NCBI GenBank assembly: GCA_017447165.1
Contig: JAFSOD010000004.1
Location: forward strand, 429,267-493,266
Direction: 5' to 3'
Source of the DNA: Bacilli bacterium
GTDB taxonomy: Bacteria; Bacillota_I; Bacilli_A; RFN20; CAG-826
DNA: 64,000 bases
The translations under genes and the position numbers were made by a program. Of this stretch, positions 1 to 64,000 are shown piece after piece. The notes beneath the pieces were generated by a model. It was not told the DNA's origin. It worked only from the letters and a program-made list of their open reading frames with translations, and made no database searches. Position 1 is the stretch's first letter; every line of letters starts with the position of its first letter.

Positions 1-1783
1 TACTTTATTGTCTGCAAAAAATAATCTCTCAGGCGTAGGTATTATTGCCTTTATGAGGCAAGATAGTAAAGAACTAGAAGAGGAAGACTGCTATAAATAC
101 GCTATTAACTTCTCTAGAAGAGAAATTATTCCTTATCGTATTTTAGAAAAGAATAAAAAGATTATCGTTGAAGTGAGATATCCTCGACTACTTAAAGATA
201 TCAATTTATTGATATTAAGAACGCCAAACGCTAAGCCGCTATTAATATCAGACCGCTATAACTCTAAAAACATAGTTACTGATTCAGAAACAAATAAACC
301 AGTCACTATTAATTTAAAGAAAATGGGTAAAGATTTTACTTGGACTACATTAAAACTTAATTTAGGTGCTGGTGTCACTAATAAGAATGACTATCGACTC
401 ATTTTTGAAGATGAAGAAGATGGACTTTTCTATATGCTTGATGACGAAAGTGATTTCACCATTGAAGATCAAAAAGAAAGAGAAAAAGTTATCGCTAGAG
501 AAAACAAAGTTTTCACTAGAACTAAAAAAGTTATTAAATGTCCTTATTGTGGTCAATTAATTCCTAAAAACGTTATCAAAGCCACTAAGGGGTTATATAA
601 ATGTAATGGTGAACAAGTAAATGACTATACTGGCATTAAAGGTATTGGAAATGGTAGAAAAGCCGTTATCTGTTCTAAAAATCTGAAAGAGATTAGCAAC
701 AAGATTATCCAGTGCGATACTTTAATTCTCCCAGATAAAAGCGAAAAACTCCCAACTATGAATATTGCAGTTGCAGGCTATACAAGATGTGGTAAGACCG
801 TGTATTTAGCTAGCATGATTAATATGTTCATGACTGATGAGAAAAAATATGATAGTAATCCCTTTATCTTAAAGACTATCGTTGAAAAATTTTCAAAAAA
901 GAAAGCTAATAAGTCTGTAGAAATGGTGAAGATGCTTGGCTATAACAAGGAAAATGGGGGCATCGACTATTCTCAAGAAGATAGAAGGTCTACAACCCAC
1001 AATACAATTAACATTAAGGGAAGATATACGATTAATGTTGGTCAAGAAATGGAAAGTCACACCGACGCCACTCACGCCGTTCCATTATCTTGGAACCCAA
1101 TTGGTTTTAGACTTGGTGATTTAGGATTTACTTATTTTTATGATGTTCCAGGTGAAGCTTTTATGGCAAAAACGAAAGAACCACTCAGAACATTTAATAT
1201 TGCAGATGGCATTATCGCCATCATTGATGGAGAAAAACTTTCTGCTAGTAGAAGCGCTGGCAAGAAAGCTGATAACGAATCATTAAATCCTATTAATAAT
1301 TTAAAAGATACATTAGAAGCAATCCAGCAATTAGCAGGCAACTCTGTTGATTTAAGCAATGTTCCAATTGCGATTGTCTTTACTAAGCTAGATTTAAAGA
1401 TTTGGCAATATGTTGATAGTGATGATCAAAGTGTGAAGAATAAGTGTTTTGACGATAACTGCCATATTTTAAGAGAAGATATGATTTCCCTATTCCCTAA
1501 GAATAGAAGATATCATGGTTCTGAACTAGAAAGACATATTAACTGCTCTAGTTACGAATTAGAACATTTCTTAAGAAACCTCAATGAAGAAGAAAAAGGC
1601 AAATACGAAGCAATAGTGAAGAAGTATCATAACATTAAATTCTTTGCTTGTAGCTCGGTTGGTAGCGATTCAGTCTTTGAAAGAACCGCTTCTGGAAGCG
1701 GAATTAAACGTCGCCCAAGAAGATTAAGAATCGAACTACCACTTATTTGGCTGATGCATAAAAACGGACTAGTGAGGAACTAA
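1..1783 (+). CDS. Zinc-ribbon GTPase, double-GTPase (DO-GTPase2)-like, 5' partial
   Basis: The reading frame is open to the left window edge, so the gene is probably cut; the first possible start seen is TTG at 8. Counting from there, a four-cysteine zinc ribbon spans about residues 177-221 (CPYCGQ at its start). A P-loop GYTRCGKT follows near 255-262, a DVPG motif (Walker B/G3, DxxG) near 378-381 and TKLD (G4 base-recognition motif) near 458. This order is that of a TRAFAC-type GTPase, not an ATPase. From memory the layout resembles the DO-GTPase2 family of NTPase-centred conflict systems, but I could not run a profile. It is cytoplasmic, with no membrane segment. Only 2 nt separate its stop from the next gene, so the two are surely co-transcribed. 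The GTPase call is firm; the family name is inference. Confidence 0.7.
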   Translation, partial: TLLSAKNNLSGVGIIAFMRQDSKELEEEDCYKYAINFSRREIIPYRILEKNKKIIVEVRYPRLLKDINLLILRTPNAKPLLISDRYNSKNIVTDSETNKPVTINLKKMGKDFTWTTLKLNLGAGVTNKNDYRLIFEDEEDGLFYMLDDESDFTIEDQKEREKVIARENKVFTRTKKVIKCPYCGQLIPKNVIKATKGLYKCNGEQVNDYTGIKGIGNGRKAVICSKNLKEISNKIIQCDTLILPDKSEKLPTMNIAVAGYTRCGKTVYLASMINMFMTDEKKYDSNPFILKTIVEKFSKKKANKSVEMVKMLGYNKENGGIDYSQEDRRSTTHNTINIKGRYTINVGQEMESHTDATHAVPLSWNPIGFRLGDLGFTYFYDVPGEAFMAKTKEPLRTFNIADGIIAIIDGEKLSASRSAGKKADNESLNPINNLKDTLEAIQQLAGNSVDLSNVPIAIVFTKLDLKIWQYVDSDDQSVKNKCFDDNCHILREDMISLFPKNRRYHGSELERHINCSSYELEHFLRNLNEEEKGKYEAIVKKYHNIKFFACSSVGSDSVFERTASGSGIKRRPRRLRIELPLIWLMHKNGLVRN

Positions 1784-1785
1784 TC

Positions 1786-4461
1786 ATGAAGAAGATTATT
1801 GAAGGCATTTTTGGTTTTAAAGGTAATGGCGACTTCCTATTTGCGGAAACCGAATATTTAACTTATGAAGAAAAAGAACTCCTGTCCGCGAACGACTTAT
1901 CTTTTGCTAACCTTGCAAAGGTAGATAAAGAACGCGGCTTAGTTGATGTTGTAACTGAAATTAATGAAGTAACTTGTTCTTATTCATTTAAGAAGATTAA
2001 AGATGGAACTAGACTTTTATTCTGCAAACACAAAAACATCATTCACGACAACTCTGATCGCGGAAGAGTGGAAGTCATTCACTTCCTTAATCTTGATAGT
2101 GATGTTGAAGCAAAAAGTGCATCTTTAAGTGAAGTGCCTGCTATTAAAAGTGACATTAAACAATATGTATTAAGCGAGACAAATTCTTTATTAAAACCAA
2201 TAGAAAAATTAGAAAGTGAAAATGAATTATGCTTTGAAGATTTTATCCGAAATAAAGATCAAATCATCGATATCTTAAATCACATCATTTTTGCGAAAAA
2301 ATCGTCAAAAACCCTATATATTTGTTATAAAATCTCAGAAATTAACCAATTTCATGATGCTTTCTTCAAAGCGTTGAAGTTACTTCCAAAAGAGGTTTCT
2401 AACTCAATTTCCTATGTCTCTTGTTATGGTGGAAGTAGCTCAGATTTATATGACGTTATTGGGGTTGCCATTGAGCCATCTAAGATTAAGGAAATGGACT
2501 TTGAAAGCGATGGAGTTTTACTAAGATTCCCATATTCTGAATATTTGAGCGGCAAAGAAGAAATTATTTCTAATCCTTTACACGAAGTATTAAATTCAAT
2601 ATCTCAAAAACTCGAGTATGCAAGTTTCCAAAGATTCATTAAAAATAATTATCAAGACGAGGCTTCGTTAGAGTCATATTTGAAGTTTGTGGAATTCTAT
2701 CGTTCAATCAATTTTAAAAACGAGTTCGTGGAAAATAAAGAATATCAATTTGTTGTCGCCTTTAATGATTGTTTATCGTTCTATAAAGACAATATTGAAG
2801 TTGTTGAACAATTTGATAAAGACACTTTGATTCATTTATATCAAAATCTAGAAGGCCAAGTTAATTGTTTCTCTAAACTTTTAGATTTAACAGCGGTCGA
2901 TGTCGAAGTTAATAACACGATTAAGCTCTTGTTTGATATCTATAATCTATCTAAAAACATAGACGCGAAAGAAGACTGTATTAATTGGATTTATTCTATC
3001 CTCTTTGACTTTGATTATTCGTTCTCTGACACTAAATACATTTCTATTAGAAGCGATTGGATTGATAAGGCTATTATTAGTGATGAATTATCTGACTTAT
3101 TATTTGCGCATATTTTAAGTAATGATGCCTTATATAACGCTTTTGAAGAGATGAGCGTTGCTTTAACTTCTAATGAAAGCGGTATTCATACTGAACAAGC
3201 TTTATATTCTAAACTTTTCTCTTATTTATTCGCGCGCTACGAATTAGATTCATTAAATAGAACGCGTATCGTAGATGTTGTTGCTAAACATTTAGTTAGT
3301 TTGATTAATGTTGCGGATGTTATCGAACTAATCTTCCAAATCAAAGATGACATTAGGAAATGCTTCTATATTGTTTCTTCAGTTGTTGTCTCTTTAGATG
3401 ATGAAGTGTTAGATGGTTTCTTACATTCTTTAAATAACTACGTCACTAATAATGGATTAATTACTGAAGCATTATTAGAAGTTAGACTTGGTAGTTATTC
3501 TGGCTCTAATAGAGAAAAAGTCTTTAAACTTAAGTCTTATATAATCGATTCTTATATTGGAAAAGATGAAGTTACAACCTATGAAGACTTATTAAGCTAT
3601 GTATTAGCCTTACAAGCCTTTAATGAAAACAAGGTTGTCTTTGAAGAAATCAATAACCGTTTTATCAGCAATCACTTCTCTTCGCTAGCAGTAGACGATT
3701 TTGAAGAATTACCTCTTTCCGCAATTAGAAAAGCAGACCCAAAAAATTTAGAAGTACTTTATGATACGTTCAAAACTCGTCACGAGCCACTTCCAAAAAG
3801 ATTGATTCAATGCATTAAAGACAAAAAAGAAGCGATTGCAGAATATGAAAGAATTAAAGGCAGAGAAAATGAATTAATCGATTTTAGAATTACATTCATT
3901 GTCCGCGCTGTATCCTTGCTTCCTGAAAAAGAATCTCGTGAAATTTGTTATAAATACATCAATAAAGAATTGGCGGATAAATATATCAATCCATCATTAA
4001 ATCTTTCTAGAGAACAATATAGCGAAAATGTTTCTATATTAGCCGATATCTTCCTTCATGAAGTTGAAGAAAAAGACATCATAAATGGTAAGTCAATGGA
4101 TCATTTACGTTTCACGAAAGAAATCATTGAAAGCCAAAACAAGAAAAGATTTAATATTCACACCGTTGCCACTTTAGCGGAATCATTCGCTAATTTGATT
4201 ATCTTTGGTGGTGCTACTTTATTATTAGCCTTTGGCTTAAGTTTACTTTTCTATAATTTTGTCACCAATAAGACATATTTAACTTCTTATATCATCATTT
4301 CGATTGTTGTTGGTGCCTTATCAGGAATTGTTGCCCTTGTAAATGTAAAGAATAAAGGTCGATATAATATATATTTAATATCCACGATTGAGTGTTTGCT
4401 AATGGCGTTAGTAGGTACGGGTTTATTTACCTTACTTGCCTTATTATTTGGAGGTAGATAA
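1786..4461 (+). CDS. Large GAP1-like GTPase-associated protein with C-terminal membrane anchor
   Basis: An 891-residue protein translated from ATG after a GAGGAA ribosome-binding site. The first 100 residues (starting MKKIIEGIFGFKGNGDFLF) contain short strands and a late YSF...RLLF...H pattern that recalls the N-terminal domain of GTPase-associated protein 1 (GAP1-N). A long, mainly helical region with no recognised domain follows. Three hydrophobic helices lie at about 803-825, 835-855 and 865-888. There is no signal peptide, so the bulk should face the cytoplasm with the C terminus in the membrane. Sitting directly behind a GTPase with a 2-nt gap supports a partner or regulator role. The GAP1 assignment rests on pattern memory only and could be wrong; the topology is clear from the sequence. 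Confidence 0.45.
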   Translation: MKKIIEGIFGFKGNGDFLFAETEYLTYEEKELLSANDLSFANLAKVDKERGLVDVVTEINEVTCSYSFKKIKDGTRLLFCKHKNIIHDNSDRGRVEVIHFLNLDSDVEAKSASLSEVPAIKSDIKQYVLSETNSLLKPIEKLESENELCFEDFIRNKDQIIDILNHIIFAKKSSKTLYICYKISEINQFHDAFFKALKLLPKEVSNSISYVSCYGGSSSDLYDVIGVAIEPSKIKEMDFESDGVLLRFPYSEYLSGKEEIISNPLHEVLNSISQKLEYASFQRFIKNNYQDEASLESYLKFVEFYRSINFKNEFVENKEYQFVVAFNDCLSFYKDNIEVVEQFDKDTLIHLYQNLEGQVNCFSKLLDLTAVDVEVNNTIKLLFDIYNLSKNIDAKEDCINWIYSILFDFDYSFSDTKYISIRSDWIDKAIISDELSDLLFAHILSNDALYNAFEEMSVALTSNESGIHTEQALYSKLFSYLFARYELDSLNRTRIVDVVAKHLVSLINVADVIELIFQIKDDIRKCFYIVSSVVVSLDDEVLDGFLHSLNNYVTNNGLITEALLEVRLGSYSGSNREKVFKLKSYIIDSYIGKDEVTTYEDLLSYVLALQAFNENKVVFEEINNRFISNHFSSLAVDDFEELPLSAIRKADPKNLEVLYDTFKTRHEPLPKRLIQCIKDKKEAIAEYERIKGRENELIDFRITFIVRAVSLLPEKESREICYKYINKELADKYINPSLNLSREQYSENVSILADIFLHEVEEKDIINGKSMDHLRFTKEIIESQNKKRFNIHTVATLAESFANLIIFGGATLLLAFGLSLLFYNFVTNKTYLTSYIIISIVVGALSGIVALVNVKNKGRYNIYLISTIECLLMALVGTGLFTLLALLFGGR

Positions 4462-4463
4462 TT

Positions 4464-7400
4464 ATGAGAACTAGTTTTAAAAATTCACCTTTAAAAATAT
4501 TCGCTGTGTCGGGGGTTATAGTAACACTATCAGCGTTAGTGTTTGGTTTAGTTGGAGGTATTTATTTCTCTACTAAAAAGAATGGTTCATCTATGGGTAC
4601 TATTCCTTTTGGTGAATCTATCACCTTATCAGATTTTGCTAAGCAACAAGATATATCTTCTCCATGGATCAAAAACGGGACATTCTCTATTGAAACTGAA
4701 ATGGAAGTAGTTGATGGATCCAGAGTCATTGTTCCTAATGTTGTCACCGTGGATAAAGTGAATAAGAGTATACGCTTTAACGGAGTGGGTAAAGGAAAGA
4801 TGACTTTATACTACTCACTTGATAAATCAATTTATTACACCTTAGATTTTGCTTCTGATTTTAGAAACACTAAGCTAACTGAATTATTAATGGAACAATG
4901 CCCTGCCTTCTTTGAAGATGGGTTCCTTGATTTAGAAGAGATTAATGAAATAGAAAACATTAGAATTCATGATGTTAATACTTTCTTAGGAGAAGACTTA
5001 GGATATTTCTTAAATTTAAAATCTATCTCCTTAGACTCTGAAAGTGTTATTAAGATGAGCCATTTGACTTTGCAGTCCTCTACAAAAATCTATGTCCCTA
5101 AAGATTTATATGGAGATTATATGGCCTCAGAAGGCTATTCGGCATTTACCGATAACATTTTTCCATCAAAACCATCTGAATCATATCAGGTCATCGTCTT
5201 ATATAAAAATGGGGGAAAGATGGATGGTTCTTGGGATGAAGAATATGATAGTTTTGAAGTGACAACTGGAAGTTATTTTGACGACTTACCAGATGCAAGA
5301 TCAATATCTAAACGCGGAAGTACTTTCGTTGGATGGTTTGATAAAAATAATGTTGAGTACACAGTAAACACTCCTATTGTTAAGGATGTCAAACTTTACG
5401 CAAGATGGTCAATTAATGAATATCGAGTTACCTATCATATTGAAAAGCCTAGCGGTGAATTTGATGTAGACTACGACTCCTATTATTTAGACGACGATTT
5501 AGACATTCGCGATATTGAAACTAGCTATGATACATCAGATCGAAAATTTATTGGTTGGGCATACGCTAATGATGCGACAATCGTTGACTTTGGACCTCTA
5601 TATCATGAGGATGGATATTTTGACGGAATTAAGCAAGGATTTGATTTATATGCCGTTTTTGCCCATAAAAACGTAGAAATTACTATATTTAATAAGACAA
5701 CGCCAGTATTAGAAACAACTTGTTCTTATGGCAATTCTTTTATCTTGAAATATGCCGGTTCAGAGCCTTCAGGTGAAGGTAAATTCATCGGTTATTCTAG
5801 AAGCGAGACTGCTCGAACTAAGGAATATGATGATAATACCCAAATGCTTTTAAGATATAATCCTGAAAATCCAGAAGATCTGACATCTTTGTATCGCACT
5901 ACAAAACAAGATAATAAGTTACTTTTCTACTGTGTCTTCAATGATGTTAATAGTTATTCGATTTTCTATAACTACACTAATGCTAATGAAGTATCTTCTA
6001 CATTAGCCCAAACTCATAAAGATTATGATGATGAATCCTCCGGAAACTTAATTGCGGGTAGAGAAGTTAGATTAAGAAGTCCAGATTCAATGTACTTTGA
6101 TGAGGTAAATAACATTGATAAGGTTGGAAAACACTTTGTTGGATGGCTAAGAATTATGGATAATAAAGAGTATCTCTACACCAACTTATCTAGTGTCCCT
6201 GGTTTTGGTGGAACGATAGTACCTCTTGGAGATTATTGGCTTGATAATGGATTTTATCCATCTGGAGAAGTAGAAAATGTCGAACTATCTCCATACTATG
6301 TTTTAAATAAGATTAATATTGAATATATAAAGCCTACTGAAGATACAGAGGCCCCAAGCAATCAAATAATTAATTATGGTACAGAGTTAAAACATAGTGT
6401 CTTTAAAAAGGCTGGAAAAGAATATACAAAATTAAGAATCTCATCCAATAGTTTAGATATAGAAGATTTTGATGTTTCAACAAGCATGACCTCTATCAGC
6501 GCTGACAAGATGAAGGAATTTTATCAAGCCGCAATGGTAAAGAATAATATTTCTAGAAATCAAAATGCGGACGGAATGACTATTTCTATTGAACCTTTAT
6601 TTACTGATACAATCTATACTATTACGTTTAATGCAAATGGTGGTAGTCCAACTCCAGCAAGTCAAACCCACAAATACGGCGAAAAGGTTACAAAACCATC
6701 TTTTACTCCAAGCAAAACCGATTACACCTTCGTTTACTGGTATATTAGTTCGGGTTCAGAATTGAACTTTAGTACCTACACTGTGTATTGTGACGTCACT
6801 ATTTATGCTGCGTATAATAAGAATCCTGGCTGCTTAATAGAAGGAACTTCGATTTCTTTATTTGATAATACATTTAAAAATATTGAAGATGTTCAAGTAG
6901 GTGATTTAGTTAAAACTTGGAGTTTCTTAGAAGGTGATTTTGCTTATGAACCTGTTATAGCGATTGAAAGTGGTTATACTTGTTCCATCGCAGTTCATTT
7001 GCGTTTCGCTAACGGCAAAGAAGAAACTATTATTGAATCGCATGCCTTCTTTGATTATACAAGAATGGAATATGTGAATATTTCAACAGACAATTATCTA
7101 GATTATGTTGGAGACCTGTTCTTCTTTGAAGACGGTGTATCTGAACTTAATTCATCTGAATTAACTCTTTATGAAGGAAGTTATTATTTCTTGATAACCG
7201 CTCATAATATGAATAGTTTTGCTAACGGAGCCTTAAATATTGTATATGAAGTTAATTTCATGACATGTATTTCTTCAATTAATGATATGAAATTCGATTT
7301 AGAAGAACTAAATAGTTATATCGATATATATGGACTAGCGAACTATGAGGATTATTCCTTCTTAGTGGATGAATATACATTTGATGCATTTAATGGAGAA

Positions 7401-7475
7401 TACTTAAATATTCTTATTGGTAGAGATATTATTTCTATTGAAATGATCGCTGAATATTTACAAATGATTAGTTAA
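4464..7475 (+). CDS. Membrane-tethered InlB-repeat protein with C-terminal Hint (intein-like) domain
   Basis: A 1003-residue protein with SD GGAGG before ATG. One N-terminal helix (about 13-35) acts as an uncleaved anchor, placing the rest outside. Residues ~125-225 look like a BspA-type leucine-rich segment. InlB/Listeria-Bacteroides repeats follow: ~234-316 ending KLYARW, a weaker one at ~317-400, and ~722-783 starting YTITFNANGG. A Hint domain begins at Cys790 (CLIEGTSISLFDN, then IEDVQVGDLVKTW), with a histidine block at ESHAFF (His860) and a closing block TAHNMNSFANGALN near 912-925. About 78 residues follow the Hint core as a possible C-terminal extein. Hint domains self-cleave or splice at the leading cysteine, so this protein may be processed. 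Its membership in a GTPase operon is unusual. Confidence 0.7.
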   Translation: MRTSFKNSPLKIFAVSGVIVTLSALVFGLVGGIYFSTKKNGSSMGTIPFGESITLSDFAKQQDISSPWIKNGTFSIETEMEVVDGSRVIVPNVVTVDKVNKSIRFNGVGKGKMTLYYSLDKSIYYTLDFASDFRNTKLTELLMEQCPAFFEDGFLDLEEINEIENIRIHDVNTFLGEDLGYFLNLKSISLDSESVIKMSHLTLQSSTKIYVPKDLYGDYMASEGYSAFTDNIFPSKPSESYQVIVLYKNGGKMDGSWDEEYDSFEVTTGSYFDDLPDARSISKRGSTFVGWFDKNNVEYTVNTPIVKDVKLYARWSINEYRVTYHIEKPSGEFDVDYDSYYLDDDLDIRDIETSYDTSDRKFIGWAYANDATIVDFGPLYHEDGYFDGIKQGFDLYAVFAHKNVEITIFNKTTPVLETTCSYGNSFILKYAGSEPSGEGKFIGYSRSETARTKEYDDNTQMLLRYNPENPEDLTSLYRTTKQDNKLLFYCVFNDVNSYSIFYNYTNANEVSSTLAQTHKDYDDESSGNLIAGREVRLRSPDSMYFDEVNNIDKVGKHFVGWLRIMDNKEYLYTNLSSVPGFGGTIVPLGDYWLDNGFYPSGEVENVELSPYYVLNKINIEYIKPTEDTEAPSNQIINYGTELKHSVFKKAGKEYTKLRISSNSLDIEDFDVSTSMTSISADKMKEFYQAAMVKNNISRNQNADGMTISIEPLFTDTIYTITFNANGGSPTPASQTHKYGEKVTKPSFTPSKTDYTFVYWYISSGSELNFSTYTVYCDVTIYAAYNKNPGCLIEGTSISLFDNTFKNIEDVQVGDLVKTWSFLEGDFAYEPVIAIESGYTCSIAVHLRFANGKEETIIESHAFFDYTRMEYVNISTDNYLDYVGDLFFFEDGVSELNSSELTLYEGSYYFLITAHNMNSFANGALNIVYEVNFMTCISSINDMKFDLEELNSYIDIYGLANYEDYSFLVDEYTFDAFNGEYLNILIGRDIISIEMIAEYLQMIS

Positions 7476-7476
7476 T

Positions 7477-8484
7477 ATGAGAATTGAACTTACTAATAAC
7501 AATTGGTTTTATGAAGCGTATTTAAGCGGGAAATATCTCGAATTATATCAACAAGCAATTAATAACTTGTCTCGAGGTTCTTTTGTGGCTTCCGTAAGGA
7601 TGGAATACGATGAATCTAATTTTAATAACAATATGAAAAATGTCGTACAAGCGATTATTTGTGGTCACCCTGAATTATTCTTCATTAATCCTCAAGTTTC
7701 TATTCAGTATCATAATGGAGAAGCAGAGTTAATTTTTGAATCATTATATGATAAAAAAGAATTAGAAGATCATTATGACTATCTTTTAAAAAAGATAGAT
7801 GAAGTAGTGGAGCAATTAAAAGAACAAGAAGATGAAGTGTCAATAATATACGCTTTAAATGATTATTTATGCTTGAACTTCACTGGAGAAAATGACTATT
7901 CAAATGATAATGGTAATGCTTATGGTGTCTTTAAAGAAGGCTATGCTCGATGTGAAGGGTTCTGTAAAATTGCCAAACTAGTCTTAGATAGATTCAATAT
8001 TGATAACATCATTTGTACTGGCCAAGTTGAAAATGAAGGAAATGATTATCCTCATGCTTGGCTCGCTATTAGGCACAATGATATATATTACGGATTTGAT
8101 TTTAGCTTTAACTGCAGTGCTTCTATTCCTAACTGTCCTTGTAGAGCTTATTCGTTTTTAAATAACGAATTTTTATATGTTGGTAGAACCCAAGACTATT
8201 CTTATCCAATCACCGATGATGATTCGATGCTATTTTGGAATCAACATAATGGAGAAACTTATAATCTTAGAGATTTAGGAAACGCAGATATCATTGAATT
8301 TAGAAATAATTATTTCTCCATTCACCATTTAGATCTCAATATAGAAATTGGGACATATCAAATCGATTATGAGATCCCTGATTGGATTATCGAGAACTTA
8401 TCTCCTTATAGTTATGGGCATACATTTGATTATCGATATCTTGATAAACTTAATTCTTTGGTTGTTTATTACATCAACGACTAG
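7477..8484 (+). CDS. Cytoplasmic transglutaminase-like protease-fold protein
   Basis: A 335-residue protein beginning one base after the previous stop codon. The second half is a transglutaminase-like (papain-fold) core: GYARCEGFCK with Cys159, YPHAWLAI with His193 and GFDFSFN with Asp208, a complete Cys-His-Asp triad at the usual spacing. Such enzymes cross-link, deamidate or hydrolyse amide bonds. The N-terminal ~110 residues (including HPELFFINPQ) match the region that commonly precedes this core in Firmicutes proteins. There is no signal peptide or membrane helix, so unlike many relatives it should stay in the cytoplasm. It is the last gene of the operon and is followed by a strong terminator. 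Substrate unknown; the GTPase, the membrane protein or the Hint protein are natural guesses. Confidence 0.7.
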   Translation: MRIELTNNNWFYEAYLSGKYLELYQQAINNLSRGSFVASVRMEYDESNFNNNMKNVVQAIICGHPELFFINPQVSIQYHNGEAELIFESLYDKKELEDHYDYLLKKIDEVVEQLKEQEDEVSIIYALNDYLCLNFTGENDYSNDNGNAYGVFKEGYARCEGFCKIAKLVLDRFNIDNIICTGQVENEGNDYPHAWLAIRHNDIYYGFDFSFNCSASIPNCPCRAYSFLNNEFLYVGRTQDYSYPITDDDSMLFWNQHNGETYNLRDLGNADIIEFRNNYFSIHHLDLNIEIGTYQIDYEIPDWIIENLSPYSYGHTFDYRYLDKLNSLVVYYIND

Positions 8485-8509
8485 TCATATACTAAAATTT
8501 AAATAATAA

Positions 8510-8541
8510 AAAGGCCACTACTTAATAGGTGGCCTTTATTG
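8510..8541 (+). terminator. Intrinsic terminator of the GTPase operon
   Basis: A perfect 9-bp stem AAAGGCCAC/GTGGCCTTT (8510-8518 with 8529-8537) is followed by a T-rich run. It lies 25 bp after the transglutaminase stop codon and closes the four-gene operon. Confidence 0.85.
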
Positions 8542-8546
8542 TTTCT

Positions 8547-8574
8547 TTTATAAATAAAAGATTAGCGATATAAT
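8547..8574 (+). promoter_or_regulatory. Sigma-A-type promoter for the first K+ channel gene
   Basis: TTTATA (8547-8552), a 16-nt spacer and a consensus TATAAT (8569-8574). The gene's SD sequence TAGGAG follows about 15 nt later. Confidence 0.6.
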
Positions 8575-8602
8575 TTGTTTATGCTTTTAGGAGAATAGAA
8601 TT

Positions 8603-9529
8603 ATGGGAGAAACAAAAAGAAAGAAGAATGCCTTTTATTATTTAGGCTTTATTAGTGGTATTTTAGCGATTATAAGCTGCATTGTTACGATTGGTTTATC
8701 CGTCAGTGATTTATATGTTTCTGTTTACACTTTATCCACCGCACTTTTATTCTTAGGGATTAATCGTGTTGGATTACATTTAAGCAATTTTAAAGAAAAT
8801 TTGTTTGAGAATATTTTCTTAACAGTAATTATCTTTTTATTAGCGATATTGGTGGGTTTAACAAAATATAGTATTTATTGCCTTATTACCGCTTTATTCT
8901 TATATTCATTAACAATTATTATTAATTGTTTAGTGAAAATGAAGAAAGATCGTTCAGTCCAATCAATCATTTTTAATTGTTTAAGTATTACCCTAGCATT
9001 CTTATTCTCTTTTGTATTTTTCTTCCCAGCAATTTATGCGAAACACGCGACTTCGGTTAGTAATTCTAACTTCATTATTTTATGTTTTGCAGTCACAATT
9101 ATTGTCTCTAGTAGTAAGAACTTATTATTCCCATATCATACCGCTTTAAAACTTAATGTCATTCAAAAAATCATCAAAAAATCATTAGTTAATGAAATTA
9201 TAATGGGCTTATTAATTTTAGTGGTCTTGTGTTCAGTATATTTCACAGTAGTAGAACCAAATATAACTAGTTATGTTGATGCGCTTTGGTATTCATTTGC
9301 AGTTATCACCACGATTGGCTTTGGCGACGTCTACGTTACGACTACTTTTGGAAGAATCCTATCAGTTATTTTAGGAATAAGCGGCATTGTTGTTGTCGCT
9401 TTATTCACTTCATTTATTGTTAACTTCTATAATGAAATGAATCGGAAAAGAGAAGAAAGAACTCTTCAAAATCTAATTGAAAAGGCGAAAGAGCTTGAAG
9501 AGTTAGAAGAGAAAGATAAAGGCCAATAG
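8603..9529 (+). CDS. Potassium channel family protein (two-pore-helix filter TIGFGD)
   Basis: A 308-residue membrane protein. Six hydrophobic segments in the first ~190 residues precede a classic pore unit: a helix near 197-215, a pore loop with selectivity filter TIGFGD starting at Thr237, and a last helix near 250-272. A charged, probably coiled-coil cytoplasmic tail of about 35 residues ends the protein. The filter identifies a K+-selective Ion_trans_2 channel. The TATAAT promoter and SD TAGGAG just upstream support the ATG. The product at 20248-21171 is a close paralogue of the same length that ends its pore unit with the same residues (IVNFYNE). No RCK/TrkA domain is present, so ligand gating is not evident. 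Confidence 0.85.
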   Translation: MGETKRKKNAFYYLGFISGILAIISCIVTIGLSVSDLYVSVYTLSTALLFLGINRVGLHLSNFKENLFENIFLTVIIFLLAILVGLTKYSIYCLITALFLYSLTIIINCLVKMKKDRSVQSIIFNCLSITLAFLFSFVFFFPAIYAKHATSVSNSNFIILCFAVTIIVSSSKNLLFPYHTALKLNVIQKIIKKSLVNEIIMGLLILVVLCSVYFTVVEPNITSYVDALWYSFAVITTIGFGDVYVTTTFGRILSVILGISGIVVVALFTSFIVNFYNEMNRKREERTLQNLIEKAKELEELEEKDKGQ

Positions 9530-9545
9530 TGGCCCAATGATTTTT
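9520..9545 (+). terminator. Possible weak terminator overlapping the channel stop codon
   Basis: GGCCA (9520-9524) pairs with TGGCC (9529-9533) around the stop codon, and a T-run begins 8 nt later. The short stem and delayed T-run make this uncertain. Confidence 0.35.
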
Positions 9546-9580
9546 GTATTATATATAAAATGTGATAAAGTATAACCGCA

Positions 9581-10597
9581 ATGAATAAAAAACATTTGTT
9601 TACGTTTTTAGTCCCTAATTACGGATACCACAAATATTTATTTGAGTGCTTTGATTCCTTAGTTAATCAAAAAACTTCAGATGAATTTGAATACGATATT
9701 TTAGTGTGTGATCAAAGTGATTTAGAAGTGTATGAAAAAATAAAAAAAGACACATTTAGTAAATACGGCAATCGAATCTCATTTATTCATAACGACATCA
9801 AAGGCGTTTTAAGAGCAAGACACACTTTGGTTAGAGAGGCAAAAGGAGAATATTGCATCTTTGTTGATAGCGATGACTTTGTAGATCTTGATTATTTATA
9901 TGTCATTTATGAGAACTTAAAGAAACATAATTTCCCAGATATCCTTATTCACAACTTCATCAAATGTCATGAAGATGGAAAAGATGATCCGGGATTATAC
10001 ACCCCATTTGTGTGTGATGATAAATATTTAATGGATTATTTTATCTACTCCAACTTTTTTAATGAAGTTGTTCGTAAAGCCTTTAGAAGAAACTTATATG
10101 TGGTGGATGATAAAGTGGACATGGAAAGTGTAATTTGTGATGATTGGCTTTTATCCTTCCCGCTTATGATGAAAGCGAAAAATATTGTCTATGTTCCAGA
10201 GATTCAAAAATATCATTACCGTATGAATTCTAGTTCTCTTACACACACTGTAAAATTTGAAGAAGCAATGAAAAACCTTGCAGTTCACGACCAATATTTA
10301 TCAAATTTAACTCCAAATAGCCTTCAAAAGAAAATCTTCGACTCACAGATCGCTATGACTTATGTCGCTTTAGGAGATATGTTAATTCGAGACAAGAGTT
10401 TAACATCCAAACAGTTTAAAGAATTCTGCAATAACGCCAGAGATCATCTTTACGATATCGATGTAAATGATACCGAATTATATGAGATGAGCAAGAACCA
10501 TAAGAAAATTTATAAGCTATTAAAAAAGAATGCTTATAGGCGTTTGAAGCTCATATTTAAGATAAGAAAACTAGTGACATACTCCCACCACTTATAG
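9581..10597 (+). CDS. GT2 family glycosyltransferase, 3' end replaced by IS sequence
   Basis: A 338-residue GT-A fold glycosyltransferase, family 2. The start LVPNYGYHKYLFECFDSL and the DSDD metal/nucleotide motif near residues 95-98 are typical. It probably adds a sugar to the surface polysaccharide made by this locus. The last eight residues (VTYSHHL and neighbours) are encoded by the right end of the IS200/IS605 element, which also supplies the stop codon (10595-10597). Without the element the frame would run from KIRKL into the sequence at ~12328 and stop within a few codons, just before the terminator at 12349. So only the extreme C terminus was changed and the enzyme is probably still active. 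No SD sequence is visible; -10-like boxes lie at 9554-9559 and 9571-9576. Confidence 0.8.
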   Translation: MNKKHLFTFLVPNYGYHKYLFECFDSLVNQKTSDEFEYDILVCDQSDLEVYEKIKKDTFSKYGNRISFIHNDIKGVLRARHTLVREAKGEYCIFVDSDDFVDLDYLYVIYENLKKHNFPDILIHNFIKCHEDGKDDPGLYTPFVCDDKYLMDYFIYSNFFNEVVRKAFRRNLYVVDDKVDMESVICDDWLLSFPLMMKAKNIVYVPEIQKYHYRMNSSSLTHTVKFEEAMKNLAVHDQYLSNLTPNSLQKKIFDSQIAMTYVALGDMLIRDKSLTSKQFKEFCNNARDHLYDIDVNDTELYEMSKNHKKIYKLLKKNAYRRLKLIFKIRKLVTYSHHL

Positions 10598-10740
10598 AAG
10601 TGGGGGCTTCTTGCTCGATGACTCTAATGAGCCAAGCATAAACAAGCTATCCGGATGTGTCCCATCCTTAGTAAGTATTTCAATTCCCTTACGTAGAATA
10701 TTTTTAGCTGCGTTTATATCTCGATCATGGACCATTCCAC
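10573..10740 (-). ncRNA. Candidate omega RNA of TnpB (right-end RNA)
   Basis: In TnpB elements a guide RNA is made from the 3' end of tnpB through the right-end hairpin, with the guide taken from flanking DNA. Here the tnpB stop codon lies inside the right-end hairpin, so scaffold and gene overlap as in known cases. The guide would be the flank at about 10552-10572 (minus strand), which is glycosyltransferase gene sequence. Position is inferred from the family, not measured. Confidence 0.35.
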
Positions 10741-11749
10741 AGTTTGGACAAGTCCATTTTCTTACTCTTAAATCTTTAGTGAGAGGATTTTGATAATTGC
10801 AGTAACTGCATAATTGACTACTAGGATAATTAGTAGGAACTTTAACTATAGTGTTCCCGTACCAACTAGCCTTATAAATAAGCATAGAAACAAATCTAGA
10901 CCAGCTCGCATCAGAAATACTTCTAGCGAGTTTAGAGTTTCTAGTCATATTTTTCACTTTCAAATCTTCGATACATATGATTTGGTTTTCATCAATGATG
11001 TGCCTAGATAATTTATGTAAATAGTCATTACGTTGGTTTTCAATTTTCTTGTGTAATCTAGCGACTTTAATTCTTTGTTTGCTACGGTTTTGACTGCCTT
11101 TTTTCATTAGAGACAATTTTCTTTGTTCTCTAGAAAGTTTATTTTGTGACTTAGTTAAGTATTTATGGTTTTTATATTTATTCCCGTTAGAGTCGATAAT
11201 TAGCTCTTTAATTCCTAAGTCTAGTCCAATCGCATTATCTTGGATATTAATACATTCATGGTGTTCTTCAACTAATAAAGAAATATAGTACTTCTCATCA
11301 GTGGTTTTACTAACTGTAATAGATTTAATTTCACCATAAAAACCTCGATGTTTCTTAATTCTAAGTCGAGGGCATTTAGGAATCGATATATAACGGTCAT
11401 TATTAGAAAACCTCACACCTCCCTGATTATTAGTGGTGTAGCTTTGATCATTCCTTTTAGATTTATATTTAGGAAAATTGTTTTGCTTTTTATAAAACGA
11501 TTTAAAAGCCGCGTTTCTTGCTAATTGAGCGTTACATAATGCTAGAGAATCAACTTCTTTTAAAAATGGATGATCCTTCTTATATGTAGCAGGGGTGATA
11601 TTTTTTGATCTACCGGTGGATTTATATAACTCACACATGTCAGAAAGAGACTTATTATAGAAAAACCTTACGCATCCAAAAACTCTAGAGAAGTATTCCT
11701 TCTGCATAGAGTTAGGATAGATACGATATTTATAAGCTTTTCTAATCAT
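10592..11749 (-). CDS. tnpB: TnpB RNA-guided nuclease (IS605 OrfB)
   Basis: A 385-residue TnpB with the full RuvC-like active site: Asp177 in GLDLGIKEL, Glu261 in ICIEDLKV and Asp344 in HDRDINAAKN. A zinc finger with Cys314, Cys317, Cys334 and Cys337 sits between the last two. These nucleases, the ancestors of Cas12, cut the empty donor site to retain the transposon. Length and motifs are normal, so it should be functional. The last residues (KKPPLL) are encoded by the right-end hairpin. It starts with ATG 31 nt after tnpA and is read from the minus strand. Plus-strand reading frames opposite it are shadows. Confidence 0.93.
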   Translation of the reverse strand: MIRKAYKYRIYPNSMQKEYFSRVFGCVRFFYNKSLSDMCELYKSTGRSKNITPATYKKDHPFLKEVDSLALCNAQLARNAAFKSFYKKQNNFPKYKSKRNDQSYTTNNQGGVRFSNNDRYISIPKCPRLRIKKHRGFYGEIKSITVSKTTDEKYYISLLVEEHHECINIQDNAIGLDLGIKELIIDSNGNKYKNHKYLTKSQNKLSREQRKLSLMKKGSQNRSKQRIKVARLHKKIENQRNDYLHKLSRHIIDENQIICIEDLKVKNMTRNSKLARSISDASWSRFVSMLIYKASWYGNTIVKVPTNYPSSQLCSYCNYQNPLTKDLRVRKWTCPNCGMVHDRDINAAKNILRKGIEILTKDGTHPDSLFMLGSLESSSKKPPLL

Positions 11750-11780
11750 ATTCCCCTTTCTTTAAGGAGAACAGTGACTA

Positions 11781-12176
11781 TTATTCTCCTTGAGATTCGA
11801 TATATTTCTTGATTGCCTCAATATTAGCCCCACCTGTAGAGATAAGACAGAAAGACTGAGACCAAAACGCTTCTTTATATAATCTAGATCTAATAGAAGG
11901 ATATTCTTTCTTTATTAATCTAGAAGAAGCAGACTTATAAGCATTGATAAACTTAGAGATATTAGAATTTGGTTCACTTCTAAATAAAATGTGAACGTGA
12001 TCTAAATCAAAGTTCATTTCTTCAAGAGCAATATTATAATTACCTTGAATATTCTCAAATATCCCTTTTAACCTTTCAGATATTTCATCATTTATCACCT
12101 TTTTACGATATTTAACTACCAAGATTAGATGAAAATGAATCGCGAATACTGAATGGTTATTACTCCTCAATTCCAC
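11781..12176 (-). CDS. tnpA: TnpA Y1 (HUH) transposase of IS200/IS605 family
   Basis: A 131-residue single-strand DNA transposase. The HUH metal motif is His60-Val-His62 in LDHVHILF, and the catalytic tyrosine is Tyr125 in KKYIESQGE. The N-terminal HFHLILVVKYRKKV block is typical of the family. It would recognise the hairpins at the two ends of the element and move it through a single-stranded circle. The protein looks complete, slightly at the short end of the family range. It is transcribed on the minus strand ahead of tnpB. Confidence 0.93.
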   Translation of the reverse strand: MELRSNNHSVFAIHFHLILVVKYRKKVINDEISERLKGIFENIQGNYNIALEEMNFDLDHVHILFRSEPNSNISKFINAYKSASSRLIKKEYPSIRSRLYKEAFWSQSFCLISTGGANIEAIKKYIESQGE

Positions 12177-12266
12177 AACTATATTATATCATTATTTATA
12201 ATTATATAAAAGTATATAGTGACTTATTTTTGTACTTATTACGACTGAATGTAATAATTGCAATTC

Positions 12267-12326
12267 ATCCCCCACCTATAGAAGTATCCATCAATTTAAC
12301 AAATTGCTGTGGGGGACTTCTTGCTT
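12267..12326 (-). repeat. Left-end subterminal hairpin of the IS200/IS605 element
   Basis: An 8-bp perfect stem TCCCCCAC/GTGGGGGA with a 33-nt loop, followed by CTTCTTGC. The right end has a similar but shorter hairpin next to the same octamer. It lies 90 bp upstream of tnpA and is the expected TnpA binding and cleavage region. Confidence 0.65.
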
Positions 12327-12348
12327 ATATACGTTAAAGTAAAGGTAG

Positions 12349-12372
12349 AAGCCCACTCTGTGGGTTTTTTCT
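12349..12372 (+). terminator. Intrinsic terminator, probably of the interrupted glycosyltransferase
   Basis: AAGCCCAC/GTGGGTTT stem (12349-12367, tri-nucleotide loop) running into a T-run. It lies just outside the IS left end. With the IS removed it would sit right behind the glycosyltransferase gene that now ends at 10597. Confidence 0.8.
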
Positions 12373-12406
12373 TTTGTAAAATAGTGGTACGATTATCATT
12401 GGCGAT

Positions 12407-13318
12407 ATGAAAATCCAAATCTTATTATCAACATATAACGGTCGCAAGTTCCTAAAAGAACAAATTGATAGCCTATACTCATTAGACAATATCAAGGATA
12501 TTAGTATTTTAGTACGTGATGACGGCTCTAATGATGGCACTCAAGATATTTTGGAAGAATACAAAAAGAACAACAAAAATTTCTCTTGGTATCAAGGTGA
12601 GAATAAAGGTCCAGCTAGAAGCTTCTGGGAACTTTTAAATAAGGCTAGTGGAGCAGACTATTATGCTTTTTGCGACCAAGATGATGTTTGGGAAAAAGAT
12701 AAATTAGTGGTCGCTGTTAACGCGCTTGAACTATTTGATAAGACAAAACCACTTCTTTATATGGGAGATGTCCATGTGGTGGACGGTGAACTCAATCATA
12801 AGGCAGATGGATTTGTCGACACTAATGTTCCAATTAATTACCCTTGTTCTTTATCTAACTCTGTTTGTCCTGGATGTACATTTGTTTTCAATGAGTTAGC
12901 AAGAAAATTGGCGACTAAGTTCAATGCTGAAGAATATATTGATCATCATGATTGGACTTTATATAAGATAGTGGTTTGTTTTGGCACTGTTATCTTAGAT
13001 AAAACCACTCATATGCATTATCGCCAACACGAGAATAACGTTATAGGAGCAAAAACTAAGCTTGGAAAATATTGGGATATGATTTTTAAAAAACCTAGAG
13101 ATCCTAAATTCATTCACCAAAGATTAAGAAATGCTCAAGCTTTAGAAAAGTACTATGGAGAAGAGATGAGTGAAGAAAATAAATATCTCACTCACTTAAT
13201 TGCCCACTACACTGAAGATAAAAAAATTAAGAAAGCTCTTTTGAAAGAAAAGAGATTTAAATATTCCAAGATGCAATTCGCGTATTTCAAATATTTAGTG
13301 AGGATTAACAAATTATGA
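12407..13318 (+). CDS. GT2 glycosyltransferase, rhamnosyltransferase-like
   Basis: A 303-residue family 2 glycosyltransferase. ILLSTYNGRKFLKEQI opens the GT-A fold, followed by RDDGSNDGT (nucleotide binding, ~44-52) and CDQDDVWEKDK (~90-100), a signature of putative rhamnosyltransferases in dTDP-rhamnose loci. It stands just upstream of rfbACDB, which make that donor. No SD sequence precedes the ATG; a TATCAT -10-like box ends only 7 nt before it. The stop codon TGA overlaps the ATGATG start of the next gene, so the two are translationally coupled. Confidence 0.85.
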   Translation: MKIQILLSTYNGRKFLKEQIDSLYSLDNIKDISILVRDDGSNDGTQDILEEYKKNNKNFSWYQGENKGPARSFWELLNKASGADYYAFCDQDDVWEKDKLVVAVNALELFDKTKPLLYMGDVHVVDGELNHKADGFVDTNVPINYPCSLSNSVCPGCTFVFNELARKLATKFNAEEYIDHHDWTLYKIVVCFGTVILDKTTHMHYRQHENNVIGAKTKLGKYWDMIFKKPRDPKFIHQRLRNAQALEKYYGEEMSEENKYLTHLIAHYTEDKKIKKALLKEKRFKYSKMQFAYFKYLVRINKL

Positions 13319-14175
13319 TGATTGTCGATATTGTTTGTCCGATTTATAAAAATTATGAACAGTTAGTAAGTCTATACGATGCACTTAATAAACAAGTGGA
13401 TGTAAAGATTAATAAATTTGTTTTTCCTATGACTATTTCTGATGATGAAGAAATCAATAACAAAATTAGAGAGTTTATCAAAGATAAAAAGATTATTTGT
13501 TTTGAGGTTACTAAAGAAGAATTCTCGCATTCATTAACTAGAGAAAAGGCGATTAAAGAGTACTGCGAAAGCGAATTAGTTATTTTATGTTCTCAGGATG
13601 TTGTGTTCTTTGATCAACACGCAATTAACAAATTAGCCTCATCTATTAATGATGAAGTTATCTATGCTTATGGTAAACAAATTTGTAAAAACCATTCCAT
13701 AGAAAGATACATTCGTAAGAAGAATTATCCAAAAGTTGGATATGTTGTTTCTAAAGATGATATAGAAAGAATGCAGCTTATGGCGTTTTTCGCAAGCGAT
13801 GCATTTTCTTGTTTATCAAGAAAACATTTCTTAGAATTAAATGGCTATCAGGGTTATGATGTGATGTTTGCGGAGGATATGCTTTATTCAAAATTTGTTT
13901 TGGATGCGGGATATAAAAAAGCTTATGTCGCTGAAGCAGTAGTGGCACACTCTCACAAATATAAACTTAAGCAGTTATATAATCGTTATTATGAAACCGG
14001 TAAGTTCCATAAAGAAATCGGATTATTCAATCAGTATAAAAGCACTGATTCCGGTATGAAACTCGCGTTCTATGTCTTAGGACAAGCATTAATACACTTT
14101 AACATCCCTGTCTTATTCAGGTGGTTACCTGATATGGCAGCGAGATATCTCGGTATGAGGAAAGGAAAAAAATAG
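13315..14175 (+). CDS. GT2 glycosyltransferase of the rhamnan locus
   Basis: A 286-residue glycosyltransferase with the start [14 protein letters not shown] and a degenerate aspartate motif (CSQDVVFFD, ~102-110). The block [20 protein letters not shown] is characteristic of a group of bacterial rhamnosyltransferases. Its ATGATG start overlaps the previous TGA, and the stop lies just before rfbA, so it belongs to the rhamnose operon. It probably transfers rhamnose or the next sugar on the lipid-linked repeat at the cytoplasmic face. The acceptor cannot be read from sequence. Confidence 0.8.
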
Positions 14176-14176
14176 T

Positions 14177-15067
14177 ATGAAAGGTATTATCTTAGCAGGA
14201 GGAAGTGGAACTAGACTTTATCCACTCACTAGAGTTACTAGTAAACAATTACTTCCAATTTATGACAAGCCAATGATTTATTATCCACTTAGCATTTTAA
14301 TGCTAGCGGGTATTAGAGATATTTTAATTATCTCCACTCCAGAAGACACTCCTAAATTTGAAGCCTTATTAGGTAAAGGAGAATCAATGGGAGTTAATTT
14401 ATCGTATGTGGTTCAACCATCTCCAGATGGACTTGCTCAAGCTTTCCTTTTAGGAGAAGAGTTTATTGGGGATGAAGCTTGTGCGATGATTTTAGGAGAT
14501 AACATCTTCTACGGCAATGGTCTTAAGACCAAACTTAAAGCCTCAGTTGAAAGAGCGGAAAAAGAAGGACTCGCGACAGTCTTTGGTTATTATGTCACTG
14601 ATCCAGAAAGATTTGGTGTTGTGGAATTTGATGAAAACAATAACCCAACTAGAATTGTAGAAAAACCTAAAGAACCAAAGAGTAATTACGCAGTAACAGG
14701 CTTATATTTCTATCCTAAAGGTGTTTCTAATATGGCTAAAAAAGTTAAGCCAAGCGCTAGAGGAGAATTAGAAATTACTGACTTAAACGTTATGTATCTA
14801 GAAGCTAAAAAGCTCTCTGTGGAATTAATTGGTAGAGGTGTTACTTGGTTAGACACCGGTACCCATGAATCTTTAGTAGAAGCTTCAATATTCGTTAAGA
14901 CCATTGAAGATAAAATGGGATTAAAGATTTCTTGTCCTGAAGAAATCGCCTATGCAAATGGCTGGATCAGCAAAGAAAAATTAGTAAAAATTGGACAAAC
15001 CATGGCGAAGAATCAATACGGACAACATTTATTAAATGTTGCTGAAGGAAAAGTGAAGATTTTATAG
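14177..15067 (+). CDS. rfbA: Glucose-1-phosphate thymidylyltransferase
   Basis: A 296-residue RmlA/RfbA, normal length. [18 protein letters not shown] is the nucleotide-binding signature, with [18 protein letters not shown] just behind. It makes dTDP-glucose from dTTP and glucose-1-phosphate, the first step to dTDP-L-rhamnose. The SD is AGGAAA in the end of the previous gene. rfbC follows with a 1-nt gap, so rfbA-rfbC-rfbD form one translational block. Identification is secure. Confidence 0.97.
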
Positions 15068-15068
15068 T

Positions 15069-15632
15069 ATGGAAAAGACATTTGGCAATTTTACATTTAT
15101 CGAAACTCCAATTAAGGGAGTCTACGTTATCGAAGTGAAGAAGTTTGGTGATAGCCGTGGCTATTTCATGGAAACTTATAAAAAAGAAGACTTTGATAAA
15201 GCCGGTTTAGTCTATAACTTTATCCAAGATAATCAGTCAAAAAGTAAGAAAGGCGTGCTTCGCGGACTACACTATCAGAAGAAGTTCCCTCAAACAAAAT
15301 TAGTAAGAGTAATTGAAGGTGAAGTATTTGACGTTGCAGTTGATTTACGCGAAGGATCCCCAACATTTGGTAAATATTTCGGTGTTGTTTTATCTGCGGA
15401 AAAGGGTAATCAATTCTTAATTCCAAAAGGTTTTGCACATGGCTTTTATGTCTTAAGTGAGACCGCGACATTCGTTTATAAAGTTGATGATTTTTATCAT
15501 CCCGAAGATGAAGGTGGATTTATGTGGAATGACCCTGATGTCGGGGTGGAGTGGCCTCTTGACGGGGAACCACTTTTAAGTGATAAAGACAAAGTATTAC
15601 CGTCTTTTGAAAAGAGTAAAGGTTTATTCTAA
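15069..15632 (+). CDS. rfbC: dTDP-4-dehydrorhamnose 3,5-epimerase
   Basis: A 187-residue RmlC cupin enzyme. The catalytic block RGLHYQ (around residues 64-70), the VFDVAVDLR strand and the conserved FAHGFYVLSE segment are present. It epimerises dTDP-4-keto-6-deoxyglucose at C3 and C5. Its stop codon overlaps the rfbD start by one base (TAATG), which indicates coupled translation. Confidence 0.97.
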   Translation: MEKTFGNFTFIETPIKGVYVIEVKKFGDSRGYFMETYKKEDFDKAGLVYNFIQDNQSKSKKGVLRGLHYQKKFPQTKLVRVIEGEVFDVAVDLREGSPTFGKYFGVVLSAEKGNQFLIPKGFAHGFYVLSETATFVYKVDDFYHPEDEGGFMWNDPDVGVEWPLDGEPLLSDKDKVLPSFEKSKGLF

Positions 15633-16513
15633 TGAATAAGGATCTAAAGATATTAATTACTGGTGTTAAAGGTCAATTAGGATATGACTGTGTCCGTGTT
15701 TTAAAAGAGCGCGGTTACAAGAATGTTTTAGGCATTGATAAAGAAGAGCTTGATATCACTGATGAAGAGGCTGTAAATAAATTCATTTATGAATTCAAAC
15801 CAAACGTGATTATGCATAATGCAGCCTGGACCGCTGTTGATAAAGCTGAAGAAATGCCAGACTTGGTTTATAAAGTTAACGCTTTAGGACCTAAATATAT
15901 CGCTAGCGCGGCTAACAAAGTTGGAGCAAAAATGTTTTATATCTCCACTGACTATGTCTTTGATGGAGAAGGAGTTAAACCATTTGAAGTTGATTCTCCT
16001 AAAGATGGACTTTCCATCTATGGAAAAAGTAAATCACAGGGTGAAGACTTTGTTAGTAGTAACACTGATAAATATTTTATAATTCGTATCTCTTGGGCCT
16101 TTGGTATTAACGGTAATAACTATATTAAAACCATGCTTAAGTTATCTAAGACAAAAGATGAATTAAATATTGTTTGTGATCAAATTGGCTCACCTACTTA
16201 TACATTAGATTTAGCTAACCTTATGGCGGATATGATGGAAACTGAAAAATATGGTATTTATCATGCGACTAACGAAGGATTTATCTCTTGGTATGATTTC
16301 ACTAAATATATCTATGAGGCTAAAGGGATTACTAATGTAAAGGTTAGTCCTATTACTACAGAAGAATATTTAAAAGTTAATCCAAATCAAGCTAGAAGAC
16401 CTCTTAATAGTAGGATGTCTAAAAAGTCATTAGAAAAAGCAGGATTTAAGCTTCTTCCTAACTGGAAAGATGCGGTAGATAGGTATTTAAAGGAATTAAA
16501 TAATGATTATTGA
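15632..16513 (+). CDS. rfbD: dTDP-4-dehydrorhamnose reductase
   Basis: A 293-residue extended short-chain dehydrogenase. The NAD(P)-binding motif GVKGQLG lies at residues 10-16, the STDYVFDG block near 108, and the catalytic YGKSK starts at Tyr130. It reduces the keto sugar to dTDP-L-rhamnose, the last step of the pathway. A glycosyltransferase gene overlaps its 3' end by 11 bases. Confidence 0.96.
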   Translation: MNKDLKILITGVKGQLGYDCVRVLKERGYKNVLGIDKEELDITDEEAVNKFIYEFKPNVIMHNAAWTAVDKAEEMPDLVYKVNALGPKYIASAANKVGAKMFYISTDYVFDGEGVKPFEVDSPKDGLSIYGKSKSQGEDFVSSNTDKYFIIRISWAFGINGNNYIKTMLKLSKTKDELNIVCDQIGSPTYTLDLANLMADMMETEKYGIYHATNEGFISWYDFTKYIYEAKGITNVKVSPITTEEYLKVNPNQARRPLNSRMSKKSLEKAGFKLLPNWKDAVDRYLKELNNDY

Positions 16514-17333
16514 TGGAGTAGTGGTCCTATATAATCCAGATATTCAAGTAATTGAAAACATTAAAAGTTATCAATCTTTTTGTCATAAATTATTCGTTAT
16601 TGATAACTCTACTTCATATAATGAAGATGTAATTAAAGAACTTAAACAATTTACGAACGTTGAATATGTTTCTTTAAATGGAAATAAAGGGATCGCAAAA
16701 GCCTTAAAAGAAGGGTTAGTGTTATCTATTAAAGATAAATCAGATTACACGCTTACCATGGATCAAGATTCAGTATTCCCAACTGATAAATTAGATATTG
16801 TTAAAGAATATATTGAAAAGTATTCAAATGAATATGCAATTATTGGTCTGAACTTCAATAGTGAGTCTACTGAAGCAAAGCTAGTGGAAGAACAATTCCT
16901 ATTAACTTCCGGTAACTTCATTAAAAATGAAGACTATCAAAAAATAGAAGGATTCAAAGAAGAACTATTTATCGACTGGGTTGACTTTGATTTAGATGAG
17001 CAATTCTACTCAATTGGTAAAAAAGTTGGCTATATTAACGAAGTATCTTTATCCCATAAAATGGGCAATCCAGAAACCCATAAATTAATGGGTAAAGAAG
17101 TCACTGCGCTTAATCATCCATTAGTGAGATATTATTATCGATATCGAAACGGATTATATTTATATAAAAGAAATAAAAATTTTTATAAAAAGAAATATAA
17201 ACATGACATTATTATTGATAGAATAAAGATTCTTCTTTACGAGAAGAGTAAACACGCTAAATTTAAAATGATAAGAAAAGGTCGAAAAGACGCGAAAAGA
17301 AATATATTAGGACCTTACAAGGAGGAGAAATAA
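16503..17333 (+). CDS. GT2 rhamnosyltransferase-like glycosyltransferase
   Basis: A 276-residue family 2 glycosyltransferase that starts inside the end of rfbD. DGVVVLYNPDIQVIENI, VIDNS and the TMDQDS metal motif (~80-85) resemble the RfbF/WbbL type of rhamnosyltransferase. The C-terminal ~70 residues are rich in Lys, Arg and Tyr (YYYRYRNGLYLYKR), a membrane-surface binding region common in this group. It lies between rfbD and rfbB, so it very likely uses dTDP-rhamnose. Confidence 0.85.
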   Translation: MIIDGVVVLYNPDIQVIENIKSYQSFCHKLFVIDNSTSYNEDVIKELKQFTNVEYVSLNGNKGIAKALKEGLVLSIKDKSDYTLTMDQDSVFPTDKLDIVKEYIEKYSNEYAIIGLNFNSESTEAKLVEEQFLLTSGNFIKNEDYQKIEGFKEELFIDWVDFDLDEQFYSIGKKVGYINEVSLSHKMGNPETHKLMGKEVTALNHPLVRYYYRYRNGLYLYKRNKNFYKKKYKHDIIIDRIKILLYEKSKHAKFKMIRKGRKDAKRNILGPYKEEK

Positions 17334-17334
17334 A

Positions 17335-18351
17335 ATGGCAAAATTCTTAGTTACTGGTGGAGCAGGATTTATTGGAGGAAACTTCCTTCATATTATGGTT
17401 AATAAGTATCCTAATGACCAATATGTCTGTATTGACGCTTTAACATATGCTGGCAATATGGAAACCTTAGCTCCAATTATGAAAAAGCCAAACTTTAAGT
17501 TTGTACATGAAAATATTTGCAATCGTGAAGCAGTCTTTAAATTATTCGAAGAAGAGAAGTTTGATTACGTGATTAACTTCGCCGCCGAATCTCACGTTGA
17601 TAGAAGTATTGAGAATCCGGAAATCTTTTTAAGAACAAATATCTTAGGTACTCAAGTATTAATGGATGCTTGTAGAGAATATGGAATAAAAAGATATCAC
17701 CAAGTCTCTACAGATGAAGTTTATGGTGATTTACCACTAGATAGACCTGATTTATTCTTCCATGAAGACACCCCAATTCATACCTCTAGCCCATATAGTG
17801 CTTCTAAAGCTAGTGCGGACTTATTAGTTCTTGCTTATCATAGAACATTTAAGTTACCAGTCACTATTTCTAGATGCTCTAATAACTATGGACCATATCA
17901 TTTCCCTGAGAAGCTCATTCCTTTAATGATTCAAAAGGCTCTTAGAAATGAACCATTACCAGTTTACGGCAAAGGTGAAAACGTTAGAGACTGGTTATAT
18001 GTTGGTGACCACTGCACCGCGATTGACTTAGTGGTTAGACATGGTAGAGATGGTGAAGTTTATAATATCGGTGGACATAATGAAAGAACTAACCTTGAAG
18101 TAGTGAAGACCATCTTAAAGGCATTAGGCAAACCAGAAACACTTATCACTTATGTTAAAGATAGACCTGGCCATGACCTTAGATACGCAATGGATCCAAC
18201 TAAGATTGAGACCGAATTAGGATGGAAACCAGAACACAATTTCGACACTGGAATTCAGGCTACAATTAAGTGGAACCTTGAAAACCAAGAGTGGTTAAAA
18301 CACGTTGAAAGTGGCGAGTACATGAACTGGTTGGAAAGACAATATAAGTAA
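17335..18351 (+). CDS. rfbB: dTDP-glucose 4,6-dehydratase
   Basis: A 338-residue RmlB with a strong SD (AAGGAGGAGA). GGAGFIGG binds NAD (residues ~7-14), the STDEVYGDL substrate loop lies near 123-131 and the catalytic YSASK starts near Tyr153. It turns dTDP-glucose into dTDP-4-keto-6-deoxyglucose, the second pathway step. It is the last gene of the rhamnose operon; a terminator follows within 10 bases. Confidence 0.97.
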   Translation: MAKFLVTGGAGFIGGNFLHIMVNKYPNDQYVCIDALTYAGNMETLAPIMKKPNFKFVHENICNREAVFKLFEEEKFDYVINFAAESHVDRSIENPEIFLRTNILGTQVLMDACREYGIKRYHQVSTDEVYGDLPLDRPDLFFHEDTPIHTSSPYSASKASADLLVLAYHRTFKLPVTISRCSNNYGPYHFPEKLIPLMIQKALRNEPLPVYGKGENVRDWLYVGDHCTAIDLVVRHGRDGEVYNIGGHNERTNLEVVKTILKALGKPETLITYVKDRPGHDLRYAMDPTKIETELGWKPEHNFDTGIQATIKWNLENQEWLKHVESGEYMNWLERQYK

Positions 18352-18357
18352 AATAAG

Positions 18358-18384
18358 AAATCGCTAGAAATAGCGGTTTTTTCT
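18358..18384 (+). terminator. Terminator of the dTDP-rhamnose operon
   Basis: CGCTA/TAGCG stem with a GAAA loop, extended by A-T pairs, followed by TTTTTTCTT. Confidence 0.85.
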
Positions 18385-18482
18385 TGCAAAAGTTGCTTAA
18401 TTTTCTGAAAAATGTCTATTTTTCCCCATTTAAAGAGCATAAAATTATAAAAGTACTTTATAAAGTTGCTTTTTTTCTTTAC

Positions 18483-18510
18483 TTTACAAATTTATACAAA
18501 ACTGTATAAT
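18483..18510 (+). promoter_or_regulatory. Promoter of the flippase gene
   Basis: TTTACA (18483-18488), a 16-nt spacer and consensus TATAAT (18505-18510), 25 nt before the flippase ATG. It shows that the flippase has its own transcription start after the rhamnose operon terminator. Confidence 0.7.
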
Positions 18511-18535
18511 CGGTAGTGCGCTTAAAAGGGTTATT

Positions 18536-20182
18536 ATGAAGAAAGCAATTAGCGACGAAACAAACATAGAACGTATTGAACACAAGAGTAAAAAGAACAT
18601 CGCCCTTGGAACGATCCTTGGTTATGTTGCTATTTTGATTAGCGTCTTTTATGGTTTGTTTTTAACTCCAATTATCATCAAGCATGTTGGTGAAGACAAC
18701 TATGGCTTATATGGCTTATGTACTTCTATTGTCACTCTCTTTTTAATGGACTTTGGTCTTAGTCAGACGATATCAACCAAGCTTGCTAAGTTAAGAGCTG
18801 CGAACGATAAAGTAGGTGTTGAAAGGTTCACCGCCGGTATATTTAAGCTCTATTTGATTGCTGATGTATTTTTCATCTTTGTTGTTTTAGCATTATTCTT
18901 CTCTGCACCATATGTTTTTAAGAGTTCATACACTCCAGATCAAATTAACACATTAAAATACCTATTCTTAATTGTTGGTGGCTATTCAATTATTTGCTTG
19001 CCATCAAGTGTCTTTAATGGTGTTATCGCGACTTACGAAAAATTCAGCATGATTAAGACTTTTGATATTATTCAAAAGTTGATATATCTAGGCATGTCTA
19101 TCTGTTCTATCTATTTAGGGTGGGGCGTTATTGGTATTGTTTGTGTTAATGTCGCTAGTGGATTATTTGCTATTGTGTTGCGCTTTATTTATATGCGTAC
19201 CTACTTAAAGATAAGATTAACCCTTCGTAACAGCATTTCTAAGAATGAACGTAAAGATGTTATCTCATTCTCTTGGTGGGGATTCATCATTGCGATGTGC
19301 TCAAGATTAACAATTACTATTACTCCATTTATCTTAGGTGTTGTTTCTGATGCTTTCCAAGTTACTTTATTCACTTTAGTCTCCACTATGGAAACATATA
19401 TATTTATGTTTGGTGAAGCATTCTCTGGTTCCTTTATGGCTAAGATTGCTAGGGCGGATAAAGGTGTAACTGATGAAGAAAAAAGAAAAAAATTACAACC
19501 ACTTGTTGAAAAAATTGGTAAACTCCAATTTATCGTCATTGCTTTAATTATTGTGGGTTTTGTTTCTGTAGGAAATGAGTTTGTTCAAGTTTGGATGCTT
19601 GAAGCTGCAACTGCTCCAGGTGCTGTTCACCCACTACAAGATTATTTGATTATTTATTACTGTATTATTGCTATTAGCGTTCTCAATTTGATTGAACTTC
19701 CACAAATTGCTATTAATAACGCCATGTATTTGCATGGCCATATTAAACCACTCGCCATTGTTTATCTAATCCGCGCAACACTAAATGTTGGTCTTTCATT
19801 TGCAATGTCATATTTTATGGGCGCGTTAGGTGCATCTCTTGCTATTTTTATAGCAGGTGTTATTGGTGCTGTGCTTAATAACGTTGTGTATAAGAAATAT
19901 TTGCATTTATCTTTATCTCATTATTTCATGTCTGTTTATGGACGTAGTGGTATTACTGCTTTAATTACTGTTGGTATCGGTCTTGGCTTACACTTCTTAA
20001 TGCCTTTAAATGACAAGATGTTTGTTAAATTAATAGTTGATGGTGTGGCAGTTGTAGTGGTCTATTTCACCTGCACTTTCCTTATCACCTTCAATAGGCA
20101 AGAGCGTGCCCATTACGCGAACATTATTTTTGAAATTTTACATATCAAAAAGAGATTTTCTGAACTTCCAGAACAAAAATAG
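18536..20182 (+). CDS. Polysaccharide flippase (Wzx/MOP superfamily)
   Basis: A 548-residue polytopic membrane protein with about 12-14 helices. The start GYVAILISVFYGLFLTPIII and the segments DNYGLYGLCTS and LFLMDFGLSQT are typical of MOP-type polysaccharide exporters. It should flip the lipid-linked rhamnose-containing repeat across the membrane. Its position immediately after the sugar-nucleotide and glycosyltransferase genes supports this. No polymerase (Wzy) or initiating sugar-phosphate transferase is encoded in the window, so those must lie elsewhere or the product is finished differently. Confidence 0.9.
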   Translation: MKKAISDETNIERIEHKSKKNIALGTILGYVAILISVFYGLFLTPIIIKHVGEDNYGLYGLCTSIVTLFLMDFGLSQTISTKLAKLRAANDKVGVERFTAGIFKLYLIADVFFIFVVLALFFSAPYVFKSSYTPDQINTLKYLFLIVGGYSIICLPSSVFNGVIATYEKFSMIKTFDIIQKLIYLGMSICSIYLGWGVIGIVCVNVASGLFAIVLRFIYMRTYLKIRLTLRNSISKNERKDVISFSWWGFIIAMCSRLTITITPFILGVVSDAFQVTLFTLVSTMETYIFMFGEAFSGSFMAKIARADKGVTDEEKRKKLQPLVEKIGKLQFIVIALIIVGFVSVGNEFVQVWMLEAATAPGAVHPLQDYLIIYYCIIAISVLNLIELPQIAINNAMYLHGHIKPLAIVYLIRATLNVGLSFAMSYFMGALGASLAIFIAGVIGAVLNNVVYKKYLHLSLSHYFMSVYGRSGITALITVGIGLGLHFLMPLNDKMFVKLIVDGVAVVVVYFTCTFLITFNRQERAHYANIIFEILHIKKRFSELPEQK

Positions 20183-20204
20183 AATCTAATCTAACTTATA
20201 CTTG

Positions 20205-20231
20205 TTGATTACTATGTAAAATCACTATAAT
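20205..20231 (+). promoter_or_regulatory. Promoter of the second K+ channel gene
   Basis: TATAAT (20226-20231) preceded by TTGATT (15-nt spacer) or TTGTTG (20202-20207, 18-nt spacer). The SD GAGGTAAAG and the ATG follow directly. Confidence 0.55.
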
Positions 20232-20247
20232 TTATGAGGTAAAGATT

Positions 20248-21171
20248 ATGGCAGAAAAAGCAAAAAAGAAATTTGTCTTAGATCATGATATTGTGAGAAT
20301 CATTCTCATTATTTTAGGTAGCATTTTTTCCACTTTAGTTTTAGCGTTTTCTATTTTTGCCATCAATGAAATCCAAGGCGGCAATATGGATGCGGCTAGT
20401 AAATATTTACTAGTTATCTTCATTATCCAAGGCTTATCTAGACTTGTGACGTTCTTTGTAGAAAGAACTAAACTTAACTTTATTAGATTTGCTTCATTAT
20501 TTTTACTTAATGTCGTTTTAGGCCTTATTATTTTATTTGGTAAAGAGAATCCTTATTTCTTCTCTTTAGTTGGTGGGCTTTATTGTACTTCCATTATTAT
20601 TTCTCGTATTTTCAAGTTGGTACAAAACCACTCGACAAGAAGCATTATCCTTAACGGTATTATTATTGTTTTTGCGATCTTGCTTTCTATTGGTTTATTC
20701 ATCCCATATGAGATGGAAAAGGTTGCTAACCCAGTTATTATTCTTTGCACTTTAATCGCGGTTTCTGCTTTCTTAGAAGTTATTTCCACTGCGACTAATA
20801 GATTAAAATTAAGAGTCTTATTTAAGATTATTGTGAGAACCTACGCTTTAGAGATTATCTTAGGCTTAGTTACCATTATGGTAGGTTTCTCTTTATTACT
20901 AGCGATTTATGAACCTGAGATTCCAACGTTCTCTGACGGCTTATGGCATTCATTCGCTACAGTGACCACAATCGGATTTGGTGATTTTAAAGTCGTTACC
21001 GCAGTAGGAAGAGCCTTAACTGCGATTATGGGTATTTACGGTATTGTCGTTGTCGCGGTTATTACTTCTATTATCGTTAACTTCTATAATGAGACGACCG
21101 GAAAAAAAGATAAAGACGAATTCAAGGACATCTCTGAAGAAGAAGCTCAAAGCAAAAAGAAGAAAAAATAA
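20248..21171 (+). CDS. Potassium channel family protein, paralogue of 8603-9529
   Basis: A 307-residue membrane protein with six hydrophobic segments followed by a pore unit whose filter TIGFGD starts at Thr241. A helix ending in VVAVITSIIVNFYNE closes the pore, and a lysine-rich tail ends the protein. It has the same architecture and length as the product at 8603-9529. The SD is GAGGTAAAG. The gene ends in a hairpin shared with the convergent acyltransferase gene. Gating is unknown. Confidence 0.85.
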   Translation: MAEKAKKKFVLDHDIVRIILIILGSIFSTLVLAFSIFAINEIQGGNMDAASKYLLVIFIIQGLSRLVTFFVERTKLNFIRFASLFLLNVVLGLIILFGKENPYFFSLVGGLYCTSIIISRIFKLVQNHSTRSIILNGIIIVFAILLSIGLFIPYEMEKVANPVIILCTLIAVSAFLEVISTATNRLKLRVLFKIIVRTYALEIILGLVTIMVGFSLLLAIYEPEIPTFSDGLWHSFATVTTIGFGDFKVVTAVGRALTAIMGIYGIVVVAVITSIIVNFYNETTGKKDKDEFKDISEEEAQSKKKKK

Positions 21172-21190
21172 GATCGATTCCTGATCTTTT
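21170..21190. terminator. Bidirectional terminator between convergent genes
   Basis: AAGATC/GATCTT stem with a 7-nt loop, with A-runs on one side and T-runs on the other, overlapping the stop codons of both convergent genes. Confidence 0.75.
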
Positions 21191-22445
21191 ATTCTATAAA
21201 CTTACTTCTAGATAAGTCATATATATGTTCCACTGCAAAGTGGATTTTTGTTAACGCTTTTGAATTAGTTAAAGGATAGACAAAATATGTATCATCGTTA
21301 GTGGCTAATTCTAAAAATGCCCCTCTATCTAAATAATTATATTCAATATGGATGCCATAACTATGTAGTGGTGGTCTATTAAAGGAGAACTCTTCGTTAT
21401 TCTTACCTTTAACAATTATTCCTTCTTTAACGGAGTGGGTAAGATGATATTCACCTTCTAAAGGCACAAAACCGATTTTCGCTCCTAATAGTTTTTCTAC
21501 TCTCACATCATCTTCAAAGTGATAAGTACCTTTTATAACTTCTTGTTTCACACATTCTTTTTCCCATTTATACCATTTAGATGGAAAATCAAATTTAGTC
21601 TCTCCGTTCGTGCATTTTAAGTGACCATCTTCTAAATAATCATAAATGATTTTACATTTATTACACTTTAAATAGTGGCCTTCTGATGACATTTCAAATT
21701 CCGCTCCACAGTGAGGACATTTATAGAGGATTCTTTCTAAGCCTACCGCACGGTTTTCATAGGTATTTAAGATGTTATGGTCTAAAGCCCATTTTTCTTC
21801 AGACATATCATATTGAGCTTCAATCTTTTCTTGAATCTCTTCAGGAGTCATTATTTCTAAATCAGATTTATAAATGATAGTTTCTACTTCTGATATTATT
21901 GGTCTTACTTTTCTTTGCTTGCGATCAGACCATTGTGGGAGATGGAGATAGTCTCCGTGACACTTAATAAAAACTACAGGTACATTAGCCTTTTTTATAA
22001 ATCTTCCCAAGCTTTTATCTATTCTTTCATTTTCTCCAGTAAATGAATATCTCGCCTCTGGATAGATAATTAATGGTTTTTTCTTTTTTTGGAGTACTTC
22101 CATATATTTAAGCGCACTTCTAGGATCATTAGAGAATTTACGTTTCGCTAAAACACCTATATGTCTAAAAATAAAATAGCGTGGAATAAATTCTTCTACT
22201 GTACTAATCCAATACGCCCTATGAGGGAAAGTAGTGGCTAACGCAATATAAAAATCTAACATTGAAGCGTGAGTGGATAATACGATATAAGGTGGCTTAG
22301 GGAGTTTATTCTTTTTAATTATTTTCACTTTTTGAAGAAACTTCACAATAAAAGCAGCAGTCCAAATAACAAAGGCAAAAGATATCCAAATTCTTTTTAC
22401 TGGTAAATAAGGACTAATCTCAGGATATTTCTTTGTTTTACTCAT
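21189..22445 (-). CDS. PlsC-like lysophospholipid acyltransferase with zinc ribbon
   Basis: A 418-residue protein. The N-terminal half is a 1-acyl-glycerol-3-phosphate acyltransferase: a membrane helix (~20-38), the catalytic Hx4D motif His59...Asp64 (STHASMLDF) and a YPEARYSF block (~128-135, PEG-type motif). It transfers fatty acids in phospholipid synthesis. Unlike the usual ~240-residue enzymes, a C-terminal part of about 180 residues follows. This begins with a zinc ribbon (Cys243, Cys246, Cys261, Cys264) and continues as a beta-rich region I do not recognise. No SD is visible; a TATAAG box sits 9 nt before the ATG. Confidence 0.8.
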   Translation of the reverse strand: MSKTKKYPEISPYLPVKRIWISFAFVIWTAAFIVKFLQKVKIIKKNKLPKPPYIVLSTHASMLDFYIALATTFPHRAYWISTVEEFIPRYFIFRHIGVLAKRKFSNDPRSALKYMEVLQKKKKPLIIYPEARYSFTGENERIDKSLGRFIKKANVPVVFIKCHGDYLHLPQWSDRKQRKVRPIISEVETIIYKSDLEIMTPEEIQEKIEAQYDMSEEKWALDHNILNTYENRAVGLERILYKCPHCGAEFEMSSEGHYLKCNKCKIIYDYLEDGHLKCTNGETKFDFPSKWYKWEKECVKQEVIKGTYHFEDDVRVEKLLGAKIGFVPLEGEYHLTHSVKEGIIVKGKNNEEFSFNRPPLHSYGIHIEYNYLDRGAFLELATNDDTYFVYPLTNSKALTKIHFAVEHIYDLSRSKFIE

Positions 22446-22505
22446 TAAGAATATCTTATATGAATATAAAAATAATAAAAATATAAAACCAAAGAATAGT
22501 ATTTA

Positions 22506-22534
22506 TTGTAAAATAGATATCATTATTTTATAAT
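22506..22534 (+). promoter_or_regulatory. Promoter of the RelB/ParE-type toxin-antitoxin operon
   Basis: TTGTAA (22506-22511), a 17-nt spacer and TATAAT (22529-22534). A second TATAAT lies at 22551-22556. The SD GAGGTG precedes the antitoxin ATG. Confidence 0.65.
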
Positions 22535-22569
22535 TATTTTCTAAAAATTTTATAATGTGAGGTGTTTAT

Positions 22570-22833
22570 ATGACAATAATGGCGTCTGCTGATATTCGAC
22601 TAAAATATAACGATGTCGTGGAAAAATGTAGAGAAACAGGTGAGCCTATTTATCTAACTAAAAACGGCCAAGGTGAACTTGTCGTGATGGATATAGAATC
22701 ATTTGAAAAAAGAGAACAAGAACTTCGCGCACAACAAATGGTTTTAGAATCCTTTGCAGCGCGTCTAGCTGGCGAAAAAGATTACTCTATTGAAGAATCA
22801 AAGGCATTAATAAATAAAATAATAGAAGGCTAA
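22570..22833 (+). CDS. Type II antitoxin, Phd/YefM or RelB-like
   Basis: An 87-residue protein. The N-terminal half (ASADIRLKYNDVVEKCRETG, then PIYLTKNGQGELVVMDIESF) is the DNA-binding fold of Phd/YefM-type antitoxins. The charged helical rest would wrap and block the toxin. It most likely represses its own promoter. The toxin gene starts 2 nt after its stop, the usual arrangement. SD GAGGTG lies 5 nt before the first of two close ATGs (the other is 9 nt later). Confidence 0.85.
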   Translation: MTIMASADIRLKYNDVVEKCRETGEPIYLTKNGQGELVVMDIESFEKREQELRAQQMVLESFAARLAGEKDYSIEESKALINKIIEG

Positions 22834-22835
22834 AA

Positions 22836-23147
22836 ATGGAAAAATACCATCTTATAATTACATCTTTAGCTCAATCTGATATTGCTGAATGCGTTAGATT
22901 TGTTTTGCGTGTTTCTAAAGCTGCTGCTATTACACTTGCTAATGATATTTACCGCGCATTAAACAGTTTAGAGACGTTTCCCGAGAGAAATTCTGTTTTT
23001 GAAATGCCTAAAGCTTTCCCTTTTATCGTTAGAAAACATATTATAAATAATCGATATATCGCTTTATACACAGTTGAAAATAATTCAGTTGTTATATATC
23101 GAGTTATCGATAGTAGAAGAAAGTTCAATTATCTACTTTATAAATAA
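22836..23147 (+). CDS. RelE/ParE superfamily toxin
   Basis: A 103-residue protein of the RelE/ParE fold. The pattern SLAQSDIAECVRFVLR, ALNSLETFPER and the C-terminal strands YIALYTVENNSVVIYRVID with RR are typical. Such toxins cut mRNA on the ribosome (RelE) or poison gyrase (ParE); the sequence alone does not decide which. It pairs with the antitoxin gene 2 nt upstream. Confidence 0.85.
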   Translation: MEKYHLIITSLAQSDIAECVRFVLRVSKAAAITLANDIYRALNSLETFPERNSVFEMPKAFPFIVRKHIINNRYIALYTVENNSVVIYRVIDSRRKFNYLLYK

Positions 23148-23174
23148 TTCGCTCATCCCAAGAGTGATAGTGGC

Positions 23175-23233
23175 AATCGGCAAAATTCATAAAACTTTAT
23201 ACAATTATTGTGTTTTTTGCCGATTAGTATAAA
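23175..23233 (+). promoter_or_regulatory. Fic gene promoter framed by an 11-bp inverted repeat
   Basis: TTATTG (23205-23210), a 17-nt spacer and TATAAA (23228-23233), 8 nt before the ATG. A perfect inverted repeat AATCGGCAAAA (23175-23185) / TTTTGCCGATT (23215-23225) brackets the -35 box and abuts the -10 box, as an operator would. Confidence 0.6.
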
Positions 23234-23241
23234 ATAAAAGC

Positions 23242-24135
23242 ATGAAAGCCTATATAAATATTAAAGAAGCATCCATTTTATGGAATATTTCAGAAAGAAG
23301 TGTCCGCAATTATTGTTCTCATGGAAGAGTGGAAGGTGCAATATTTGAAAATGGAATGTGGAAAATACCAACCGATGCAAAAAAGCCTGTTAGGATAAAC
23401 GAAAAAGAGAATAAAAATTATTTGCTTGAAAGATTAAAGGAAGAAAAGAAACATTCCATCAAAGGTGGCATCTACCATAAACTCCAAATAGATTTAACAT
23501 ATAATTCCAATCATATGGAGGGTAGCGAACTTACTCACGATCAAACTAGATGTATATTTGAAACTAGAACTATCGGGATAGAAACAAATGAATCAATTAA
23601 AGTTGACGATATTGTAGAAACAATAAACCACTTTTCAATGATTGATAAAGCTATTGATTTTGCTAATTATGAGTTAAGTGAACCTTTTATTAAAGATCTT
23701 CACAAGATATTAAAAACAAGTACATCAGATTCGCGACTTGCTTGGTTTGCAGTAGGAGATTATAAAAAAAGACAAAATGCTGTTGGTGATATTAATACAA
23801 CACCTCCACGATTAGTGCCACAAGAAATGAAAAAGTTGGTTGATGAATACAATAAAAAAGAAAAACACACTATTGAAGAAATTATAGAATTTCATGTGAA
23901 TTTTGAAAGAATACATCCGTTTCAGGAAGGCAATGGAAGAGTTGGTAGAATTATTGCCTTTAAGGAATGTTTAAAAAATAATATTGTTCCTTTCATCATT
24001 CTTGATAGTAAAAAAATGTTCTATTATCGTGGTCTTAAAAATTGGGATAAAGAACACGGATGGTTAATAGACACCTGCTTAGATGGACAGGACACTGTTA
24101 AATCTTATTTAGACTATTTTGGAATCAATTATTAG
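23242..24135 (+). CDS. Fic-domain AMPylase with N-terminal HTH, self-inhibited class
   Basis: A 297-residue protein. Residues 1-50 form a MerR/excisionase-like DNA-binding domain (INIKEASILWNISERSVRNY). The Fic core carries HPFQEGNGRVGR starting at His225, the complete catalytic loop of AMP-transferring Fic enzymes. An inhibitory helix with SNHMEG (Ser89...Glu93-Gly94) fits the [S/T]xxxE[G/N] rule, which makes it self-inhibited. No separate antitoxin gene is needed. The HTH and the inverted repeat around the promoter suggest autoregulation. There is no SD and the -10 box is 8 nt from the ATG. It overlaps the convergent transporter gene by 4 bases. Confidence 0.9.
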   Translation: MKAYINIKEASILWNISERSVRNYCSHGRVEGAIFENGMWKIPTDAKKPVRINEKENKNYLLERLKEEKKHSIKGGIYHKLQIDLTYNSNHMEGSELTHDQTRCIFETRTIGIETNESIKVDDIVETINHFSMIDKAIDFANYELSEPFIKDLHKILKTSTSDSRLAWFAVGDYKKRQNAVGDINTTPPRLVPQEMKKLVDEYNKKEKHTIEEIIEFHVNFERIHPFQEGNGRVGRIIAFKECLKNNIVPFIILDSKKMFYYRGLKNWDKEHGWLIDTCLDGQDTVKSYLDYFGINY

Positions 24136-25433
24136 ATAAATAACTCACTCATTCCTAAACAAACAGTTAAAACTGGAATAGAAATAATTACTCCATATTT
24201 AATGAAATCTATAAATGTGAATCTCACATTATTTTCATTTACTAAGTCGGTAAACATTATACCAGCTAAAGCGCCAATTGGAGTTAAGAAAGCGCCAATG
24301 TTACTACCAATAATAGAAGCATATATTGCTTTGGTGTAAGCTACTCCTTGTAAAGAGCTAGCGATATTTGTATATAAAATAGACATTGGAATATTGTTAA
24401 TTAAATTACAAGCTAAGAAAGAAGAATAACCATATACCCAAGTAGAATTATTATTACCTAATAGTTCTGCTATTTTACTAGCAATACCTTGTTCATTAAG
24501 GGCGACCACAATGACAAACATTGATAAGAAAAACGGAATTAATTGATATGGTAATCTTTTACCAGTTTCTTTAACGTGAACAAAATTACTCTTTTTAAAG
24601 CAAGAGTAGATAAGCATGAACACTAAAAGTGTTCCTGCACACACTAAAGAGATAAGCCACATCTCTAAATTGATATAACTAGAAATAATTAAGAACACCA
24701 AACAAGTTCCTAATACTGATAATCCCACAATAACAGGAACCTTATCTTCAATAGGATAAACGATATCGTTAGATTGAAGAGGTTGCTTTAATTGCTTATG
24801 GAAGATTAATAGTAGTAGTGATAACTCTACAATACCCGCGACTAACGTAGGGATAGCCATAACTTTTAGATATTCAACAAATGTAATACCGCTAGAAGTA
24901 GCTAAATAGATATTTGTAGGATTACCAATCACAAACATCAAACTCCAAGTATTAGCAGCGGTGAACTCTGCTACTAAATAAGGAATAGGACTAATCTTGC
25001 TTCTTTTAGAAAAGAAACAGATAAATGGAGTAAGAGTAAGGATCACTATATCGTTAGAGGTAAATACAGTAAGTACTGATGTTAATAGATACAAGAGTAA
25101 AAATAAGGTGATTTGTTTACCTTTCGCGTTTTTACTTGCAACACTAGCGAGATATCTAAATAACCCTAATTCATCTAGGAATATGGATATTAAAGTCATA
25201 GAGAAAAATAAGACTAATATCTTTAAAGGATTAATTGCACTAGAACTTATAAGTTGTTCTCCAACTTGATTTATAGGCGCGTAACTACAAGCGAGTAAAA
25301 TAATTGCGCCGAGTAACGCTATCATCCAGTAAGTATCTAACTTAATCTTTCCTAATTTTATATGTGGGAAAAATAGAATAGATAGAATTACTAGTAAGAA
25401 TGTAGAGCACACAATAATAATTGTCGGTATCAT
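24132..25433 (-). CDS. ArsB/SLC13-type anion transporter
   Basis: A polytopic protein of about 433 residues with some 11-12 helices. TSNDIVILTLTPFI (~125-138) and GNPTNIYLATSSG (~175-187) are the two hairpin motifs of the ArsB/NhaD/SLC13 superfamily. Members export arsenite or move dicarboxylates, citrate or Na+. No ars regulator or reductase gene is near, so arsenite is not specially supported. I prefer the ATG at 25433 to the TTG nine bases upstream. It starts opposite the ATPase gene, across the hairpin at 25527-25561. Confidence 0.8.
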   Translation of the reverse strand: MIPTIIIVCSTFLLVILSILFFPHIKLGKIKLDTYWMIALLGAIILLACSYAPINQVGEQLISSSAINPLKILVLFFSMTLISIFLDELGLFRYLASVASKNAKGKQITLFLLLYLLTSVLTVFTSNDIVILTLTPFICFFSKRSKISPIPYLVAEFTAANTWSLMFVIGNPTNIYLATSSGITFVEYLKVMAIPTLVAGIVELSLLLLIFHKQLKQPLQSNDIVYPIEDKVPVIVGLSVLGTCLVFLIISSYINLEMWLISLVCAGTLLVFMLIYSCFKKSNFVHVKETGKRLPYQLIPFFLSMFVIVVALNEQGIASKIAELLGNNNSTWVYGYSSFLACNLINNIPMSILYTNIASSLQGVAYTKAIYASIIGSNIGAFLTPIGALAGIMFTDLVNENNVRFTFIDFIKYGVIISIPVLTVCLGMSELFI

Positions 25434-25526
25434 AACAAACAAAGATTATTATCCTTCTGTTCATAAAAGACAATAGCGGATATATTTCTAGCAGGGTGAA
25501 AAAAGGAATAGTAAACGTTAAAAATG

Positions 25527-25578
25527 TTGTCTAATCCGGAATCCGACTCCGGAAAAGACAAGATTTTTCTTTTTTTTG
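25527..25578 (+). terminator. Strong orphan hairpin followed by a T-run, upstream of the ATPase gene
   Basis: TTGTCT-AA-TCCGGA pairs with TCCGGA-AA-AGACAA (25527-25540 with 25548-25561; one 2-bp internal mismatch; 7-nt loop). A run TTTTTCTTTTTTTT follows. It has the form of an intrinsic terminator, yet no gene ends here on this strand. It lies 60 bp before the ATPase start, so attenuation or the end of a small RNA are options. Confidence 0.6.
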
Positions 25579-25619
25579 TTGCGGTTAAATGATATGCTTT
25601 TGTTGTAGAGGTGAATGGT

Positions 25620-26894
25620 ATGTATAAGATTAAAAGACACATTTCCCAAGTATTAGAAAAAAGATTTAAAAATAACATTGCAATTTCATTAAGCGGGGCA
25701 AGGCAGGTTGGAAAGTCAACGCTTTGTGATCATATTTTTGCAAATGTTAAAAAAGTGAATTTCGATAATAAAATATTAAGATTAACAGCGGTAGATGATG
25801 AACTTGGGTTTTTAAACAAACAAGGTACACCTCTATTTATTGATGAAGCACAAAAAGTTCCATCTATTTTTGAAGCCATAAAAAATAAAATAGAAAATGA
25901 TAAATTAAAATATGGATCTTATATTCTTTCAGGCAGTCAAAAGTTAAAGCTACATCACGGAGAAGAGACTCTTGCTGGTAGAGTAAGCGTTAATGAATTA
26001 TCAGGGTTGTCATTAAGAGAAATAAATGATGTTGATTTTAATAAACACTTTATTCCTACAGAAAAATATTTGTCAGAAAGAGAAAAACATATAAAAAAAT
26101 ATGGAGATATTTGGGAGATAATTCATCGTGGTCAATATCCAGAATTATACGAAAACAAAGAAAAAGAATGGGAAGATTTTTATTCATCATATGTTAGTAC
26201 TTATTTAGAAAGAGATGTGGCTGATTTAATTAACACAAATAATCTATTAACATTTATGAAATTTATGACATGTGTTGCTGCTAGAACAGGTAATATTCTT
26301 TCTTATTCTAATATCGCAAGTGAAGTTGGTGTTGATGAGAAAACAATAAGTGCTTGGATAAGCATTTTGGTTAGAAGCAATATTATTTATTTACTTAAGC
26401 CATATTATAATTCACATTTAAGTAGAGCTATAAAATCTCCAAAAATTTATTTCAGAGACACAGGTTTAGCGTGCTATTTAACTAGGTGGTTAACAAAAGA
26501 GACCGCTCAAAATGGACATATGGCAGGGCATTTATTTGAAACCTTTGTAGTTAATGAACTAATTAAAAGCTTTTCTAATGCTGGAGAAAAATATGACTTT
26601 TCAATTTTTTATTACAAAGGGAAAGATAAGAAAAAGAAAAGAATTAAAACAGATGGAAATGTTGTTGAAGAAGAAAAAGAAGGAGAAATTGATTTCATTA
26701 TTCAAGAAGGTGATAAATTATACCCGATTGAAATCAAAGATACTGAATCCCCTTCAGCTTCTATGGCAAGTGAATTTGATGTTTTAGATATGGATATAGA
26801 TAAACACCGAGCTCTTGGAGTTATATTATGTACTTATCCAGAAAAATTATATTTACGCGATAATTTGGTTTGTTTGCCAATTGAGTATATTTAA
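25620..26894 (+). CDS. AAA-type ATPase with C-terminal DUF4143 domain
   Basis: A 424-residue protein of the widespread AAA_14/DUF4143 family. Walker A is GARQVGKST (26-34) and Walker B is PLFIDEAQ (Asp75-Glu76), followed by a sensor LSGSQ near 105. A winged-helix region and the DUF4143 domain follow, with FRDTGLACYL and a nuclease-like end EIDFIIQEGDKLYPIEIK. Function is unknown; these often sit in accessory or toxin-antitoxin-rich regions, as here. I chose the ATG at 25620, 6 nt after the SD GAGGTG, over the GTG at 25611. It abuts the convergent YhhN-family gene with no gap. Confidence 0.85.
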   Translation: MYKIKRHISQVLEKRFKNNIAISLSGARQVGKSTLCDHIFANVKKVNFDNKILRLTAVDDELGFLNKQGTPLFIDEAQKVPSIFEAIKNKIENDKLKYGSYILSGSQKLKLHHGEETLAGRVSVNELSGLSLREINDVDFNKHFIPTEKYLSEREKHIKKYGDIWEIIHRGQYPELYENKEKEWEDFYSSYVSTYLERDVADLINTNNLLTFMKFMTCVAARTGNILSYSNIASEVGVDEKTISAWISILVRSNIIYLLKPYYNSHLSRAIKSPKIYFRDTGLACYLTRWLTKETAQNGHMAGHLFETFVVNELIKSFSNAGEKYDFSIFYYKGKDKKKKRIKTDGNVVEEEKEGEIDFIIQEGDKLYPIEIKDTESPSASMASEFDVLDMDIDKHRALGVILCTYPEKLYLRDNLVCLPIEYI

Positions 26895-27596
26895 TTATAA
26901 AAACAAGATAGATAAGGCAATTAAATTTTGAGCGATATAATACATAAAAGTATTACTCACTAAATCAATTGGCTTTTCATGTCCTTCACCAAAATAAGTG
27001 ATGTTAAGTACTAAATCAGATAAAGCAAATAAAGACATACCCACAAAGATTAATATTAGAGGGATATATTTAAAGCTTGTCATAATAGCAAAAGAGAAAG
27101 ATATACCTAAATCAAAGAATAGTGTTAAAGCGTATAAGAAGACGATTAATCGATATTCTCCATAATTAAGTTTAAGAGGCTTTTCTATTAAGATACAGAT
27201 CAAAGCCACTAAAATAGCGAACACTACTGGTAATAAGAAATATAAGACTATTTGATCGTTATATAATTCTAAGAATAAACCAGTGATATAAGCTACATGC
27301 CCTAAAGCAAAGGCAACAAAACCGATATAGGTATATTTACGGTCGTTATTTTTATAAACACATTTGAGTTCTAAAGCGATATCGCCAATCATTCCAAACA
27401 CTAAGGCGATGATCGAGGCAATAGAAAATTTATGATATCCGCTTTGAGAAAAGCAGTAACCTGCTAAAGCGATAAATAGTAGTGAACAGATAGATTTAAT
27501 AATGACTGCTTTAATAGAGTAAGCTTTACATTTTTCATAAGAAAACCAAGAGACAAATACAAAGCTCACTGATAATAAAATACTTGGAATAAGCAT
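26895..27596 (-). CDS. YhhN/TMEM86-family protein, putative lysoplasmalogenase
   Basis: A 233-residue membrane protein with about eight helices. GMIGDIALE (~68-76) and FALGHVAYITG (~96-106) are the conserved acidic and histidine motifs of the YhhN/TMEM86 family, whose animal members hydrolyse the vinyl-ether bond of lysoplasmalogens, releasing a fatty aldehyde. The SD GGGGGT is good. Its gene lies 11 nt behind an aldehyde dehydrogenase gene, which would remove the aldehyde. Enzymatic function is inferred from the family and this pairing. Confidence 0.75.
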   Translation of the reverse strand: MLIPSILLSVSFVFVSWFSYEKCKAYSIKAVIIKSICSLLFIALAGYCFSQSGYHKFSIASIIALVFGMIGDIALELKCVYKNNDRKYTYIGFVAFALGHVAYITGLFLELYNDQIVLYFLLPVVFAILVALICILIEKPLKLNYGEYRLIVFLYALTLFFDLGISFSFAIMTSFKYIPLILIFVGMSLFALSDLVLNITYFGEGHEKPIDLVSNTFMYYIAQNLIALSILFL

Positions 27597-27607
27597 ATGT
27601 ATACCCC

Positions 27608-29014
27608 CTATTTTAAGAATTTAGATAATAATTTCTTTTTCTTATTAGTGTAAGGATGTTCTCTTAAAGATAAGTTCATTTTGGTTTTGCCGTATAAGAC
27701 TGTACTTGGGTGAGTAAATTCGTTAAATCCCCATTTGCCGTGATAGGCTCCCATACCAGAGTGACCCACTCCGTTAAATGGCACTCCTTTTACCATAATA
27801 TGGAGACAGACTTCATTAACACAGCCTCCTCCATATTGCTGAGTTCTCATTACCTTCTTGGCCCATTTCTTATTTTTAGTAAAGATATATAAAGCTAGTC
27901 CGTGCTCTCTAGAAGCAATAACATCTAATAAGTCATTAACTTTATCATCATCAAATTTCACCACTGGTAGTAGTGGTCCAAAGATTTCATGTTGGACAAT
28001 CTTCTCATTAATGTCTACAGGATAGATGATAGTAGGAGAGTATTTTTGAGTAGAGATATCTCCTTCTCCTCCAAAAACAATACGGTCTTTATATTCTTCT
28101 GCTTCACTTACGATATTTTGCCATGCTCTAGAAGTTATGAGCTTTGGATATTCTTCATTTAGATATGGCTTTTCACCAATTTGTTTAACGATAGCCTTTT
28201 TAAGTTCTTCTACAAATTCATCCGCAACTTCAGAGGCTACTGCGACTTGGTTGATATTAATACAGATTTGTCCAGAGTTAAGAATCTTAAAGAAGGCGAT
28301 TTTTCTCGCTGCGTCTTTTAAGTTCGCATCTTTTCTAATGATACACCAGTTACCAGTTTCTCCACCTAACTCTAAGGCGACAGGAGTTAAGTTTTTACTT
28401 GCGAGTTCCATCACGTGTTTAGCGACTTTAGGGGAACCAGTATAGAAGATCTTATCGACACGCTCTTCTAAACAGAAGTCAGCAACATCATGACCTCCAT
28501 CTATGACGGTTATATAACTTTCATCAAAAGTTTTTGCGACTATTTCTTTTAATACTGCAGTAGTGGCGCTACTCTTACTAGAACATTTAACTAAGGTAGT
28601 GTTACCTGCGCATATACTAGCGGCAAGTACACCTATAGATAATAAAACTGGGAAGTTAAATGGAGAGACTATTAAAGTAACTCCATAAGGCATCTTATAT
28701 ACACGAGTGAATATTGAAGGGAAACAGGCTAGTCCAGAGAAATGTTTTTCAGGTTTATTCCATTTTTTAGTACCTTTATAATATTCATCTATTTCCATCA
28801 CAGTTGGACCAATATCACATAGATACGATTCCATCTCTGACCTACCTAAATCTTCATGTAACGCTTTAGCAATCTTATCTTGATTATCAAGTATCATCGC
28901 TTTTAATTTCTTTAGTTGTGCCTTTCTAAACATCACATCTAAAGTTTTCCCAGTATTAAAAAATTCTCTTTGTTTCTCCACGATTAAATGGATGTCTTCT
29001 CTTGTATAACTCAT
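27608..29014 (-). CDS. Class 3 (fatty) aldehyde dehydrogenase
   Basis: A 468-residue NAD(P)-dependent aldehyde dehydrogenase of the ALDH3 type, about the length of bacterial YwdH-like enzymes. The catalytic Cys lies in NSGQICI and the general-base Glu in ALELGGE; the NAD-binding block VSPFNFPVLLS is clear. ALDH3 enzymes oxidise medium and long-chain aldehydes. The residues after ELGG (ETGN instead of the common KSPx) are unusual. The basic C-terminal tail (KTKMNLSLREHPYTNKKKK) may bind membranes. A TATAAT box at 29038-29033 and SD AAGGGA start the operon, with the lysoplasmalogenase-like gene following. Confidence 0.88.
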   Translation of the reverse strand: MSYTREDIHLIVEKQREFFNTGKTLDVMFRKAQLKKLKAMILDNQDKIAKALHEDLGRSEMESYLCDIGPTVMEIDEYYKGTKKWNKPEKHFSGLACFPSIFTRVYKMPYGVTLIVSPFNFPVLLSIGVLAASICAGNTTLVKCSSKSSATTAVLKEIVAKTFDESYITVIDGGHDVADFCLEERVDKIFYTGSPKVAKHVMELASKNLTPVALELGGETGNWCIIRKDANLKDAARKIAFFKILNSGQICININQVAVASEVADEFVEELKKAIVKQIGEKPYLNEEYPKLITSRAWQNIVSEAEEYKDRIVFGGEGDISTQKYSPTIIYPVDINEKIVQHEIFGPLLPVVKFDDDKVNDLLDVIASREHGLALYIFTKNKKWAKKVMRTQQYGGGCVNEVCLHIMVKGVPFNGVGHSGMGAYHGKWGFNEFTHPSTVLYGKTKMNLSLREHPYTNKKKKLLSKFLK

Positions 29015-29317
29015 ATATAATCCCTTACAAATATTATATATCTTTATATAAATGATTGATTATGTTTTGTTCACTACTCTTAAAAGGGACAATTGTTTCA
29101 TGTCTTTCGTTTTATATGACTGAAACGGATTTTAGTTGTTGCTTATATTTATATATAAAAGTAAAATAGAAGACGATAACAAACCGAAAGCATTTATAGA
29201 TTCAATAAATGTTAATGCGCAAAATATTTAGTTTGAATCTAAAAATTGCTTATTTTATGTGGTTTGTTTCATTTGTTCAAAATAGCCGTTTTTATTACGG
29301 CGGAAAGGAAAAGAAAA
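29015..29317. other. Divergent intergenic region (303 bp)
   Basis: No gene is seen. It holds the promoter and leader of the aldehyde dehydrogenase operon (minus strand) and, on the plus strand, an inverted repeat AGATTCAA (29198-29205)/TTGAATCT (29233-29240) with a 27-nt spacer, then the hairpin leader of the surface protein gene. No clear plus-strand promoter was recognised; TATATAAAAG near 29150 is a candidate -10 region. Confidence 0.5.
29285..29317 (+). promoter_or_regulatory. Conserved hairpin leader of surface protein gene
   Basis: GCCGT (29285-29289) pairs with ACGGC (29297-29301), directly followed by the SD region GGAAAGGA. The same hairpin-SD unit occurs before the paralogue at 34106 (34073-34088) with a different loop. 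Paired changes and position suggest that it controls translation or mRNA stability. Confidence 0.6.
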
Positions 29318-31018
29318 ATGAACAAACTTTTTTCAAAGGTTGCCGCACTTAGCGTTGGACTAGCAATGGCAATCGGAGTAGGAGTTGCTGTTGGTTCAAA
29401 AGAGGCTAGAGTGGCTAAAGCTGATAGTGACACATTCAGTTTTAGTGATAATTACGTTAGCTCGGTACAAGAGGGAAACGTATATGTCTCTCATACTTGG
29501 TCTGATTCTATTGTTACTTTTGTTCAAACTAAAGGCAGTGGCACTAATGCAGTTGCCAATTATACTACTGCTCCAAGATGGTATACAAACCATGATATTA
29601 CTGTAACACCTGCTTCAGGAGTTACTATTACAGCCATTTCGTTTACAACAACTAAAGGCAGTTTGAGTTGGAGCGGAGAAGAATCTCAAGCGTTTGTAAT
29701 CAATCCTACAGAGCAAGTTAGACCTACATCTGCTACTATTACTTATTCTTCTGGATCAGCAGATGTTCTTGAAAGTATTACTGTTACTGGTTCAATGTCT
29801 AAAACAGCCTATTATGTTGGTGAATCTTGGAGCCCAGCCGGATTAGTGGCAACTGGTCACTATCAAACAGCAGGAAATAAAGATATCTCAGATAAAGTTA
29901 CTTGGACTTATAGCCCTGCTTCTCCAGCATTAAACGTAACAAGCGTTGTTGCAACCGCTTCTATAGGCGAAGTTTCTGGTAGTAGTTCTGCTCAAACAGT
30001 TTCTGTTAGTAGAGCTAACCCAATTCAAGTGTTATATACAAAATCCGCAAGTGAATCAGTTGACGTTTATGGATACTATGTTGGTTTTTTAGATGGAACT
30101 GGACCAGTCATTATGGATGGCGCTTACGGTATTGTTATTTATAACAGCTCAGCTGATGTTAGTGGATATACTGAAAAAGAAACTATTCTTCATGTAACTG
30201 GTAGTATCACTATTTTTAAAGGTTTATATGAAATTGGTTCTGCTAGTATTTCAATTGCATCTGGAACTTTTGATGCACCAGATACCCCAGTTGTCTATGC
30301 TACTAATGGTAGTGAAACCGCTGAATATGCTTCAAGATTAACTACTGTTACTGGAACTCCAACACTTACTTCTGGAAGTTTTGAATCCGATGCTGGAACA
30401 GCAGATATTAAGATGAATTTTGCCGTTGGCACTAAAACCGTTCAAGTTTTCTATAAGAAAGCTGCTCAAACCGCTGATGCTGATGCATTTGCTGCAATTA
30501 AAGCTGCGGTAGCGGATTCTACTGAAATAACTATCAAAGGATTTACCGGATGGTATAACGGTTTCCAAGTTCAAATGAATGGTTATATTGCACCAGCAGA
30601 AAGCTATACTGCTGAAGACTTTGCTCAAGATTTACTAGATCAAACAGATGCAGTGTGTGCTGGTTGGGAAGAAGGAGATAATAATCATGATGCTTTAGAA
30701 GCTATTTGGTCTGATTTAGCAAGTAATGATAAATATCCATCATTACCAGCTGCTCAAAAAACTATCTTAGCAGACGCTAATAGAGATGAAAGCGGTACTG
30801 TTGTCGAACAAGCTATGGCAAGATACGACTTCTTAACTGGAAAATACGATTTAAGTAACTTCATTAATGGACGTACTCCAATTGTTCCAGCCGGAAGAAT
30901 TGATTTCTCTAACGATATTAGTCAAAATTCTTCTATGATTATCATTGTTTCTATCGCTGCTACTAGTGCATTAGCGTTCACATTATTGCTAGTCTTCAAA
31001 AAGAAGAAACAAAAATAA
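29318..31018 (+). CDS. Secreted, membrane-anchored surface protein with Ig-like and OB-like domains
   Basis: About 566 residues from the ATG at 29318, which follows the SD; frame sequence upstream of it does not look like a signal peptide. The signal peptide is AALSVGLAMAIGVGVAVG, cleaved after AKA. A beta-rich domain is followed by a bacterial Ig-like domain (~155-225) and an OB-fold-like domain (~228-310; DVYGYYVGFLD, ILHVTGSITIF). A helical region with a single Cys leads to a membrane helix (~538-560) and the tail KKKKQK. No LPXTG motif is present. Leader, signal peptide, C-terminal module and terminator are shared with the gene at 34106. No enzyme domain was recognised. Confidence 0.75.
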   Translation: MNKLFSKVAALSVGLAMAIGVGVAVGSKEARVAKADSDTFSFSDNYVSSVQEGNVYVSHTWSDSIVTFVQTKGSGTNAVANYTTAPRWYTNHDITVTPASGVTITAISFTTTKGSLSWSGEESQAFVINPTEQVRPTSATITYSSGSADVLESITVTGSMSKTAYYVGESWSPAGLVATGHYQTAGNKDISDKVTWTYSPASPALNVTSVVATASIGEVSGSSSAQTVSVSRANPIQVLYTKSASESVDVYGYYVGFLDGTGPVIMDGAYGIVIYNSSADVSGYTEKETILHVTGSITIFKGLYEIGSASISIASGTFDAPDTPVVYATNGSETAEYASRLTTVTGTPTLTSGSFESDAGTADIKMNFAVGTKTVQVFYKKAAQTADADAFAAIKAAVADSTEITIKGFTGWYNGFQVQMNGYIAPAESYTAEDFAQDLLDQTDAVCAGWEEGDNNHDALEAIWSDLASNDKYPSLPAAQKTILADANRDESGTVVEQAMARYDFLTGKYDLSNFINGRTPIVPAGRIDFSNDISQNSSMIIIVSIAATSALAFTLLLVFKKKKQK

Positions 31019-31044
31019 TTGATTAGTTAACTAATATTATACAG

Positions 31045-31074
31045 ACAGAAGTGGGTAAAACCGCTTCTGTTTTT
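31045..31074 (+). terminator. Terminator, near-identical to that at 36565-36594
   Basis: ACAGAAG/CTTCTGT stem extended by GG/CC, with T-run. The 30-bp unit ACAGACAGAAGTGGGTAAAA... is repeated almost unchanged behind the paralogous gene ending at 36535. Confidence 0.85.
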
Positions 31075-31115
31075 GTATTGGAAATAAAAGCGAAAACAAT
31101 AATATTCGATCCAAC

Positions 31116-31161
31116 ATAATCAGCGGAAAGTTAGCAAAAATGATTAAAAACCGCTGATTAT
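31116..31161. repeat. Perfect 11-bp inverted repeat between surface protein genes
   Basis: ATAATCAGCGG (31116-31126) and CCGCTGATTAT (31151-31161), spacer 24 nt, no T-run behind. It could be an operator pair or an RNA structure. Confidence 0.5.
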
Positions 31162-31191
31162 CTTGATTTGAAAATTGTTAAAAATTAGCTT

Positions 31192-31258
31192 ATTGATTAT
31201 ATCAATACGTTAAAAAATAACGCCGAGGAATGTTTAGTAAATATATTTGTGATATAAT
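31192..31258 (+). promoter_or_regulatory. Promoter of the RNase-like gene with two upstream palindromes
   Basis: TATAAT (31253-31258) ends 11 nt before the ATG. Upstream lie two perfect palindromes: ATTGAT-TAT-ATCAAT (31192-31206) and CGTTA-AAAAA-TAACG (31208-31222). Both sit just before the expected -35 region, where activators or repressors bind. Confidence 0.5.
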
Positions 31259-31269
31259 CACATTGCTAT

Positions 31270-33909
31270 ATGAATAAGAAAACAAAATTGTTAATAGCGT
31301 CTATCTTGTCTATTGGACTTTGTGCCTCTACTGTTTTTATTTTTTCTAGTAATGTAGTGGATTTAACATTCGCTAGTAGAGCTAAACCAGATAGCTTAGA
31401 TTGTTCTTATTATTTTAATAATAGTGAATATCAATCTATATATGATTTAAATGTCTCTAGACTAGATGGCGGAACTGATATAGAAAACGTCACTACTTGG
31501 GGAACAGTTACTGATACTTTCTATAATAAAGCCGGTAGTGTTGCTCAACAATTTATCCAAAGCACTGATAAAAACGGTAATGTTGGAGCGACATGCTTAT
31601 ATGACATAAATAGTGCACAAGTTTTTCCTATTGGATCAGTTGTTAGTGTAACTGGCACTATGACTTTATATAACGGGATGAGTGAGATGAAAGAGTGCGT
31701 AGTCACAAAAGATTATGACTCTAATCCATCTCCTGTTGAATCTATGAAGATAAATGGTTTACCTACTAGAACTGATTCTGATTTTACTAGTTACCGCTAT
31801 ATGGGAACTAGAGAAGTTAGCTTAACTAATGTCTCTCTTGGCGAAATAACTTCATCTAGACAATGCTATGCAACATTAGATAACAGTAAACAAGTTTTAT
31901 TATTCTTCAATAGTATTAGTGAGCAAACAGCGATTAATAACAAAATAACAAGCATTAGAAATAATGGATCAAAGGCAGATGTTAAGGGGTATGTTACTTG
32001 CTATAGTAGCAGCAACACCGGCACCCCTTCCTTACAAATATTAATTAGACACGCTAGTGATATTGAAGAAGTAACTCCTGAAAAGAATATTGATTATTTA
32101 TATGTCACCACTGATAAGACATTCCATTATATGGACACAATTACAATGTCTGATTTTACCGCAACCTTATATTATGAAGATGGTACTTCTCAAGTTATTA
32201 GTGATGCTTATATCACTAGTGATATAGATACTTCGGTGTTAGGTTATCAAACTGTAGGCTTTGCTTATGAAAGAAATGGAGAGATTTATACTGACTCCGT
32301 TCAGATTTTAGTTGAGAATACAGTTACCTCTATTAGAGTGGATAACCCAGTTCAATACTATGCTTATAATGAACAATTTATTTCTCCGACAGTTTATGGA
32401 ACTTCTTACTATGGGGAATACGATATCACTGATGAAGTTGAGTTCTCTGGTTTTGATCCATATTGGCATAGTGATTATCATAGTCTTGTCTTTGTGGATT
32501 ATACGAATTCAGCTGGTAAGAAAATATCTGCTTCCTATGAGTATTTTGTTAGCAGTGTATCAGAACTAGAAATTGTAGGAGCAAAAACTCAATTTGATTT
32601 AGGTGAACAATTCGATTATCCTCAAGTTCTCGCTACATATAGTTATGATTCATCTATCCAGGTTGATGTCACTAATAGAGTAACCTTTAGTGGGTTTGAT
32701 TCATCCTCCGCTGGAGAATGTGATGTTACTGTTAGTTATGGCGACTACAACACTACTTACACTGCAGAAATCATTGATACTACCCCACCAGAATTATATG
32801 AAGACAGTGTTTATATTTCCGGCATTGGTAGTTATAACACTGGAAACTACGGCAAGAGTGGAGACTTTGAATACTATAGAGCAGTTAAACAATCTGGATA
32901 TATTTGTAAACTTATTCCGTTAACTAGACAACCTGGTTGTGAAGAACCACTTCCTGGTTCGTTATATAACATCAACGCTATTAAGGATATCGATCACATC
33001 AGCTTAACTTATAGCACTAGTAGTAACACCGCTTCTGAAACACCTAGATTATGTTTTGGTGAGAATAACTACGATGATGGACATATATCCATTAGTTGTT
33101 CTTCATCTAATATTGATTTAACGATTGATTTATCAGCCTATAAAGTTAATTACTTTAGATTTGAATCTGGTAATACAACCTTATTCTTAAAGAACATTAC
33201 TATTTATTATTCTGGTTTAAATACCACTCATGGATCTGAATTTATCTATAAGACAACAGGCACTAATGAATATCGTATTGCTCCTACTACTTATAGTGGC
33301 ACTCTAGTGGATGGAGAATCTTACGTTGATGTTCCAGTAGAGTTTGATATTACTCACTCTATAGTGTTATCCACTAAGAGATATACCTACTATTCTTATG
33401 AATATGTTTCTGAACATCCAGAGATTGCTAGTGAAGCCGCTGTTACCGCGCCAGTAGATGTTTGTAACTATTTCCAAGCCTTTGGAGTTTCTCCTGCTAA
33501 CTATGGTGGTACATTTGGCTCAATTGGTGATAAAACCATTCCAACTAAAGATGAGGTAAGTTTATTATTTGGAGATGACGCTAGATGTATATCTAAATAT
33601 AACAGAACTAATGGATATGCTACTGCTGTTCCATATTACGGCTCTAGTATCACTTATTATGAGTTAGATATCGACACCAATGGATTATACACAACAAGCA
33701 ATAGACAAGTTGGACGTATTGTAGCCTGGGCGACTGGTTTTAGTGGTAATGATTACGGTAATGGATCTCAATGTGTATGTACTTATACCGATGATCACTA
33801 TGCAACATTTAAGGAATTCAACAACTTTGGTGGATTCTTATCACGCTTCAAAGCGGAATTAGAAGTAACTGGTTACGTTAGAGGTAATCCAATAACCATC
33901 ACTTATTAA
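31270..33909 (+). CDS. Secreted protein with Ig-like repeats and C-terminal barnase/RNase Sa-like ribonuclease domain
   Basis: An 879-residue secreted protein. The N-terminal hydrophobic segment (~5-27) is a signal peptide. An OB-fold-like domain (~75-255) is followed by three Big_3-like Ig repeats (~268-505). After ~250 residues of unclear beta-rich sequence, the last ~110 residues resemble microbial guanyl-specific ribonucleases. YYELDID with Glu798, NRQVGRIVAW with Arg812/Arg816 and TYTDDHYATF with His843 match the catalytic Glu, Arg and His of barnase and RNase Sa in order and spacing. There is no C-terminal anchor. No barstar-like inhibitor gene follows. No SD; the -10 box suggests a leaderless mRNA. 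Confidence 0.7.
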   Translation: MNKKTKLLIASILSIGLCASTVFIFSSNVVDLTFASRAKPDSLDCSYYFNNSEYQSIYDLNVSRLDGGTDIENVTTWGTVTDTFYNKAGSVAQQFIQSTDKNGNVGATCLYDINSAQVFPIGSVVSVTGTMTLYNGMSEMKECVVTKDYDSNPSPVESMKINGLPTRTDSDFTSYRYMGTREVSLTNVSLGEITSSRQCYATLDNSKQVLLFFNSISEQTAINNKITSIRNNGSKADVKGYVTCYSSSNTGTPSLQILIRHASDIEEVTPEKNIDYLYVTTDKTFHYMDTITMSDFTATLYYEDGTSQVISDAYITSDIDTSVLGYQTVGFAYERNGEIYTDSVQILVENTVTSIRVDNPVQYYAYNEQFISPTVYGTSYYGEYDITDEVEFSGFDPYWHSDYHSLVFVDYTNSAGKKISASYEYFVSSVSELEIVGAKTQFDLGEQFDYPQVLATYSYDSSIQVDVTNRVTFSGFDSSSAGECDVTVSYGDYNTTYTAEIIDTTPPELYEDSVYISGIGSYNTGNYGKSGDFEYYRAVKQSGYICKLIPLTRQPGCEEPLPGSLYNINAIKDIDHISLTYSTSSNTASETPRLCFGENNYDDGHISISCSSSNIDLTIDLSAYKVNYFRFESGNTTLFLKNITIYYSGLNTTHGSEFIYKTTGTNEYRIAPTTYSGTLVDGESYVDVPVEFDITHSIVLSTKRYTYYSYEYVSEHPEIASEAAVTAPVDVCNYFQAFGVSPANYGGTFGSIGDKTIPTKDEVSLLFGDDARCISKYNRTNGYATAVPYYGSSITYYELDIDTNGLYTTSNRQVGRIVAWATGFSGNDYGNGSQCVCTYTDDHYATFKEFNNFGGFLSRFKAELEVTGYVRGNPITITY

Positions 33910-33937
33910 TTTAGATAAAATCTAGATAATTGAATTA

Positions 33938-33962
33938 GGCGAGAAATTCTCGTCTTTTTCTT
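33938..33962 (+). terminator. Terminator of the RNase-like gene
   Basis: GGCGAGA/TCTCGTC stem (33938-33954) with AAT loop and a TTTTTCTTTT tail. Confidence 0.8.
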
Positions 33963-34015
33963 TTGCATAATAACTATTTACATAATAGAATATATGTAAT
34001 GATTGTTTTGAACTA

Positions 34016-34105
34016 AACATCTAGATGTTAATAGCTAAAACATCTTTTGCTTTGTTTATTTCAATCTAATTAGCCGTATATAGACGGCGGAAAGGAAAAA
34101 ACAAA
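34016..34105 (+). promoter_or_regulatory. Palindrome and conserved hairpin leader before surface protein gene
   Basis: A perfect 14-bp palindrome AACATCTAGATGTT (34016-34029) is a possible operator. The leader hairpin GCCGT/ACGGC (34073-34088) adjoins the SD GGAAAGGA and matches the hairpin-SD unit at 29285-29308. Confidence 0.5.
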
Positions 34106-36535
34106 ATGAATAAACTTTATTCAAAGATTGCTGCGTTAAGCGTTGGACTAGCGATGGCAATCGGAGTTGGAGTCGCAGTTGGTAGCGGAAGTGCTAAAGT
34201 AGCGGAAGCTGCTTATGTTCCTGAATATACCTTAGACGGAACTATTACTGGAAGCGGAAGCCAATATGCTGGCGATAATAGCATTACCCAGTCTGGTGTT
34301 GAATGGATAGTTAATGGTAACATTTCAATGAATCCATGGCGTATTGGTGGAAAAAAAGTCACAAGTCCATCAACAGTGACAGATTATGTTAGATTAATCA
34401 AATCTAATGCAACCGTTTCTGTTAATGACATAGCAAAAGTAGAACTTACTGTTGGCGCTGCTTCGAGCATCACTGTTAATCATTTAAAATTGCTTGTTGG
34501 AACCGAAGCTGGTGCAAGTGATATTGATTCCGTAGAAGAAACATTTGCAGCAAACAGCACAATTACTTTTTCTCGTCCTGGAGGATCTGATTGGTCTGGA
34601 AGATATTTCACTTTTGAATTTGATGTTACTATCACAGCTACTTCAAATAAGTATGTCGAGTTTAAATCTGCAGTCTTTTACAAAGAATCTTCAACTCCTC
34701 GTGGCGAAATTGAAATTGATGAATTGCATTCTCCTATAATTAATGTTGAAGAATCTGACTCGCTTTCTTATACATGGACACCTGCCTCTGGAAGCTCTGC
34801 AACAATAGAATCATATTCTTGGGTGTCATCTAATTCAGAAGTTTTATCTATTTCTGGGGATACATATACTGCTGTTGCTCCAGGTGTTGTTACTGTAACT
34901 TTAAATGCCACCGATAGTAATGATGAAGAATATTCCGTTCAATCTGGAAAAATCTATGTTACAAACGAATATGAATTTGCTATTGGAGACAATGTTGTTT
35001 TATACTCTGGCGATGTTGCGAAGGAATTATCTGGTATTAATAAAGATGGTTCTAATCATTATGGAATAGGCTCAGATTATAGTCCTAATCCAGTCGGTTT
35101 ATATTCCTTGTCAGTTGAAGAAGGAAGCGTTACTGGTTCATTTGCCTTTAAAAATGGTTCTGATTATTTAATTTGGTCATCAGGAAACACATTATCCACT
35201 AGTTCAAGCAAGAGTGCTAATGCATCTTGGTTTGTTATTGCATATGATGATTATATGATTATCTCAAATGCAGCTGATGCTGCAAGAGAAATTTGGTGGA
35301 ATAATAGCAACCCTCGATTTGCTTGCTATACAGGAAAGACACCAACAATTTCAGGATACAATACTGTCTCCTTAATGGTTATTGCTGATGTTCCTGTTCG
35401 TGGCACAGTTGCAATTACTGCTCCTACTGATACTTTATTAAGACAAGGTGCAAGTGGTAGTGCAACATTTAGCTGGACTCCTGCTGAAGAATCTTCAGCT
35501 ACCATTGTTTCATATTCTTGGACTTCTTCTAATACAGCTGTATTCTCTGTTTCAGGAGATACATATACCGCTGTTGGACCAGGTAAAGCTAAATTAACAT
35601 TAAATGCTACTGACTCTAATGGACAAGAATATCAAGTATCAACCAATGATATTACCGTTGTTAGTGTTGTCAGTGGAACATATGAGAAAGTTTATAAAGT
35701 CAATGTTGGCGATACTGTTGCAATTGTTTGCGAAGCAGATGGAACACAATTATCAGGTGTTGCTAATAAGATTGGTTCCTATGTCTTCTATGAAGATGCA
35801 CCAGACAGTGTTTTTGATTTTGTATTAGAAGAAGGCTCTGTTGAAGGATCATTTGCTTTGAAGAGTTCTGAAGACACATATCTTGCATGGATTAAAGAAG
35901 GCGCTGCTGATATCGGATTGGTTGAAGATGTTAGTGAAAGTTCTTCTTGGACAATTAAATTCGAAAATGGCAACGCTAAGATTACGAACTGTGCATTAGA
36001 TGGTGATAGTCATAGATTTATTGCATGGAACCACAGTTCACCAAGATTCGCGGCTTATAAGGGACAAACAGCAGTTCAATTATATGCTCCAGCCATAGAA
36101 TTAGATCCAACAGCAGTTGCTTTTGCAAATAAAATTATCAGCGATATTACATGTAATGCTACTGGTAAAACTAAACCATCCGCTTCTGCTTGGTCAACAT
36201 TAGAAGGCCAATACGCAAGCGTGAGTGAAAAGGGCAAAGAACAATTAGTAGAAATTTTTGCTGTCCATCATGAAGAACCTTCAACCGATAAAGAAATCGT
36301 TGAAGAAGCACTTGCAAAATATGACTACATTGTTGGCAAATATTTTGTTACCGGACTTGATACATCATTCACAGACTTTATGGGAAGAAATCCATCCCCT
36401 GTGGCAAGTGGATCTATTCAAAGATTTGATATGTCCGAAGACAACAACACAATGATTATTGTCATTACTATTGCATCAGTTAGTGCTCTTGCATTCACAA
36501 CCTTATTAGTCTTCAAAAAGAAGAAACAAAAATAA
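34106..36535 (+). CDS. Secreted, membrane-anchored surface protein with duplicated Ig-like/beta-domain unit
   Basis: An 809-residue protein. The signal peptide is nearly the same as that of the protein at 29318 (SVGLAMAIGVGVAVG). After a first beta-domain comes a two-domain unit that occurs twice: an Ig-like (Big_2-type) domain (YSW.SSN...SGDTYTAV.PG...LNATDSN; ~215-285 and ~435-510) plus a ~140-residue beta-domain containing a W..S.PRFA pattern. A helical stretch with one Cys, a membrane helix and the KKKKQK tail end the protein. The beta-domains could bind carbohydrate, but this is a guess. Terminator and leader match its paralogue. Confidence 0.75.
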   Translation: MNKLYSKIAALSVGLAMAIGVGVAVGSGSAKVAEAAYVPEYTLDGTITGSGSQYAGDNSITQSGVEWIVNGNISMNPWRIGGKKVTSPSTVTDYVRLIKSNATVSVNDIAKVELTVGAASSITVNHLKLLVGTEAGASDIDSVEETFAANSTITFSRPGGSDWSGRYFTFEFDVTITATSNKYVEFKSAVFYKESSTPRGEIEIDELHSPIINVEESDSLSYTWTPASGSSATIESYSWVSSNSEVLSISGDTYTAVAPGVVTVTLNATDSNDEEYSVQSGKIYVTNEYEFAIGDNVVLYSGDVAKELSGINKDGSNHYGIGSDYSPNPVGLYSLSVEEGSVTGSFAFKNGSDYLIWSSGNTLSTSSSKSANASWFVIAYDDYMIISNAADAAREIWWNNSNPRFACYTGKTPTISGYNTVSLMVIADVPVRGTVAITAPTDTLLRQGASGSATFSWTPAEESSATIVSYSWTSSNTAVFSVSGDTYTAVGPGKAKLTLNATDSNGQEYQVSTNDITVVSVVSGTYEKVYKVNVGDTVAIVCEADGTQLSGVANKIGSYVFYEDAPDSVFDFVLEEGSVEGSFALKSSEDTYLAWIKEGAADIGLVEDVSESSSWTIKFENGNAKITNCALDGDSHRFIAWNHSSPRFAAYKGQTAVQLYAPAIELDPTAVAFANKIISDITCNATGKTKPSASAWSTLEGQYASVSEKGKEQLVEIFAVHHEEPSTDKEIVEEALAKYDYIVGKYFVTGLDTSFTDFMGRNPSPVASGSIQRFDMSEDNNTMIIVITIASVSALAFTTLLVFKKKKQK

Positions 36536-36564
36536 TTGATTAATCTTTGATTAATTTAATACAG

Positions 36565-36594
36565 ACAGAAGTGGGTAAAACTGCTTCTGTTTTG
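36565..36594 (+). terminator. Terminator, near-identical to that at 31045-31074
   Basis: ACAGAAG/CTTCTGT stem with a TTTTG tail; the whole unit is copied from or to the paralogous gene's terminator. Confidence 0.85.
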
Positions 36595-36625
36595 TTTTGC
36601 CTTCTTTTAGTAAAAGAGAAATATT

Positions 36626-36695
36626 TGGAATCGTTTCCATGAAAAGTGTTGACTAGTAGTAATAATAAATTAAAATATATATGGAAACGTTTCCA
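36626..36695 (+). promoter_or_regulatory. Fructan operon promoter with two LacI-type operators
   Basis: TTGACT (36649-36654), 16-nt spacer and TAAAAT (36671-36676). Operator 1 is TGGAATCGTTTCCA (36626-36639), upstream of the -35 box. Operator 2 is the perfect palindrome TGGAAACGTTTCCA (36682-36695) on the transcription start. Their centres are 56 bp apart, which allows DNA looping. The LacI-family protein encoded at 41625 is the likely binder; a CcpA-like protein is possible. Confidence 0.85.
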
Positions 36696-36719
36696 TAGCA
36701 TAACAAAGGAGTCCTAATT

Positions 36720-38072
36720 ATGGCGTCAATTTTACTTAAGCATATTTACAAAGAGTATACACACAGTAAAAAAGAGTCGAAAAAAATAGTTGATCAAGAA
36801 TTATCTCCTTTTGCTGTGCGTGATTTTAACTTAGAGATTAAAGACGGAGAATTTGTTGTTCTCGTTGGTCCTTCTGGATGCGGTAAATCTACAACCTTAA
36901 GAATGATTGCAGGATTAGAAGATATCACTGGTGGAGAGCTTTATATTGGTGATGTTTACTCTAATAACGTTGATGCTTCTAAAAGAGATATCGCGATGGT
37001 GTTCCAAAACTACGCTTTATATCCACATATGAATAGTTACCAAAATATGTCCTATGGATTAAAGCTTAGAAAGATTCCTAAAGTGGCGTTAGACAAAGAA
37101 CATCACGTTATCTACACAGTGGATAAGGCTAGAATCAAAGAGCTCAAAAAACAAATTAAAGAAGCTAAGACTCCAGAAGAAGTGGAACCTCTTGTCGCGG
37201 AATTAGAAAAAGTCGAAAACGATAAATCAGTTCCAAAGATGAAAATGGTCCATTACTCTAAACAAGAGATTGATGAAAAAGTCAAAAGAGCTGCGGATAT
37301 CCTCGATATTACGCATTTATTAGATAGAAAACCATCAGATATGTCTGGTGGACAAAGACAACGTGTCGCTTTAGGTAGAGCGTTAGTAAGAGATCCAAAA
37401 GTCTTCTTACTTGATGAACCTTTATCTAACTTAGACGCCAAATTAAGAGCCTCGATGCGTAGTGAAATTGTGAAATTGCATAAACGTGTTAAGACTACAT
37501 TCGTTTATGTTACTCATGACCAAGTCGAAGCGATGACTATGGGTGATAGAATCGTCGTTATGAAAGACGGTATTATCCAACAAGTGGGTACTCCTAGTGA
37601 GATTTATGATCACCCATTTAATACCTTTGTGGCCGGATTTATTGGCACTCCACAAATGAACTTCTTTGAGGTGAAGTTTAAAGCAGGTAGTAAAGATGTC
37701 TTAATTACTTTACCTAACTCAAAAGAAGTGAAGTTACCTCTTAAAGAATTAGAAGATATTAAAGATGAATATATAGATGGAAGTGAAAAAGAATTAGTCT
37801 TAGGTGTTAGAGGCGAACATATTGTAATTGGCTCTAGCGGTGTTGAGGCTACTGTGAGTTTTGTAGAAATCTTAGGAAATACCACAAACATCTTATGTAA
37901 ATTAGATGATTCTGATATTGAATTTAACGTGACTGTTCAAGAAAGATCAGAACTTAATAGTGGTGATAAAGTTAAAGTTTCCTTCAGCGGAAAGAATGTT
38001 CATCTATTTGATAAAGAATCTGGTAGAACCATTTATAAATTTGATTTAGAGGGAAATAAAGATGAGAAATAA
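36720..38072 (+). CDS. msmK: MsmK/UgpC-type sugar ABC transporter ATPase with large insertion
   Basis: A 450-residue ABC ATPase of the carbohydrate-importer (CUT1) type. Walker A is GPSGCGKST (50-58), the Q-loop is Gln96, the signature MSGGQ is at 208-212, Walker B is FLLDEPLSN, and a TOBE-like regulatory domain ends the protein. It should energise the importer encoded at 42611-45773. Relatives have about 370 residues. Here ~60 extra, highly charged helical residues sit at ~123-182 between the Q-loop and signature, and ~18 at 15-33. SD AAGGAG. It is the first gene of the operon behind the two operators, and its last 11 bases overlap the GH32 gene. Confidence 0.92.
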   Translation: MASILLKHIYKEYTHSKKESKKIVDQELSPFAVRDFNLEIKDGEFVVLVGPSGCGKSTTLRMIAGLEDITGGELYIGDVYSNNVDASKRDIAMVFQNYALYPHMNSYQNMSYGLKLRKIPKVALDKEHHVIYTVDKARIKELKKQIKEAKTPEEVEPLVAELEKVENDKSVPKMKMVHYSKQEIDEKVKRAADILDITHLLDRKPSDMSGGQRQRVALGRALVRDPKVFLLDEPLSNLDAKLRASMRSEIVKLHKRVKTTFVYVTHDQVEAMTMGDRIVVMKDGIIQQVGTPSEIYDHPFNTFVAGFIGTPQMNFFEVKFKAGSKDVLITLPNSKEVKLPLKELEDIKDEYIDGSEKELVLGVRGEHIVIGSSGVEATVSFVEILGNTTNILCKLDDSDIEFNVTVQERSELNSGDKVKVSFSGKNVHLFDKESGRTIYKFDLEGNKDEK

Positions 38073-41000
38073 GTTTGTTCCTATATTTTTTAGCGCTGCA
38101 CTTTTACTCGGTGGTGTATTTTCTATTTTAAATAATAAAGAAGAAGTATCAGCCTTAGAAGCTTATGACGACATGACTGTCTCTAATAGTGGAGACGGGT
38201 TTGTCTTAATGGATAAAAGTTTTGACGCTACTGAAAGCTTTGTTTATACCGGTGAATTATATTATAACGAAGGCACTCAAGCTGGTGGCTTAGTCTTTGG
38301 TGGAATTGAAAATGAACATTATTATGTTCTCACTATGGATAGATTCTCTAACCATATTAAATTAATCGATTTTAGAATTGGACATTCTGTTACCGAATTA
38401 TATGTCTGTGACTTTATTGGTAATAACAAAAACGTCATGGAAAGTGAATGGGCTTTTATTAATCCAAGAGTAAGAACTATTTCTAACATTAACTTAAAAG
38501 TCGTGGTGACTGTGGAAGAGTCGCACGCCTACGCGGAATTTTATGTAGAAGGTATTAGAAGATTCTTTAATGAAGATGGTAGTTACACAACTATTGATTT
38601 AAATAAAGATGGCAACTATGTTGGTGGTCAACTTGGCTTAAATGTTTTTAATGGCACAGTTACATTAAAAGATGTTCAAGCTGGTGTTAGTGATTATTCT
38701 TATTTCACTGAACCATATCGAAACCAATATCATCTTCAACCATTCGCAAAGTGGACTAATGACCCTAACGCTTTAGTTTATTACGATGGTTGGTATCATG
38801 TTTTCTATCAAACTAATCCATTTGGATTATATTGGGATGCGATGTTCTGGGGACACGCGAGAAGTAGAGATTTAATTCACTTTGAATATTTACCAATTTG
38901 TTTATTCCCATCCATTAATGATGATGGATCTACTTCTTATATGTGGTCTGGATGTGCGGTTGCTTATTATCAAGGTATGAGCATAGAAGTTGATTCTCGT
39001 AACTGGTTCCCTAAAGGAAATGGTAATGGTTTATTCGCTATCTTTACTGAAGATCGATGTGGAGGATACGCTGAAGCGCAAAACCAAATTATCATTACAA
39101 GTGATGATGGTGGTTTAACTTGGGATAAACATCTTGATGATACTATCTATCAAAGAGAAAAGACTGGTTATAACCTTGAAAAAATTGACTGGAGAGATCC
39201 AAAAATCTTCCCTGCCGCAAAAGATGAACAAGGCAAAGTTACAACTTGGGGCATGACCTTAAGTAGTTATGGTTTAGATAGAGGTTGGATCATGCAATCA
39301 AACGATTTAATCAATTGGACCTATACAAGAAAATTCTATTTACCACATCCTGAATGTATCGGTATTGGTGTTTTAGAAGATGAAAACGGAGTGGAACACG
39401 CTTATTTAACCAATAAATCTAGAACTTATTTATTTGGTTCTTTAGGTTTTTATAGCGGCAGCCTCCGCTTCGCTGATGAAAATGGAGTAGATATTTCTCA
39501 ATATACCTATGAAGAAATGGAAGCTAAACTTAAACCATTAGATTTTGGTCCAGATTCTTATGCTTCTCAGTCCTTCTATATTAGTGATCCTACTAGTGAG
39601 TATTACGGCAAAGACATCGTCTTAAACTGGTTCTCTGGTGATTTAAATGCTTCTTACTGCACTGGTCCAGGAGAATACGCGAACTTAAGAGGTAGATGGA
39701 ATGGTGGATTTACCACCCCTGTTGAGTATGGTCTAACTACTACTAGTGAAACTGGTTTACGTTTAACTCAAAAACCTATCACTGTTGATAATGAACATCT
39801 AGCAAAGAGTAACGTCGTTAGTGTTTCTAATTTAGATGTTACTTCACAAAGTGAAAATGTCTTAAAAGATGTTCACACTCATATCTTTGAATTAAAAGCT
39901 TCTATTAAAACAAATAATAATTCTCCAATTACTTTCAAAGTAGATGTTGGAGATGGTGAATATATGCAACTCGGTTGGAACGTTACCGATGGCTATTATG
40001 TTGATCGTACTTATCTAGATGATAAAGGTATTAACACTAATGTTGACTGGCACGTTAAATATGCTTCCCATATTTTAGGTGAAAGCGACACTAAAACATT
40101 CTACGTTTTAAGTGATAATGGTGGCCTAGAAGTGTTCTGTGAAGATTATTCTGTTCCATTTTATTTTGTTACCACCGCAGCAGTTGGCTCTACTGGAGCA
40201 ATCTTTGCTAGTGATGATGCTTTAATTAATTATTTAGAATTAAATGAAATTGAATCTGCTTATCGTAAAGAAGCCGCTCCTGGAGAAGGTGCATTATATG
40301 TTTCTAGTAATGAAGTATCTTTAGATACAACTTTATCTACTTCTAAATTTGTTTCTTGCTGGTACACAGGTCAAGCTGACCTTGTTTGGGAAGAAATCTC
40401 TAATGAAGGAGTGGTCAATGCAGTTACTTCTAATCAAGGAATTAGTTTAACCGCTCTTAAAGGTGGTACCGCTTCCTTTAAAGTTTCTGCAGATGATAAA
40501 GAAGAAGTAATTTCAGTGAGTGTTTCTGATTCTCACTTTGCTAGTGATTTCACCTTTAAAAAGGAAAATATTATTTCTGGTAACTGGACTATTTTCTCTA
40601 ACACCTTAATTGGAGAAAAGGCATCAGGAAACGGCTTTATTTTAGCTGAAGAGACTGGTAGTGATTTCTCTTATACTGGTAGATTTGATATTGTTAGTGG
40701 CACTGCTGGAGCGTTAGTCTTTAGAGCAGCCTCTGATATGTCTAGTTATTTAGTGGCTAATTATGATGCTGGAGAAAAAGTTGTTAAACTTTGGTCTACT
40801 CACGGAGAGCTTACTAGAAGCGGGGCTGTTGATGTTACTTTAGTTAACATCGCTTTAACCGTAAAAACTAGTGGTAGAAACGTCAAAGTCTCTATTAACG
40901 GAGAAGAAGTTATTAATTATGACTTATCAGAGAATGAACCATTAACTGGTAGATTTGGTGTTAATGTCTTCTCTAGTACAGTTTCTTTTAGATCACTTAA

Positions 41001-41628
41001 TCTCATCGAAGATGAACAAACTAAAGAATATACTTCTGGCGAATTAGTGATTGATTTAGGTATCGCTCAATACGTCAGTGCAATTTATAACTTAACTACT
41101 GGTAACGTTAGATTAGAACCAGGTTATTATCGTCAAACTAACGATACCTTATATATTAAAGAAGAATACTTCTCACTTTTAGATAACGGCACTTATAAAT
41201 TAAAAGTTGTTGGTTCCTTATCCACTATTAATGTCAGTGTTCAAGTTAATATGTCTAAATCCTTTGTCATTAACGATGTTAATACTTATTTAGGTTTAGA
41301 TGTCTCTGTTTTCGTTGGTAGTCATGAAATTAACAAAGTTACAGTTAACGGAGAAGAGATTAGTAGTGCAAATTCTTATTATGTTCACGATTATGTTTTA
41401 ACTATAAATGCGAATTGCTTTAAAGAAGGAGAAAACACAGTTGAGGTAAATGACCTCGTCATGTTTAAAGTGAATGTTAAAAATAGTAGTGAAGTGATTC
41501 CAACTCTATCTACAGGTGGATGTGGAGGAAACATTGCGACAACATCAATCTTGTTATCATCATTAAGTTTACTTACAGCATTATTAGTTACAATTTCCGT
41601 TAAAAGGAAAAAGAAGGAAACTTTATGA
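38062..41628 (+). CDS. Cell-surface GH32 fructan hydrolase (levanase/inulinase type)
   Basis: A 1188-residue secreted enzyme. A signal peptide (~1-31) and a laminin-G-like beta-domain (~40-215) precede the GH32 five-blade propeller. The catalytic triad is complete: Asp234 in WTNDPNA, Asp379 in WRDPKIF and Glu431 in PECIGIG. A beta-sandwich, an Ig-like stretch and a second laminin-G-like domain (~840-985) follow. A GGCGG segment and a membrane helix with RKKKETL end hold it at the surface. It should cut beta-fructan outside the cell. It overlaps the ATPase gene by 11 bases and the lacI gene by 4 (ATGA). Linkage preference cannot be read. Confidence 0.9.
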   Translation: MRNKFVPIFFSAALLLGGVFSILNNKEEVSALEAYDDMTVSNSGDGFVLMDKSFDATESFVYTGELYYNEGTQAGGLVFGGIENEHYYVLTMDRFSNHIKLIDFRIGHSVTELYVCDFIGNNKNVMESEWAFINPRVRTISNINLKVVVTVEESHAYAEFYVEGIRRFFNEDGSYTTIDLNKDGNYVGGQLGLNVFNGTVTLKDVQAGVSDYSYFTEPYRNQYHLQPFAKWTNDPNALVYYDGWYHVFYQTNPFGLYWDAMFWGHARSRDLIHFEYLPICLFPSINDDGSTSYMWSGCAVAYYQGMSIEVDSRNWFPKGNGNGLFAIFTEDRCGGYAEAQNQIIITSDDGGLTWDKHLDDTIYQREKTGYNLEKIDWRDPKIFPAAKDEQGKVTTWGMTLSSYGLDRGWIMQSNDLINWTYTRKFYLPHPECIGIGVLEDENGVEHAYLTNKSRTYLFGSLGFYSGSLRFADENGVDISQYTYEEMEAKLKPLDFGPDSYASQSFYISDPTSEYYGKDIVLNWFSGDLNASYCTGPGEYANLRGRWNGGFTTPVEYGLTTTSETGLRLTQKPITVDNEHLAKSNVVSVSNLDVTSQSENVLKDVHTHIFELKASIKTNNNSPITFKVDVGDGEYMQLGWNVTDGYYVDRTYLDDKGINTNVDWHVKYASHILGESDTKTFYVLSDNGGLEVFCEDYSVPFYFVTTAAVGSTGAIFASDDALINYLELNEIESAYRKEAAPGEGALYVSSNEVSLDTTLSTSKFVSCWYTGQADLVWEEISNEGVVNAVTSNQGISLTALKGGTASFKVSADDKEEVISVSVSDSHFASDFTFKKENIISGNWTIFSNTLIGEKASGNGFILAEETGSDFSYTGRFDIVSGTAGALVFRAASDMSSYLVANYDAGEKVVKLWSTHGELTRSGAVDVTLVNIALTVKTSGRNVKVSINGEEVINYDLSENEPLTGRFGVNVFSSTVSFRSLNLIEDEQTKEYTSGELVIDLGIAQYVSAIYNLTTGNVRLEPGYYRQTNDTLYIKEEYFSLLDNGTYKLKVVGSLSTINVSVQVNMSKSFVINDVNTYLGLDVSVFVGSHEINKVTVNGEEISSANSYYVHDYVLTINANCFKEGENTVEVNDLVMFKVNVKNSSEVIPTLSTGGCGGNIATTSILLSSLSLLTALLVTISVKRKKKETL

Positions 41629-42593
41629 GCGCAACAATTAAAGAAGTAGCGGAAAAAGCGGGTGTGGGTATTGGCACTGTATCGCGCGTACTCAATAACT
41701 CCCCTCAAATCTCTGAAACGACAAAAAAGAAAGTTAATAAAGCGATTAAGGAATTAAATTATGTTCCTAATATCGCTGGTAAGAGACTATCTCAAAAGAA
41801 GAGTTATGTCTTAGCGATTGTTATTCCGGTTATCGATCACCCATTCTTCGCTCGACTCGTGTCTTGCTTAGAAAAGGAAGCGGACTTAAGAGGTTATTCA
41901 TTATTACTAGCGACTAGCCAGCACCGTATCGAAAAAGAAAACGATATCTTAAGAAGACTAAAGCAACATGAAGCGGACGGAGCCTTGTTTGTTACTCACT
42001 ACGAACATAGTGAAGAAGAATTCAAAGACTTAGCGATCGTCTCCATTGATAGACATTTAGGAAAAGATATCCCAGTAGTGACCACTGATAACTATGAAGC
42101 TAGTAAATTAGCGGTGGAATATCTAGTTGAAAAAGGATGTAAGAAAATTGCCTATCTTGGCACTAAACCAAATCAAGTTAGTGAAGTTTCACTAAGAGAA
42201 AAAGCTTATGAAGATGTGATGAAGAAATATAATCTTCCACTTAACATCGTTAACAAGAATGTCGGACACGGAGAAGAAAATAAGCTCATTGATGAATTAT
42301 TTGAATCTCACAAAGGATTTGATGGAGTATTTGTCTCAGGCTGTACCTTAGCGACACTCCTATATAACCGCATGAAAGCCTTAGGGCTTAAAACACCAGA
42401 AGATGTCCAGATGGTGTCATATGATGGAGAATTCGCCCTTGACGATATCCATCACATCACTACACTAGAACAACCACTCGACTTAATGGCAAAGAAGTGT
42501 GTGGAACTATTAATTAATAAAATTGATGGCAAAGAAGTGGATGCATTATCCAAGTTCAACTGCCGATTCATAAAAGGCGAAACAACTAAATAG
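41625..42593 (+). CDS. LacI-family transcriptional regulator of the fructan locus
   Basis: A 322-residue repressor. The helix-turn-helix TIKEVAEKAGVGIGTVSRVL (4-23) and hinge IAGKRLSQKKS are followed by a periplasmic-binding-type effector domain. It probably binds the TGGAAACGTTTCCA palindromes at 36626-36695 and 52222-52239 and is released by a sugar such as sucrose, fructose or a fructooligosaccharide. It is encoded inside the operon it controls, so autoregulated. Its ATG overlaps the previous stop (ATGA). Confidence 0.9.
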   Translation: MSATIKEVAEKAGVGIGTVSRVLNNSPQISETTKKKVNKAIKELNYVPNIAGKRLSQKKSYVLAIVIPVIDHPFFARLVSCLEKEADLRGYSLLLATSQHRIEKENDILRRLKQHEADGALFVTHYEHSEEEFKDLAIVSIDRHLGKDIPVVTTDNYEASKLAVEYLVEKGCKKIAYLGTKPNQVSEVSLREKAYEDVMKKYNLPLNIVNKNVGHGEENKLIDELFESHKGFDGVFVSGCTLATLLYNRMKALGLKTPEDVQMVSYDGEFALDDIHHITTLEQPLDLMAKKCVELLINKIDGKEVDALSKFNCRFIKGETTK

Positions 42594-42610
42594 TTAGGAG
42601 GATCAAAACT

Positions 42611-43891
42611 ATGAAAAAACTTATTTTAGCCCCATTAGCAGCATTAACATTAGGAGCATTAACAGGATGTGGAGGATCTGATGTTGATTATAACGATAAC
42701 ACTAAGTTAAAGATTAGATTCCACGTTGATATCGGCTCTGTTGAAGGTATGGCCTATAGCCAAATTATTAATGACTTCAACCGTGAGAATGAAGATGGCA
42801 TTAAAGTCACCGCGACATTCGTTGCTAGAAGTGCGGGTGATACAACCTATGACTTAGAGTTACAAAGAGACATGAAAAATGGTACTTTACCAGACATCAT
42901 TACTTTTGACGCTCCTAAATGTGCAGAATATGCCTCTTATGGTTATTTTTATGATTTAACTAACCAATTTAGCGCTGACGAAAAAGCGAAGTTTGTTACT
43001 TTAAATACTTATAAAGGTAGACTTTATGGCATCCCTATCCAAGAAAGTAGTGCCGGTATCTACTATAACAAGAGATACTTCCAAGAAGCTGGCATTGATG
43101 TTAGTGATATTACCGTTGATAGTCCTTGGGATTACGCTAGATTTAAATCAGTCTGTGCTTCTTTAAAAGCGAGACACCCAAGTATTGTTCCAGCAGTTAT
43201 GAGATTTAAAGATAATAACTCAGAAATGGCTACTTATTTACTTTATCCATTTATCTATGCTTCTGGTGGTGGATTCGTTGATGAAACCGGAAAACAAGCT
43301 TTAGGCATCTTTAATAGCGCTGCTAGTATTCGTGGTTATCAATTCTTAAGAGACTTATATGATGCTGGCTATACCGATTATAAAGTGGAAGAACAATCCT
43401 TCTATAAAGGTGAAGCGGCAATGCTCTTATCTAGTGGTTGGACTATTCCTTTAATGAAAGACTATACAACTACCTTCCCAGATGATAGAAATTCTTGGGG
43501 ATTATTACCTTATCCAAAAGATGTCACTAGAGCCAGTGCGAATGGTTCTTGGTCATACGCGATTGGTAACAACCCACGTACTGATAAGACTAACGTTATT
43601 AAATTATTAAAATACATCACCAGTGCCAAATCTTCTAAGAAGATCACTAACGCGACTGGTATGATTCCTGCTAACGTTGACGCTCAAGAAACTTATCCAG
43701 CTAACTCTGCTGAAGATGTTTTATTACAACAATTAGAGAAAACTAGTATCAAACGTCCTGACACCGTCGGATATAGACAATTTTCTGATACTTTCCGTAT
43801 GGTTATTTCTTCTTTAGGCAGTGAAGATGTGGCTACTTTAGTTAACAACAAAGCGACCTACTTACAATCTGAATTAGACAAAATTAAATAA
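42611..43891 (+). CDS. Sugar ABC transporter substrate-binding lipoprotein
   Basis: A 426-residue extracellular solute-binding protein, family 1. The lipobox LTGC puts the lipidated Cys at position 20. The rest follows the CUT1 pattern, with the solute-binding core NYLL-type segments and GEAAMLLSSGWTIP near 270-283. SD AGGAGG. Two permease genes follow immediately. Given three GH32 genes in the operon, fructooligosaccharides or sucrose are the likely ligands. Confidence 0.93.
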   Translation: MKKLILAPLAALTLGALTGCGGSDVDYNDNTKLKIRFHVDIGSVEGMAYSQIINDFNRENEDGIKVTATFVARSAGDTTYDLELQRDMKNGTLPDIITFDAPKCAEYASYGYFYDLTNQFSADEKAKFVTLNTYKGRLYGIPIQESSAGIYYNKRYFQEAGIDVSDITVDSPWDYARFKSVCASLKARHPSIVPAVMRFKDNNSEMATYLLYPFIYASGGGFVDETGKQALGIFNSAASIRGYQFLRDLYDAGYTDYKVEEQSFYKGEAAMLLSSGWTIPLMKDYTTTFPDDRNSWGLLPYPKDVTRASANGSWSYAIGNNPRTDKTNVIKLLKYITSAKSSKKITNATGMIPANVDAQETYPANSAEDVLLQQLEKTSIKRPDTVGYRQFSDTFRMVISSLGSEDVATLVNNKATYLQSELDKIK

Positions 43892-43911
43892 TTAATATTT
43901 AAAGGAAATAT

Positions 43912-44844
43912 ATGCTACTTATTACTCTTATTGTCCTTGGCATTGTGATGACCTTCTTCTTGGTCGTTTTCGTCACGGACATGATTAAGAGTCATAAGAG
44001 TAAAAATCAAAAATATCATAAGAGCGAAGTCATTATGGCGTTTGTCTTCTTAGCGCCTGCTGTAGTGATGATGTTCTTCTTTGTCATCTTACCAATATTC
44101 ATGTCCTTAGGTTATTCCTTTACTGATTATGACTTAATGAGACCAAGTGATATTGGTATTGCTGGAGACGGCTTTGATAACTTTAGACAATTATGGAAAG
44201 AGTTATCAGAACATGGCTTAATTTTAGACGCTTTAATTAACACTGCCTTATTTGTGGCGTTAGTGGTCCCAATTCAAATTGGTATGGCGCTTCTACTTGC
44301 TTTATTTGTTAATAACAAAAAAAGAGGAACCACAATCTTTAAGGTTTGTTTCTTCGCTCCAGTAGCGATCTCTTTAAGTGTTACTGCTTATATTTGGAAA
44401 GAGATTATTCCAGTCGATGATTTAAATACTAGATATATCGCTATTATTTGGATTGTCTTCTTATCAGCCTGGCAAGGATGTGGTTTCCAGATGTTAATCT
44501 TCCTTTCCGCGCTTGGAAATATTAGAAAAGACTTATATGAAGCAGCGAAAGTTGATGGAGCAAATGTCTTCCAAAGATTTAAGACAATTACGCTTCCTGG
44601 TCTTAGACCAACCATGCTTTATATCTTAATTACTGTTTTTATTGGGGCGTGTAGAGTGATGGTCCAGCCAATGCTTTTAACGACCTATCAGTCTCAGACC
44701 GTCACCATTAGCTTATTCATGTATAAACAAGGTATGGAATATAACCATGTTGGTTATTCTTGTACTGTGGCGTTATTCATGACTATCTTTATGGGCTCAA
44801 TTACCTTCTTACAAAGGAAATTATTAGGAGAGAAGAAAAAATGA
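43912..44844 (+). CDS. Sugar ABC transporter permease (MalF/LacF type)
   Basis: A 310-residue permease with six or more helices. The EAA loop DLYEAAKVDGANVFQRF (cytoplasmic, contacts the ATPase) lies near 203-219. The first helix is followed by a charged segment (DMIKSHKSKNQKYHKSE) before the core starts. SD AAAGGAAA. Its TGA overlaps the ATG of the second permease (ATGA). Confidence 0.93.
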   Translation: MLLITLIVLGIVMTFFLVVFVTDMIKSHKSKNQKYHKSEVIMAFVFLAPAVVMMFFFVILPIFMSLGYSFTDYDLMRPSDIGIAGDGFDNFRQLWKELSEHGLILDALINTALFVALVVPIQIGMALLLALFVNNKKRGTTIFKVCFFAPVAISLSVTAYIWKEIIPVDDLNTRYIAIIWIVFLSAWQGCGFQMLIFLSALGNIRKDLYEAAKVDGANVFQRFKTITLPGLRPTMLYILITVFIGACRVMVQPMLLTTYQSQTVTISLFMYKQGMEYNHVGYSCTVALFMTIFMGSITFLQRKLLGEKKK

Positions 44845-45773
44845 GAAATCGATACGCTTTAGATCCTAACTTTGTCAGAGCGAAAAGATCCAAGAAGAAA
44901 ATCGCTTGGTCGATTGTTTATTATCTAGTCGGTGCGACTTTATCTTTAGCCTTTATTCTTCCTCTTTTATATATGTTTGCAGCCTCCACTAAGGATAGAG
45001 ACGGCATTGCCCAGTCTTATGGCACGATTATGATGTTTATTCCTAACTTTGGAAGCTCTAGTGTATTTGGACAAAACTATGGCTTTATCTTCGCAGAGAA
45101 AGAAATCTGGAAATATGCGCTTAATACGATTATTTATGCGGCAGTGATTATTGTCTTTAATGTCATTATCAATGGCTTAGCTGGATATGTTTTAGCGAAG
45201 TTCAAATTCCCAGGTAAAGGATTCTTTAATTTCATTATCTTATTCTTAATAGTGGTGCCAGTAGAGACTAGTATTTTACCTCTATATTCAGTAGTGAATG
45301 ATTTATTAGGCTTTAATGCACGGAATAATTTGAATTTTATCGGTGTAATGCTACCGAGTATGATATCGGTATTTAACATCTTCTTATATACACAGTTCTT
45401 CTCCTCTATTCCTAAGGAATATGAAGAAGCGATGCATATCGATGGGGCAAGTAGATTTAGAATGTTCTTTGATTTAATTCTTCCTACTTCTAAACCAATT
45501 ATCGCCACTACCGCAGTGTTCTCCTTTATTGGAGTGTGGAACGATTATGTCTGGCCAAGAATGATGCTTCCTGCTCGAGCGATGGGAGATACATCATGGC
45601 CACTAGAAACTATTCAAGCTGCCTTAACTTCTATTCAAGAAGGAGGATCATCAATCTCTCCTGGTCAAATTATGGCTGCGTTAGTGGTAACTACTGTTCC
45701 AATCTTTATTGTTTATACAATTGCACAAAAATATATCGTCAAAGGTTTCGGCACTGCCGGACTAAAGATGTAG
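44841..45773 (+). CDS. Sugar ABC transporter permease (MalG/LacG type)
   Basis: About 310 residues from ATG 44841, which follows SD AGGAGAG and overlaps the previous stop; an in-frame start 81 bases upstream lies inside the other permease and is not used. Six helices and the EAA loop EYEEAMHIDGASRFRMF near 216-232 are present. It forms the channel with the preceding permease. Confidence 0.93.
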   Translation: MRNRYALDPNFVRAKRSKKKIAWSIVYYLVGATLSLAFILPLLYMFAASTKDRDGIAQSYGTIMMFIPNFGSSSVFGQNYGFIFAEKEIWKYALNTIIYAAVIIVFNVIINGLAGYVLAKFKFPGKGFFNFIILFLIVVPVETSILPLYSVVNDLLGFNARNNLNFIGVMLPSMISVFNIFLYTQFFSSIPKEYEEAMHIDGASRFRMFFDLILPTSKPIIATTAVFSFIGVWNDYVWPRMMLPARAMGDTSWPLETIQAALTSIQEGGSSISPGQIMAALVVTTVPIFIVYTIAQKYIVKGFGTAGLKM

Positions 45774-45788
45774 AAAGGATTATCCATC

Positions 45789-48344
45789 ATGAGAAAAAGA
45801 AACTTATTAACATTATTAGTCTTTGTTTCCTCTCTTGCAGTCGGGGCGTGTTCCTCTAGTGGAGACACTCCACAAGGAAACTTACCAAGTTCACCAGCGG
45901 TCTCATTTTCTTTTGAAAGTACTACTGGTAGCTATACTAAAAATAATGCGAATAATAAAGACTACGTTATTGACTATGTGTTCTCTAAGCAAAACGAAGA
46001 AGAACTCCAATTGGCGGGATGGGATGGCTTATTTAAAAAGACCAATGATCCTATATTAAAACAAGGTGTTTCTGGAAAATCCTTATACATGGATGGATTC
46101 TCTACGAAAATCGCGGTTAGAGATTATCAGGCTCCAAGTAAGAAATTAACTGTCTCTACTTGGGTTGCTCCACGTGGATTTGAAAATTTAAATCGTTATG
46201 GCGATCAATATATTTGTAAGGGTCATCCAAGAATGACTTCTCTATTTGACTGGGGACATATGGAAAATGGTGAAGGTTTCCTATTTGGTTATGGTCGACT
46301 TGGTTTATGGGGCTTACAAATGAATTTATATAATGAAGATCGAGGCGAATACGTCTTTGTCGGATTTTATGATCCAATTAACGCCTTACCGCTTTATGAA
46401 TGGAGCCATATCGCAGCGACTTTTGACGGCGAAAAAGGCTATATTTGTTTAACTTTTAACGGACAAGTGGCCTATGAGGCGCTTCTCCCTGATTTAGAAA
46501 ATACAAGAATCGTGGAAAGTGGTGAACCATTATATTTTGGTTATTACTGTTCCCCAATTTATGAATTTGGTGTTCCTAGACAAATGCCTTCTGCCTTAAT
46601 TGATGAAGCGGAAGTTTATCATAGCTCTATGACTCCAAAACAAATGAATTATTTATTTACTAGATATTCTGACGAAGGTGCGGTTCCTGAATTACCATTT
46701 AGCGAAGTGCAACTTGATAGCAGTGTCTATTCTGGAGATAGATTTAGACCTCAATATCATGCGATTCCTCCTGCAGTGTGGATGAATGAACCTCACGCGC
46801 CAATTTACTATAAGGGTATGTATCACGTGTTTTATCAACATAACCCAATTGGACCTTACTGGTCTCAAATTAGATGGGCTCATATTTGTTCCCCTGATAT
46901 GATTCACTGGCGTTATGTTAAAGATGCGGTTGCTCCTTGTCAGCCAGCTTGCCCTGAAGGAGCCTGGACTGGTGGTTCTGTTATTGGACCTGACGGCGTC
47001 CCTTGGTTAACTATTACTGCTGGTACTACTTATGTAGCCTATGAAGAATCTTCAAGATTCTCTCATCAATCGGTTTGCTATGTCCATCCTGTTGACCCTG
47101 ATGATCCATATTTAACTGATTGGTATGTAGAAGATGTGAACACTCTTGTACAACCAAGCGACTGGTCTCAAGGAAAGATTGAAGAATTTAGAGATCCATT
47201 TATTTGGTATGATGAACCTTACTATTACATGATGGTGTCTACTTCTGTCGCGGATGACTGGGATCAATCTCATGGTGGTTCCACAAATATGTATCGAAGC
47301 ACCGATATGAGAAACTGGGAATATAAAGGTTTTACCTTTGAAGTCAGTTATCACGATTATCCAGAACAAGGAAAACACTGGGAATGCTGCATTATGCTTC
47401 CTATTTCCACTGAAGATAAGAGTGTCACTAAATATATCTTTATGGATTCCCCTCAATACACTCAACAAGGATTTGTGGTGGATACATATTATTGGATTGG
47501 TACATTTAATAAAGATACATGTAGATTTATTCCTGATGATCCTAAACCAAGATTATTTGACCACGGCATGGGTATTTTTACCGGACAAACTGGTTTCACC
47601 TATTTAACTGATGAAGAAAGAGCCTCTGGTATTACTAACTATGAAGATGGCCACTCTATTATTTATGCGATTGCTCAAGGTAAATCCGCTGGAACTGACC
47701 AAAATAAAGTCGCTGGTTGGGCTCATAACTTCGCTATGCCAGTAGAAATCTATTTGGCTCCAAACGGCAGAGATGTCATTAGAAGACCAGTTGAGGCCAT
47801 TAGCTCTTTATATAAAGAAGTCTTATTTGATTATGAAGGAAGTGGACTTCCTGCTAACTCAGTCGCCGATATGTTACGTGATGTTCGTAGTGATATGTAT
47901 CAAATCGAAGCAGAATTCACTCTTGCCCCTGAAGGTGGCTATGAAAGTGGTGTCTATGTTAGATATAACCCAACCACTAATTTCATGGGTACAGAAAGAA
48001 CCGCTATTAAATTTACTGATAATAAAGTTTATATCGACCGTACAAAGTCTACTTTATTAACTTATATCGATAAAGGTGATACTTGGATTTTACCAACCGA
48101 AGAAAGAACATTTAAAGTTCGTATTTTAGTGGACCGTTCTTTACTTGAAGTCTACGTTAATGAAGTTGCGACATTTACTACTCGTATTTATCCAAGATAT
48201 GGCGATAGTGATTATATTTCCTTATTTGATAATAACGGCAATATGAAAATAACAAAGTTTAAAGTAACCCAGATGAAGGGCTGCTTCTCAGATGAAGTGG
48301 AACCAGCATATTACGATAATGTTGGTAACCTTGCAGATAAATAG
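45789..48344 (+). CDS. GH32 lipoprotein with altered nucleophile motif (MNEPH)
   Basis: An 851-residue lipoprotein: lipobox AVGAC with Cys21. A laminin-G/concanavalin-like domain (~30-300; SLYMDGFSTKIAVRD, HIAATFDGEKGYICLTFNG) precedes the GH32 propeller. The RDP motif (Asp469 in EFRDPFIW) and the acid/base Glu532 (HWECCIM) are kept, and a C-terminal beta-sandwich follows. The nucleophile block reads WMNEPHAP instead of WMNDPNG, so Glu334 stands where the catalytic Asp is normal. It may use Glu, act on a different fructoside, or be a binding protein. It would be fixed to the outer face of the membrane, near the importer. Confidence 0.85.
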   Translation: MRKRNLLTLLVFVSSLAVGACSSSGDTPQGNLPSSPAVSFSFESTTGSYTKNNANNKDYVIDYVFSKQNEEELQLAGWDGLFKKTNDPILKQGVSGKSLYMDGFSTKIAVRDYQAPSKKLTVSTWVAPRGFENLNRYGDQYICKGHPRMTSLFDWGHMENGEGFLFGYGRLGLWGLQMNLYNEDRGEYVFVGFYDPINALPLYEWSHIAATFDGEKGYICLTFNGQVAYEALLPDLENTRIVESGEPLYFGYYCSPIYEFGVPRQMPSALIDEAEVYHSSMTPKQMNYLFTRYSDEGAVPELPFSEVQLDSSVYSGDRFRPQYHAIPPAVWMNEPHAPIYYKGMYHVFYQHNPIGPYWSQIRWAHICSPDMIHWRYVKDAVAPCQPACPEGAWTGGSVIGPDGVPWLTITAGTTYVAYEESSRFSHQSVCYVHPVDPDDPYLTDWYVEDVNTLVQPSDWSQGKIEEFRDPFIWYDEPYYYMMVSTSVADDWDQSHGGSTNMYRSTDMRNWEYKGFTFEVSYHDYPEQGKHWECCIMLPISTEDKSVTKYIFMDSPQYTQQGFVVDTYYWIGTFNKDTCRFIPDDPKPRLFDHGMGIFTGQTGFTYLTDEERASGITNYEDGHSIIYAIAQGKSAGTDQNKVAGWAHNFAMPVEIYLAPNGRDVIRRPVEAISSLYKEVLFDYEGSGLPANSVADMLRDVRSDMYQIEAEFTLAPEGGYESGVYVRYNPTTNFMGTERTAIKFTDNKVYIDRTKSTLLTYIDKGDTWILPTEERTFKVRILVDRSLLEVYVNEVATFTTRIYPRYGDSDYISLFDNNGNMKITKFKVTQMKGCFSDEVEPAYYDNVGNLADK

Positions 48345-48357
48345 GAGGTAAATGGAC

Positions 48358-50847
48358 ATGAAAAAGTATATTAAGACTCTTCTTTGTACAAGTTTATTAG
48401 CTTTACCTCTAGTAAGCTGTGGGGAAACTCAAGAACAAAAGACTGGATTCCGTTCTGTCCTTAACGGAGGATTTGAAACCTCTGATTTAAGTGGCTGGTC
48501 TATTGAATACGGTGATGCCTACACAGATGACTCTGTTTCTAGTAGAAGCAAATTTAGCTTTGCTAATGATGATGAGCATAATGAAATTGATAATAATAAG
48601 ACTGGTCATTGGTATTTATCTGGTCAAGGCTTTGATTTATCTTACTCACATGGAAGAACTGGAGCAATTAGAAGCAATAACTTCTATTTAGGAAGTGATG
48701 GCATCCTTTCTATGAAGCTCGCAGGTGGTGCGATTAAAAAAGGAAAAGGTGTTGACGCCGAACGTAAAAATGAGCAAAGCGTGTGTTATGTTGGGGTATA
48801 TTTAGCCTCTACTGATCAAATGATCGCTAGACAAACTAACCAATACTTCTATGAACATACAGAAAATTATGTTCCTGTTGATAAATATAAGTCTGGTGTT
48901 TATCACACAGATAACTTCTTTGAATATTTCTTAGATTTAAGTGCTTACGCGAATCAAGAATGCTATATCCGTATCGTTGATAACGATAGAGATGTCTATT
49001 ATGGATATTTAAGTGTTGATGATATTAGAGTGGGCTATGTCGCTCCTCAAAAAGAAGGCGAATATTACACTAAAGTTCATCACTATATCGAAGATGTTGA
49101 TGAAATCGATGAATACCATATTAAGAACCCTGACTTTGAAATTGGTTCTTTAGGTGGATGGAATATTGTTAGTGGAGAAGCTTTCTCCCATGATGGAGTT
49201 AACGCTGAATCTACATGGTGGAATGAAAACATTACCTATAATAAAGACGGTAATTATCATTACGGCCACTATAAACCAAGCGCGGTCGGTGTTTTAAGAT
49301 CATCCACATTCAAGCTTGGTGGAAGAGGATTTATTTCCTTTAAACTTGGTGGATGTAGTGATCAAAACTTAACATATATCCGCTTTATGGCGGTGAAAGA
49401 CGGGGAGCCAATTGAAGTTGCTCGAGTTAGTAACGTGCAATATAAAAACGAACAATTCCCATTCATTCCAATGAAGATGCACTTATTAAACATGATTCAA
49501 TATTATGTGGATTTAGGTGAATTTGTTGGGGAATATCTCTATATAGAGATCGTGGATAATAACACCAGTTCTGATGAATTAGGCTGTATGACTTTTGATA
49601 GCTTTGAAACCTATTATGAAGACACTCCATACTGGGAAAACAAAGAATATTACAAGATTGATATTGCTTCTACTTATGAAAGAGAACCTGTTAGTGAACA
49701 TCAAGTCACTAATGGAACATTCGAAACCGGTGATTTAACTGGCTGGACTTTAGAATCAGATGATGAGTCTAAACCAATTGGTGCTATCTCTTCTAAAACT
49801 TGTTGGTGGGGAAATCAAAATCTTCCATTTAATAAACGTGGTTCCTATTTCTTCTCAGGAGAAGAATATGAAAATGGCACTGGTACATTAACTTCTAGTA
49901 GTTTTATTGTTGGTGGAGCGGGCTATATGACATTTAGAATGTCTGGTGGCAGAGACCCACTTAGCTGCTACGTTTCTATTATCGATGCTTCCACTAGTGA
50001 AGAATTATTAAGATTTACAAACTTCATGTTTAATGATTTAGACATTCCTTTAGTGGGACATGGATCTAACTTAATGAACATGATCTCTTATAAAGCTGAC
50101 TTAACTTCCTTATTAGGAAGAGAAGTGAAGATTCAAGTTGTTGATAAGGCTACTAGTAACTGGGGCTTAATCTGTGTTGATAGCTTTATTACATATTATG
50201 AAGATGTCAGTACGATTGATTTAGGTGCTTTAGATAATCCAAATGCTTTAGAGTATGTTGAAGAAACTTCTATTTACCAAGTCACTAATGGAACATTTGA
50301 AACTGGTGACTTAACTGGTTGGACAGCTAGTGGACAAGATATCATTGGTATTTCTAGAGACTATACCTGGTGGAATGAATGCTTCTTATATAATAAGCAA
50401 GGTAGTTATTTCGCTAACGGATGGGTCGCTGGAGAAGCTAATAAAGGTACATTAACTTCTAGTGCATTTACCTTAGGTGGATCAGGCTATGTTACTTATC
50501 GCTTAGGTGGATGTAAGAATCCTGAAGTTACTTATATTGAATTTGTGGACGCTGATACTGATGAAGTATTAGTGAGAACCTATAACCAAGCCTTTAAATA
50601 TATGACTAAGTCATATTACTACCTTGGTTATCCAAAAGATTTATCAGAAGATGGCGTTTACGCTGCTAATATGAGGGAATATAAAGTTGATTTAAGCGCT
50701 TATGTTGGTCGTAATATCAAGATTCGTTTAGTGGATAACGCTGACTCTGATTGGGGCTTACTCTTTGTTGATGACTTTGTCACCTATTATGAAAATGCAG
50801 CTGATGTCCCAATTTATTACGCTTTAGCGGAGAACATTAATGGATAA
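48358..50847 (+). CDS. Lipoprotein with four tandem carbohydrate-binding-like modules
   Basis: About 829 residues from ATG 48358 (9 nt from SD AGGAGG; the ATG at 48352 is only 3 nt away). Lipobox LVSC places Cys21. The whole protein is four repeats of a ~190-220-residue beta-sandwich, starting near 34, 255, 452 and 643 with N(G/P)xFE(T/I)G(D/S)L(T/S/G)GW. Each has a TWWNE-like block, LxSSxFxLGGxG and VDxxxTYYED at its end. This jelly-roll pattern is like CBM4/9/66-type modules. I see no catalytic residues. Between two GH32 genes it is a good candidate for a fructan-holding surface protein. Confidence 0.75.
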   Translation: MKKYIKTLLCTSLLALPLVSCGETQEQKTGFRSVLNGGFETSDLSGWSIEYGDAYTDDSVSSRSKFSFANDDEHNEIDNNKTGHWYLSGQGFDLSYSHGRTGAIRSNNFYLGSDGILSMKLAGGAIKKGKGVDAERKNEQSVCYVGVYLASTDQMIARQTNQYFYEHTENYVPVDKYKSGVYHTDNFFEYFLDLSAYANQECYIRIVDNDRDVYYGYLSVDDIRVGYVAPQKEGEYYTKVHHYIEDVDEIDEYHIKNPDFEIGSLGGWNIVSGEAFSHDGVNAESTWWNENITYNKDGNYHYGHYKPSAVGVLRSSTFKLGGRGFISFKLGGCSDQNLTYIRFMAVKDGEPIEVARVSNVQYKNEQFPFIPMKMHLLNMIQYYVDLGEFVGEYLYIEIVDNNTSSDELGCMTFDSFETYYEDTPYWENKEYYKIDIASTYEREPVSEHQVTNGTFETGDLTGWTLESDDESKPIGAISSKTCWWGNQNLPFNKRGSYFFSGEEYENGTGTLTSSSFIVGGAGYMTFRMSGGRDPLSCYVSIIDASTSEELLRFTNFMFNDLDIPLVGHGSNLMNMISYKADLTSLLGREVKIQVVDKATSNWGLICVDSFITYYEDVSTIDLGALDNPNALEYVEETSIYQVTNGTFETGDLTGWTASGQDIIGISRDYTWWNECFLYNKQGSYFANGWVAGEANKGTLTSSAFTLGGSGYVTYRLGGCKNPEVTYIEFVDADTDEVLVRTYNQAFKYMTKSYYYLGYPKDLSEDGVYAANMREYKVDLSAYVGRNIKIRLVDNADSDWGLLFVDDFVTYYENAADVPIYYALAENING

Positions 50848-52174
50848 TAAACCAGTATTTCATATTACTGCAGATAAAGGTTGGATAAACGACCCGAATG
50901 GGGTTGTAAAGTTCAACGGGTTTTACCATGTCTTTTATCAACATCATCCTTATTCTTGTGAATGGGGGCCAATGCACTGGGGACACGTAGTAAGTGAAGA
51001 TTTACTTCACTGGAAATATCTTCCTTACGCTTTAGTGCCTGGAGATGAATTTGATAAAGATGGATGTTTTTCTGGTACAAGCTTAGTAGTAAAAGATACC
51101 TTATACCTTGTATATACTGGTTTTATTAATAACGAAGATCCTGAGAAGATTAGACAAATTCAATGTTTAGCCTCTTCTAAAGATGGAGTTATTTTTACTA
51201 AACACGGGGCGATTATTACTGAAAAGGATTTACCTAAAGAATATAAGTCTTGTGATTTTAGAGATCCTAAACTCTTTTATAAAGACGAGTGTTTCTATTT
51301 ATTAGCCGCGACTAGAAGAGTTAATAATGGTGGAGCAATTGTATTATTTAAATCTTTAGATTTAAAAGAGTGGAAGTTTGTTAGTGATATCCTCACTCAT
51401 AAATCTGAAGGCGAGATGATTGAATGTAGTGACTACCACGAAGATTTAGGCTTATTACTATATAGTGAGCAAAACTTCCCTAAAGAAAGTAGTCACTGTT
51501 TAAATATTCATTCTTGTGAATATGAAATAGGTGCTTTTAATAAAGACTTTAAGTTTATTCCAACTAGTCCTAAGACTTTAGTGGACTATGGCTTTGATTT
51601 CTACGCTCCTCAAGTTATGGACGATGAACATATTCTCTTCGCATGGATGAATATGTGGGATAGAAATAACCCAAGTTCTAAGTACGGTTTTGCGGGTCAA
51701 CTAACTTGCCCTAGAAAAGTAGAAGTCGTAGATAACTTAATGCTTCAAACACCTGTCATTTATGGAACGAAAGTAGAAGAAATTAGTTTTGAAAAGTCGT
51801 ATTCAAGCGAATTAAGTGTTGGCGTTATCGAATTAAATATTAAAGATTTAGAAAGTTTTTCGTTCGAATTCAGGAAAGGGACAAAAGAGTCCACTAAGGT
51901 CTATTTAATAGAAGATATAATCTATTTTGATCGTAGTGAGTCTGGAGAAACTATTACTGGAGTCGAAGAAGATGAATTTTCTAAAAAAGGCATAAGAATT
52001 ATGCCTTATAGAAGGTTAGAAAATACAAAAATCTATATTGTTTTAGATAAATACTCAGTTGAAATATTCGTAAATGGATTATCAATGAGTAATGTTATTT
52101 TTCCAACAGAAATGAGTGAAAAATTCACTCTAAATATTGAATCTGGTTGTAATAGGATTGTCCTATACAAATAA
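50840..52174 (+). CDS. Cytoplasmic GH32 beta-fructofuranosidase
   Basis: A 444-residue GH32 enzyme with no signal peptide. The triad is complete: Asp18 in WINDPNG, Asp142 in FRDPKLF and Glu195 in MIECSD. The C-terminal beta-sandwich is of the usual size. It should hydrolyse imported sucrose or short fructooligosaccharides to free fructose for the kinase encoded at 54549. Its sequence fits sucrose-6-phosphate hydrolase-type enzymes, but import here is by ABC transporter, so an unphosphorylated substrate is more likely. The start overlaps the previous gene by 8 bases. Confidence 0.92.
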   Translation: MDNKPVFHITADKGWINDPNGVVKFNGFYHVFYQHHPYSCEWGPMHWGHVVSEDLLHWKYLPYALVPGDEFDKDGCFSGTSLVVKDTLYLVYTGFINNEDPEKIRQIQCLASSKDGVIFTKHGAIITEKDLPKEYKSCDFRDPKLFYKDECFYLLAATRRVNNGGAIVLFKSLDLKEWKFVSDILTHKSEGEMIECSDYHEDLGLLLYSEQNFPKESSHCLNIHSCEYEIGAFNKDFKFIPTSPKTLVDYGFDFYAPQVMDDEHILFAWMNMWDRNNPSSKYGFAGQLTCPRKVEVVDNLMLQTPVIYGTKVEEISFEKSYSSELSVGVIELNIKDLESFSFEFRKGTKESTKVYLIEDIIYFDRSESGETITGVEEDEFSKKGIRIMPYRRLENTKIYIVLDKYSVEIFVNGLSMSNVIFPTEMSEKFTLNIESGCNRIVLYK

Positions 52175-52200
52175 ATGCTTTGTTTTTAAGCAAAATTATA

Positions 52201-52239
52201 GTACATTATATGTACATCAATCGTGGAAACGTTTCCACG
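52201..52239 (+). promoter_or_regulatory. LacI-type operator and second palindrome before surface protein gene
   Basis: An 18-bp perfect palindrome CGTGGAAACGTTTCCACG (52222-52239) contains the same TGGAAACGTTTCCA core as the operon promoter. Just upstream, GTACAT-TAT-ATGTAC (52201-52215) is a second perfect palindrome. It overlaps the presumed -10 region, so a separate promoter for the surface protein gene is likely. Confidence 0.8.
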
Positions 52240-52257
52240 AAAGGAGAAAAAAGAAAA

Positions 52258-54495
52258 ATGAAATTAAAAAACATTTTATTCATGGGAGTCGCTACCGCTG
52301 TTTTAGGTGTTGGTGTAGCCGTTGGTGCACATCAAGAAACTAAAGCTAGTGTAGTTCGTGCAGAAACAGAAACAACTGTTTATTATGCAGTTCCATCTGA
52401 AGTTGTCGGCTCTTACACAGTTAAGTTGAATGTCAAGCTACAAGGTGATTATGATAATTGGCAGTCATCAATTATGACAAAATTGCAACAATCATATGGT
52501 GGATACGACTTATATAGTTGTACATATACTGATTTATATGATGGCGTTGCTACTATGCAATTCCAACTTTATGATGGTGATAACTGGATAAGCCAACAAC
52601 AACCTATTGGTTCTTGGACTAATGCTGAAAGATATAATGGAAAAGTTTATGTCCATGATGATGGCTGGCATTCCTATGCCGCAGGACATGACACATATAT
52701 TCCAATGAGATCATCATTCTTCACTAACTGGACAGATGCTGCTGGTTCTATCGCTAGTGTAGATGCCAGATTCTGGGGTGATGATGGCTATTACTTTGAA
52801 GCATTAAGTCCTTTCTATCGCGGTGAAACCGGTGAAGGCTGGACTGGAACATTAACTTCTAGAACATGGAAACAAAGTACCCAATATGTTTACTTCCAAT
52901 TAGGTGGTGCTAAAGATTTTGGTGATAAACATCCAAATGGCCACACGCATCTTGTTTTCCATTATGGAGAATATACTGCTGATTTCTATAACAACACATT
53001 CGTTGAAAACCCAATGACTTTACGTTATTTCAAAGTCCCTGATGATAAATTTGCAGAATTAACTGCTGAAGATGGTGACTTTGATATGTTTGTTGAAGTT
53101 GTAGACCCTGCAACTGAGGACTACGGCTTTGCTAACTTTGGTTATCTCCACGTTAATCAAACCTTAAGCTCCACAAGTGATGCAATGAGATATTTCTTAA
53201 ATCATTTATCAAATGATTCTCGTGAATGGGAAATTAATAAAAGAAGAGAAATTCAAAACACATATTTTGAAAATGAATCTCAAAAAGAAGTGTTCTTTGC
53301 TACCGTTAGTGATATTAGCGATTCATTCAGTACAAATGAAAGTTTTGTAAATCACTGGTATTTCGATCATAACTTCTTTAATGGTGACTATGGACCAGAA
53401 AAACATTTCGATCAAGCAATCTCTACATACTCAACTCGTCCTGGTGATGGAGAAATGCCATTCAATAATGAAGGCGGATTCTTCAGAGGATGGTACCAAG
53501 GTTTAGGTGAAGGTGGTTTTGTTGCCTCTGACGGATTAAGATATCGTTTCATTTCTCGTCCATTTGTTTTAAGTGGTACAGGCATTATCAGCATTAAGAT
53601 GGCTGGTAAAGCTTCCTTACATGTTATTGATGCAACTCAAAAGAACACTGATACCCAAGCAGCTGACTTAGCTTGGATTGATAATAAAGCATTCAATATG
53701 TCTGGAAATACATGGAATATGGCTGAAAGTGGATTTAATACCACAGCTATGGTCTATCATGTTATCAACTTAGAAGCTTATTTAGGAAGAACTATTCAAT
53801 TAGCGATTTGTGACTATGATTATTCTGATTGGTCTGCTTGTTACTTTGATGAATTAACCGTGAATTATGCTGCTAGACCTGAATATCACGTTGATGTTGC
53901 AGTTCAAACCAACACAAACGGCACATATTATATCACTTATCCTGATATTTATATCAACTCCACTTGTAAGAGTGATGGTAACCAATATGGTGTTATTTAT
54001 AACGCAGGTAACTCCGTTAATACTGATGGTGAACACAGAATCCTTGATCACGTTGATGAATCCGATTCCTATGCTGCACATACTGTCTGGAAACAATATA
54101 TTGAAAGTGTTAGAGGTGGAGAACTTGGAAGTAACGTTTGTGACGTTCTTACATCTGACGAAGTTAAGGCTTTCTTAAACGCATATAACACTTTATCTGA
54201 AGATGCCCAACAAATCGTTTGTTACTCTGACGACTTCCAAAGAATTGGTTCTGGTGATTGGTATAACATTAACCCAACTGTCTTTGATGGCAATTCACAT
54301 TATAACTTAGGACACACCATTCAATATTTAGGTGAACTCAATAACATTTCTGTCAGTGCTTATAGTAATAGCTTATCAGTGCTTCTATTTGATGGCGCTG
54401 CTGGTAGGAACATCTCCATTATTATTATCGTAGGTGCTGCTGTGACTCTTACCTTAATGTTGTTCTTCATCCTTAAGAAGAAAAAACAAAAATAA
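52258..54495 (+). CDS. Membrane-anchored surface protein with two binding-like modules, LacI-controlled
   Basis: About 745 residues from ATG 52258 (SD AAGGAG, 12 nt upstream); the reading frame upstream includes the operator and is not coding. Signal peptide FMGVATAVLGVGVAVGAH. Two modules (~30-290 and ~330-540) share features with the four-module lipoprotein encoded at 48358, e.g. LGGAKDF, FVLSGTGIISIKMAG and YDYSDWSACYFDELTVNY. A helical region with one Cys pair, a membrane helix (~718-738) and tail KKKKQK follow. The operator directly before it ties it to fructan growth. Probably a fructan-binding surface protein. Confidence 0.75.
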   Translation: MKLKNILFMGVATAVLGVGVAVGAHQETKASVVRAETETTVYYAVPSEVVGSYTVKLNVKLQGDYDNWQSSIMTKLQQSYGGYDLYSCTYTDLYDGVATMQFQLYDGDNWISQQQPIGSWTNAERYNGKVYVHDDGWHSYAAGHDTYIPMRSSFFTNWTDAAGSIASVDARFWGDDGYYFEALSPFYRGETGEGWTGTLTSRTWKQSTQYVYFQLGGAKDFGDKHPNGHTHLVFHYGEYTADFYNNTFVENPMTLRYFKVPDDKFAELTAEDGDFDMFVEVVDPATEDYGFANFGYLHVNQTLSSTSDAMRYFLNHLSNDSREWEINKRREIQNTYFENESQKEVFFATVSDISDSFSTNESFVNHWYFDHNFFNGDYGPEKHFDQAISTYSTRPGDGEMPFNNEGGFFRGWYQGLGEGGFVASDGLRYRFISRPFVLSGTGIISIKMAGKASLHVIDATQKNTDTQAADLAWIDNKAFNMSGNTWNMAESGFNTTAMVYHVINLEAYLGRTIQLAICDYDYSDWSACYFDELTVNYAARPEYHVDVAVQTNTNGTYYITYPDIYINSTCKSDGNQYGVIYNAGNSVNTDGEHRILDHVDESDSYAAHTVWKQYIESVRGGELGSNVCDVLTSDEVKAFLNAYNTLSEDAQQIVCYSDDFQRIGSGDWYNINPTVFDGNSHYNLGHTIQYLGELNNISVSAYSNSLSVLLFDGAAGRNISIIIIVGAAVTLTLMLFFILKKKKQK

Positions 54496-54510
54496 TAACA
54501 ACTAAACTTT

Positions 54511-54536
54511 AAGCCGAGCAAGTTCTCGGCTTTTTA
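54511..54536 (+). terminator. Terminator between the surface protein and fructokinase genes
   Basis: AAGCCGAG/CTCGGCTT stem (54511-54518 with 54525-54532) and a T-run. Only 13 bases separate it from the fructokinase ATG, so no promoter fits between; fructokinase must depend on read-through. Confidence 0.85.
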
Positions 54537-54548
54537 AAAGGAGTAGAT

Positions 54549-55475
54549 ATGCTTATTTCTATTGGTGAAATCCTAGTGGACATCTTTAAAGATGGTAACT
54601 CTAAAACCACTCTTCCAGGTGGGGCTCCTTTTAATGTTGCTTGTAATGCTTTACTTTACACCAAGGAAGTAGGCTTTATTGGGACCATTGGAAATGATGA
54701 AGATGGTAGATTACTTAAAGCTACCGCGGAATCTAAACCATTTAAATTATTATTTTTAAAAGAGTTAAGTGATCGCTATACAAGTAAAGCGATAGTCTCT
54801 TTAGATAATGGAGAAAGATCATTTAAATTTGATCGTTCCTTTGGAGCGGATTATATCTTTGATATTAATTCAATTAACTTTAAGGATATTAAAGATAATG
54901 ACATTATTCATATTGGTTCATTAATGCTATCAGAAAAAGAAGGTAGAGAATTCTTCTTTGAACTAGTAAAGAGAATTAAAAAAGAAACTAACGCTAAAAT
55001 ATCTTTCGATATTAATTATCGTGACGACATCTTTAATAGTGAAGCTGAGGCTAAAGAAATATTTATTAAAGCATTAAAAGAGGCGGATATTTTAAAGTTT
55101 TCTATTGAAGAAGTTGAATTATTAACCAAAGAAAAAGATTTAGTTAAAGGTTTAAAAACTTTATTAAATGAAAATCAAATTGCAGTGATAACATTAGGTT
55201 CTAAAGGCTCAATTTATTATCATAAAAGCCATATAGTAGAAGTTCCTACTTATAAAGTTAAACCAGTTGATACAACTGGAGCGGGAGATGCTTTTTATTC
55301 ATATTTCTTAGCGTCTTTAGTTAATCACCCTGAATTTATTAATTGTGACAAAGAAATTATTCATTATCTTACTAGAGCAAATGTCGTTGGAGGACTTGCT
55401 ACTCTTAAAAAAGGAGCAATCAATGTCGCCCCTTGCGAAGAAGAAATTGATCAATTCTTAGCTTCTATTAAGTAA
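54549..55475 (+). CDS. PfkB-family fructokinase
   Basis: A 308-residue sugar kinase. LPGGAPFNVACNAL (substrate side) and DTTGAGDAFYSYFLA (anion hole, catalytic Asp) are the two PfkB signatures. Together with the GH32 genes it points to fructokinase, making fructose-6-phosphate from the fructose freed in the cytoplasm. SD AAGGAG. It is the last gene of the fructan locus and is followed by a terminator. Confidence 0.9.
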   Translation: MLISIGEILVDIFKDGNSKTTLPGGAPFNVACNALLYTKEVGFIGTIGNDEDGRLLKATAESKPFKLLFLKELSDRYTSKAIVSLDNGERSFKFDRSFGADYIFDINSINFKDIKDNDIIHIGSLMLSEKEGREFFFELVKRIKKETNAKISFDINYRDDIFNSEAEAKEIFIKALKEADILKFSIEEVELLTKEKDLVKGLKTLLNENQIAVITLGSKGSIYYHKSHIVEVPTYKVKPVDTTGAGDAFYSYFLASLVNHPEFINCDKEIIHYLTRANVVGGLATLKKGAINVAPCEEEIDQFLASIK

Positions 55476-55482
55476 TCAAATT

Positions 55483-55519
55483 AGAGCCTAAAATTTATAT
55501 ACAAACAAGGCTCTTTTTG
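55483..55519 (+). terminator. Terminator of the fructan locus
   Basis: AGAGCCT (55483-55489) and AGGCTCT (55508-55514) with an 18-nt loop, followed by TTTTTG. Confidence 0.75.
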
Positions 55520-55579
55520 TTTGCGCAAAATTTAATGCGCATATATAATATAGATATCTAATATCTAGAGGTATGTATT

Positions 55580-55900
55580 ATGTCAAGTATAGTGAATAAA
55601 GTAATTATAACTGTTGATGAAAATAGCATTAAAGATAAGATTTATTTGATAAGTGGCCAAAGGGTAATGCTAGATTTTGATTTGGCAGAAATTTATGGAT
55701 ATGAAACTCGTAAATTAAATGAACAAGTTAAAACTAATATAGAAAGATTTGGTCCGGACTTTATGTTTCAACTTAAAAAAAGTGAATGGGAATCAATCTT
55801 GAGGTCCAAAAATCGGACCGCAAAAACTTTATCTTCTTAAAGAAGATATTTGCCTTATGCATTTACCGAGCAAGGCATTTATATGCTTATGACTATTTAA
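55580..55900 (+). pseudogene. ORF6N-domain gene, truncated copy 1 (in-frame stop)
   Basis: It matches the first ~105 codons of the complete gene at 56257 (KDKIYLISGQRVMLDFDLAE in place of the corresponding block). A TAA at 55838-55840 interrupts the frame after residue 86. The same frame then resumes as RRYLPYAFTEQGIYMLMT and stops at 55900, where the leader of copy 2 begins. The first 86 residues could still be made as a small protein. SD TAGAGGT. Confidence 0.75.
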
Positions 55901-55912
55901 GAGGTGTTTAGT

Positions 55913-56236
55913 ATGTCGAATGTAGCAAACGAAGAACTTGTGATTGTTAATGAAAACAACATTAAAGAGAAGATTTATTTAATGCGTGGCCAAAAAGTAA
56001 TGCTAGATTTTGATTTGGCAGAAATTTATGGATTTACCACTAAAAGGTTTAATCAACAAATCAATCGCAATATAGAGCGTTTTCCTGATGGCTTTATGTT
56101 TCAAATTACTAAGGAGGAATCAAATTATTTGGTGAGGTCACAAATTGTGACCACGCGAATATGGACAGTCGGAAATAGCGGAAGCCGAACATCTATGCCT
56201 TATGCATTTATCGAACTAGGTATCTTATGCTTATGA
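55913..56236 (+). pseudogene. ORF6N-domain gene, truncated copy 2 (frameshifted)
   Basis: A second partial copy starting at ATG 55913 after SD AAGAGGTG. The ORF6N domain (MLDFDLAEIYGFTTKRFNQQ) is intact for about 100 residues. One base is missing near 56220 (GGTATCTTATG against GGCATTTATATG in the full gene), which shifts the frame to an early stop. The remnant ends at the same MLMT position as copy 1. It could give a 107-residue protein. Confidence 0.7.
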
Positions 56237-56256
56237 CTTTTTAAGAGGTGTGCATT

Positions 56257-57201
56257 ATGTCAAATGTAGCAAACAAAGAAATTATGATAGTTGATGAAAA
56301 TAGCATTAAAGATAAGATTTATTTAATACGCGGCCAAAGAGTGATGCTGGATTTTGATTTAGCAGAGATATATGGTTATGAAACACGATATTTTAATAGA
56401 CAAGTAAAAAATAATATTGAAAGATTTGATGCTGGATTTATGTTTCAATTAACTGAAAATGATTGGAGTGCGTTCTTGAAGTGCAAAAATTTCACACCAA
56501 GTTGGGGAGGTACTAGAAAACCCCCTTATGCATTTACCGAACAAGGCATTTATATGCTTATGACTGTTTTAAAAGGTGATCTCGCTATTAAACAAAGTAT
56601 CGCACTTATTAAGCTCTTTAAAACTATGAAAGATTACATTGAGGAAAGCGGACATTTATTAACAAACACCAACACATATATAGAATCTAGATTTGCAGAG
56701 CACGATAAAAGATTTGAAAACATTGAATCTAAATTAGAAATAGTGATGGATAATTTTATAGATCCATCTAAGTTTAAACACTTCTTGATTATGAATGGAG
56801 AAAGAATTGAATCAGATATCGCTTATAAGCAAATATATTCTTTCGCTAAACATTCTTTAGTAATCATAGATGACTATATCAATATCAAGACACTTTCTTT
56901 ATTGAAATCAGTTAATAAAGACGTTGAAATAACCATCATTAGTGATAATAAATTTAAAGATAAAGTAGATGATAATATGCTTAATGATTTTGAATTAGAC
57001 ACTGGCATATCAATTAAACTAAAACCGAATGAAGGAAGATTTCATGATCGTTATATCTTTATAGACTTAGGATATGATAATGAAAGAATATATCATTGTG
57101 GTCATTCCTCTAAAGACAGTGGTAATAGAATAACAACAATATTAGAAATAAAGGATTTGAAACTATATAAAGAAAAATTAGGAGATTTGATTCATGAATG
57201 A
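56257..57201 (+). CDS. ORF6N-domain protein with C-terminal phospholipase D-like domain
   Basis: About 314 residues from ATG 56257 (SD AAGAGGTG; GTG 56248 is less likely). The N-terminal ORF6N domain (~1-110), found in phage and mobile-element proteins, is thought to bind DNA. A helical linker (~125-170) leads to a C-terminal domain with HDRYIFID (~262) and HCGHSSKDSG, the pattern of a degenerate phospholipase D-like fold. It is the only complete copy of three tandem ones. Its end overlaps the next gene by 8 bases, so it is coupled to the MntA/HepT pair. Confidence 0.8.
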   Translation: MSNVANKEIMIVDENSIKDKIYLIRGQRVMLDFDLAEIYGYETRYFNRQVKNNIERFDAGFMFQLTENDWSAFLKCKNFTPSWGGTRKPPYAFTEQGIYMLMTVLKGDLAIKQSIALIKLFKTMKDYIEESGHLLTNTNTYIESRFAEHDKRFENIESKLEIVMDNFIDPSKFKHFLIMNGERIESDIAYKQIYSFAKHSLVIIDDYINIKTLSLLKSVNKDVEITIISDNKFKDKVDDNMLNDFELDTGISIKLKPNEGRFHDRYIFIDLGYDNERIYHCGHSSKDSGNRITTILEIKDLKLYKEKLGDLIHE

Positions 57202-57712
57202 ATTAAAACAAAAAAGAAAAGAATTAGGTTTAACTCAAGTAGAGGCCGCTAAGATATGTGGTGTTTCTCGTCGTTCTTTTCAATATTATGAAGAAAACCC
57301 AGAATACGAAGAAATGCGCAAGAAAGTTTTAGACATTATTGCTCACGCTCAAAAGAACCATATACTCGGACAAAAATTTATTAAGTTTAACTGCGCACAA
57401 ATTTTTAAAAACTATCCCGAAGTTAGGTGCGCTTATTTATATGGTAGCTATGCTAGAAAAGAGGCCACGTCAGAGAGTGATGTTGATATCCTTGTGGTGT
57501 GTCCTCCTATGGGGATGAAGTTATATCATTTAGCTGGTGAGCTTGAAGATGTGCTTGGCAAAACAGTTGATTTACAAACACATCGACAAATCGGCGATAA
57601 TGCGAATTTCATCGAAAAAATTTTGACGGAAGGAATTCTGATTTATGATAGTCGAAGACGAACTAATTCGAGTGGACTTTTTACTAAAGCAGATATCACT
57701 GATAAAACATGA
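57194..57712 (+). CDS. mntA: MntA-type nucleotidyltransferase antitoxin fused to XRE HTH
   Basis: A 172-residue protein. Residues 1-45 are an XRE helix-turn-helix (KELGLTQVEAAKICGVSRRS). The rest is a minimal nucleotidyltransferase with GSYARKEATSESDVD: Gly84-Ser85 and the metal-binding Asp96 and Asp98. MntA antitoxins AMPylate the HEPN toxin HepT. The fused HTH probably lets it repress its own promoter. The homologous part ends at about GILIYD; the last 20 residues lie in a 68-base overlap with hepT and may be a by-product of it. Confidence 0.88.
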   Translation: MNELKQKRKELGLTQVEAAKICGVSRRSFQYYEENPEYEEMRKKVLDIIAHAQKNHILGQKFIKFNCAQIFKNYPEVRCAYLYGSYARKEATSESDVDILVVCPPMGMKLYHLAGELEDVLGKTVDLQTHRQIGDNANFIEKILTEGILIYDSRRRTNSSGLFTKADITDKT

Positions 57713-57971
57713 TTTAGCAAATAAGTCTTACGAAGAATTCGAAAAATCGGATTTACTTGTTAGAGCAACAGCATTTTCCTTAGCACAAATTGGAGAACAG
57801 ATGAATAAACTAGATAAAGTATTTAAAGATCGTTATCCAGAATTGCCTTGGGGTGATGCAAGACGTATGAGAAATATCATCGTTCATGTCTATTCTAAAG
57901 TTGATGCTGCACAGGTTTACTCAACCGCAACAAAAGACTTAGATGTTCTACAGAGTACTTTACTAAAATAA
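57645..57971 (+). CDS. hepT: HepT-type HEPN ribonuclease toxin
   Basis: A 108-residue helical HEPN protein (DUF86 family). The active-site motif Rx4H is present as Arg76...His81 in MRNIIVHVYSK. HepT toxins cut RNA and are silenced by AMPylation of the tyrosine near the motif (Tyr83 here). The gene starts inside mntA in another frame (68-base overlap), so its translation probably depends on that of the antitoxin. Confidence 0.88.
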   Translation: MIVEDELIRVDFLLKQISLIKHDLANKSYEEFEKSDLLVRATAFSLAQIGEQMNKLDKVFKDRYPELPWGDARRMRNIIVHVYSKVDAAQVYSTATKDLDVLQSTLLK

Positions 57972-57998
57972 AACAGGATCTTCTTAACGAAAGATCCT
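57963..57998 (-). terminator. Terminator of the minus-strand glycosyltransferase gene
   Basis: AGGATCTT/AAGATCCT stem (57975-57982 with 57991-57998); the T-rich run (TGTTTTATTTTA) lies on the minus strand. The stop codon of the minus-strand gene is in the loop. It may also help end the convergent hepT transcript. Confidence 0.65.
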
Positions 57999-58991
57999 AG
58001 GTAGTAGCCAATTATATAAACAAGTGAGTATTACTAATAACGGGATTGCGATAAAAAATGACATCTTAAAGGCATCGATGAATAAATACATCAATGCAAA
58101 AACTGATGTCATTTTTATTATCGTAAATAATAATTCTTTAAGTACACGATTAAGAGGCTTTTGAGAAGGCTCTAAAAAATGCCAAATTGATAATGTTAAG
58201 GCTGCGCTTAATAAATAAGCTGGGAAGATAATTAGATGATGGAAACTATATCCAAAATGATATAGGGCCATAAGTGCTGCTATTAATAGAGATAAAGAGA
58301 TTAAAGACGGTAAACCCTGATAGGCGATAATACACTGGATATTCCATGTATCTTTAACATTTCTAAAGTGTGTCTTTTTATTATTATCTTCTGGATAGAT
58401 TAGTTCAATCTTCATAGGGATAATTGGATAATCTCTTAATTGGAAGGAAGTTAATTGATTAATTTCATAATCATATCTTCTACCTTTGATTTGAGTTAAT
58501 TCTTCTAAATATCTAACAGGGAATCCTCTTAATCCGCATTGGTCATCTTCTAAATATGTTTTAGTAGCTAAACTTCTTGTGGTTTGAGAGAAATAGTTAC
58601 CAAATCGACTTCTAAAAGGTACCGATTTATCAAAAGGTCTGATGCCTAAAATGCATTCATTATGCTCTTCTAAGAGTTTAGACATTTTAATAATGTCTTT
58701 CGTGGAATGTTGTCCATCTCCATCCGCGGTAATCACGTATTTAGCCTCAGGGAATAAACTAGGGATATTTTTATATCCAGTTTTTAAGGCTACACCTTTA
58801 CCTTGGTTATGGTCTAACTTGATATATTGGACTTTATCTTTAATTTGATTAAAGACTTCATCATATTGCTCATTAGAGCCATCATTAACCACAAGAACTG
58901 GTAATTCTTCTAAAAGCAAAGAATCAACAACTTTTATGAGCTGCTGATCAGGTTCATAAGAAGGGATTAATACTACGAAATCTTTTTTCAT
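57984..58991 (-). CDS. Membrane-bound GT2 glycosyltransferase, DPM1-like
   Basis: A 335-residue protein. The first ~210 residues are a GT2 domain with VLIPSYEPDQ, VVNDGS (~34-39) and TADGDGQH (~88-95), resembling polyprenyl-phosphate sugar synthases. Four hydrophobic helices (~220-335) follow. Such enzymes load a sugar on a lipid carrier for transfer outside the membrane. The gene overlaps the stop codon of the upstream nuclease gene (TAATG), so the two are co-transcribed; the reason for the pairing is unclear. Confidence 0.85.
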   Translation of the reverse strand: MKKDFVVLIPSYEPDQQLIKVVDSLLLEELPVLVVNDGSNEQYDEVFNQIKDKVQYIKLDHNQGKGVALKTGYKNIPSLFPEAKYVITADGDGQHSTKDIIKMSKLLEEHNECILGIRPFDKSVPFRSRFGNYFSQTTRSLATKTYLEDDQCGLRGFPVRYLEELTQIKGRRYDYEINQLTSFQLRDYPIIPMKIELIYPEDNNKKTHFRNVKDTWNIQCIIAYQGLPSLISLSLLIAALMALYHFGYSFHHLIIFPAYLLSAALTLSIWHFLEPSQKPLNRVLKELLFTIIKMTSVFALMYLFIDAFKMSFFIAIPLLVILTCLYNWLLPRIFR

Positions 58992-61195
58992 TATTTTTTA
59001 TGTTTCTTTATTATAAGGACTGAGAAAAATAGACATGAAGTTATAGATGTAACAATGATAATAATTGCGATAAAGCTATAATTATGTTCTTCAAATGTGA
59101 AATTATTAGCGTTATGAGCATAAGAATAATCTTCTTCTAATGGAGCATGGTCATTATTAGCGTGCGCCCAAGCTAAGTAACGATTATATTCTGCTGAATA
59201 TTTGGAATCACTTTGTAGCTTTGTTATTGTGTCAGTTTCACTGGCGTTTAAATTGAATAAGGCAACTTTTGCATATTTATATAAATCAGTAGATTTACAT
59301 AATCCTGTACCAGGTCCATCAAAAGAGGAATCGCCAATATGTAAATAACTAACCCCCCATTCGGTAATGGAGTCAGTGCTGCCTCCTGAACCAGAGACAA
59401 CATCGATTGATTTTAGATAGAATCTTTGTCCTGATGGTGAACTTATAGTAAAGGTAGATACAGTGTTATTAACAGTAATTTCGTATTCTGCTAAATCAGA
59501 TGTAGGGGTAAATGTAACTGAAGAAGTAACGTTTGTACTTACTGTAACCGTTGTGCTATCGGTATTATATTTTTTGGCGCTAACAACAAGTTTAGTAACT
59601 TGAGTTGCTTGCTTAAACGTGATTGTTATGGAACCGCTTTTGCTACCTGAGGAGAATTTTAACCCCGTCTTACCAGCAAAAATGTTTGCTGCTGATGTAA
59701 CGCTAGCAATATCACTTCCGCTACTCATTTTGCCATTAATAGTGCTTACATTTAGCGTACTTGACCCATCGCTAGAAGAATCAGTAAAGACTATGCTCTT
59801 AGTCGCTAGTGCTTTTTCTTTAACTAAGATTCCGGTATATGTAGCGTTAAGTCCACCATAGGTGACATTAACACTTGTTTGTCCTTTAACTAAAGGAGTT
59901 TCATCCCAAATAGCGGTACTAGTGACGTCGATTTCTTCTTGTCCATAAGTTGCGAATACAGATAAACCAGTAGATACAAAAGTATCTCCTTCTTCATAAA
60001 TTGATTTGTTTGGATTTCCAGATATTCTAATGCTATCTAAAGCAGACACTGTTATTCCGTTTACTTGGATATATTTAGTGACATTTCCACTAGAATAGGA
60101 ACCAGTAACAGAAGTGGTATTTTTAGTTAATGGGCTTGGAGACCAAGAAATATATTCAGTTACATTAGTCGTATATGTTGAACTATCTTTTTTAGTAAAT
60201 GTTGCGGTCACAGTTAAACCAGTAGAATTAAATGTTTCACCTTCTTTATAAACGGTCTTAGTTGGTGTACCAGTATAAGTTAAATTAGTTAATGTGTCTG
60301 GCTCAACAAATGGCTCATTTTTAAATACAGAGCGAGCATATTCTGGGTGGTCTATGTATGGGTTTCTATTATTTTGAACGCTATAAACAAGGTCGTTTCT
60401 ATGTGCTTCAAATTCATCAACAGGATCTGCTTCGTGCCAGGCAAGTAAAGTATCTAAATAACCCCATTTACCGCCCGAAGAGTCTGTTCCGTTTGTTAAT
60501 GATAAACTTGTTCCACCAGATCCATCACCATTATAATAACGAGTCGCCATATAGAATAACGCTCTAGCAACATCACCTTTATCAGAATCTCTAGGTTCAA
60601 ATACGCCACCACTAGAATAGTTATCGGTTTTACGTTTTTGAGTCCAGTCATCGACTGCTGTTGAACTGCTGTGTGTGGCGACAACAGCAAATGGATTATT
60701 ACTTCTAATATTGTTACATTTCCAGTCGCTTGCTCTTAAATGATGTAAATCACTATAAGCAGGAAGACTTTTGGTGTTAAATCCATTTGATTTAGCCCAA
60801 ATGTGCTCTTTATTCCAAACTTCATCGCCATCAGTATTAAAACCGCCTAATGATGTGCCCCATCTTTTTGCGGTTGAAGTGTTACCATTATAATCAGCGT
60901 ATAGCAGATACATATATGGATCTTCTTCATCAGTACCAGCTGGGGAGAGTTTATAATCTCTATCGGTGATTTTCATATCATTTTCAAGATTATCATAACT
61001 ACGTTTAGTGTGGCCTTTAATGATGTTATATAACGCTACCTTTAAAGTATCACCCTTCATAGAAGTGGTAATTGAACTGTAATAGTTAGCAGGAGCAGCA
61101 GCCTCGCCAACCTTAACTTCTTTTTGGTTATTAATTAAAACAAATGTCGAAAACAATAATGTCGACAATATAATTGGAGCGATTATCTTTTTCAT
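58991..61195 (-). CDS. Surface-anchored EndA/endonuclease I-family nuclease with Ig-like repeats
   Basis: About 734 residues from the ATG at 61195; GTG six bases upstream is less likely. A signal peptide (~5-24) is followed by an endonuclease I domain with WNKEHIWAKS (~124-133), DLHHLRASD (~150) and NNIRSNNPF, the His-metal core of secreted nonspecific DNases/RNases. Two Big_3 Ig-like domains (~300-465), a beta-domain (~470-605) and a helical Cys-containing module follow. A membrane helix and HKK end anchor it. It should degrade extracellular DNA for nutrition. A TATAAT box ends 11 nt before the ATG with no SD. Confidence 0.9.
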   Translation of the reverse strand: MKKIIAPIILSTLLFSTFVLINNQKEVKVGEAAAPANYYSSITTSMKGDTLKVALYNIIKGHTKRSYDNLENDMKITDRDYKLSPAGTDEEDPYMYLLYADYNGNTSTAKRWGTSLGGFNTDGDEVWNKEHIWAKSNGFNTKSLPAYSDLHHLRASDWKCNNIRSNNPFAVVATHSSSTAVDDWTQKRKTDNYSSGGVFEPRDSDKGDVARALFYMATRYYNGDGSGGTSLSLTNGTDSSGGKWGYLDTLLAWHEADPVDEFEAHRNDLVYSVQNNRNPYIDHPEYARSVFKNEPFVEPDTLTNLTYTGTPTKTVYKEGETFNSTGLTVTATFTKKDSSTYTTNVTEYISWSPSPLTKNTTSVTGSYSSGNVTKYIQVNGITVSALDSIRISGNPNKSIYEEGDTFVSTGLSVFATYGQEEIDVTSTAIWDETPLVKGQTSVNVTYGGLNATYTGILVKEKALATKSIVFTDSSSDGSSTLNVSTINGKMSSGSDIASVTSAANIFAGKTGLKFSSGSKSGSITITFKQATQVTKLVVSAKKYNTDSTTVTVSTNVTSSVTFTPTSDLAEYEITVNNTVSTFTISSPSGQRFYLKSIDVVSGSGGSTDSITEWGVSYLHIGDSSFDGPGTGLCKSTDLYKYAKVALFNLNASETDTITKLQSDSKYSAEYNRYLAWAHANNDHAPLEEDYSYAHNANNFTFEEHNYSFIAIIIIVTSITSCLFFSVLIIKKHKK

Positions 61196-61206
61196 ACGCA
61201 CAAAGC

Positions 61207-61251
61207 ATTATAGCATTTTTCATTAACTCTATCTCATTATTTTTGTATAAT
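61207..61251. promoter_or_regulatory. Divergent promoters for the nuclease and the small membrane protein
   Basis: Minus strand: TATAAT at 61212-61207. Plus strand: TTAACT (61223-61228), 17-nt spacer and TATAAT (61246-61251). Both start codons lie 11-13 nt from their -10 boxes, leaving no room for an SD sequence. Confidence 0.65.
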
Positions 61252-61264
61252 ACAAAATATATTT

Positions 61265-61498
61265 ATGGAAAGATGGTTTTCTAAATTAGACTTTTTAACT
61301 CAAGCAATCCTATTAATTCTTCCATTTATTGGATACTTAATTGAAATAGGAGTGAGGATTTTTGCTGTAGTTAGATTACATAGTAAAAAGAATATCGCTG
61401 GATTAGTGATATTCGTTTTAGTTGGCTGGGCTATCTTATTTAATATTATTGATATCTTTGTGCTTAGCCGCACTGATGATTTAATGCTAATTGAATAA
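61265..61498 (+). CDS. Small two-helix membrane protein
   Basis: A 77-residue protein with helices at about 11-33 and 45-67 separated by a basic loop (RLHSKKN). It has a clear promoter but no SD. It ends one base before the stop codon of the convergent ribokinase gene. No family recognised. It could resemble short PLD nuclease N-terminal-type or immunity-like membrane proteins, but nothing in the sequence decides this. Confidence 0.6.
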   Translation: MERWFSKLDFLTQAILLILPFIGYLIEIGVRIFAVVRLHSKKNIAGLVIFVLVGWAILFNIIDIFVLSRTDDLMLIE

Positions 61499-62380
61499 TT
61501 ATAAATCTGTTAAATGAGGGAGTGAGACAATCGCTCCTTTTTTAGTGACTGTTTTACTGCTACAAAGGGAAGCAAATTCCATTGCTTCTTTAATTCCTTT
61601 ACCTTCAGAGAGTTTAGTCACTAACGCTCCTAAATAGGAATCTCCGGCAGCGGTAGTGTCAACTGCCTCCACCTTATGAGGTTCAACTTTAATATATTCA
61701 TCTTTATTAATAAAGACACTACCTTTTTCTCCTAAAGTGACAATGACGTTTTTAGCCCCTCTAGAGAGTAATTCTTTAGCGCCTAATAAAATATCTGTTT
61801 TTCCACTTAACGCTTCTAATTCGTGCTCATTTGGCACTAAATAATCAATACATTGATAGTATTGTTTATCTAGTTCTTTAATTGGAGCAGGATTCACTAC
61901 AACTAGCATATGTTTTTCATGAGCTTTTTTAATAACATGACTCACTGTGTCCATACTATTTTCAAATTGAGTTAATAAGATATCTCCTTCAGTGAATAAA
62001 TCTAGATTCTTATCAATATCTTCAATAGTTAAATCAGTATTCGCTCCTTGAACGATTAAGATTCTATTTTCTGCGGTTCCTTCATCTAGAATGATAAAGG
62101 CTATACCGGTTGGCTTATCACTTCTTTTAAGTCTAGCGTGTAAGCCTTGCTCCTTAAGGAAACTTTCAATCATATCTCCGTTATGGTCTTTACCAACCGC
62201 TCCAATAAAGAAGACTTCGCCTCCTAAAAACATAGAAGCACAAGCTTGGTTAGCACCTTTACCACCAATATTATGAAAATAACTATCGGCAACAGTAGTG
62301 GTACCTGCACTTGGGAGTTGTTTAGTAAAAATGGTGTTATCAATGGAAATACTTCCAATTACTAATATCTTCTTTTTCAT
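61499..62380 (-). CDS. rbsK: Ribokinase
   Basis: A 293-residue PfkB-family kinase. IGSISIDNTIFTKQLPSAGTT and GGKGANQACAS are the ribokinase N-terminal signatures, and DTTAAGDSYLGAL is the catalytic block (Ala replaces the common Gly). It phosphorylates ribose to ribose-5-phosphate. Its start overlaps the stop of the nucleoside hydrolase gene by one base. The pair turns nucleosides into base plus ribose-5-phosphate. Confidence 0.9.
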   Translation of the reverse strand: MKKKILVIGSISIDNTIFTKQLPSAGTTTVADSYFHNIGGKGANQACASMFLGGEVFFIGAVGKDHNGDMIESFLKEQGLHARLKRSDKPTGIAFIILDEGTAENRILIVQGANTDLTIEDIDKNLDLFTEGDILLTQFENSMDTVSHVIKKAHEKHMLVVVNPAPIKELDKQYYQCIDYLVPNEHELEALSGKTDILLGAKELLSRGAKNVIVTLGEKGSVFINKDEYIKVEPHKVEAVDTTAAGDSYLGALVTKLSEGKGIKEAMEFASLCSSKTVTKKGAIVSLPHLTDL

Positions 62381-63297
62381 TAGTTACATCTCCTTAAATG
62401 CTTATATACTTCTGCCCAATATTCATCTAAATTAACGCTAACGGCAACGTCACAATTATATGGTTTAGACGCGGAGCAGCGTGTTTTTCCTAAAAATTTT
62501 GTGTCTGTTGTGTCTATTTCTACATGCATTGGTTCAAACTTAAATACTTTAGAATTCACCATTGAGATAATAGTGGCAGGGTCGTGTAGAGGTCCATATT
62601 CTAAGCCAAAGAATTTCCTTTGATTCTCATTAAACACTTTCATGAGTTTAACGAATAAGTCACTGCCGCGAGTTCCTATTTTTTCTGCTTCTTTTACTAC
62701 TTCATCAGTCACTAAGATTTTTCTTGTGACATTTAAGCCTAGCATTCTCATAGGTACACCAGCTTTAAAGCAGATATCCGCAGCTTCAGGATCCACAAGA
62801 ATATTAAATTCTGCTACAGGAGTGATATTCCCTTCAGTAGTGGAGCCACCCATTAAAACAATTTCTTTAATGTTTTTAGTAATTTCTGGTTTCTTTAAGA
62901 TTGCTAAAGCAAGATTACTCATAGGGCCTGTAGTGACCACAATGATATCTTTATTTGCTAAGACTGCATCAATTATAAATTGATAAGCAGGTCTAGAATC
63001 ATATTCTTCTTTATAATTTGGGAAATCATAACCATCTAATCCGGACTCCCCATGAATTTCAGGACAGGTTTTCACTTTTCTTTTGATTGGATCAGTCTCA
63101 CCTTTAGCGACTTTGATGCTGCTACCAAAGAACCTAAGTAAGTTATCAGCGTTTTTACTAGTCTTATCAATTGTTTGATTACCAGCGCATGTTGATACAC
63201 CTATTAAATCTAGTTGATCAGAATAATACGCAACTAAAAGAGCGATCGCATCATCATGACCTGGATCACAATCAATTATGATTTTTTGTTTGTTCAT
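62380..63297 (-). CDS. Inosine-uridine-preferring nucleoside hydrolase family protein
   Basis: A 305-residue hydrolase. DCDPGHDDAIA (~9-19) is the calcium-binding signature of the family; VTTGPMSNLA and MGGS follow, with a C-terminal aspartate block near LEYGPLHDPA. It releases ribose and a base from ribonucleosides in the cytoplasm. Base preference (purine or pyrimidine) is not clear. It starts directly behind the folD stop codon (TAAATG). Confidence 0.9.
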   Translation of the reverse strand: MNKQKIIIDCDPGHDDAIALLVAYYSDQLDLIGVSTCAGNQTIDKTSKNADNLLRFFGSSIKVAKGETDPIKRKVKTCPEIHGESGLDGYDFPNYKEEYDSRPAYQFIIDAVLANKDIIVVTTGPMSNLALAILKKPEITKNIKEIVLMGGSTTEGNITPVAEFNILVDPEAADICFKAGVPMRMLGLNVTRKILVTDEVVKEAEKIGTRGSDLFVKLMKVFNENQRKFFGLEYGPLHDPATIISMVNSKVFKFEPMHVEIDTTDTKFLGKTRCSASKPYNCDVAVSVNLDEYWAEVYKHLRRCN

Positions 63298-64000
63298 TTA
63301 TAGTCCTTTATAGATTTTAAGTAAATTCTCTATAAGAGATAGTCTAGTTAATAAACCAACTCCACCTGGAACTGGTGTTTGTAGTTTTACAGGTAAACCA
63401 GGAAGAGCGTCTCCATGAAGTCCAGTTTCATCTCTAGAAATACCAACATCAACGATGATGGAATCTGGTTTATAGTCATATTTGTTATCTAAATAGGCTT
63501 GTCTTCCAATTGCGATAACAATAATATCCGCGTGGTTGATATACCAATTCATGTCTTCAAATTTAGTTCTAGAATGGGTGACAGTGACGTTACAGTGTTC
63601 CGCAAGAAGGAGCTTCGCCATTGGCTTACCAACGATGTTGCTTCTTCCGATAACTAAAGCGTTCTTTCCAACAAAATTTGTCCCTTCTGATTTTAAGTAG
63701 TCAATAATACCTTGAGGGGTGCATGGATTGAGTTTAGAAAGTGGGTGAAAACCATCCACATCTTTTTCTGGCGAAATCGCTAATTTGATAGTCTCTTCAT
63801 TGATTTGTTTTGGAAGAGGCATTTGTACGATAAACCCTGTAATTTCTGGATTTTTATTGCAATTTTCAATTATTTTCAATAAATTTTCTTCACTTGTGTT
63901 AATTGGGAGCTTAATGAGTTCAGCCTTAATTCCAAGTTCTTCACAGTCCTTTAATTTACCTTTAACATAGGCGTTACTACCAGCGTCTTCATTGACTTGA
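63298..64000 (-). CDS. folD: FolD bifunctional methylenetetrahydrofolate dehydrogenase/cyclohydrolase, 5' partial
   Basis: The frame runs off the right window edge; about 234 residues are seen of a usual ~285. FIVQMPLP, PEKDVDGFHP, GRSNIVGKPMA and PVPGGVG are all present in FolD order. It interconverts methylene- and formyl-tetrahydrofolate, supplying formyl groups for purine synthesis. An apparent start at 63879 is internal (TTG for Leu). It leads an operon with the nucleoside hydrolase and ribokinase genes, all concerned with nucleotide metabolism. Confidence 0.93.
   Translation of the reverse strand, partial: QVNEDAGSNAYVKGKLKDCEELGIKAELIKLPINTSEENLLKIIENCNKNPEITGFIVQMPLPKQINEETIKLAISPEKDVDGFHPLSKLNPCTPQGIIDYLKSEGTNFVGKNALVIGRSNIVGKPMAKLLLAEHCNVTVTHSRTKFEDMNWYINHADIIVIAIGRQAYLDNKYDYKPDSIIVDVGISRDETGLHGDALPGLPVKLQTPVPGGVGLLTRLSLIENLLKIYKGL

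Follow-up and report, generated by a model that had tools for sequence, protein, structure and literature searches.

A nine-gene operon of gut Bacilli and Clostridia encoding a DO-GTPase, a GAP1-like protein, a ClpB-like AAA+ protein and an NrdG-like radical SAM protein: a candidate variant of GTPase-centric conflict systems

The left edge of the analysed DNA (64,000 nucleotides, G000:C4:429267-493266 of a 1.3-Mb genome; the window) cuts through a GTPase gene that is closely followed by genes for a membrane protein, a surface protein and a transglutaminase-fold protein. The combination raises the question of how far the unit extends and what it might do. The original prediction took these genes as a four-gene operon carrying a signal across the membrane, in either direction, to protein cleavage or cross-linking.

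Extent, conservation and distribution of the operon

Reading of 14 kb to the left of the window (L002 coordinates) gave an operon of nine co-directional genes, A to I, which starts 7.5 kb left of the window (Table 1). Genes A to E run into F with overlaps or gaps of -8 to +3 nt, F starts 287 nt left of window base 1, and the intergenic gaps F-G, G-H and H-I are 2, 2 and 1 nt. The sole convincing terminator of the operon lies 3' of I. The tight spacing and single terminator of the proposed four-gene operon were borne out, but the unit has nine genes and not four; the expectation that more genes might lie beyond the left edge was correct, as five (A to E) were found there. A, E and F are the best-conserved components, and two of them, A and E, lie outside the window and were not part of the four-gene view.

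Upstream of A, about 690 nt without a long ORF are followed by an oppositely oriented gene. The stretch before A (L002:6045-6732) resembles a broken coding sequence, with short open stretches and stops, and may be a decayed gene. Left of the operon, L002:2110-6041 and L002:1123-2043 hold two DUF1292 genes, a RyR-domain gene (1e-35) and genes whose products are a membrane protein of 850 aa and a protein of 306 aa, the latter resembling one encoded beside the G325 operon (L038:8181-9101). Downstream in the window, adjacent minus-strand genes between glycosyltransferase genes (10592-12176) read by eye as IS200/IS605-type TnpB and TnpA, and two similar ion-channel-like genes with a TxGFGD selectivity filter are present at 8603-9529 (matching Ion_trans_2) and 20248-21171.

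Table 1. Features of the operon and their positions in the L002 and window coordinates.
Feature	L002	Window	Strand	Evidence
Gene A, ClpB-like AAA+	6733-9030		same as F-I	
Gene B, small protein	9034-9576		same as F-I	
Gene C, zinc protein	9573-11477		same as F-I	
Gene D, coiled coil	11479-13386		same as F-I	
Gene E, NrdG-like radical SAM	13386-13988		same as F-I	
Gene F, DO-GTPase2, 689 aa	13981-16050	<1-1783 (3' part)	+	Pfam, motifs
Gene G, GAP1-like, C-terminal TM helices, 891 aa		1786-4461	+	family GAP1-M, TM prediction
Gene H, InlB/Hint surface protein, 1003 aa		4464-7475	+	Pfam Flg_new, TM prediction
Hint domain of H		6831-7283	+	PDB Hint structures via family profile, alignment, Pfam
Gene I, transglutaminase-fold protein, 335 aa		7477-8484	+	Transglut_core, PDB 9crn, triad
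Intrinsic terminator closing the operon		8510-8537	+	10-pair stem and T-rich tail

Genes A to I occurred in identical order in G000, G009, G085, G605, G606 and G607 (in G605 the E frame was detected by profile; G607 is split, with A to H on one contig and the end of H plus I on another), and G608 carried A to H without I. The order of the window operon thus recurs in six other genomes of two classes, one of them lacking I. Where genomes with the operon are named, they are metagenome bins from Bacilli and Clostridia, and the gene order is shared by distantly related gut bacteria. Chance adjacency was rejected, as seven loci share the order. Relative to the window proteins, identity ranged from 15-19% (G) through 23-25% (H), 30-34% (I) and 34-41% (F) to 47-55% (E); such low identity (about 15-55%) with constant order indicates that the order outlived much of the sequence. 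The original prediction had named missing profile matches together with missing linkage as grounds against itself; profile matches were obtained (see below) and the homologues were kept together in these seven loci, the first subtype.

A second subtype, ordered I-A-B-C-D-E-F-G-X-H with X a small anchored protein, was found in G023, G325, G091 and G650, and partially in G048 (contig end). Profile comparison linked the subtypes for A, E, F, H and I and more weakly for D and C, with no link for B or G; in the second subtype, B was accordingly assigned from its place, and G from its place together with its C-terminal TM helices. When 15 genomes were searched with the I profile, the top six matches were the six first-subtype I genes. 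The distribution of the operon is patchy: F was found in 4 of 115 relatives (own genome included), yet shares about 40% identity with Clostridia. Relatives of F were absent from 50,697 phage records, 72,556 plasmids and IMG/VR, unlike relatives of A and E, which occur on plasmids.

Predicted components

Gene A carries one AAA_2 module (Pfam, 4.9e-44), its closest PDB relatives are ClpE, ClpC and ClpB (about 1e-47 to 1e-51), and 11/11 homologues carry both Walker motifs (A and B), the TSN of sensor-1 and a GYVG pore loop. These features mark A as a predicted single-module ClpB/ClpC-type AAA+ protein. Identification as the ClpB disaggregase was rejected (one AAA_2 module against two; 211.9 bits against an equivalog cut-off of 1232.1). 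Proteins B and C had no family match in profile searches. Zinc-ribbon-type cysteines, three of them invariant, are present in C, and D, a coiled coil judged from its sequence, starts with MSGPK in 6/7 first-subtype loci; one D matched EAD11 at 0.0045.

Gene E encodes a radical SAM protein (Fer4_12, 3e-28; CX3CX2C) that is NrdG-like at 1e-25. It resembles NrdG in its radical SAM core, CX3CX2C, size, and GGEP and lVDGPf..LRGSsNQ regions, and differs from NrdG in scoring below the equivalog cut-off (90.5 against 126.1 bits), in falling outside the NrdG clade in trees, and in belonging to an operon without NrdD. By its motifs and placement E is an intact NrdG-like radical SAM enzyme and not NrdG. 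E proteins of GTPase and kinase loci were grouped in the tree (93/93), apart from NrdG (99/98); a single origin of E-like enzymes across phyla was unsupported (46/50). Identification of E as a viperin (pVip) was rejected (19.5 against an equivalog cut-off of 180 bits). The glycyl-radical motif [RK]VxG[FWYM], looked for as the mark of a partner, was absent from all operon proteins.

Protein F matched Pfam DO-GTPase2 at 2.4e-7 (31.1 bits, above the cut-off of 27), as did 8/8 F homologues at their own scores. In the window, its zinc-ribbon Cys start at 539, followed by P-loop GYTRCGKT (776-799), DVPGE (1142-1156) and TKLD (1382-1393); DVPGE, the four Cys and TK.D were invariant in the family alignment. 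F is, as far as its motifs tell, a complete GTPase with a zinc ribbon, in agreement with the cytoplasmic zinc-ribbon GTPase of DO type that had been predicted.

GAP1-M was matched in 6/8 members of the G family (best 1.4e-4). The window G protein alone had no GAP1 match in Pfam, and GAP1-N was absent from all 8 members searched. C-terminal TM helices were predicted for G. The predicted tail-anchored GAP1-like partner therefore held for the C-terminal TM helices and for the family, in which a GAP1-related protein with such helices is supported, but not for the window protein by itself. Profile comparison of the window G family, both with second-subtype G and with one GAP1-N2 protein, did not reach significance, and only its position and TM layout assign second-subtype G to GAP1. 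Predicted structures of G (pLDDT 62.8) and C (pLDDT 63.6) gave no significant match in fold searches, and no claim is built on either model.

Protein H has a single N-terminal TM helix in 7/7 members (anchor at about residues 12-30), predicted extracellular InlB/List_Bact repeats (Pfam Flg_new, 2.8e-17), and a C-terminal Hint domain with a conserved tail. The Hint domain matched PDB structures 6tmm and 6y75 at about 1e-11 by family profile, and Pfam Hint in 6/7 members; it begins with Cys790 and has a block-B His at 860, and this Cys and His were invariant in the alignment (8/8). Self-cleaving Hint domains of hedgehog type have an N-terminal Cys and a TxxH block; the Thr of TxxH (-3 of the His) was absent from the window H and most members. 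A self-splicing intein, or a BIL with C-terminal cleavage, was rejected because the C-terminal His-Asn is absent. H varied most among the genes: first-subtype loci and G829 combine InlB repeats with Hint, G023, G048, G325 and G091 have Gly-rich repeats in place of Hint, and G650 has an InlB-like protein as far as the stretch covered extends (the end of the protein lies outside it). Wherever a GTPase-type locus could be followed to its end, H was present. The extracellular protein with a self-cleaving type of domain thus held for the anchor, the Hint domain and its Cys1 and His, but obligatory cleavage is disfavoured by the missing TxxH Thr, the missing His-Asn and the loss of the domain, with Gly-rich substitutes, from most second-subtype loci.

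Protein I matched Pfam Transglut_core at 6.7e-4 (20.4 bits, just below the cut-off of 23), and its family profile matched PDB 9crn at 7e-13. Its triad, Cys159 (at 7951), His193 (at 8053) and Asp208 (at 8098), was invariant in 5/5 aligned members, which characterises I as a predicted transglutaminase-fold protein with a Cys-His-Asp triad. Neither a signal peptide nor a TM helix was predicted. In the G650 homologue (L051:2690-3724) a Ser (GVSAG) occupies the position of the catalytic Cys, and this protein may be inactive or a serine version. Cytosolic proteolysis by I appears likelier than surface cross-linking, which is disfavoured by the absence of an export signal and by a bifidobacterial counterpart presumed to be a cysteine protease (PMC8430577). 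Of the complete Cys-His-Asp transglutaminase in the original prediction, fold and triad stood, and cross-linking, an activity that sequence tests do not separate from proteolysis, found no support, given the missing signal peptide and the Ser of G650. Three Clostridia loci (L041:7397-8725; L043:6119-7336; L101:4213-5655) share a gene after I with an HExEH zinc-peptidase-like motif, and a TraD-like coupling ATPase is encoded further along in L043 and, by sequence likeness, in L041.

Exchanged partners, proposed function and rival readings

Around F, G and H, the other genes varied between loci. In G077, genes for FtsK-like ATPase, TIR-LRR and Band-7 proteins came after F-G-H, and in G829 trypsin and RuvB-like AAA+ genes stood ahead of F-G-X-H; I was missing from both. 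I-type genes occurred also in HSP70/DnaJ-FNIII/DO-GTPase2/GAP1-N2-type loci (G727, G068), and I-family genes in G104 and G107 lay beside genes that read by eye as kinase, vWA and PP2C. Flanking TIR genes were present at three operons (G085, G325 and, with two such genes, G023), and RyR-domain genes near those of G000 and G085. The output slot appears to be exchanged (transglutaminase fold, trypsin, TIR) around a common F-G-H core. A constant core with exchanged effectors is a criterion for conflict systems (Kaur et al. 2020, PMC7159879), and by that criterion the pattern supports a conflict-system reading; that the locus is a conflict-type system with a GTPase switch is considered quite probable.

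Genes A and E were also found without DO-GTPase, in Cyanobacteria and Proteobacteria, usually with a D-like coiled coil and with kinase-FHA, helicase-PIN or GTPase genes as partners. The G075 locus comprises a kinase-like gene, genes for an MSGPK protein and a zinc-ribbon/FHA-like protein, E and A. On an Aristaeella plasmid the genes are DUF4011, kinase, MSGPK protein, FHA, E, A and phosphatase; on a Rhizobium plasmid they are A, E, one for an AAA-domain protein of 2086 aa and one for an MSGPK protein. Plasmids of Photobacterium, Leisingera, Acinetobacter, Moellerella and Polaromonas carry genes for AAA-domain and PIN proteins and for a third protein, of about 370 aa and without the MSGPK start, together with A and E. 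On a Geminocystis plasmid, E, three small GTPase-like P-loop proteins, an MSGSPK protein and A adjoin an anti-phage dCTP deaminase. The five-gene unit of the proteobacterial plasmids (L119-L123) lies near integrases or ArdA and resembles an undescribed defence-type unit. In P. aeruginosa, the right flank of core defence hotspot cDHS1 consists of genes for a radical SAM protein and for DUF4011 (PMC10250203).

All ORFs above 100 aa that start with MSGPK in the 1.12 Mb examined sit in E-bearing loci, a link that is suggestive and not a genome-wide statistic, since most of this DNA was chosen for F, E or A. The MSGPK N-terminus is common to hard-to-align proteins beside the radical SAM gene (L108:9188-10546, L114:12001-13293, L116:13910-14584, L002:11479-13386), and is possibly a target or docking motif. 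Tentatively, and at somewhat less than even confidence, A and E, usually with coiled-coil D, are proposed as a core of bacterial defence that is widespread and has gone unrecognised. This core would be a device for unfolding proteins, licensed by the radical SAM enzyme, to which various switches (DO-GTPase/GAP1, kinase-FHA, helicase, small GTPases) and outputs (transglutaminase-fold protease, PIN) would be coupled.

In the scheme proposed for the whole operon, H, through its variable outer part, would sense an event at the surface, and G would relay the signal from H to the GTPase F. F in the GTP-bound state would gather C and D (B too) and the AAA+ motor A, which would pull apart or remodel a held protein and thereby free or feed the cytosolic protease-like I. 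As output, I would cleave one or a few proteins, and the struck cell would be arrested or die. E may modify a partner, perhaps the coiled coil D with its frequent MSGPK start, as a licensing step. About even chances are given to this reading as a whole, in which the operon is a conflict (self-protection) system anchored in the membrane and dependent on NTP, a DO-GTPase/GAP1 variant working along H-G-F-A-I. Counted in its favour, besides the conserved gene order, the DO-GTPase2 and GAP1-M matches and the exchanged outputs, are the I-type genes of G727 and G068, the TIR and RyR genes nearby, the dCTP deaminase beside A and E in Geminocystis, and the patchy distribution. Against it stand the missing GAP1 match of the window G, the missing GAP1-N, FNIII and GASH, the unlinked G of the two subtypes, the missing close PADLOC match, and the fact that the locus has no known connection with phage.

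The same genes could instead serve surface-protein maturation or envelope homeostasis, with A, the GTPase/GAP1 pair and I placing, processing or turning over H (and X), E and Hint taking part in maturation, and no role against invaders. The constant presence of H in the GTPase-type loci whose ends were reached and the predicted membrane anchoring of G are consistent with such a role, and Hint can be a maturation domain. The patchy distribution, the TIR, trypsin and PIN proteins in the output slot of related loci, and the occurrence of A and E without any H argue against it, and it is considered unlikely.

Action of E on the anaerobic ribonucleotide reductase NrdD of the host, whether as an activator or as a block that deprives an invader of dNTPs, with the remaining genes as a switch controlling E, is very unlikely. 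The likeness of E to NrdG and the presence of NrdD in the genome are in its favour, and dNTP depletion is a known anti-phage strategy. E is, however, below the NrdG cut-off and outside the NrdG clade, an NrdG2-type gene lies about 1 kb from NrdD in the host genome, and E travels with A and D and not with NrdD; a role as host reductase activase was disfavoured on these grounds. The original prediction taken literally, an outside-in or inside-out signal that ends in Hint cleavage at the surface and transglutaminase cross-linking, is likewise very unlikely, as the intact triad of I and the Hint fold with Cys1 and block-B His stand against the lack of an export signal in I, the missing TxxH Thr and C-terminal HN of Hint, and the Gly-rich H of G023, G048, G325 and G091, of which G023, G325 and G091 retain I before A.

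If the conflict-system reading is true, the locus offers a route to test the sensing and firing of such systems, and a role for radical SAM enzymes in bacterial defence beyond viperins would follow.

Relation to known systems

No close model was present in PADLOC, where only generic AAA+ and radical SAM matches were obtained, and searches of open-access main texts gave no such operon; an experimental study of DO-GTPase/GAP1 systems was not found in the literature searched. The AAA+/radical-SAM module of the operon is apparently undescribed.

The bifidobacterial PFNA cluster (pkb2, fn3, aaa-atp, duf58, tgm; PMC8430577), compared by its description, resembles the operon in combining a transglutaminase-like protein and an AAA ATPase in a signalling operon. 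It differs in having a kinase and FN3 and not GTPase/GAP1, in a TGM described as transmembrane, and in listed genes that do not include radical SAM. The HSP70-theme GAP1-N2 system (G727, G068) is similar in uniting DO-GTPase2, GAP1 and an I-type gene in one locus, and has HSP70 and a DnaJ-FNIII protein in place of A to E.

GTPase-centric conflict systems built on DO-GTPase and GAP1 were described by Kaur, Burroughs, Iyer and Aravind (2020, PMC7159879). Their DO-GTPases have a conserved Walker-B Glu and often a zinc ribbon, GAP1 (GAP1-N, -M, -C) is encoded downstream, and the GAP1-N2 systems follow three themes (tubulin, HSP70/GrpE, protein kinase); that text mentions radical SAM solely in connection with FtsH systems, and transglutaminase solely with VMAP systems (PMC7159879). 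The operon shares with these systems a DO-GTPase2 with zinc ribbon and Walker-B Glu, a downstream protein with C-terminal TM helices that is, judged from its family, probably of GAP1 type, the membrane location, and exchanged partners and peptidases. Recognisable GAP1-N, FNIII or GASH is absent from it. In Pfam searches its proteins matched neither GAP1-N2 nor FNIII, nor the domains of the GAP1-N1 subtype (GAP1-N1, GASH, two DO-GTPases), and it has a single GTPase. It differs further in its ClpB-like AAA+ protein, NrdG-like radical SAM protein, anchored InlB/Hint or Gly-rich protein and transglutaminase-fold protein.

By its core pair the operon would belong with the DO-GTPase/GAP1 systems, outside both described subtypes and the tubulin, HSP70 and kinase themes. 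Since the core pair appears to be shared, the tested subtype features are missing and the open-access texts searched hold no description, it is counted as a new version of these systems. They are a predicted immune-like network, to which the locus brings two further conserved components, an unfoldase and a radical enzyme, pointing to an AAA+/radical-SAM pair common to Bacillota, Cyanobacteria and Proteobacteria, with conjugative plasmids among its carriers.
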